From Gemmatimonadota bacterium (GTDB lineage: Bacteria > Gemmatimonadota > Gemmatimonadetes > Gemmatimonadales > GWC2-71-9): a DNA stretch of 33,469 bases. Position numbers and translations under genes: made by a program. Positions 1-33,469 of the stretch are shown here, in pieces. Every line of letters begins with the position of its first letter. The first letter of the stretch is position 1. The notes below the pieces were generated by a model. It searched no databases. It was not told where the DNA came from and worked only from the letters and a program-made list of their open reading frames with translations. The stretch covers positions 1 through 33,469 of the forward strand of contig JAJCZW010000119.1 in the NCBI GenBank assembly GCA_029262155.1, read 5' to 3'.

Positions 1-177
1 CCACGCGACGCCAAGGGCTAGTTGAAGTAACCACCCTACCAGAAGCACTTCACGGTGGATGCCACGCATGGCTGGAGACCATCCGGCGTCGAGTGCGAGC
101 AGAAGGCCGCCGAGAACGAAACCAAGGATGAGGTGGAGGAAGGCCGTCCGTATCAGGCGCGTGCTAACGGTCGGCAT
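1..177 (-). CDS. Partial membrane protein (NnrS/heme-copper oxidase subunit I-like), runs off window edge
   Basis: Reverse-strand translation from ATG at 177: MPTVSTRLIRTAFLHLILGFVLGGLLLALDAGWSPAMRGIHREVLLVGWLLQLALGVAW...; shares the H-x-LLVGWL-QL--GVAxW pattern with the adjacent upstream ORF. Confidence 0.7.
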   Translation of the reverse strand, partial: MPTVSTRLIRTAFLHLILGFVLGGLLLALDAGWSPAMRGIHREVLLVGWLLQLALGVAW

Positions 178-178
178 T

Positions 179-592
179 TCAACGTGCCCGAATGCGGGGC
201 CAAATGGCCGTCGTGAATAAGATGACAGCTACCAGGTGGAGAACCGCCGAGGCGACTAAGAAGACGCGAGTTCCTGGAGTCGGTGCCAGGGGCTCAACGA
301 ACACGCGAAGGATGAGCCCGAGGTTCAGCAGCACAAACGCAGTCCACACCAGGGGTTCGGGCCCCCGAGGTGGGTGCGTTGGGTGGCGTGGAAACATCCA
401 GTAGGCGACCCCAAAGATCAGTTGGGTCAACCAGCCAACCACCAGCAGGTGAAGGACGGTGGGGCGTGCCAGGGCCAAGAGGGGAGCCGGCGGTCCGAGG
501 TTGAAGGCGCCAATGGTGCGGAGCGTGAGGGCGAGGAGAAGCGAGAGAAACCCCGACCGAATAAACCACCGCGTGACTACCGGCATGCCCAC
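179..592 (-). CDS. Small polytopic membrane protein (NnrS/cbb3 oxidase subunit I-like)
   Basis: 137 aa, about 4 TM segments, motif LHLLVVGWLTQLIFGVAYWMFPRHP; tandem with a paralogue that starts 1 nt after its stop. Confidence 0.75.
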   Translation of the reverse strand: MGMPVVTRWFIRSGFLSLLLALTLRTIGAFNLGPPAPLLALARPTVLHLLVVGWLTQLIFGVAYWMFPRHPTHPPRGPEPLVWTAFVLLNLGLILRVFVEPLAPTPGTRVFLVASAVLHLVAVILFTTAIWPRIRAR

Positions 593-593
593 C

Positions 594-1601
594 TCACGGC
601 AAACTGTGATCGGTGGTGTTCAGCGCGTGACGAAATCGATCGAGAATATCCGCGACCGGTTCGATTTTGGAGACACCGGCGACGCTCTTGCCGGCTTGCC
701 AGTACTCTTTCTTCCCGGTCTCATCGAGGCTCGATCGTTTGAGCTGCCAGAGGGAACGGAGAGCATACAGGGTACGCATCCAGCGTTTGCGCCGATGTCC
801 TCGCAGCATCCAGCGGGCGAACGGTCCGGCTTTCAACCCCATGCGGTCGATATACGGGGTACGGATAACTGAGACGGGTACGCCGGTGATTCGTTCACTG
901 AGGGCGATGTCGTCCTCGGAGGCGCTCACGATCGCCGCCTTATACGCCGGGCTGGCTCGGCACTCGGTGGTCGCAATAAAGCGGGTCCCCATCTGCACAC
1001 CGGCATAGCCCAACTGCATGGCCTGCACGAAATCGGTCGCGGTGCCAATACCACCGGCGCACACCACCGGGAGATCCAAATCTGCCAGCTCTTCCAAGAG
1101 GGCTCTGGGGTCCTTGGGGCCGGCGTGACCACCAGCTTGTTGATTCACCGCAATCAGCCCATGCACCCCTGCATCTCGTCCTTTGAGTGCCCACCGTCGC
1201 TCGGTCACATCGTGGTAGACCACCCCACCAATCGGGGTCACGCGGTCGACAACCCAGCGGGGGTTCCCCAGTGACGTGACAAAGAAGCGAACCCCTTCCT
1301 CCAGGGCGATGTTTACCCATTCAACCATGCGCTCGTGGTAGCGACGCGACGAGCGCTCGATGAGGGCGTTGAATCCGATGGGTTTTGCCGTGCACGTTCG
1401 GATGAACTTCAGGCCGTCGCGAAAGCCCCAGCCATGCACGTAGGTCAGCGAGATCGGTTGGACGATCCCGATCCCACCCGCTTCGCTGACTGCCGCCACC
1501 AACTCGGGATTGCTGCAGGGGTACATTGCGCCACCGATCACCGGCAACTCGATACCGGTGTGGCGCGTCAGTGCGGTTGCGACCGGAGATGCGGCCGTCA
1601 T
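594..1601 (-). CDS. Nitronate monooxygenase (2-nitropropane dioxygenase family, FMN TIM barrel)
   Basis: 335 aa; GGAMYPCSNPELVAAVSEAGGIGIVQP, QQAGGHAGPKDPRALLEEL, DLPVVCAGGIGTATDFVQAMQLGYAGVQMGTRFIATTE. Confidence 0.92.
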   Translation of the reverse strand: MTAASPVATALTRHTGIELPVIGGAMYPCSNPELVAAVSEAGGIGIVQPISLTYVHGWGFRDGLKFIRTCTAKPIGFNALIERSSRRYHERMVEWVNIALEEGVRFFVTSLGNPRWVVDRVTPIGGVVYHDVTERRWALKGRDAGVHGLIAVNQQAGGHAGPKDPRALLEELADLDLPVVCAGGIGTATDFVQAMQLGYAGVQMGTRFIATTECRASPAYKAAIVSASEDDIALSERITGVPVSVIRTPYIDRMGLKAGPFARWMLRGHRRKRWMRTLYALRSLWQLKRSSLDETGKKEYWQAGKSVAGVSKIEPVADILDRFRHALNTTDHSLP

Positions 1602-2071
1602 TCGATTCCCAAGCGCCAGTTCACGCGAATGCTCGCCACGAGGTCGGCGGCGGCGTCGTGAATCTCGGCGATGGCCACGAAGTCTTGGTCTTCGGTGATC
1701 GAGGGGACCACGCAGGTGCTCTCGGCTGTCAGCGTTCCTCGGGCCTTTTTGTGGTACTCGATCGAGAGGCCGGTCACGATGCTGCGGATTCCGGGTTGCA
1801 TGGCCATCAACATCGCGAGGCCACTGGTGACTTCGCCAAGGTTGACGAGGGCGACGGCGTGGATCGAGCGTAGGTGATTTCGAAATCGACGTCGGTCCCG
1901 CATGGTGACCCGGGCGTACCCGGGTCGGAGTTCCATCACCAGTGGTCGGATGGAGCTGGTGTAGGGTACCATGCGCCCCAAGAGGAAAGAAAACAATCGT
2001 CGACCACCTGCCAGTGGGTGGAGGCGAAGCCAGATTCGATTGAGATGTGTACCTGGGTTGGTGTCAGCCAA
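1598..2071 (-). CDS. DUF4442 hotdog-fold thioesterase-like protein
   Basis: 157 aa; RNHLRSIHAVALVNLGEVTSGLAMLMAM...SIEYHKKARGTLTAE; 4-bp ATGA overlap with the downstream monooxygenase. Confidence 0.8.
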   Translation of the reverse strand: MADTNPGTHLNRIWLRLHPLAGGRRLFSFLLGRMVPYTSSIRPLVMELRPGYARVTMRDRRRFRNHLRSIHAVALVNLGEVTSGLAMLMAMQPGIRSIVTGLSIEYHKKARGTLTAESTCVVPSITEDQDFVAIAEIHDAAADLVASIRVNWRLGIE

Positions 2072-2131
2072 TAGTGCCCACCATTCGTGAACTGAGTTTC
2101 ATCAAATCTTCATTACGCTACGAGAGGTGGT

Positions 2132-2151
2132 TCCCTAAGAATTCCTAGGGA
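2132..2151. promoter_or_regulatory. Imperfect 20-bp dyad upstream of universal stress protein (candidate operator)
   Basis: TCCCTAaGAATTCcTAGGGA, symmetric around GAATTC with one mismatched pair, about 20 bp before the uspA-like ATG and just upstream of its RBS (taggagg). Confidence 0.4.
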
Positions 2152-2170
2152 CTCTAGGAGGAGTGTACTG

Positions 2171-2605
2171 ATGTCGGATCTCTTTCGCAGCATCTTGCTT
2201 CCGGTTGACCTCGGCGCCCGAGCGGAAGCCACTGTCGATGTGGCCCGTCGTCTGGCCACAATGCACAAGTCAACCATCACGCTTCTCCACGTGATCGAGA
2301 CATTGGACGCACCGTTTGAAGAACTCCAGGAATTCTATCACGGCATCGAGTCGATTGCGCACGGACGACTGGCGGCGTTGGCGGCAGAGCTCAGCGCCGA
2401 CGGCCTCACCGTGAAGCAGCAGATCTGCTTTGGCAAGCGTGCACGCGAAATTGTGCGCATTGCGGAGGAGGAGGATTTTGACCTCATCCTGCTCGGTTCG
2501 CACCGCCTGGTGGCGGAGACGCTGCCCTCGGGACTGATGACTGTGAGCCATCAGGTCGCGATCGCGGCCTCGGTACCCGTATTGATCGTCAAGTTCCCTA
2601 CCTGA
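2171..2605 (+). CDS. Universal stress protein (UspA family)
   Basis: 144 aa; ILLPVDLGARAEATVDVARRLA...ITLLHVIE...LILLGSHR...VSHQVAIAASVPVLIVK; AGGAGG RBS. Confidence 0.93.
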   Translation: MSDLFRSILLPVDLGARAEATVDVARRLATMHKSTITLLHVIETLDAPFEELQEFYHGIESIAHGRLAALAAELSADGLTVKQQICFGKRAREIVRIAEEEDFDLILLGSHRLVAETLPSGLMTVSHQVAIAASVPVLIVKFPT

Positions 2606-2615
2606 CGGTCGCGGG

Positions 2616-5315
2616 CTATGGGGCGGGGGAGGAGGCTCCCTCCACCGCCACACTCTTCGGCTTCTGCTCCTGCGCCTGCTTGACGTACAAGTCGAGCCAT
2701 GTCGTCCATCGTCCCCACAGGTCGAGCAGGGTTTGTTTGGCCGCAGGGCCGTGCGCCTCATAGGGGTACATGAATAGGGCAGATGGTTTCCCGAAGGCCC
2801 GAAGTGCCTGCATCATGCGGATGGAGCTGATCGGCGTCGTTCCCACGTTCTGGTCCTCCATCCCGTGGTACATCAGGAGGGCCCCTTGCATCTTGTCCAC
2901 GTAAAACATGGGTGAGACATCAAGATAGGTCTTCTGTCCGCTCCAGAGGTCCCGGCGTTCGCTTTGAAAACCGTTTGGCGTGAGCGATCGATTGTACATC
3001 CCATCGCCAGCGATCCCTGCCTTGAAGAACGGGGTGTGGACCAAGGCGTTCGCGGTGCTGAAGGCCCCATAGCTATGTCCGCCAACGGCGAGGCGGGATC
3101 GATCGATATACCCGTCACGGTCGAGGGCATCAATCACTGCGAGGAGGTTCATCCGAAGATCGGAAACATAGTTGTCGTTCATCCGACCCTGTTCGCCGAT
3201 GATCGGGGGGTTAAAGTTGGCGACGGCATAGCCTTGGGTTGCGAGAAACTCGATAGTTCGGGTCCCCGACGTCGGCGCACGGTTGATGTTTTCAGTGCGG
3301 AGGGTCCGGTCATACGAGGCCTGGTCGGTATACTCGAAGGGATAGAACCAGAGCATGCCCGGGAGGCGGGTCCCTTCCACGTAGTCGGCAGGGAGGGTGA
3401 GGTTGACGAGGAATCGGACCCCATCGGCCCGGGTGACGAACACGCGCTTCCGAAGCAAGGAGGTGAAGGCTGGCGTCCGGTCAACGTTCTGGGTCAGCTG
3501 AGTGGTCGTGCCCGATTGCGTGTCCACGAGGTACGCGTTGGGGACTGTGGTGGACGATTCCCGGGTTACGATGAGTCGCTGGAAATTGTCGTCGAGTGGA
3601 GTGTTAACCGTTTCACTCAACTCCGCGCTCCCTTCGTAGATGCGCTCCTTGTCGCCAGTGGCGATCGTGACCTTGTCAACAAAGATCTGCGGTCCCTGAC
3701 GCTCCCAATCACGGAAGAATTGCGTGCCTGAGAGGAACACCGCGCCATCGGAGGAGACCATCGCGACCGGTCCGCCGTGGGAACCTCGCCGGACGACCAT
3801 CGCTCCCGGGTTTTGGTAGAAGGAGAGGGAGTCGCCGGGCGAACCACCCCGTCGGAAGAAGCCTCGCCCACGACGAATGCCGTCTCCCACAAAGCTCGGG
3901 GCATAGCCGCGCCCCCGGGCGATCGTGTGTCGAGTGTCTGGCGCAGTCGGATCGACGGCGATAATCGACCCGGTCCCGCTCTGAGTGGTTGCGAGGAAAA
4001 GCGTCGTGGCGTCCTCGGTAAATGCCACCTGAGCGATAGGGCCGGTGTGACGGTACAGCTCTGCTGTGTCACTCGGACCGAAGGGAGGAAGCCACTGCAT
4101 GACACGATCCGGGCGATTGGCTGACCCTCCCCGACCCCTCCGTTCGACTGGGTCAGCCGCACTGTCCGCGCCCTCGGGACGGGTCGAGGGGACGCGTTCG
4201 AGGTAGTACATCCCCGGTCCCGTCGGCATCCAGCTCAAGCCGCGGTGTGGGCCGTCATTGTTCTGTCCGAAACGACCGCGGGTGGTATCGTTGCCGACAC
4301 GGGTGGGTTGTGTGTTGACCTCACCGAGGACGCCCCCTTGTGCGTTCCAGATCTCTTCGCGTTGGCCAAAGTCGTTGAAGGGCACAACGTAGGAGAACGG
4401 TTTCTGCAGGGTAGTAACCCGGAAATAGCCTCCATTCGGTGAGGCATCCACCGATCGGATCATCGCTGGTGAGCCAATGCGAGTGACCTTGCGGGACCGT
4501 ACATCGATCATGGCGAGCTGGCCGGTCACAAAGTACTCCATCAGGGTCGCGTCGAAGGGTTCCTCAAGGAGACTCGCCCAGTTCCGCTCCCCCGACTTCA
4601 CACTATCCATCCAGAGTCGCACGCGCGGTCCCGTCGCGATGCTGGGAGCTGTCGGCTCGGGTCCTCGATTGGAGGGCAGTAGTACGACAACGATTGCCCG
4701 GCCATCGGCGGTCCAGTCGATGGTCGTAACCAGGGTCGCTAGGAGAGGAGTTCTGGTGACCTGGCGGGAGCGGCCCGTGGCGACATCCGCCACGTAGACG
4801 TGGGACGCGTCTTCGCTATTGGCGATATAGGCCAACTGCGATCCATCGGGTGACCACGTGGCAGCGCTGACGCTGGTACCCGCTGGTGTGTTGATCGTGG
4901 TGGAGGCGCCACTCGTCGCGTCGATCAGCTCGAGCCCGGAGGTGCTTTCGATCGTCAGCGACCGGGCTCGGTTGGCGAGGGGATCAACCTGGAGTCCGGC
5001 GAAGTAGTAGTGCTTCTTGCCGAAGAACTTGACGCCGAGCATGCCGTTGCTGTGCTCCTTGAGAAACCGAGTGCGATCGGGGCTGGGTTGGGTGAGCGCC
5101 ACATTGAGTTGTCTCGGGGCCGTCACCAAGTCGGCGATCACCGGAGGGGGGGTGATGTAGGACTCCCGAGCAAGGCGGGCCCGGAGTTCTTCGACGCGTG
5201 TTGGCGTATCCTGCTGTCGGGCAAGGAGATGGCTCGGCGTCACCCACCATCCCAAGCACAACGCGAAGGCGGGAGCGAGTCGGAACCAGCGACGGCGGGC
5301 GTGGGCGTTTGTCAT
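2616..5315 (-). CDS. Secreted S9-family serine peptidase (prolyl oligopeptidase-like)
   Basis: WD40/PD40-like repeats then C-terminal hydrolase with GGHSYGAFSTANAL nucleophile elbow, and DQNVGTTP...YEAHG catalytic region; signal peptide from the internal Met (MTNAHARRRWFRLAPAFALCLGWWVTPSHLLA). The longest ORF extends to 5342. Confidence 0.93.
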   Translation of the reverse strand: MTNAHARRRWFRLAPAFALCLGWWVTPSHLLARQQDTPTRVEELRARLARESYITPPPVIADLVTAPRQLNVALTQPSPDRTRFLKEHSNGMLGVKFFGKKHYYFAGLQVDPLANRARSLTIESTSGLELIDATSGASTTINTPAGTSVSAATWSPDGSQLAYIANSEDASHVYVADVATGRSRQVTRTPLLATLVTTIDWTADGRAIVVVLLPSNRGPEPTAPSIATGPRVRLWMDSVKSGERNWASLLEEPFDATLMEYFVTGQLAMIDVRSRKVTRIGSPAMIRSVDASPNGGYFRVTTLQKPFSYVVPFNDFGQREEIWNAQGGVLGEVNTQPTRVGNDTTRGRFGQNNDGPHRGLSWMPTGPGMYYLERVPSTRPEGADSAADPVERRGRGGSANRPDRVMQWLPPFGPSDTAELYRHTGPIAQVAFTEDATTLFLATTQSGTGSIIAVDPTAPDTRHTIARGRGYAPSFVGDGIRRGRGFFRRGGSPGDSLSFYQNPGAMVVRRGSHGGPVAMVSSDGAVFLSGTQFFRDWERQGPQIFVDKVTIATGDKERIYEGSAELSETVNTPLDDNFQRLIVTRESSTTVPNAYLVDTQSGTTTQLTQNVDRTPAFTSLLRKRVFVTRADGVRFLVNLTLPADYVEGTRLPGMLWFYPFEYTDQASYDRTLRTENINRAPTSGTRTIEFLATQGYAVANFNPPIIGEQGRMNDNYVSDLRMNLLAVIDALDRDGYIDRSRLAVGGHSYGAFSTANALVHTPFFKAGIAGDGMYNRSLTPNGFQSERRDLWSGQKTYLDVSPMFYVDKMQGALLMYHGMEDQNVGTTPISSIRMMQALRAFGKPSALFMYPYEAHGPAAKQTLLDLWGRWTTWLDLYVKQAQEQKPKSVAVEGASSPAP

Positions 5316-5648
5316 CAGATCCTCGTCAGGGTGCCAGATCAAGGAAGAAAGACGTGTTGGCTTGGGGTTCGGGACTACCGATTCAATGATACGCGCAATC
5401 TGCCGGATTTGCTGAACAACCCCCAGTGAGTACCCAGGTAGAGGGTGTATCTCGAGGTACTCTCTTCGTGGACGGTGAGTAATTGCCGTTTCAGGTTGCC
5501 GAGGCCTGGAGGCGACCTCGAATGGGCCATCTCACCAAGAGTACTTACGGGAACAGGCTTCACCAGCCTCCTGTACGTCCACTTCGCCAGGCGTCCTTCG
5601 ATCCCTCAGGATGTCAACGTGAGCCCCGTCATTATGGGTTGCGCGAGG

Positions 5649-6038
5649 TTACTTCGTCCCTACCCTCGGCCAGACCCCAGACCCCAGACCCCAGACCTTG
5701 GCGTACGGCTGCTTCAAGCACCCATTCCCAGCCGGGCATCGGTGTATCGCTTCGACGACAGTCCGCGCCCGCGGGAGGATGGAGGAGATCAGGTAGGCCG
5801 GCTGGCGCTCCGCTCGGTCCCCGGTCAGCGACAGCTCGGTCTTCGTGGTGTTCAGGTCGACCTGGACCACAACTGCCGGTACCATCAGGGGAAGATCGGA
5901 AAGAGCCGATTTGAGATCGACCGGCACTTCGCCTGCAGGGCGGTGCAATATGGCGATGGTACCCAAAGGATAGGGCGTCGGGGTGTCTATAGTGTCCGTG
6001 AACTCGTTATAGGGTGGCATAAGAAAACGAACCGTCAC
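5649..6038 (-). CDS. Hypothetical protein (possible small ORF or remnant); 3' end contains a 7-bp tandem repeat
   Basis: 129 aa with a GTG start; MTVRFLMPPYNEFTDTIDTPTPYPLGTIAILHRPAGEVPVDLKSALSDLPLMVPAVVVQVDLN...; C-terminus is low-complexity GLGSGV from the repeat. No family recognised. Confidence 0.35.
   Translation of the reverse strand: MTVRFLMPPYNEFTDTIDTPTPYPLGTIAILHRPAGEVPVDLKSALSDLPLMVPAVVVQVDLNTTKTELSLTGDRAERQPAYLISSILPRARTVVEAIHRCPAGNGCLKQPYAKVWGLGSGVWPRVGTK
5670..5697. repeat. Perfect 4 x 7-bp tandem repeat (CCAGACC)n; minus strand is G-rich
   Basis: ccagacc ccagacc ccagacc ccagacc; reverse complement GGTCTGGGGTCTGGGGTCTGGGGTCTGG. Confidence 0.95.
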
Positions 6039-6045
6039 ACGTCAT

Positions 6046-6055
6046 CCCCCCCCCC
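6046..6055. repeat. Homopolymeric C10 tract
   Basis: gtcatCCCCCCCCCCgttg read directly. Confidence 0.95.
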
Positions 6056-6338
6056 GTTGTTTTCTCCCGGCTCTCTGTTTTGAACCGATGCAACTACGAT
6101 AGCGTGCGGTCAGGATAACGCAAGGATATACCTGGCTGGGCCATGGACGGCGGTGGCGAAGCGAGGTAGTGAATGTCAGTCGACTTGCTAAGATCCGAGT
6201 GGCGCAAAATGGTGTTGCACGATCGCGAGGAGACGCTATTGTGGGTGGAGCATTCAGAAAGGTCGGTTCAGAAGTGTGGCGAGGTCATGCAGATCTGTCA
6301 ACGAGATTGTTCTATTCTTCAGGTGGGAGGGTCAACAA

Positions 6339-6584
6339 GTGTCTCAATTGTCGAAGCCGTTGCGGTGGTTGGCCGTTGTTCTAGCCCTTCTGGTGGCGAA
6401 CCTCGTAGTCGCCGGCCGGGCAGTTCCAGATCTGAGAGCTGATGAGGAAAGCTGCCTTGCGTCCGGAAGCGATTGCAAATGCATTAATGGTGGTACTAAA
6501 CACGGAATTTGCTCAGCACTAGGAACTGGAGACTCGTGCCGAAGGCAGTGTGAATGTAGAGATGACTGCATTACTCCTGGCTGA
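6339..6584 (+). CDS. Small secreted cysteine-rich protein (8 Cys)
   Basis: GTG start preceded by GGGAGGG RBS; 81-aa product VSQLSKPLRWLAVVLALLVANLVVAGRAVPDLRADEESCLASGSDCKCINGGTKHGICSALGTGDSCRRQCECRDDCITPG; N-terminal hydrophobic signal, then C-x6-C-x-C-x9-C-x8-C-x3-C-x-C-x3-C. Confidence 0.7.
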   Translation: MSQLSKPLRWLAVVLALLVANLVVAGRAVPDLRADEESCLASGSDCKCINGGTKHGICSALGTGDSCRRQCECRDDCITPG

Positions 6585-6622
6585 GGATAGGTGCGCTACC
6601 TTATCAAGTATCTGCCTCTGGC

Positions 6623-7099
6623 GGCAGGGTGCAGCAGATCGTTCGCTGGACCGCGAAGCCGCGCGGGGTCAGCCATGCCGACCGGGAGTGGGTGCGGGAG
6701 CAGGCGCGCGCCGATCGCGAACGGCGGCGCGCGCTCCTTGCCCAGGTCGGTGGTCCGGCAGATCCGGATGAAGACGCCGAGCCACCCAGCCGCGACACGC
6801 ACCCCTATTTCGATCGAATCATGATCGACGCGAAGGGGGAACTCTGGGTCCGCACCTGGGCTGGATACGGCGGGGACCAGGAGTGGCTCGTCTTCGACCG
6901 GAACGGGGTCTGGCAGGGTGTGGTTTCCACCCCCGCCTCACTGGAGATCACCGACATCGGCGGGGACTACATCCTCGGAATCGCCCGCGATGAACTCGAC
7001 GTGCAGCAGGTCCGCCTGTATCGGATTCGGGGCGAGAGGCCAGTGAAGGAGAACATGGACAAACATGATGAGCAGGATGCACTCTTGAGGCATGAGTAG
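6623..7099 (+). pseudogene. C-terminal remnant of a 6-bladed beta-propeller protein
   Basis: HPYFDRIMIDAKGELWVRTWAGYGGDQEWLVFDRNGVWQGVVSTPASLEITDIGGDYILGIARDELDVQQVRLYRIRG resembles the last blades of NHL-like 6-bladed propellers. No signal peptide or N-terminal blades; the ORF opens mid-domain. Confidence 0.65.
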
Positions 7100-7361
7100 A
7101 TCACCAGGAGCCTGATCGGTTGCGCTTTTGAGGTGATTGACCTGACCCGCGAACTCTGATCCAGGTATGCTTGGACTCCCCCCTGCGGAGGAGTCATGCG
7201 TAAGAGCAGTTCCCGAACTGCTGCAGAAATCTGCATCGTTTGCTGAACCACCCCAGAAATGGTAGGCTGTCGAACCGGCCTTAACGTCTGGCAGTTGACC
7301 CTGTCTACAGAGGTATCCCCACCCTGACACGGGCCGACATGGCATTCGCGAGGAGAGCCTT

Positions 7362-8624
7362 ATGCGTCAATCCCTGCCGTTCTTGATCCTCCTGACCGGT
7401 TTCGCAGGTGCGTGTCAGTCGGATGGCCCTTCGGGCCCCACGTCATCCGAGCCGCCCGTCGGGAACGCCAACCTCGGGCGAACCGCATTCCAAACCGACT
7501 GTGCGGGATGCCACGCGACTGCGGACGGTTTTGACTTGGCCCTCTTCGGCTTTTCCGACACCACCATCATCCGACGCGCGCTGGGCCATGTGGATATGCC
7601 GACGGCCCTGGATATCGTGGCCTATATCCGATCGCTTCATGTCACCCCGGTCAGCCGGGCGACGCTGCTGTTTCAGCCCGGCGGCACGACCCTCACTGGC
7701 GACCTCGCTTTCGCGGTGAACCTCTTTGGGGCTGACCGATGGCCGACGGAATTCACGACGGTGGCCCTTCGCGCAATCGATCCTCGGAATGTGCAGATTG
7801 CCCTCCCGCTTCCGGTGTGGTCGGATGAGGGCTCCAATCTCGATTGGATGCCCGACAGCCCACTTCCTGATGAGATCCTCGGGTACGCCGGGCGACAGGC
7901 CGAAGGCGCCGTGGCAGGATACCGAGCTGCTCCATCCAAGGAGAACCTGATTCGTGCCGTGACCGCACTTCGGATTGCCGACCGAGCTGCCAATAACCCC
8001 GCGGCCCCATGTCGGTTCGAGGAAATCGACCGGGTGGATTACCGGACCTGCTTCGAAGTCCGACGGTGGACCGCGAGCCTGGTCGCTCAACACCTCCTCC
8101 GTTTCCAATCGAGTCAGACCGTCGAGACCGCACTGCACGATATCTGGTGGGATGTCGGCAATGCCGCCCGGAAGTCGCGGTCCGACGAGGGAGTTCCGGT
8201 GGCCGAGCCGGTTCGGAACTGGGCCGCTTGGATGTATCTGGGGTGGAGTTTCAATCCTTCGCTTCATCCTAGTGTGTATACCGGTGGCGGGATCTTCCGG
8301 GTCGGTCTCCCCCGCCATGCCACTTTCGTTGTGCTCCGAAGTCAGGTGGCGCGAGTCCGGAACAGCCCCCAACCGTATGACGACTTCCTCCAAGCGGTCA
8401 GGGCGGCGCCCCCGGGGTGGACAGCCTCAGTCGCCGCCTTTGCGATTCGACACCTGCAAGAGCGGTTGGATGACGGTGAGTGGGTGGCCGATCCAGGCCA
8501 GCGGGCGGAGGCGGTCCTTATGGTCCAGCGGGCCTTGGTCGAGATCAATCGGCGGGTTCCGGCCGACATGGCTGCCACGCTGACCGCCGCGGGGACTCAG
8601 GTGTTGACCCGGCTCGAGGGCTAA
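7362..8624 (+). CDS. Lipoprotein with N-terminal mono-heme cytochrome c domain
   Basis: Lipobox LTGFAGACQSD; CxxCH in FQTDCAGCHATADG; putative axial Met in HVDMPTALDIVAYIRSL; C-terminal about 320 aa uncharacterised. Confidence 0.85.
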   Translation: MRQSLPFLILLTGFAGACQSDGPSGPTSSEPPVGNANLGRTAFQTDCAGCHATADGFDLALFGFSDTTIIRRALGHVDMPTALDIVAYIRSLHVTPVSRATLLFQPGGTTLTGDLAFAVNLFGADRWPTEFTTVALRAIDPRNVQIALPLPVWSDEGSNLDWMPDSPLPDEILGYAGRQAEGAVAGYRAAPSKENLIRAVTALRIADRAANNPAAPCRFEEIDRVDYRTCFEVRRWTASLVAQHLLRFQSSQTVETALHDIWWDVGNAARKSRSDEGVPVAEPVRNWAAWMYLGWSFNPSLHPSVYTGGGIFRVGLPRHATFVVLRSQVARVRNSPQPYDDFLQAVRAAPPGWTASVAAFAIRHLQERLDDGEWVADPGQRAEAVLMVQRALVEINRRVPADMAATLTAAGTQVLTRLEG

Positions 8625-8725
8625 CGCGAAGCCACGAGTTCGCCCCCGGGTGCCCGGGTGTGTGGCGAGAGGAGTGCTGACCGTCACTGAGGGAGGTTGG
8701 CTTCAATCCTCGAGGGAGGTGTACC

Positions 8726-9271
8726 GTGGTCCATCGGTTCCTAGGCACCGGCCTGCTCGCGCTGGTGGTGACTCTTGCCCCGCCTGTGGCTGCGCAGAAT
8801 GCCGCCCCACCGGACTCGCTGGCCCTCAGGGCAGCGGCCATCATCGAACATGAGGTTGGTCGTTGGGCCTCAACGTGGGAGTGGTATGGGGTGGATGGCA
8901 CGGTGGTCAGAACCCAGCAGGGAATTGAAGAATTCGCCTTTGTGGTAGGGAAATCGATCGTCGAGGTGCGGACGGAATCCGATGGCAATGTCACCAGCGC
9001 CGGTCTTCGATTCTACAGTCCCACTGATCGAACGATCATCACGTTCTCCGTGAGTCCGGATGGCAATCCATGGACGCTGCGAGAGGACATTGAGACGAGA
9101 GTCGTCCAGTCCGATCCCCACACATCGGCGAATGGGCGAGTGATCATCCTGCGGTGGACGCCCCAGAAGACCAGCGAGAATGAAATGGTGGTTCTGATGG
9201 AGCAGTCGAGGGATGGGGGGGCGACTTGGTTCAAACGGAATGTACAGACCATGCGTCGAATGCAGCCGTAA
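8726..9271 (+). CDS. Secreted hypothetical protein (DUF1579-like lipocalin-type)
   Basis: GTG start after GGGAGG RBS; signal peptide VVHRFLGTGLLALVVTLAPPVAAQ; beta-rich, WEWYGVDGTVVRTQQGIEEF...EQSRDGGATWFKRNVQTMRRM. Confidence 0.65.
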   Translation: MVHRFLGTGLLALVVTLAPPVAAQNAAPPDSLALRAAAIIEHEVGRWASTWEWYGVDGTVVRTQQGIEEFAFVVGKSIVEVRTESDGNVTSAGLRFYSPTDRTIITFSVSPDGNPWTLREDIETRVVQSDPHTSANGRVIILRWTPQKTSENEMVVLMEQSRDGGATWFKRNVQTMRRMQP

Positions 9272-9304
9272 GTCTCTGCGCAGATCAGGTTTCAGCAGAG
9301 CTTG

Positions 9305-9769
9305 TTATGGTGTAGACTGATCCACGAACGTCGTACGAAATGGGCCAACGCCGTATACCATCAGGATGGTTTGGCCCCGCCCACCCGCGTAGTGCACTCG
9401 TTCAGCGGGAATCACGACAACACTACCAGGCCCAAGCGAACGAACGACCGCTTCATCGACCTTTCTCCCATCTCCTATCAGCGCGATGCCCTCGACCACC
9501 AGGATCCGCTCGGCGGTGTTATGCCAATGAGGGTTGATCCATACGCCATCGGGAAGCCGAAGCATCATGGTAAAGACCGAACCTGGAGTTGCCGGGTTGC
9601 CGTCGGTAATGGCGATATCGAACCCACCTTGGGTTCGCCGCCAGGGTATGTCCTCCCCTGCCACAATGCGAAGAGAATCTCCTCCGGTCTGGTTGGCTTG
9701 GGCTTGGGAGTGACGGACCGGTATGAGGACCACCACCAAGGCAAAGAGCACGCGGAGTTGGTTCAGCAT
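9305..9769 (-). CDS. Secreted cupin-domain protein
   Basis: 154 aa; signal peptide plus VFTMMLRLPDGVWINPHWHNTAERILVVEGIALIGDG...GPGSVVVIPAERVHYAG cupin motifs. Confidence 0.88.
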   Translation of the reverse strand: MLNQLRVLFALVVVLIPVRHSQAQANQTGGDSLRIVAGEDIPWRRTQGGFDIAITDGNPATPGSVFTMMLRLPDGVWINPHWHNTAERILVVEGIALIGDGRKVDEAVVRSLGPGSVVVIPAERVHYAGGRGQTILMVYGVGPFRTTFVDQSTP

Positions 9770-9911
9770 GTGGCACTGTCCTTATCAAACAGATGATGAT
9801 GTGAACGACCTTCTTAGGATGGTGTCGCTTGGGTGGGTGGACAACTCTGATGGGGGGAGCCGTGGTGGGGGGTGATGACCCGTTCGGTTGACCCGAGACT
9901 CCTCCTGTTGC

Positions 9912-10004
9912 TACCCTTCGCTACCGCCAGGGGCATCCGATGGACCACCCGTACGGATTGAGAGGCACCCTTGGAACCTGATCCGGCTGATACCGGCGAA
10001 GGGA
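9912..10004 (+). promoter_or_regulatory. TPP riboswitch (THI element) upstream of thiC
   Basis: Conserved core TGAGAgGCACCCTTGGAACCTGATCCGGCTGATACCGGCGAAGGGA; outer stem CCCTTCGC...GCGAAGGG; P3-like ATCCG...CGGAT immediately before TGAGA. Confidence 0.95.
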
Positions 10005-10052
10005 GCGCGGTCCCCTGACCGGTGGCCGCCGCTCTCCCGATCCGATCTGTAA

Positions 10053-13356
<3,304 letters not shown>

Positions 13357-13374
13357 TGCTGCGTTGGTGTGATC

Positions 13375-14991
13375 TTATCGCAGTCGTCGGGCGGTATTGA
13401 TCACATTGACATTTGCGAAACGCGTCGTGGGACAGCCATGGGAGACGGCACTGACCTGACCGGGCTGTCCCTTTCCGTCGAAGAATGACCCTCCCAGACG
13501 ATAATCGCTTGTGCCACCGAGCTGCGCGACCGCATTCCAGAATTCCTGGGTGTTCGACTGATAGGCAACATCGTTCAGCATCCCAACGATCTTCCCATTT
13601 GCGATTTCATAAAAGAGCTGACCGCCAAATTGGAAGTTATATCGCTGTTGATCGATGGAGTACGATCCGCGCCCAAAGATATAGATCCCCTTCTCGACGC
13701 TCCCGATGAGGTCGTCGCGACTGATATCGTTCGGATTCGGTTGGAGAGAGACGTTGGGCATTCGCTGAAACTGTACGGAGTCCCAGCTATCGGCGTAGCA
13801 ACATCCGTGGGACGCCCCTTGGCCTAAGATGTGGACCTGGTCCCGGATAGCTTGGTAATTCACCAAAACACCATTGCGGACGAGGTCCCATTGGCGGGTC
13901 TGGACGCCCTCGTCGTCCCAACCCACTGTCCCCAGAGCGTCAGCCTGTGTCTTATCAGCGACGAAGTTGACCTTCTCGTTTCCGAACTTGAATGTTCCTG
14001 ACTGCCACTTGTCGAGCGTGGCGAAACTCGTTCCGGCGTAGTTGGCTTCGTAGCCGAGCACGCGGTCCAGTTCGAGCGGATGCCCTACTGACTCATGAAT
14101 GGTGAGAAAGAGATGCGACGGGTCGAGGACCAAGTCCCACTTACCAGCTGCAATGGACCGGGCGCTAAGCTTTTCGCGGGCTTGGGCCGCTGCGACGGTT
14201 GCATCCTCCACCATGTCGTACCGATTGCCATAGATCGGCGTGATACCAGGAAGTGCGGACCCTGATTGGAGGTATTCGTACCCCAGCCCAATGGGAGCGC
14301 TCAGGGCGTTCCGGGTTTGAAATCGTCCGCTCGTCGGATCCACGGCGGTCACGGTAAAGGTGGGCCAGATCCGATGGATATCCTGTTCGATAAAGGACCC
14401 GTCGGAGGAGGCGAAGTACTTCTGCTCATTCACCGCAAAGAGTTGGCTGTTGATGAAGTTGGCTCCAGCCTTGAGGGCGGCCTCGTTGACACTGAGCAGG
14501 AGGTCGACCTTTTCTGCCACAGGAACCAGTTGGGCGTTGCGTTCGATGGGCGTCTTCCACGTGACGTCACCATACGCTGGTACCGGTGCCAGCTGAACCG
14601 GTTCGGTTTGGAAGCGGGCATTTGCCTTCGCGACCGCCACGGCTCGTTCTGCCGTGCGCACGATCGACTCGGGGGTGACGGTATTGGAACTTGCGAACCC
14701 CCAGGTACCTTGGGCGAGGACTCTAATCCCCACCCCATAGGATTCCGTACTGGTGATCCTTTGGACCAACGCTTCCCGAGTAGTGATGGCTTGGTTGAGA
14801 TACCGTCCCAGTCGTACGTCGGCGTACTCGGCTCCGCGATCGCGAGCGACGGCCAAGGCGGTTGTTGCGAGCGACTTCTTGTCGGCAGTTGGAATTGGAG
14901 TGATGGCGCCATTCCAGTCTTGAGTTCCGGGGGGCAGGATCAAAGCGCCTGCTGCGGCGGTGCTCAATTCCAGGAAATCTCGTCTCCGCAT
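13375..14991 (-). CDS. TldD/PmbA-family metallopeptidase, Tat-exported (copy 2)
   Basis: Tat signal MRRRDFLELSTAAAGALILPPG; HESVGHPLELDR zinc motif; GQGASHGCCYADSW; C-terminus of TldD family. Confidence 0.92.
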   Translation of the reverse strand: MRRRDFLELSTAAAGALILPPGTQDWNGAITPIPTADKKSLATTALAVARDRGAEYADVRLGRYLNQAITTREALVQRITSTESYGVGIRVLAQGTWGFASSNTVTPESIVRTAERAVAVAKANARFQTEPVQLAPVPAYGDVTWKTPIERNAQLVPVAEKVDLLLSVNEAALKAGANFINSQLFAVNEQKYFASSDGSFIEQDIHRIWPTFTVTAVDPTSGRFQTRNALSAPIGLGYEYLQSGSALPGITPIYGNRYDMVEDATVAAAQAREKLSARSIAAGKWDLVLDPSHLFLTIHESVGHPLELDRVLGYEANYAGTSFATLDKWQSGTFKFGNEKVNFVADKTQADALGTVGWDDEGVQTRQWDLVRNGVLVNYQAIRDQVHILGQGASHGCCYADSWDSVQFQRMPNVSLQPNPNDISRDDLIGSVEKGIYIFGRGSYSIDQQRYNFQFGGQLFYEIANGKIVGMLNDVAYQSNTQEFWNAVAQLGGTSDYRLGGSFFDGKGQPGQVSAVSHGCPTTRFANVNVINTARRLR

Positions 14992-14992
14992 C

Positions 14993-16885
14993 CTACGTCT
15001 CCTCTCGTTGGGGAACGCGGTTGTCTCCACCCATTCGCATGTCCGGCCGTCCTTCGAGCCAGAGCCAGGCAACGGCGATCAGAAAGATGGTGGCGAACCC
15101 CGCCGCTGGTATCGGGACCGATCGGGCCTCGTTCCGTTCTTCACCGATGGCGCGTGTCGGCTGGCCAGCCTTCCCGGCAATCGCGGTCGAGGCTCGTCTC
15201 CGTCTGAAGGATTCTCGTGCCTGCCCTGCAGTAGCATGCTGTACCAGGAACGCTGCACTCGGTATCGAATCTTCGACAGTTCGGACGGTATACTCTCCCG
15301 GCTCCGATGGCCAGTACAAACTCATCCAGGTGGACGAGTCGAGCGGATCGGGTGTCAGCCGGACCGTATCCGTCGGTTCCAGCTCGGTGCGCTGAATGAC
15401 CGCGGTCATCGGCGAGGAGAGACTGTTCGTAGTGAGACGGAGTCTCACGGGTCGCCCGGGACGATGCAGGGTGGCCGACCCAAAACTCCACCGATTGCTG
15501 GCGTTCGGCGCAACGGCATTGAGCAGCCCAACCCAGTATTGGGCAAATGCCGTCGTGTCGTCTTCGAACCTCCAACGGGATGGGTTTCTGACAAGCGATG
15601 CTCCGAGGAAACCCCGTCCGATCCTCCGCCGGGACGCGAGGATATGGCCTGTGCCATCGGTGATGAGGGGTTCATCGCCGAGTCCCATGGTGAGTTCCCA
15701 CGGGTCGGCCAGCAGCGGTGTCATCGGGGCCTTGGGCGCCGAGAGTCGCTGGAGGTCAAGACGTACTTGCCGGACTGGGATTTCGGCGATCTGACGGACC
15801 AGGATGTTGCCGGCCAGAGTGCCCGGTCGAGCGGTTTGGAGGGTTTCAGGGTCCCCAACGAACAACACGCCTAAGCCACGCTCAAGGGCCTCAGTGAGCA
15901 CCCGGTTCTCTCTGGTGTTGAGTGAGGCAAGGGTCGTCCCGTCAATCAGCACTAGGTCGATATCGTCGAGTATCGTGGGTGTCATCTGTGCGAGTGGCCG
16001 CTTCTCCAGATTGACAAACTCCTGGCGCATGCGATCGATACTCATCGTCGTCCGGATGGCAATTGCCCCACCGTGATCAGCGTACCAACGGCGGAGTGCA
16101 TTCGTCTCGAAGCTGGGAGCATGTTCGAGCACCAAGAGCACTGGCAGGGTGGGTCGGTACACCGTCGTCACCACCGTGTCCGATCCACCTTCTGGATCGG
16201 TCAGGACAAGAGACTGTATCCCTGTCGTCCGGGGGGTCATGGCCAAGTGAAAGACAGTATCCCCCGACACCCTCACTGAGTCGTGCCGCTCGAACGGGTC
16301 AGAAAGCACGATCCACCCCTCCAGTCCGTGACTCTGACCATGGACGGCGATCGCGTTTCCCAAGGCGACCTGGGGCGCGACTCTAAGAAAGGTGATCCCG
16401 ATTGGTTGAGGGCTCGGTCGGAGTTGGAGATGCGGTGGATTATCACCGAGCAGGGCCTCTTCCGGCGCGACTCCCCATCCGGCGATGAGCACGGTCTCAA
16501 GACCTGGAACCTGGTCCTGAACCTGCTGTAGCGTTTGTGCGATGGGGATGGTGCTCAACCGACCGCCGGCCTCAAGGTTGGGCAGACGGAAGAGATGGGG
16601 CGTCGCCACCGAGTCGATGAGCCACGTGGCGTCCCGTTCCGACACCCCCGGCGTGAAGACGATGGCGGTCGTAGCGCTGCTTGGCCGTTGCGGCTGCCGT
16701 GTGATCCACTGAGGGGCCACACCGAGTCCGGCCAAGGCAACGCCGATCACGAGCGTCGCCAAGAGGCGCCACGTTCGAGCGTGTTGTCGTGGGCGGGTCC
16801 ATTCCAGGTAGAGGGCACCGGCAGTGAGCGCAAAGATCAGGAAAAGGAGGAACACTTCGCCCCGTCCGGTTGGAGACCACGTCAT
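14993..16885 (-). CDS. Large membrane-anchored protein with GATase1/BatA-like architecture
   Basis: Start MTWSPTGRGEVFLLFLIFALTAGALYLEW by 4-bp overlap with upstream gene; DIDLVLIDGTTLASLNTRENRVLTEALERGLGVLFVGDP; C-terminal TM GFATIFLIAVAWLWLEGRP. Confidence 0.75.
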   Translation of the reverse strand: MTWSPTGRGEVFLLFLIFALTAGALYLEWTRPRQHARTWRLLATLVIGVALAGLGVAPQWITRQPQRPSSATTAIVFTPGVSERDATWLIDSVATPHLFRLPNLEAGGRLSTIPIAQTLQQVQDQVPGLETVLIAGWGVAPEEALLGDNPPHLQLRPSPQPIGITFLRVAPQVALGNAIAVHGQSHGLEGWIVLSDPFERHDSVRVSGDTVFHLAMTPRTTGIQSLVLTDPEGGSDTVVTTVYRPTLPVLLVLEHAPSFETNALRRWYADHGGAIAIRTTMSIDRMRQEFVNLEKRPLAQMTPTILDDIDLVLIDGTTLASLNTRENRVLTEALERGLGVLFVGDPETLQTARPGTLAGNILVRQIAEIPVRQVRLDLQRLSAPKAPMTPLLADPWELTMGLGDEPLITDGTGHILASRRRIGRGFLGASLVRNPSRWRFEDDTTAFAQYWVGLLNAVAPNASNRWSFGSATLHRPGRPVRLRLTTNSLSSPMTAVIQRTELEPTDTVRLTPDPLDSSTWMSLYWPSEPGEYTVRTVEDSIPSAAFLVQHATAGQARESFRRRRASTAIAGKAGQPTRAIGEERNEARSVPIPAAGFATIFLIAVAWLWLEGRPDMRMGGDNRVPQREET

Positions 16886-19038
16886 CGGATCCGGCCTTGC
16901 CGCCGACGTGCCAGCGATGCCCGGTAGGCTTCCCCCAGGTCGGCGCGGTCGGCAGATCCCGGCATGCCGCCGGGCAATGGGCGAGGCAGTATCTGCCGGA
17001 AGGCACTCCCGATTGGAAGGAGACATTCTTGGCACTGCTCACCCACCGACAGCCGGTCGATCATCGTTCGGAGGGAGCGGAGTGCTGGTAGGAGCCCCGG
17101 CCGCTGAATGGCTGCGGACGCCAGCGACTGTCCCGCACGTTCAAGGACGACTCGTTGGCGATCGGTGGAGGGATGACCAGCGGAGAGTTCGTTCAAGACC
17201 AGGACGGCGGCCCGGATGTCCGCCAACGCGGTGTCCTGAGTCGACCTGCTCGGCGTCGACCATTCGTGGAGGGCCGAAAGATCTCCGGTTAACCGAATTC
17301 GGTCTGTCTCCAAGGGCGGCGGATCGAAACCAACCCGCTTCACGTACGCCCGGGCATCCTGTTGTACCTCCTTCAACAGCGTCAGCGCTCGGTACTCATA
17401 GGGGAGTGCGGTCCGAGGCTCGGCGGTTCTGAGGTAGAGCTCGGCTTGCCACATCTCCTGCACCGCACTTCGGAGTTTCTCCTTTACCGAGGTTGCCAGT
17501 AAGGTTGCGTTCTCCTCCGTATCGTGATCGTGCACCTCCGCTTGCGCGGGGTCGGGTGGCGGGGCGTTCGGGTCGACCGGGCGGGTGGCGTTCGCATCGT
17601 CCGGAGTGGGCGAGCCCGCCCCGTCCTCAACTTCGTCGCCAAGAAACTCACCATAGCGAAGCCGCAGGAGCCCCTGGTCCATCCCAATCCCGTTCGCCCG
17701 ATCACGGAAGACGTCTGTCGTGAGAGTTGGGGCGTCGGTCAGGAGCTGTTCGGTATCGATAATGATCTGTCGTTGACTCCGGAAGTAATCAGGCGGGAGC
17801 GCGAGGGCGATCCCTGCGAAGTCTGTTGCGACAGTGGCAGCAGTATCAGGAATGCGCAGGAACACGGTTTCTGAACGGCTCCGATTGGGTGACGGCGTAC
17901 GAAGATCGGTCGCTTCGATGTGGAAATAGAGTTCGTCACCGGGCTGGAGTCCCATCGCGTCGAGGTCGAAGGTATGGTGGTAGCGGAGGCCTGTTGGGTC
18001 GGGGACGATCGGAATCGAACGTCGAGTAAAGGTGACTCCTTCCCCTTGGCCTTTGGTGATCGTGGCCTCAAGGGTCGAGAGGTCGACCCCGTGATCGTCC
18101 TCAATGACAGCACTCATAGGGACGTGGAGCGAAGATCCCGCTCGTATGTCGGTGCGTGTTTCAGGCTCGATAATCGCAATGGTTGGAGGTTGGTCGGCGC
18201 GAACGGCCAGGCGGTGATCCTCAGTTCTGAACTCGATTCTATCTGCGTCCAGGAGCGAAATACGGTACAGTCGGGACCTACGAACCGCCGTCGCGCTTCC
18301 CACCCACTCGCCCAACCGATTTCGTACCAGTGGCAGGGTGTCCTCATCCGAAAACAGAATCTGAACCGCGCTGACTGGACGATTGGGGCGGAGGGTCCAT
18401 TCGATCGTGGCACCTTCGACGACCTCTAGGTCGAGATCAGTCGTGGTGCGGGATCCGATACTCGTGTAGCGGGGCGACGTGATGCGCACCCGCGCTTGAC
18501 GGAGGGTCGGTGAGACAAGGCCGGTCGAAACCGCCATCGCCGGGGCGACAGCGCGGCGAGGCTGTGATGCAGTCGTCATCGGCTTCAGGAGGAGCAGTAG
18601 GCCCAGTACGGCCATGACACCGCTCCAAGCGAGCAACAGTCCTACGTCGCCCTTCACGGTGAGCCCGCTTTTCGGAAGGGTGGCGAGGGCGTGGTCGACC
18701 CGACCGCGTTGGTACTGGGCAAGTGGTGACAGATCGGCGACCCGGCGCACCAACAGATCGGCGGAGTGTTCAACCATAGGGTCAGAGTGATTGAGACGAC
18801 GGGCGATGGAGAGCGCCGTTATTGGACGATAGCGTTGCCGGAGCACGACACCGGTGAGGCCGGCAACAAGCACTGTTAGGGCAAGGCTCATCATCCATGG
18901 TGTCGGGGCATGGAGCACCCGGGCGAGTCCGGGGCCAAAGACGAGGGTGGTGAGCACGACCGCCACGACGCCGACGAGTGTGCGTCGGCGTTCAGTCGCC
19001 TTCGCCACCTGGTCGAGTAGGACCGATCCTCCGCTCAT
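16882..19038 (-). CDS. DUF4175-like membrane protein
   Basis: MSGGSVLLDQVAKATERRRTLVGVVAVVLTTLVFGPGL...; two N-terminal TMs plus a third near residue 135; long extracytoplasmic region; helical C-terminus. Confidence 0.75.
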   Translation of the reverse strand: MSGGSVLLDQVAKATERRRTLVGVVAVVLTTLVFGPGLARVLHAPTPWMMSLALTVLVAGLTGVVLRQRYRPITALSIARRLNHSDPMVEHSADLLVRRVADLSPLAQYQRGRVDHALATLPKSGLTVKGDVGLLLAWSGVMAVLGLLLLLKPMTTASQPRRAVAPAMAVSTGLVSPTLRQARVRITSPRYTSIGSRTTTDLDLEVVEGATIEWTLRPNRPVSAVQILFSDEDTLPLVRNRLGEWVGSATAVRRSRLYRISLLDADRIEFRTEDHRLAVRADQPPTIAIIEPETRTDIRAGSSLHVPMSAVIEDDHGVDLSTLEATITKGQGEGVTFTRRSIPIVPDPTGLRYHHTFDLDAMGLQPGDELYFHIEATDLRTPSPNRSRSETVFLRIPDTAATVATDFAGIALALPPDYFRSQRQIIIDTEQLLTDAPTLTTDVFRDRANGIGMDQGLLRLRYGEFLGDEVEDGAGSPTPDDANATRPVDPNAPPPDPAQAEVHDHDTEENATLLATSVKEKLRSAVQEMWQAELYLRTAEPRTALPYEYRALTLLKEVQQDARAYVKRVGFDPPPLETDRIRLTGDLSALHEWSTPSRSTQDTALADIRAAVLVLNELSAGHPSTDRQRVVLERAGQSLASAAIQRPGLLPALRSLRTMIDRLSVGEQCQECLLPIGSAFRQILPRPLPGGMPGSADRADLGEAYRASLARRRQGRIR

Positions 19039-20606
19039 CGAGTCCGGCCCCGGGCTCTTCGCGCCATGACGAGTCGTTCCGTCCCGAAGAGCGCGATGGT
19101 GATGAGCAGCAGCGGCAATCGGAGGGACCGTTTGGGTGGGACGAGGGTGGTGTCGGCCGCGCTCGGCAGATCGAACAGTACTAATTGCGAGGTGGCGAGC
19201 GGAGTTGTTGGTGGAATTGCGAACCGTGTCTCGGCCAGGTCGGCGGGGAGCATCACCGCCCAAAGCAACTCGGGCAAGCCGCGGTCAAGTACGAGCGAGT
19301 TCCAAGTAGGATCCAAACGGCTAAAGAATCGGTACTTCACCCCGGCACCAAGGACTTCCCTCGTCAGAAGCGGTTGACCGCGTGCATCGGTGAGAACCAC
19401 GACCGCGGTACTCGCAGTGTCAGGTGATACGCGCTTCCAGAGACGGGCCGAGCCGAGATCGAGTTGGCCCCATAGGCCACTCGCGCTGGGGGTGATGGTC
19501 GTGCCCGATCCCGGCAGATCGACACCGATCTGGGGATCGCTCAAGAAGAGTTGGGCGCCGCGCTGGACCAGCGAGTCGATGCTGGCCGGAGGCGGGGTTC
19601 GGGCCAGCCAAAACACCCAAGCCGGCGAACCTGCATCGATTGGACGTGTCACTCGGCGACTGTCGTACGACACCTCCGTGGAGAAGGAGAGGTGGGTGGT
19701 GTGTTCCACAGCGGTGAGCGCTGCGCCGAGGTATCCAACCTCTGCTTCGCGATCAGGGTCAGCAACGATGAGGACGGTGTACGGGGGGAGTGGGCGGACG
19801 ATCATGGATGGGGCCGAGCGCTCACCGGGAACCGTGAGCGGCGTTACGAAGAGACCATCCCGCTCTTGAGTCAGGCGGACACCGCTTCGAGTAACAGGTT
19901 GTGTGATCGGCGGAGCGGCGACGGTCACAAGGGAACGGGATGACATTCCTTCGGGAGAAGTCGTGATTCGATCGAGTACAACCGAATCTCCCTGTCCCAT
20001 CCAGGCCGCTTGGATTCGCATTCCGGGGCGGGACAGCGTAGGGGCATGCCAAGTGACAGGCGTGGAAAGCAATGGGCGTGGCCCTTTCCGAGCACTGAAT
20101 TCTCTCGGTGCGATCACCAGGAATGTCGTCGCCGAAGGGAAGTGTTGGCTGGCCTGGAGCAGATGGGTCCACGGGTCGATCGGATCCGGCAGATCGGGGA
20201 TGAGGGATGGCGTGCCCCAGCGAACCGCGGTGAAATCGTTAGTGAGGAGGTAGGCTGGTGTTCCCGTCCGACGAATCGAATCGACGATGGGATCGATCCG
20301 ACCGAGTTCATCGTGGAGCACGATCGGATCGATCAAGACTATGACGGTAGATGTGCGCTTACTCGCCGGGAGGACCAGCCCGGCGAGTAGGAGTATGAGA
20401 GGGACCAGGACCATCATCCGTAGGAGCAAGAGGAGAGGGTCCATCAACCGCCGACTCGCCGCACGGGCGGTCGAAAGCTGCTCCAGGTGACGCACAGTCC
20501 CCACGTGGATGATCCGTCGCGCGCGGGTGCTCCAGAGGTGTAGGAGAATTGGAATCCCCAGCGCCAAACCACCGAGCAGCCAGAGAGGGGTCGTTAGTCC
20601 GGGCAT
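19035..20606 (-). CDS. BatA-like N-terminal double-TM domain protein
   Basis: MPGLTTPLWLLGGLALGIPILLHLWSTRARRIIHVGTVRHLEQL (BatA N-terminal signature), second TM LLLLLRMMVLVPLILLLAGLVL; C-terminal TM. Confidence 0.88.
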   Translation of the reverse strand: MPGLTTPLWLLGGLALGIPILLHLWSTRARRIIHVGTVRHLEQLSTARAASRRLMDPLLLLLRMMVLVPLILLLAGLVLPASKRTSTVIVLIDPIVLHDELGRIDPIVDSIRRTGTPAYLLTNDFTAVRWGTPSLIPDLPDPIDPWTHLLQASQHFPSATTFLVIAPREFSARKGPRPLLSTPVTWHAPTLSRPGMRIQAAWMGQGDSVVLDRITTSPEGMSSRSLVTVAAPPITQPVTRSGVRLTQERDGLFVTPLTVPGERSAPSMIVRPLPPYTVLIVADPDREAEVGYLGAALTAVEHTTHLSFSTEVSYDSRRVTRPIDAGSPAWVFWLARTPPPASIDSLVQRGAQLFLSDPQIGVDLPGSGTTITPSASGLWGQLDLGSARLWKRVSPDTASTAVVVLTDARGQPLLTREVLGAGVKYRFFSRLDPTWNSLVLDRGLPELLWAVMLPADLAETRFAIPPTTPLATSQLVLFDLPSAADTTLVPPKRSLRLPLLLITIALFGTERLVMARRARGRTR

Positions 20607-20622
20607 CCGATGTTGACTCCGG

Positions 20623-21525
20623 TCATCGGGTGCGAGCGGTGGCGGCGAGGTACCGCCTGAGCGCGAGGGCGAAGGGTTCGTCGAGGCTCATTCGACAATA
20701 ATCCACCTGCATCTCCTCAAGCTCCACCTCAAGATGGTGTACAGCTGCCTGCCAGCGGGCGCGGTAGGTGTCGCGGAGCGCAGTGGGGTCGGCGGAGATC
20801 CGTCGACCGGTTTCGAGTTCTTCGAACGTGGTGGGGCCTTCCCAGGGAAGGTCGCGCTCCGACGCGGATGTGATGTGCAGGCAGATCACATCGTGTCGGA
20901 GGGCCACCATCTTTTTGAGCGCGAGTTGAATCTCGGTATTCTGCTCGACACAGTCGGTGATCACAACGGTGACGCCCCGACGTCCTCCGACCTCCAGTTC
21001 GGTCTCGATGCGTTCCCAGGGCGGCCACTGTCCATGTGGGGCCACGTCTTCGAGGAGATGGAGCATGTGGTGTAGATGCTGTTGGCCCCGACTTGGGCGG
21101 ACCGTGTGAATGGCACCGTCCGTGACGATAGAGAGTCCTACCGCATCCCCTTGCCGGGTGGCCATGAGGGCGAGGGCGGCGGCGACATGCCTTCCATAGT
21201 CGAATTTGGTAAGGGCCCCGTCCGATTCCAGCATCGACGCAGTGCCATCGACCAAGAGGCGTACCGTGACGCTGGTTTCGGTGTCAGCTTCCCGCACGAA
21301 GTAGCGGTCGGATCGGCCGAACAACTTCCAATCGACCTGTCGCAAGTCGTCGCCGGGTTGATAACTCCGATACTGACTGAACTCTAACCCGGCACCCGCG
21401 CGTTGACTCCGATGCATGCCGAGCATGAACCCGTCGACAATGGTCCGGGCGGCAAGATCCAGATCGCGGAGCATGGCCACGGAAACGGGATCAAGGAAGC
21501 GATAGGCGGTGACGGGTCGTGTCAC
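20623..21525 (-). CDS. DUF58 domain protein (vWA-like)
   Basis: GTG start in GTGA overlap with the MoxR stop; GAGLEFSQYRSYQPGDDLRQVDWKLFGRSDRYFVREAD (DUF58 signature), MIDAS-like LVDGTASM. Confidence 0.93.
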   Translation of the reverse strand: MTRPVTAYRFLDPVSVAMLRDLDLAARTIVDGFMLGMHRSQRAGAGLEFSQYRSYQPGDDLRQVDWKLFGRSDRYFVREADTETSVTVRLLVDGTASMLESDGALTKFDYGRHVAAALALMATRQGDAVGLSIVTDGAIHTVRPSRGQQHLHHMLHLLEDVAPHGQWPPWERIETELEVGGRRGVTVVITDCVEQNTEIQLALKKMVALRHDVICLHITSASERDLPWEGPTTFEELETGRRISADPTALRDTYRARWQAAVHHLEVELEEMQVDYCRMSLDEPFALALRRYLAATARTR

Positions 21526-22535
21526 ACGGGCGGGCTCGACGGATATCGAATGGTATCCAGGAGGCGATGGGTTACTGTGTCGGCATCGATCCCATCGGCT
21601 TCCGCGCGAAAGCCCACGAGGATGCGGTGCCGGAGCACCGGCAACGCGACGGCAGCGAGGTCGGGTGGTGTCACGCTGAATCGACCATGCAGTAGCGCCC
21701 TGGCTTTGGCGCCAACCACGAGCGCTTGCCCTGCGCGGGGGCCTGCACCCCACCGGACCCAGTCTCGGATGAAGGGAGGGGCGTCCTGATCTGGGCGCGT
21801 GGCGCGTACCAAGCGTGTCACGTAGGCCAGGAGGTCCTCCGTGATATGCACGTCCCGTGTCAGGGCCTGTGCCTGGAGGAGTTCGGTACTAGTGACCACA
21901 GGTTCAACACGTGGCGTATCGCGCCCCGTGGTGCGGGCCAGGATTTCCTGTTCCTCGTTTGAGGCGGGGTACCCCAGCCGGATGTAGAGCAGGAAACGAT
22001 CGAGCTGGGCTTCAGGAAGGGGATAGGTGCCGGTCTGTTCTATGGGGTTCTGTGTGGCCAACACAAAGAACGGCCGGTCAAGTGTGTGGGTTGTCCCCCC
22101 GTAGGTGACGGCGCCTTCCTGCATTGCCTCGAGGAGCGCGGCTTGTGTTTTCGGTGGGGTACGGTTGATCTCGTCGGCCAGTACGATGTTGGCGAAAATT
22201 GGCCCACGGTTGAACTTGAAAAACCGCTTCCCGGTGGCGTGATCCTCTTCGAGGATTTCGGTCCCGAGGATGTCGGTGGGCATCAGATCAGGGGTGAATT
22301 GGATTCGGCGAAACTGTAAATGGACGGCATCGGCCAAGGTCCGAATCATCAGGGTCTTGGCGAGTCCGGGTACCCCTTCAAGGAGAGCGTGTCCGCTCGC
22401 CAGAAACGTGATGAGCAGCTCTTCGACGGCGGCGTCCTGCCCCACGATGACCCGGGCGATTTCCTGTCGCAAGGCCGCCAAGCGCGCCATGACGATCTCG
22501 ATTTCGGTCGCGATATCACCGGACGTCTCGGTCAT
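21522..22535 (-). CDS. MoxR-family AAA+ ATPase
   Basis: EGVPGLAKT Walker A variant; NIVLADEINRTPPKTQAALLEAMQEGAVT Walker B; FVLATQNPIEQTGTYPLPEAQLDRFL. Confidence 0.97.
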   Translation of the reverse strand: MTETSGDIATEIEIVMARLAALRQEIARVIVGQDAAVEELLITFLASGHALLEGVPGLAKTLMIRTLADAVHLQFRRIQFTPDLMPTDILGTEILEEDHATGKRFFKFNRGPIFANIVLADEINRTPPKTQAALLEAMQEGAVTYGGTTHTLDRPFFVLATQNPIEQTGTYPLPEAQLDRFLLYIRLGYPASNEEQEILARTTGRDTPRVEPVVTSTELLQAQALTRDVHITEDLLAYVTRLVRATRPDQDAPPFIRDWVRWGAGPRAGQALVVGAKARALLHGRFSVTPPDLAAVALPVLRHRILVGFRAEADGIDADTVTHRLLDTIRYPSSPPV

Positions 22536-22542
22536 GTCATCC

Positions 22543-23208
22543 TCATGCCGTCATCGCGTAGACAACGATATTGACGCTGAACTTGGTGTTGTCTTCGGCG
22601 AGGAAGCGTTTGTTGCGAAAATCGTAGTCCCATTCACACCCATAGTCCTTGTTGCTGTACAATACGGCAATGCGACCGTCAATGGTAATCGCTTTGAGGT
22701 AGTCGTGTACCAGGTCGTCGCCCCAGCCGTTGAGTTCTAAGCTGGCAGTCGGGGGACCATCCTCGAAACGAAAAAATGCTGAATAGAGGTCGTGATCGTT
22801 GGGGATCTTCTGGAGGGCGTCGGCACCAAAGATCGTCGCCATCTGGGCTTCGAACGATCGGGCGAAGAGACCGTCGATATCGTGATTGCAGTCGTCAGCG
22901 AACACAAATCCGCCGCCCTTGACGTAACGGGTAAACACCGCGCGCTCGCGTGCCGTGAATTGGACCAGCCGGTGGCCCGTCAGATAGGCAAAGCCGGTAT
23001 CGAAAACCTCGGGGCTGGCCAAGGGGACGATCCGTTCATGTTCTGCGACGGGGATGGTGGTGTATTCGACCAGCGAGTGGAGCACATTCGAGGGCATGCG
23101 CTGATCGACATCCCAATCACCGGAGGTGTATTGCAGGCGGGTGAAGGTGAATGGGGGAGGACGGTTCCGGCCTCCGGCGGGCCGAAGGCCGGAACGTCTC
23201 GGGGTCAC
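22543..23208 (-). CDS. DUF4159 domain protein
   Basis: FTFTRLQYTSGDWDVDQRMPSNVLHSLVEYTTIPV...FVFADDCNHDIDG...; ATGA overlap with pmbA-like gene; no obvious signal peptide in this gene model. Confidence 0.88.
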   Translation of the reverse strand: MTPRRSGLRPAGGRNRPPPFTFTRLQYTSGDWDVDQRMPSNVLHSLVEYTTIPVAEHERIVPLASPEVFDTGFAYLTGHRLVQFTARERAVFTRYVKGGGFVFADDCNHDIDGLFARSFEAQMATIFGADALQKIPNDHDLYSAFFRFEDGPPTASLELNGWGDDLVHDYLKAITIDGRIAVLYSNKDYGCEWDYDFRNKRFLAEDNTKFSVNIVVYAMTA

Positions 23209-24521
23209 ACAGCGTCCGAGAGGCTCGAGAATGTGAAGTCGCGGGCCCGGATGGGCGGAATCAAGTTGCCTCGGACCCGCGTGGGTGTTCCCAGCGCGTC
23301 CACATTATTGAGCATGATGATGGGCGATTCGTTGAATCGAAAATTCTTGATCGCGTGCTTGATCCGGCCATTCTCGATAAAGAAGGTTCCATCCCGGGTG
23401 AGTCCCGTCAGCAAAAGCGTCTGCGGGTCTACGAACCGGATATACCACAGGCGGGTGACGAGCACGCCGCGGGCCGTGTCGCGAATGAGATCCTCAACCG
23501 ATCCGGTGCCACCAGCCATGATCATGTTGGCTGGAAACGTGACCGGCTCGTGACCAGTCTTTTCGGCCCAGTACCGCGAATAGGCAAGGTTTTTCACCAC
23601 GCCGTTCTCAACCCACTGGGTCCGCCGTTGCGGCTGGCCATCGCCGGCCCAGGGTGAGGTAGGGACCTCCGGATGGGACGGATCGGAGTAGATCGACACC
23701 TGCTCATCGAACATCTTTTCGCCCAGTTTGGTGCCGCCTCCGGGCTTGGAAAGTGCGCTGCGGCCTTCGTCAGCGTTGCGGGCGTTCAAACTGAATCCCA
23801 GCGGTTGCAAGAGGTCGACAAATGCCTCGGGTTCCAGGATCACGGTGTACTTCCCGGGTTCGATCGCACGCGCCTCGCGGGAGGCGACAGCCTTTTCCAC
23901 GGCGATGCTGCTGACCGCGCCCGAATCGAACTTGGCGACGTCGTTGTAGTCGCGTGCGACGTAGCCGGAGCCGGTGCCGTCTTCCGTCCTCATCGTCACA
24001 GAGAAGTTCACTCGAGTCTGGCGGTGGTAGGCAAACAGGCCTTTGGTGTTCGCCATCGCCTGCCAACCGGCGGTGTCGTTGTAGAACCCCGCGGCCACGC
24101 AATTTTGTGCTTTCGCCGGACGGATACTCGCTGCAGCGACTTCGGCCCGGTCGTCCGGCGTGATGGCGGCCGTCTGATCGACCCACGCTTGGGTTGTGGT
24201 GTATTCCTGCGGCCCGAGTACATCCATGAACTCAGGGTTTTCCGGTGCGAGCTGCGCCAATTCTTCCGCCCGCCGGACGGTGCGTTCCAGTGCCTCATCG
24301 GTAAACTCGTTGGCGGTGGCCACCCCGCTCCGTTTCCCGATGTTCGCCTGGACAACCAGGGTGACATCTTCTCCAACGCCGGCGGTGCTGACAGTGTTCC
24401 GGGCGTACCGGATATTGCCGCTCACGTTGCCGCTGATGTTGATCTCGCAGGAATCAGTCTGGGAGAAGGCCAACGCCTTGGTCAGGAGTGCGCGGGCTTC
24501 GGCTTCGGTCATCTGGGACAT
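23205..24521 (-). CDS. PmbA/TldE-like TldD-family protein (no signal peptide)
   Basis: 438 aa; lacks HExxxH; RYARNTVSTAGVGEDVTLVVQANIGKRSGVATANEF; FPANMIMAGGTGSVEDLIRDTARGVLVTRLWYIRFVDPQTLLLTGLTRDGTFFIENG. Confidence 0.92.
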   Translation of the reverse strand: MSQMTEAEARALLTKALAFSQTDSCEINISGNVSGNIRYARNTVSTAGVGEDVTLVVQANIGKRSGVATANEFTDEALERTVRRAEELAQLAPENPEFMDVLGPQEYTTTQAWVDQTAAITPDDRAEVAAASIRPAKAQNCVAAGFYNDTAGWQAMANTKGLFAYHRQTRVNFSVTMRTEDGTGSGYVARDYNDVAKFDSGAVSSIAVEKAVASREARAIEPGKYTVILEPEAFVDLLQPLGFSLNARNADEGRSALSKPGGGTKLGEKMFDEQVSIYSDPSHPEVPTSPWAGDGQPQRRTQWVENGVVKNLAYSRYWAEKTGHEPVTFPANMIMAGGTGSVEDLIRDTARGVLVTRLWYIRFVDPQTLLLTGLTRDGTFFIENGRIKHAIKNFRFNESPIIMLNNVDALGTPTRVRGNLIPPIRARDFTFSSLSDAV

Positions 24522-24553
24522 GGCTCTTCCTCTGGACGATGGTCGACGCAGCG

Positions 24554-26197
24554 TTAGATGCGGCGCGCAGTGTTAATGACGTTGACGCCGTCCACCCGAG
24601 TGGTGGCGGCCCCGTGGCTCACCGAGCTGATTTGGGGAGGTTGACCCTTCCCATCGAAGAACGACCCATTCAATCGATAGTCGCGACGGTCGCAAATGGC
24701 ACTGACCGCATTCCAAAACTCTTGGGTGTTGGACTGATAGGCGACGTCACGGAGCATCCCAACGATCTTGCCGTCTCGGATCTCGTAGAAGAGTTGGCCA
24801 CCGAATTGGAAGTTGTAGCGCTGCTGATCGATACTGTAGGAGCCGTTCCCGACGATGTAGATCCCTTTCTCAACACCAGCAATCATCTCGTCGGGAGTCA
24901 GGGGCGCCGAACCGGGTTCGAGTGAGACATTGGGCATCCGCTGAAACTGGACGGAACTCCAGTTGTCGGCATAGCAGCACCCATGGCTGGCGTTCTGCCC
25001 CAAGATATGGACCTGATCGCGGATGGCCTGGTAGTTGACCAAGACGCCGTTCCGGACCAGGTCCCACTCTCGGGTCTTCACCCCTTCGTCGTCATAGCCT
25101 ACCGCGCCGAGTGAGCCCGGCTGGGTCTTGTCGGCAACGAAGTTGACCTGATCGCTGCCGTACTTGAAGCTCTTGCTCTCCCACTTGTCGAGGGTGGCGA
25201 AACTTGTGCCGGCGTAGTTGGCTTCGTATCCGAGGACCCGATCGAGCTCGAGGGGATGACCCACCGACTCATGGATCGTCAACCAGATGTGGGATGGATC
25301 GAGCACCAGGTCCCACTTCCCAGCTTCCACCGACTTCGCAGATACCTTGGCGGTGGCCTGTTCCGCTGCGAGGCGGGCATCCTCGACCATGTCATAGAAC
25401 TGGCCGTAGGTCTGGACGGCGGGCCCCTGAATCTTGCCGGCCGGTCGTCCGGACAGATACTCCCATCCCATGCCGACCGGGGCCGACAACGATTGCCGGG
25501 TGTCAAACTTGCCACTCGCTTTGTCGACCACGGTCACGTTGAAGTTTGGCCACGTCCGATGGATGTCTTGGTCGATATAACTGCCATCGGTTGAAGCGAA
25601 ATACTTCTGTTCATTGACCAGGAACAGCCCTGAGTTGATAAAACCTGCCCCTCCCGCGGCTGCGGCCTCGCCCACCGCTTTCAGGAGGTCAGCTTTTTCC
25701 GCAATCGAGACTTCGAAGGCACTCTTCTCGATCGGCGTCTGCCACTGGACCTCCCCGAAGCCCTGCTGTGGTGCGAGGAGAACGGGATCGCTCTGCACCT
25801 TGGCGTTCGCCTTGGCAATCGCCACCGCCTGCTCGGCCGCTCGCGCCACACCATCGGCTGTGACGTCGTTGGTGCTGGCGAACCCCCACGTGCCGTTGGC
25901 AATCACGCGGACGCCTACCCCGAAACTCTCGGTGTTGGCGACACCTTGGATCTTGGTTTCACGGGCGTTGATGAACTGATTGAGGTACCGACCGATGCGG
26001 ACGTCGGCGTAGGTTGCCCCGCGGGACCGGGCGGCCCCCAAGGCGGTATCGGCCAGCTGCTTCTTGTCGGCCGACGGAATGGCGGTCAGGCTCCCGTTCC
26101 AGTCGGCGTAGGTCTTCCCCCACGGGGTCACGACCAATGCTCCGGCAGCCAATCCACTGTACTGTAAGAAGTTACGGCGCTCCACGATAGACTCCAA
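24554..26197 (-). CDS. TldD/PmbA-family metallopeptidase, Tat-exported (copy 1)
   Basis: Tat signal MESIVERRNFLQYSGLAAGALVV; HESVGHPLELDR; very similar throughout its C-terminal half to the 13375..14991 product. Confidence 0.93.
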   Translation of the reverse strand: MESIVERRNFLQYSGLAAGALVVTPWGKTYADWNGSLTAIPSADKKQLADTALGAARSRGATYADVRIGRYLNQFINARETKIQGVANTESFGVGVRVIANGTWGFASTNDVTADGVARAAEQAVAIAKANAKVQSDPVLLAPQQGFGEVQWQTPIEKSAFEVSIAEKADLLKAVGEAAAAGGAGFINSGLFLVNEQKYFASTDGSYIDQDIHRTWPNFNVTVVDKASGKFDTRQSLSAPVGMGWEYLSGRPAGKIQGPAVQTYGQFYDMVEDARLAAEQATAKVSAKSVEAGKWDLVLDPSHIWLTIHESVGHPLELDRVLGYEANYAGTSFATLDKWESKSFKYGSDQVNFVADKTQPGSLGAVGYDDEGVKTREWDLVRNGVLVNYQAIRDQVHILGQNASHGCCYADNWSSVQFQRMPNVSLEPGSAPLTPDEMIAGVEKGIYIVGNGSYSIDQQRYNFQFGGQLFYEIRDGKIVGMLRDVAYQSNTQEFWNAVSAICDRRDYRLNGSFFDGKGQPPQISSVSHGAATTRVDGVNVINTARRI

Positions 26198-26253
26198 TCA
26201 CCACGGGTGGCACAACGATTGGTCAGGGTTGCGTTGGACGGACACCGGTCACT

Positions 26254-26266
26254 GGTCTTTAAGACC
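26254..26266. promoter_or_regulatory. Perfect 13-nt dyad in divergent intergenic region (candidate operator)
   Basis: GGTCTT-T-AAGACC between the tldD-like operon start (26197) and the divergent gene at 26450. Confidence 0.35.
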
Positions 26267-26449
26267 GCGACAAGAACATTACGGCCATCCTCTCGATACG
26301 GAAGACCGACGTGGAAGGTGTCAACGTTTCGCTGTATCGATGGGGGCCTCGGGTGGCGGAGCGGCTTCCCCGGGGGTTGGGATACATTACTTCTGGTGGG
26401 TACCCGGCTGAGGCGATCCCACCCCAACTGCACCTGATGGGAAGAGCCC

Positions 26450-27580
26450 ATGCGTCGCTTCTTGATCTTGTTGTTCACAGTACCACTCTTGGCCTCCCCG
26501 CGTTCTGCGCCGCAAGGCACCGAGTTTTCCCGCCTCATTACCCGACTCTCCGAAGGCCCCGGCTTTTTTCAGAGCGATAATCTCGTGTCGAATGAGACAT
26601 CGTACCTGCATGTGCTCGGTGCGTTTCGTGCGCTCGACTTATCGGGCGGTGCCTATCTGGGTGTTGGACCGGAGCAGAGTTTCTCGTATATCGCGGCGAC
26701 GACCCCGAAGATCGCTTTCGTGATCGATATCCGGCGAGATAACATGCTCCTGCATCTGCTTATGAAGGCGATGTTCGAAACGTCGCGGAACCGACTTGAA
26801 TATCTCTGCCAACTGTACGGTCGGCCGGTGCCAGGGGATCTCTATCTCTGGACCGATATGGATCTGGAATCACTCATAGACTATATCGATCGGACCCCCT
26901 TGGACTCCGCCGTGCATGCGCGTAATCATCTCCGCCTGACGCAGCGGGTCGCTCGGTACGGGGTGGTCTTGAATCCCGACGATCTGGAGACCGTGCGGCG
27001 GTTCCACGACGAATTCGCTGTATCCGGCCTCGATGTGCGGTATTCGACCCGGAGTCGGCGGCTCCGCTTGGTTTTTCCCACCAATCGCCAACTCTACCTG
27101 GCCACCGATCTCGACGGGATCGCGACCAGCTACCTGTCCACGGAAGATCGCTGGCGGACAGTAAGGGGACTCCAGAACCGGCACCGCATCCTCCCGGTGG
27201 TTGGGGATCTCGCTGGCCCCAAGGCTCTTCGAGCCATTGGTGACTATCTCCGTGAAATTGGCGAGACCGTCTCTGTATTCTATCTCTCCAACGTGGAGCA
27301 GTATCTTTTTCGCGCTGGGTCATTCCCAGCCTTCGTTCGTAATGTGCAGACCCTGCCCTATCGGGCCAATAGCGTTCTCGTCCGAAGCTGGTTCGGTCGT
27401 GGATTCTTGCTTCCCTCCACCGTACCGGGTTCGTTCAGTACCCAGATCGCCCAGACATTCCCTCAGTTTATGAGGCTGATGGCGGACACTGCCGTCGTCG
27501 ACTATTGGGCCCTGGTGAACGACGGAATCGATTTGCGGAATCCTGGTGCCCCAGCGTCCCAGCGATTCGAACAACGATAG
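26450..27580 (+). CDS. Secreted hypothetical protein, LIC_10091-like (methyltransferase-like fold)
   Basis: Signal peptide MRRFLILLFTVPLLASPRSAPQ; SEGPGFFQSDNLVSNETSYLHVLGAF...GAYLGVGPEQSFSYIAATTPKIAFVIDIRRDN resembles a family of SAM-fold-like proteins. Confidence 0.7.
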   Translation: MRRFLILLFTVPLLASPRSAPQGTEFSRLITRLSEGPGFFQSDNLVSNETSYLHVLGAFRALDLSGGAYLGVGPEQSFSYIAATTPKIAFVIDIRRDNMLLHLLMKAMFETSRNRLEYLCQLYGRPVPGDLYLWTDMDLESLIDYIDRTPLDSAVHARNHLRLTQRVARYGVVLNPDDLETVRRFHDEFAVSGLDVRYSTRSRRLRLVFPTNRQLYLATDLDGIATSYLSTEDRWRTVRGLQNRHRILPVVGDLAGPKALRAIGDYLREIGETVSVFYLSNVEQYLFRAGSFPAFVRNVQTLPYRANSVLVRSWFGRGFLLPSTVPGSFSTQIAQTFPQFMRLMADTAVVDYWALVNDGIDLRNPGAPASQRFEQR

Positions 27581-27585
27581 ATGCC

Positions 27586-28110
27586 ATGCCTAGGTCTACT
27601 CTCGGGGGAGAAGTGCGATTTCGTTGGCTTATGAGGCAACAACCGGCACTCGCCGCTTTGCTCGCATTCCTCGTCCTCCCGGTGGCATGCCAACCTGTGG
27701 GTCAGGATCCGACTCGGCTCGCCGGGTGTTATGCATTGAGTTGGTATCGGGGCGGAGTCCGCCAAATCGGTCCGCTTCTCCCATCGACGATTCGGTTCCG
27801 TGACCTCCCAGCCGCCGACGAGGCTCCCGATGAGGGATCGTGGTACGCCGTCGACCCTGTTGAATTAGCTGATAGTGCGCAGGCATCGTTCCCGGTCGCG
27901 TCGTGGCAGGGCACGTACACGCTGCGGGGCTGGTCCCCGGTGGGACAGGATTCATTGGTGTTCCGGTTGCAGATCCCTGGAGGGACACGGTGGAATGTGG
28001 AGCTCCGTTCCACCGTCGATTCGATTCTCGGTGCTACGTGGTACGTGAGCGGATCCGACTCCGATCGTGTGTTGGTGCGAGGGCGTCGGGTTCTCTGTCC
28101 ATCGAGTTAG
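27586..28110 (+). CDS. Lipoprotein of unknown function
   Basis: Signal/lipobox LAALLAFLVLPVACQP; beta-rich remainder. Start ambiguous (27586 or 27631). Confidence 0.6.
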   Translation: MPRSTLGGEVRFRWLMRQQPALAALLAFLVLPVACQPVGQDPTRLAGCYALSWYRGGVRQIGPLLPSTIRFRDLPAADEAPDEGSWYAVDPVELADSAQASFPVASWQGTYTLRGWSPVGQDSLVFRLQIPGGTRWNVELRSTVDSILGATWYVSGSDSDRVLVRGRRVLCPSS

Positions 28111-28179
28111 GCGGGTTAATGCTTAGCGCACGGTATGGGAATTCGATCGGTCAGTAAGTAGGTAATCTTTCTCCCACGT

Positions 28180-28986
28180 ATGGAGGTCGGCCTGCTCCTC
28201 GGTTACGCATTCGCACTTCTCATCGGTCTCTCCCTCGGTCTCCTCGGTGGAGGAGGGTCGATCCTCACCGTCCCAGTCCTGCTGTATTTCTTCGGGTATG
28301 GGATGAAGGAGGCGGTGCCGATGAGCCTGGTCGTCGTCGGCCTGAGCAGCCTCTTCGGAGTTTCGCGACATCATCGCGCCGGGAACGTGGACTTCCGGGC
28401 GGCCCTCGCCTTTGGGCCGGCTGCGATTGTTGGATCGTTCGGTGGTGCGGCGCTGGCACTTCGAGTCTCCTCCAAGTTTCAAGTCACCCTCTTCGCCATC
28501 GTGATGCTTGGGGCTGCTGTGGCGATGCTTCTTCGCAGGGCCACTACCGGCTCCACATCGGAGGCCCAAGCGGGACACCCCCTGGCGATGCTCCTCCTGG
28601 GTGCTGCCGTGGGGGTGCTGACCGGGCTGGTTGGGGTGGGTGGGGGCTTTCTCTATGTGCCCGCGCTCGCGTTGATTGGCGGGGTCACGATGCGGAGAGC
28701 CGTGGGGACCTCCCTGGTGCTGATCGCGTTGAGTTGTGGGGCTGGTCTCGTCAAGTATGTAGGAGCGATCACCATCCCGTGGGATGTGGTCACGGTCTTC
28801 TCGCTGCTCGCCTTTGTGGGGGTGGTTGCCGGGTCGCGGGTCGCACAACACGTTTCCCAACCAAGCCTCCGGAAGGGCTTCGCCGTCTTCCTGCTTGTGA
28901 TGGGTGTCTTTGTCCTGTGGCGTGGAGAGGGAAAGGGCGCGGTGGACCGATCCGCCACTCCACCGACCGGAGTGATCGACCGATAA
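28180..28986 (+). CDS. Sulfite exporter TauE/SafE family membrane protein
   Basis: 268 aa polytopic; LSLGLLGGGGSILTVPVLLYFFGYGMKEAVPMSLVVVG and GLVGVGGGFLYVPALALIGGVTMRRAVGTSLVLIALS duplicated motifs. Confidence 0.93.
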   Translation: MEVGLLLGYAFALLIGLSLGLLGGGGSILTVPVLLYFFGYGMKEAVPMSLVVVGLSSLFGVSRHHRAGNVDFRAALAFGPAAIVGSFGGAALALRVSSKFQVTLFAIVMLGAAVAMLLRRATTGSTSEAQAGHPLAMLLLGAAVGVLTGLVGVGGGFLYVPALALIGGVTMRRAVGTSLVLIALSCGAGLVKYVGAITIPWDVVTVFSLLAFVGVVAGSRVAQHVSQPSLRKGFAVFLLVMGVFVLWRGEGKGAVDRSATPPTGVIDR

Positions 28987-28998
28987 CGGGAGGGTCGT

Positions 28999-30423
28999 AT
29001 GCTGTTTCACCGTTTTTATGATGACCAGCTTGCCCAGGCCAGCTACCTCGTCGGATGTGCGGCAACCGGCGAGTCGATTGTGATCGATCCCAACCGAGCC
29101 GTCGATCAGTACATCGCCGTCGCCGAAAAGGAAGGGCTCCGGATCACCCATGCCACGGAAACCCACATTCACGCCGATTTTGTGAGTGGGACGCGGGAGC
29201 TTGCCGCACGGACCGGTGCCCGCATGCTGCTCTCTGATGCTGGGCCGCCTGAGTGGCAGTACGCCTTCCGGGATGACCCGGGCGTTGTCCTTCTTGGCGA
29301 CGGTACCACGTTCAAGGTAGGCAACGTCGCCTTTACCACGATCCATACACCAGGCCATACGCCAGAGCATCTGTCGTTTCTCCTGACCGACACCGCTTCT
29401 GCGACCGAACCGATGGGTGTGTTCACCGGCGACTTTGTCTTTGTTGGCGACGTTGGACGTCCCGACCTTCTGGAGAAAGCGGCCCATTTAGCGGATGAAA
29501 GTGAAACCTCTGCGCGGATGCTCTATCGCAGTCTTGTCGCATTTCGCCGACGGCCCGACCACTTGCAGATCTGGCCGGGCCATGGCGCTGGGTCGGCTTG
29601 TGGTAAGGGATTGAGCGCGGTGCCGCAGTCGACCCTGGGGTACGAACGTCGGACGAATTGGGCGTTTCAAATTGAGGACGAATCAGAGTTTGTCGCGGCT
29701 GTGCTCGAAGGGCAGACTGAACCACCGGCGTACTTTGGGAGGATGAAGGTGGTGAATCGAGCCGGGCCGCCGGTAATCGGACAACGCAGAGCGCCGAAAC
29801 GCATCGGCCCCGATCGCCTGGCACAGGTGCTCCGCGACGACCTGCTCCTCGACACGCGTTCGACTGCTGATTTTGCGGCGGGGCATATTCCGGGGTCGGT
29901 CAACGTCCCATGGTCCCAAAGCTTCACAACCTATGCTGGATCGGTACTTCCCTCCGACCGCGACCTCTATTGCCTCCTGCCAGATGAATCCGACCATACG
30001 GCGGAGGTGATCGCTCAGGCGCTCCTCCTGATTGGCTATGATCGGGTCCGGGGCTACCTCGGTCGGGAAGGGGTCGACGGGTGGGTTACAGCGGGTCAGG
30101 TGCTCGGGTCGATGTCGACGCTCTCGGTCGAGGAGCTTTCGGGAATGGATCGCGAAGCGGTCGCGGTCATCGATGTTCGGGGACGAAATGAGTGGAATGA
30201 TGGCCACGTGCGGGGCGCGGTCCTGATCCCTCTCCCGGAGTTGACTGGTCGGTTGGATGAGATTCCGGCGGATCGACCGGTGGTTCTTCATTGCCAAGCG
30301 GGGTCCCGTTCCGCCATCGCAACGAGCATACTCCTCGCCCACGGTTGGCACGATGTTCAGAACCTGACGGGTGGTTTCGCGGCGTGGCGTGCTGCCGGCT
30401 TGCCGGTGACTGTAGATGAGTGA
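28999..30423 (+). CDS. Persulfide dioxygenase-rhodanese fusion (CstB-like; MBL + pseudo-rhodanese + rhodanese)
   Basis: MBL motif THIHADFVSG, HTPGHTPEHLSF, FTGDFVFVGDVGRPDLL; middle rhodanese lacking a canonical active-site loop (LYCLLPDESDHTAEV); C-terminal rhodanese with HCQAGSRSA. Confidence 0.93.
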   Translation: MLFHRFYDDQLAQASYLVGCAATGESIVIDPNRAVDQYIAVAEKEGLRITHATETHIHADFVSGTRELAARTGARMLLSDAGPPEWQYAFRDDPGVVLLGDGTTFKVGNVAFTTIHTPGHTPEHLSFLLTDTASATEPMGVFTGDFVFVGDVGRPDLLEKAAHLADESETSARMLYRSLVAFRRRPDHLQIWPGHGAGSACGKGLSAVPQSTLGYERRTNWAFQIEDESEFVAAVLEGQTEPPAYFGRMKVVNRAGPPVIGQRRAPKRIGPDRLAQVLRDDLLLDTRSTADFAAGHIPGSVNVPWSQSFTTYAGSVLPSDRDLYCLLPDESDHTAEVIAQALLLIGYDRVRGYLGREGVDGWVTAGQVLGSMSTLSVEELSGMDREAVAVIDVRGRNEWNDGHVRGAVLIPLPELTGRLDEIPADRPVVLHCQAGSRSAIATSILLAHGWHDVQNLTGGFAAWRAAGLPVTVDE

Positions 30424-30462
30424 TGATGTGTAACGGTGCGACCACCGGGCGTCGTATACCAT

Positions 30463-30888
30463 ATGATACGAATGCTGCGTCGCCCGACGACTGGACTGAT
30501 CGCACTGCTCACGATCGTGGGATGTAGCGGCACCCCCACCAGCCCCTCAGGCGCGCGAACCTTTCGGTTCGTGATGCGAGGCCGGCCCGCACTTACATTT
30601 GTCGCTCGGACGTCGGACCCCGCCGTGCTGGCCCAAGTCGATGCCCAACTCGCCCTTCCGTTTGAGAAACGCAATCAACATATCAACGGGGTGGTCGATC
30701 GGGGGGATGCCGGCCAGAACGCACCCTGGAATTGGCACTTTGTTCTAGATCGGTGGACCATGGCTGATGCCAGCATCGAGATCTGTGACGGAACGCCGAC
30801 TTTTGTAGAAGAGAATCTCGAATTGTGGCTGGAACAGGTGGGGCAGTACTGTCCTTGGGATTCGGTGGTGGATCACGAAGTTCTGTAA
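30463..30888 (+). CDS. Lipoprotein with BP74-like domain
   Basis: Lipobox LIALLTIVGCSG; FVARTSDPAVLAQVDAQLALPFEKRNQHINGVVDRGDAGQNAPWNWHFVLDRWTMADASIEICDGTPTFVEENLELWLEQVGQYCPWDSVV resembles calmodulin-binding BP74 N-terminal domain. Longest ORF starts at 30436. Confidence 0.65.
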   Translation: MIRMLRRPTTGLIALLTIVGCSGTPTSPSGARTFRFVMRGRPALTFVARTSDPAVLAQVDAQLALPFEKRNQHINGVVDRGDAGQNAPWNWHFVLDRWTMADASIEICDGTPTFVEENLELWLEQVGQYCPWDSVVDHEVL

Positions 30889-30928
30889 CCACCACCTAGG
30901 TCCCAACCGAGCTGCCGGCTAGCCGCTG

Positions 30929-31315
30929 TCAGGATGTTGATCCACGTACTCGATCAATCGCTCGCTCGATCATGCCTTCGAGGTGTTCCATGTCGGTGGG
31001 TTTCACAAGGTAGTTTTCTGCCCCCAATTTCAAGGCCTTGAGGGCGAGCGTGATTTCGCTCTGGGCCGTCAACATGATGACAGCCGCACCTTGCTGACGG
31101 AGGATCGGCAGGGCCTCCAACCCCGACATCTCCGGCATGTCGATATCCAACACCGTGACTTCCGGCCTGACTTCCCCATAGCGTTCGATGGCTTCGGCGC
31201 CCGTCGTCGCCTGGTGGACCTCGTGTCCCAACTGGGAAAAATGGCTCGTCATAAGCTTCAGCATCGCGGGGTCATCATCGCAGAAGAGAAGCCGGTATGG
31301 AGTAGGGTCGGTCAC
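30929..31315 (-). CDS. Single-domain response regulator receiver protein
   Basis: LLFCDDDPAMLKLM, TVLDIDMPEMSGLEALP, LVKPTDMEHLEGMI; no output domain. Confidence 0.95.
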   Translation of the reverse strand: MTDPTPYRLLFCDDDPAMLKLMTSHFSQLGHEVHQATTGAEAIERYGEVRPEVTVLDIDMPEMSGLEALPILRQQGAAVIMLTAQSEITLALKALKLGAENYLVKPTDMEHLEGMIERAIDRVRGSTS

Positions 31316-31569
31316 TCAGGCCTCGATAACGGTAACGGGTTCCGGAACGTGGTTCATGGAGACCAGCAAATCAATGACGAGACAGGGGAAAAGGCTAGTC
31401 CACTGGGATGGATCAGAGGAGTGGTGCTCGTGGACGATACGCCTGCCGAAACGCCAGTCGGAGCCACTTGGCGTGCGTCAGTTTGGCAGATGGCGATGGC
31501 ACGGCGAATGCCTCCTCTCGTGCTAGCGGCAGCATGCTGGCCGCCTGGACTTGAACCCACGGTTGTACC

Positions 31570-32019
31570 ATGCTCACTACCACACGCCGTCCTTTCGATA
31601 CGACGGCCACAAACCTACGGCGCCTGAACCATATCTTCGACCAAGCGTTCGGGACGGGGTTCAGCGATGATGCACCGGCCCTTGCCTCAGCATGGGTACC
31701 GCCCTGTGATATCTTCGAGGACAACGATGCCCTCAAGATTGTCCTGGAGGTTCCTGGTGTTGCGTCGGAGGACGTGAAGCTCTCGCTGGAAAACAACACC
31801 CTCACCGTCCGTGGGGAGAAGAAACAGGTTGCCGAAGAGACGACCGAGAAGGTGCACCGGTATGAGCGGTCGTACGGAGTCTTTGAACGGAGCTTCAGTC
31901 TCCCCAACTCGATCGATGCCGAACGCATCGAGGCAGCCTACGACCAAGGGGTGCTGACCATTCGACTTCCCAAGGCCGAACGGGCTCGCCCGAGAGAGAT
32001 TCCGGTAACGGCCTCGTAA
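31570..32019 (+). CDS. Hsp20/alpha-crystallin small heat-shock protein
   Basis: 149 aa; PPCDIFEDNDALKIVLEVPGVASEDVKLSLENNTLTVRGEKK...YGVFERSFSLPNSIDAERIEAAYDQGVLTIRLPKAE. Confidence 0.96.
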   Translation: MLTTTRRPFDTTATNLRRLNHIFDQAFGTGFSDDAPALASAWVPPCDIFEDNDALKIVLEVPGVASEDVKLSLENNTLTVRGEKKQVAEETTEKVHRYERSYGVFERSFSLPNSIDAERIEAAYDQGVLTIRLPKAERARPREIPVTAS

Positions 32020-32028
32020 CGAGACCGG

Positions 32029-32062
32029 CCCGGCTCCGAAGAAAACACTCTCCGGAGCCGGG
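32029..32062 (+). terminator. GC-rich hairpin, probable intrinsic terminator of hsp20
   Basis: CCCGGCTCCG aagaaaacactctc CGGAGCCGGG: 10-bp perfect stem 10 nt after the stop codon; followed by a weakly T-rich segment (cgtctttctcc). Confidence 0.65.
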
Positions 32063-32122
32063 TCCCGCCCCGTCTTTCTCCGTGGCGAGATCGGCGTTCA
32101 GGGGAAAGTGAGAGGAGTTCGC

Positions 32123-32596
32123 GTGACCCTGTCGTCCCCAGATCTACTCGCCACCATGCGGTCAGAGATTCCGCTGTGCACTGCCCTCGGTGTGGCCGTT
32201 CTGGTGCTCGACGATGGTGTGACCCTTCGAATGCCGGTCGTCGGGAATCGCAATGGGATGGGGACTGTCTTTGCCGGGAGTCTGCATGCGTTGTGTACGC
32301 TTTCGGGCTGGGGACTCCTCACGCGGTGGGTCTACGACGCAGATGTTGGTCCCTGCGAAGTAGTGCTGCAAGACAGTTCAATCCACTTCAGCCAACCAGT
32401 GCGGTCGACGCCACACGCGCGGTGCGAGCCACTCGATCCGAGCGATGACGAGCATCTGCGCCGCGCGTTACGGAAGCACCGTCCCGGACGAGTTCGGCTT
32501 GCGGTTGGTATCTCCATTGGGGAGAATCCCGATCAGATCGCGGCCCGATTCGTTGGCCGGTACATCGTCCGGCCAAAGCCTTCCTCACCACGCTGA
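32123..32596 (+). CDS. YiiD C-terminal domain-like putative thioesterase
   Basis: GTG with GAGAGGAG RBS; MPVVGNRNGMGTVFAGSLHALCTLSGWGLLTRWV. Longest ORF starts at 32108. Confidence 0.78.
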   Translation: MTLSSPDLLATMRSEIPLCTALGVAVLVLDDGVTLRMPVVGNRNGMGTVFAGSLHALCTLSGWGLLTRWVYDADVGPCEVVLQDSSIHFSQPVRSTPHARCEPLDPSDDEHLRRALRKHRPGRVRLAVGISIGENPDQIAARFVGRYIVRPKPSSPR

Positions 32597-32601
32597 GACA
32601 A

Positions 32602-33156
32602 CTAGGAAGACTCGGCGGTGGGGTGATGGGCGAACGTCTTGATCTGTTCAAAGGGAAGATGATCTCCCTCATCGGACCCGTAGTAGGCTGTCCGAATGAT
32701 CCCATCCCCATCGACCAGGAAATCAGCCGGCATACTTGTGATACTCCCCTGCATCGTTGTTGGGAAATACCCTTTTCCGAACATCGCCTTCATCAGGGTC
32801 GGGAATCGAAAGAGCATCCCTTTGAGCACTCCTGCTTTCGAGTGTTCGATCCCATACGCTCGATACACGATCCGGGACGGGTCGGCGAGTACCGGGAAAG
32901 GTGCCTCATGTCCTTCGGCATGCTCCCGCAGGTGATCAAGGGGTGAGTCGAAGAGTGCGACGATGCCGAACGCTGGTCCGAGTTCATCGAACCGCGATAC
33001 CAGTTCATGCATCCGGAGGTTGCAGAAGGGACAGGTCGCGAATCGAAAGAAGGACAACATGATTGGTTTGCCGCGCACCTGATCGAGGGCAAAGTGGGTT
33101 CCGTCAATTGCTGGCAGGTCAAACGGGATCAGGGGTGTTCCAGTAGTCAAACGCAT
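32602..33156 (-). CDS. Peroxiredoxin-like (AhpC/TSA, thioredoxin fold)
   Basis: 184 aa; GKPIMLSFFRFATCPFCNLRMHELVSRFDELG CxxC; PADFLVDGDGIIRTAYYGSDEGDHLP. Confidence 0.9.
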   Translation of the reverse strand: MRLTTGTPLIPFDLPAIDGTHFALDQVRGKPIMLSFFRFATCPFCNLRMHELVSRFDELGPAFGIVALFDSPLDHLREHAEGHEAPFPVLADPSRIVYRAYGIEHSKAGVLKGMLFRFPTLMKAMFGKGYFPTTMQGSITSMPADFLVDGDGIIRTAYYGSDEGDHLPFEQIKTFAHHPTAESS

Positions 33157-33207
33157 CGAAGGCTCCGTATGTGGTTCCGAGAGAAACGCAATGAACCTCG
33201 GAGCAGT

Positions 33208-33469
33208 TCAGTCTTGAGTGGTCATCCTTTCGATGATCGTCTCCATGACTTGGTCATACCTTGTTTCTGTTGCTGGATCGTTGAACTGATAGCGGTGTCC
33301 ACCGATTTCGATCACTGCCCCGTTGGGAAAGGTGACGAGGTAGTAGTAGACCTGGTCGCCATACGGCCCGGGAAACCCGGGATACTGAGTGACGGTCTTT
33401 TCCCCAACCTGATAGGTGCGGACCGGTGGAAAGGCCTGGCCGATGAGCGCTGCGGTTTCGGAGCGATCA
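33208..33469 (-). CDS. Partial hypothetical protein, runs off window edge
   Basis: Reverse-strand open frame ...DRSETAALIGQAFPPVRTYQVGEKTVTQYPGFPGPYGDQVYYYLVTFPNGAVIEIGGHRYQFNDPATETRYDQVMETIIERMTTQD*. Confidence 0.6.
   Translation of the reverse strand, partial: DRSETAALIGQAFPPVRTYQVGEKTVTQYPGFPGPYGDQVYYYLVTFPNGAVIEIGGHRYQFNDPATETRYDQVMETIIERMTTQD

Follow-up and report, generated by a model that had tools for sequence, protein, structure and literature searches.

A conserved operon linking putatively Tat-exported TldD–PmbA metallopeptidases to a MoxR–DUF58 membrane module

Introduction

In the mxaRSACKL system, MoxR, the DUF58 protein MxaS and membrane or vWA proteins serve the periplasmic methanol dehydrogenase, which the mxaR/S/A/C/K/L proteins are thought to activate, and among analogues whose client is periplasmic it comes closest to the locus studied here. 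Published work describes MoxR proteins as helping certain complexes to mature (PMC3893208). The secondary accounts of the Rhizobium leguminosarum cmdA-D genes (RL3499–RL3502) describe a MoxR–DUF58–Bat-type operon that serves the integrity of the envelope (Vanderlinde 2011, via PMC5700661, PMC3893208). Clients of MoxR–Bat modules have been identified in a minority of bacteria only, and a candidate client encoded within the same conserved operon makes the question directly testable.

TldD/PmbA is a widespread protease family that is usually treated as cytoplasmic. The activity of Escherichia coli TldD requires TldE, with which it forms a stable heterodimer (PMC5810440). Genes of this family also appear in a Stenotrophomonas maltophilia biofilm study, where NIPOLPBK_01784–01792 were called a "not-yet-characterized operon" with some genes down in biofilm in 7/7 isolates; its authors took the analysis no further (PMC7688217).

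Here we describe a gene cassette that joins TldD–PmbA genes to a MoxR–DUF58 membrane module. Our proposal, whose chances we consider evenly balanced, is that this one cassette encodes a periplasmic TldD–PmbA metallopeptidase together with membrane machinery for its assembly or activation.

Results

Gene organization

The window, that is, the whole stretch of 33,469 nucleotides analysed, comes from contig 119 of a 259-contig, 3.2-Mb assembly. Nine collinear minus-strand genes run from 26185 down to 13375, in the following order:

TldD1, 24554..26185, minus strand: zinc-metallopeptidase subunit with a predicted Tat signal (VERRNFLQYSGLAAGALVV), an HESVGH motif and Asp as third ligand (Pfam PmbA_TldD, NCBIfam TAT_signal_seq, 5NJ5 match)
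PmbA/TldE-like non-catalytic partner, 23205..24521, minus strand: without signal peptide and without HExxxH (Pfam; PDB matches to PmbA/TldE)
DUF4159, 22543..23208, minus strand: GATase1/ThuA-like fold, signal-less here (Pfam E 9e-50; AlphaFold; Foldseek 4I66)
MoxR AAA+ ATPase, 21522..22535, minus strand: Walker A and B intact (Pfam AAA_3 E 3e-63; nearest PDB entry 2R44)
DUF58 (vWA-like) protein, 20623..21525, minus strand: soluble, MIDAS D-x-[ST]-x-S (Pfam E 1e-41), GTGA overlap with MoxR
BatA N-terminal-domain membrane protein, 19035..20606, minus strand: large extracytoplasmic domain predicted from topology (Pfam BatA E 2e-10)
DUF4175-like membrane protein (gene 7), 16882..19038, minus strand: three transmembrane segments (TMs), Ig-like domains and a helical C-terminus (Pfam match of orthologues, AlphaFold, Foldseek, topology)
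GATase-position membrane protein (gene 8), 14993..16885, minus strand: two TMs, a predicted extracytoplasmic domain of ~530 aa and a C-terminal TM; without Pfam family, orthologues in equal position
TldD2, second Tat-TldD, 13375..14991, minus strand: 68% identical to TldD1 (blastp), catalytic residues intact (Pfam)

An ORF check found all frames intact and without internal stops, in agreement with the order reported in the earlier note, whose four 4-bp start/stop overlaps and 1-nt gap at 14991/14993 proved exact; the successive intergenic distances from TldD1 to TldD2 are 32, -4, 7, -4, 16, -4, -4 and 1 bp. The coordinates given there are correct overall, except for the start of TldD1, which is most likely GTG 26185 and not TTG 26197, because a V-[EK]-RR start is aligned in all four close orthologues (4/4). 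As to the labels, TldD, PmbA, DUF4159, MoxR, DUF58 and the BatA N-terminus were recovered by Pfam and DUF4175-like through orthologues, but 'GATase/BatA-like' for gene 8 is without sequence support. Consensus scanning for promoters and terminators was uninformative, with fewer sites in the compact operon than in shuffled sequence, and no Rfam elements were found inside it.

Distribution and conservation of gene order

Using a TldD alignment, we scanned 84,980 species genomes and examined the best 76 loci listed. The five-gene core (TldD, PmbA, DUF4159, MoxR and DUF58) is present in 55/76 of these best loci and all eight genes, in the same order save for local rearrangements, in 40/76, both being biased frequencies since the loci were picked for closeness to TldD1; many of the remaining loci are contigs that were cut off. 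The rearrangements are exemplified by Pedobacter, with a flipped DUF4159 and with TldD-PmbA downstream. Most of the 76 hosts are Bacteroidota (Cytophagia, Flavobacteriia, Sphingobacteriia), and the others include Microbulbifer and a second gammaproteobacterium, a Thermoanaerobaculia genome of the Acidobacteriota and one from Gemmatimonadales.

The eight-gene order from TldD to the GATase-position gene is shared by Bacteroidota, Gammaproteobacteria, Acidobacteriota and, within the Gemmatimonadota-like family of the window, by other genera, seven genomes of this family carrying the cassette (G002, G003, G011, G020, G021, G031, G032). Because the order is conserved across phyla, the arrangement is not a product of chance, and the neighbourhood analysis called for in the earlier note (TldD, DUF4159, MoxR and DUF58 across phyla) came out strongly positive, showing that the locus is not specific to one strain. 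Within Gammaproteobacteria the cassette is rare (3/276 genomes), and two of its three instances (L133, L134) read TldD-TldD-PmbA-DUF4159-MoxR-DUF58-...-DUF4175-like; extra TldD copies are also common in other cassettes. No plasmid-borne cassette was found, only relatives of TldD with 33–42% identity. The whole cassette occurs in the cultivable genera Aquimarina, Maribacter, Gillisia, Pedobacter and Microbulbifer, which are candidate hosts for experimental work.

Catalytic residues and export signals of TldD–PmbA

There are three PmbA_TldD domains, and the HExxxH motif belongs to the TldD subunit, with no instance in PmbA (0/109 orthologues). The His, Glu and His of this motif are invariant in TldD (128/128), and the third ligand position is Asp in all of them (128/128). 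The substitution of Asp for Cys454 as third ligand has already been predicted for Gemmatimonas (PMC5810440); the variant is not new, and here it marks a whole putatively exported, operon-linked clade.

The N-termini of the cassette TldDs show an RR/RK-x-F motif and a hydrophobic stretch, the motif being present in 127/128 and the remaining protein being truncated at the end of its contig, whereas a Tat-like signal was found in 0/110 PmbA partners and likewise in none of the additional PmbAs with usable N-termini. The stricter rule of motif plus hydropathy was passed by 119/129 cassette TldDs, and the NCBIfam Tat model matches TldD1. A tagged TldD with an untagged PmbA is also seen in three diverged pairs (L037, L046, L149), and TatC is present in 29/30 tested genomes, the single miss being a 78% complete assembly. 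As far as sequence can tell, export of the cassette TldD via Tat is strongly indicated.

A signal on one subunit only is the sequence pattern of a Tat hitchhiker, and in HybOC and PaoABC a subunit lacking a signal is carried by its Tat-bearing partner, an established mode (PMC4273604). Given this precedent, and since the activity of E. coli TldD depends on TldE, its partner in a stable heterodimer, the simplest reading is that PmbA would ride out with TldD. This distribution of the predicted signal, on TldD, on DUF4159 in some lineages only and never on PmbA, is the point that the earlier note had missed.

DUF4159

The AlphaFold model of DUF4159 (pLDDT 80) has 4I66 as its best Foldseek match (E 6e-13), which assigns it to the GATase1/ThuA-like fold. 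The protein is ~70% identical across phyla, with the D-D-C-N-H-D and G-C-E-W-D-Y motifs invariant in the alignment. Its own Tat signal was recognized in 7/7 copies from Gammaproteobacteria, of which one has an imperfect motif, in two Gemmatimonad relatives and in four deep-branching Bacteroidota-side genomes, two of these 13 labels being assigned by eye; mainstream Bacteroidota, the acidobacterium and the window have copies without it. On the DUF4159 tree, whose deep branches are poorly supported, the Tat label needs six changes. Because the copies of some lineages bear their own signal, these data suggest an extracytoplasmic location for the protein. The signal-less copies may ride with TldD-PmbA, but they could also be cytosolic, the window copy included.

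MoxR, DUF58 and the membrane proteins

The Walker residues of MoxR are kept in 72/72 sequences and the first D and last S of the DUF58 MIDAS in 63/63, so that the cassette holds a MoxR AAA+ ATPase with intact Walker motifs beside a MIDAS-bearing DUF58 protein and a BatA-N membrane protein. According to Pfam, the BatA N-terminal domain is found in 11/11 orthologues of the latter and a vWA domain in none of the 11. The window copy of gene 7 has no direct Pfam match, and DUF4175 was matched in 5/13 aligned orthologues (best E 1e-20). Gene 8 gave no significant Pfam match, either for the window copy or for its orthologues, and fits its label by topology and position only.

Topology was derived from a simple hydropathy scan together with the positive-inside rule. 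Across nearly all orthologues, a topology common to each protein was seen. The BatA-like protein shows a positively charged loop of 30–37 residues between two N-terminal TMs, followed by ~270–420 residues and a C-terminal TM; gene 8 follows the same plan with a region of ~470–530 residues before its C-terminal TM, and in the DUF4175-like protein ~550–600 residues follow three TMs. Following the positive-inside rule, the large domains of all three proteins are predicted to be periplasmic. The AlphaFold model of the DUF4175-like protein (pLDDT 73, pTM 0.36) consists of Ig-like modules and a helical end, and its Foldseek matches are generic Ig-like folds with low TM-score.

Co-occurrence of TldD and DUF4159

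We drew 148 genomes evenly from the phylum to which a Salegentibacter genome belongs (Bacteroidota). Cassette DUF4159 is present in 13/148 genomes, and the cassette TldD (TldD1) accompanies it in 13/13, versus 1/135 of the genomes that lack cassette DUF4159 (Fisher p 9e-18, before allowing for relatedness). The lone case among the 135 is a diverged Tat-TldD with a signal-less PmbA (L149), and because this pair sits in a Bacteroidota genome without cassette DUF4159, some Tat-TldD pairs may do without the MoxR module. Linkage alone is insufficient to account for the co-occurrence, because several of the 13 genomes have TldD and DUF4159 on different contigs; the unlinked cases are G062, G212 and G224. 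Where the locus of a genome had yielded only orphan TldD-PmbA pairs, exactly one cassette DUF4159 was encoded elsewhere in 27/29 tested genomes, the two misses being MAGs of 2.8-2.9 Mb.

Among family- and order-level relatives of the window, TldD1 occurs in 8/8 cassette genomes, and two more genomes, both fragmented assemblies, have TldD1 without the cassette. MoxR–DUF58–DUF4159 modules without adjacent TldD were also found in order-level relatives (L038, L040, L042, L045). A looser second system, in which TldD/PmbA is divergent from MoxR (L046), was left unused as support, its co-occurrence with its DUF4159 type being imperfect: TldDs of this type are present in many order-level relatives, one genome (G057) is without such a TldD, and in four (G041, G045, G047, G060) every DUF4159 is of another type.

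Discussion

The gene set and its order, the co-occurrence, the catalytic residues and the Tat-signal pattern are the observations from which a mechanism can be sketched. TldD would fold in the cytoplasm with the signal-less PmbA, and possibly with DUF4159 where this too is signal-less, and the complex would leave via Tat on the twin-arginine signal of TldD, with PmbA as hitchhiker. Cytosolic MoxR and DUF58 would drive the BatA-like, DUF4175-like and GATase-position proteins at the membrane, and the periplasmic domains of these proteins could mature, load or gate the peptidase, which might then trim or degrade unfolded exported polypeptides, its presumed class of substrate, from the N-terminus. 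In its most general form, as a cross-phylum envelope machine whose cytoplasmic MoxR-DUF58 motor reaches across the membrane to act on a hollow metallopeptidase exported via Tat, with PmbA and sometimes DUF4159 carried along in a preassembled complex, we hold this model with confidence slightly short of even. That TldD-PmbA is the client of the module is suggested by linkage and co-occurrence, neither of which tells which part acts on which, and the activating role of the MoxR module is put forward by analogy.

The earlier note had regarded the nine genes as an envelope-associated unit, and the cross-phylum neighbourhood and the predicted export of TldD both support a single functional unit of this kind. 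The membrane proteins as scaffold, also proposed there, are one option, but mxa and other MoxR systems, taken as analogues, make ATP-driven activation or assembly more likely.

The main rival retains the same parts and gives the module a role other than assembly: MoxR–DUF58 and the membrane proteins would serve for unfolding and feeding, extracting membrane or envelope proteins or presenting them to a periplasmic TldD-PmbA chamber, as a quality-control protease of the envelope. In favour of this reading, TldD/E degrades unfolded polypeptides, which enter through a channel, without sequence specificity (PMC5810440). The sharing of one operon by an AAA+ ATPase and a protease fits it as well, as do the several TldD copies per cassette, which would add capacity or specificities, and the large predicted outside domains of the membrane proteins, Ig-like modules included. 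However, MoxR proteins of known role mature enzymes and do not feed proteases, the ATPase and the protease would stand on opposite sides of the membrane, and orphan TldD-PmbA pairs have their genes a long way from those of the module, so that we consider this reading unlikely, although worth keeping in view.

A second rival, which we judge improbable, holds that TldD–PmbA and the MoxR module are joined by history only, as two housekeeping units that share an operon but not a function, with TldD/PmbA cytoplasmic and its N-terminus vestigial. The orphan TldD-PmbA pairs and the four modules without adjacent TldD are what it would expect, but the co-occurrence persists when the genes are unlinked, the order is kept across phyla, and a twin-arginine motif kept in nearly all TldDs does not look vestigial.

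Processing of a modified exported peptide, comparable to what TldD/E does with microcin B17 and with the membrane module serving for export or as a scaffold, had been suggested by the tie drawn in the earlier note, and TldD/E and TldD-type peptidases are indeed known in RiPP maturation (PMC5810440; PMC12257519). Nevertheless, microcin-like processing is very unlikely, because the gaps of <=32 bp in the window are too short for a precursor gene and the cassettes have no recurrent neighbour from another gene family, be it a modification enzyme or an ABC exporter; the cassette contains no precursor or modification enzyme gene, bacteria that differ widely each have a single cassette per genome, and no tie to RiPPs was found in the open-access literature. 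An anti-phage defence system was rejected, as PADLOC models match none of the nine proteins.

In the open-access literature we found no mention of DUF4159, and TldD and MoxR as one operon only in the S. maltophilia biofilm study (PMC7688217), the co-mention of TldD and MoxR in Bradyrhizobium being incidental. This single published trace agrees with the earlier view that the function is unassigned, and on the same literature the cassette is provisionally new. If true, an exported branch with one tagged subunit redirects the search for substrates of this protease family and implies a group of Tat hitchhikers not known before.

Compared with the mxa system, which to our knowledge has no DUF4159 or TldD, the candidate client of the cassette is a Tat-exported zinc peptidase and not a quinoprotein. 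The Bacteroides aerotolerance (Bat) operon shares MoxR, DUF58 and the BatA N-terminal domain with the cassette but has BatA/BatB with vWA, whereas here no vWA was recognized in the BatA-like protein, and TldD, PmbA, DUF4159 and the DUF4175-like protein take the place of BatB–E. In cmdA-D, DUF4159 is fused to the BatA-type protein, whereas in the cassette it is stand-alone and in some lineages carries a predicted Tat tag. Like the cassette, cmdA-D combines in one operon a MoxR ATPase, DUF58 and BatA-type and large-domain membrane proteins, and, unlike in the cassette, no TldD/PmbA is reported in the accounts given by these two sources (PMC5700661, PMC3893208). E. coli TldD/TldE (PmbA; PDB 5NJ5) has the same three-domain architecture and the same pairing of an HExxxH subunit with a non-catalytic partner, but it is cytoplasmic, uses Cys454 as third ligand and has no MoxR operon, whereas the cassette TldD bears a Tat signal and an Asp ligand. 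Finally, the S. maltophilia operon, with nine locus tags that include two TldD, a putative protease, MoxR, and membrane and hypothetical proteins (PMC7688217), is probably the same cassette, matched by its published gene-content description alone.

DUF4159 motifs and additional DUF4159 genes

In the alignment of cassette DUF4159 proteins across phyla (A4), the motifs DDCNHD and SNKD.GCEWDYD are invariant, corresponding to residues 105-110 and 187-196 of the window protein. The other DUF4159 type, seen in locus L046, carries DDHNHD, where the Cys of the cassette motif is replaced by His. These motifs, with the Cys/His exchange between types, could constitute an unrecognised active or metal site. 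The genome of the window (G000) harbors three more DUF4159 genes of other subtypes, on contigs 134, 253 and 43 (L034, L035 and L036, respectively). The L034 copy, of a type found in nearly all relatives, starts with a Sec-like signal. The L035 gene adjoins another MoxR gene.

Window genes outside the operon

Outside the operon, the window contains:

9919-10022, plus strand, TPP riboswitch, directly upstream of thiC
10062-11744, thiC ORF, identity confirmed by Pfam ThiC

At 28180-30423 lie a TauE/SafE permease and, after it, a sulfur-handling metallo-beta-lactamase/rhodanese protein; both are unrelated to the nine-gene operon.

TldD and PmbA copies

In seven cassettes (L080, L081, L083, L098, L100, L108 and L113) TldD is present in as many as three tandem copies and PmbA in two or three, every TldD copy retaining intact catalytic residues. 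Diverged pairs of a PmbA with a TldD that carries a Tat signal were also observed outside the cassette:

L046, 15514-18689, PmbA without signal, beside another DUF4159/MoxR module
L037, 10609-13750, PmbA without signal, beside another DUF4159/MoxR module
L149, 7853-10739, 54% identity, in a Bacteroidota genome lacking cassette DUF4159

The hosts of the L046 and L037 pairs are one family-level and one order-level relative. The location of these two pairs beside other DUF4159/MoxR modules suggests that the association of TldD/PmbA with such modules arose or diversified more than once.
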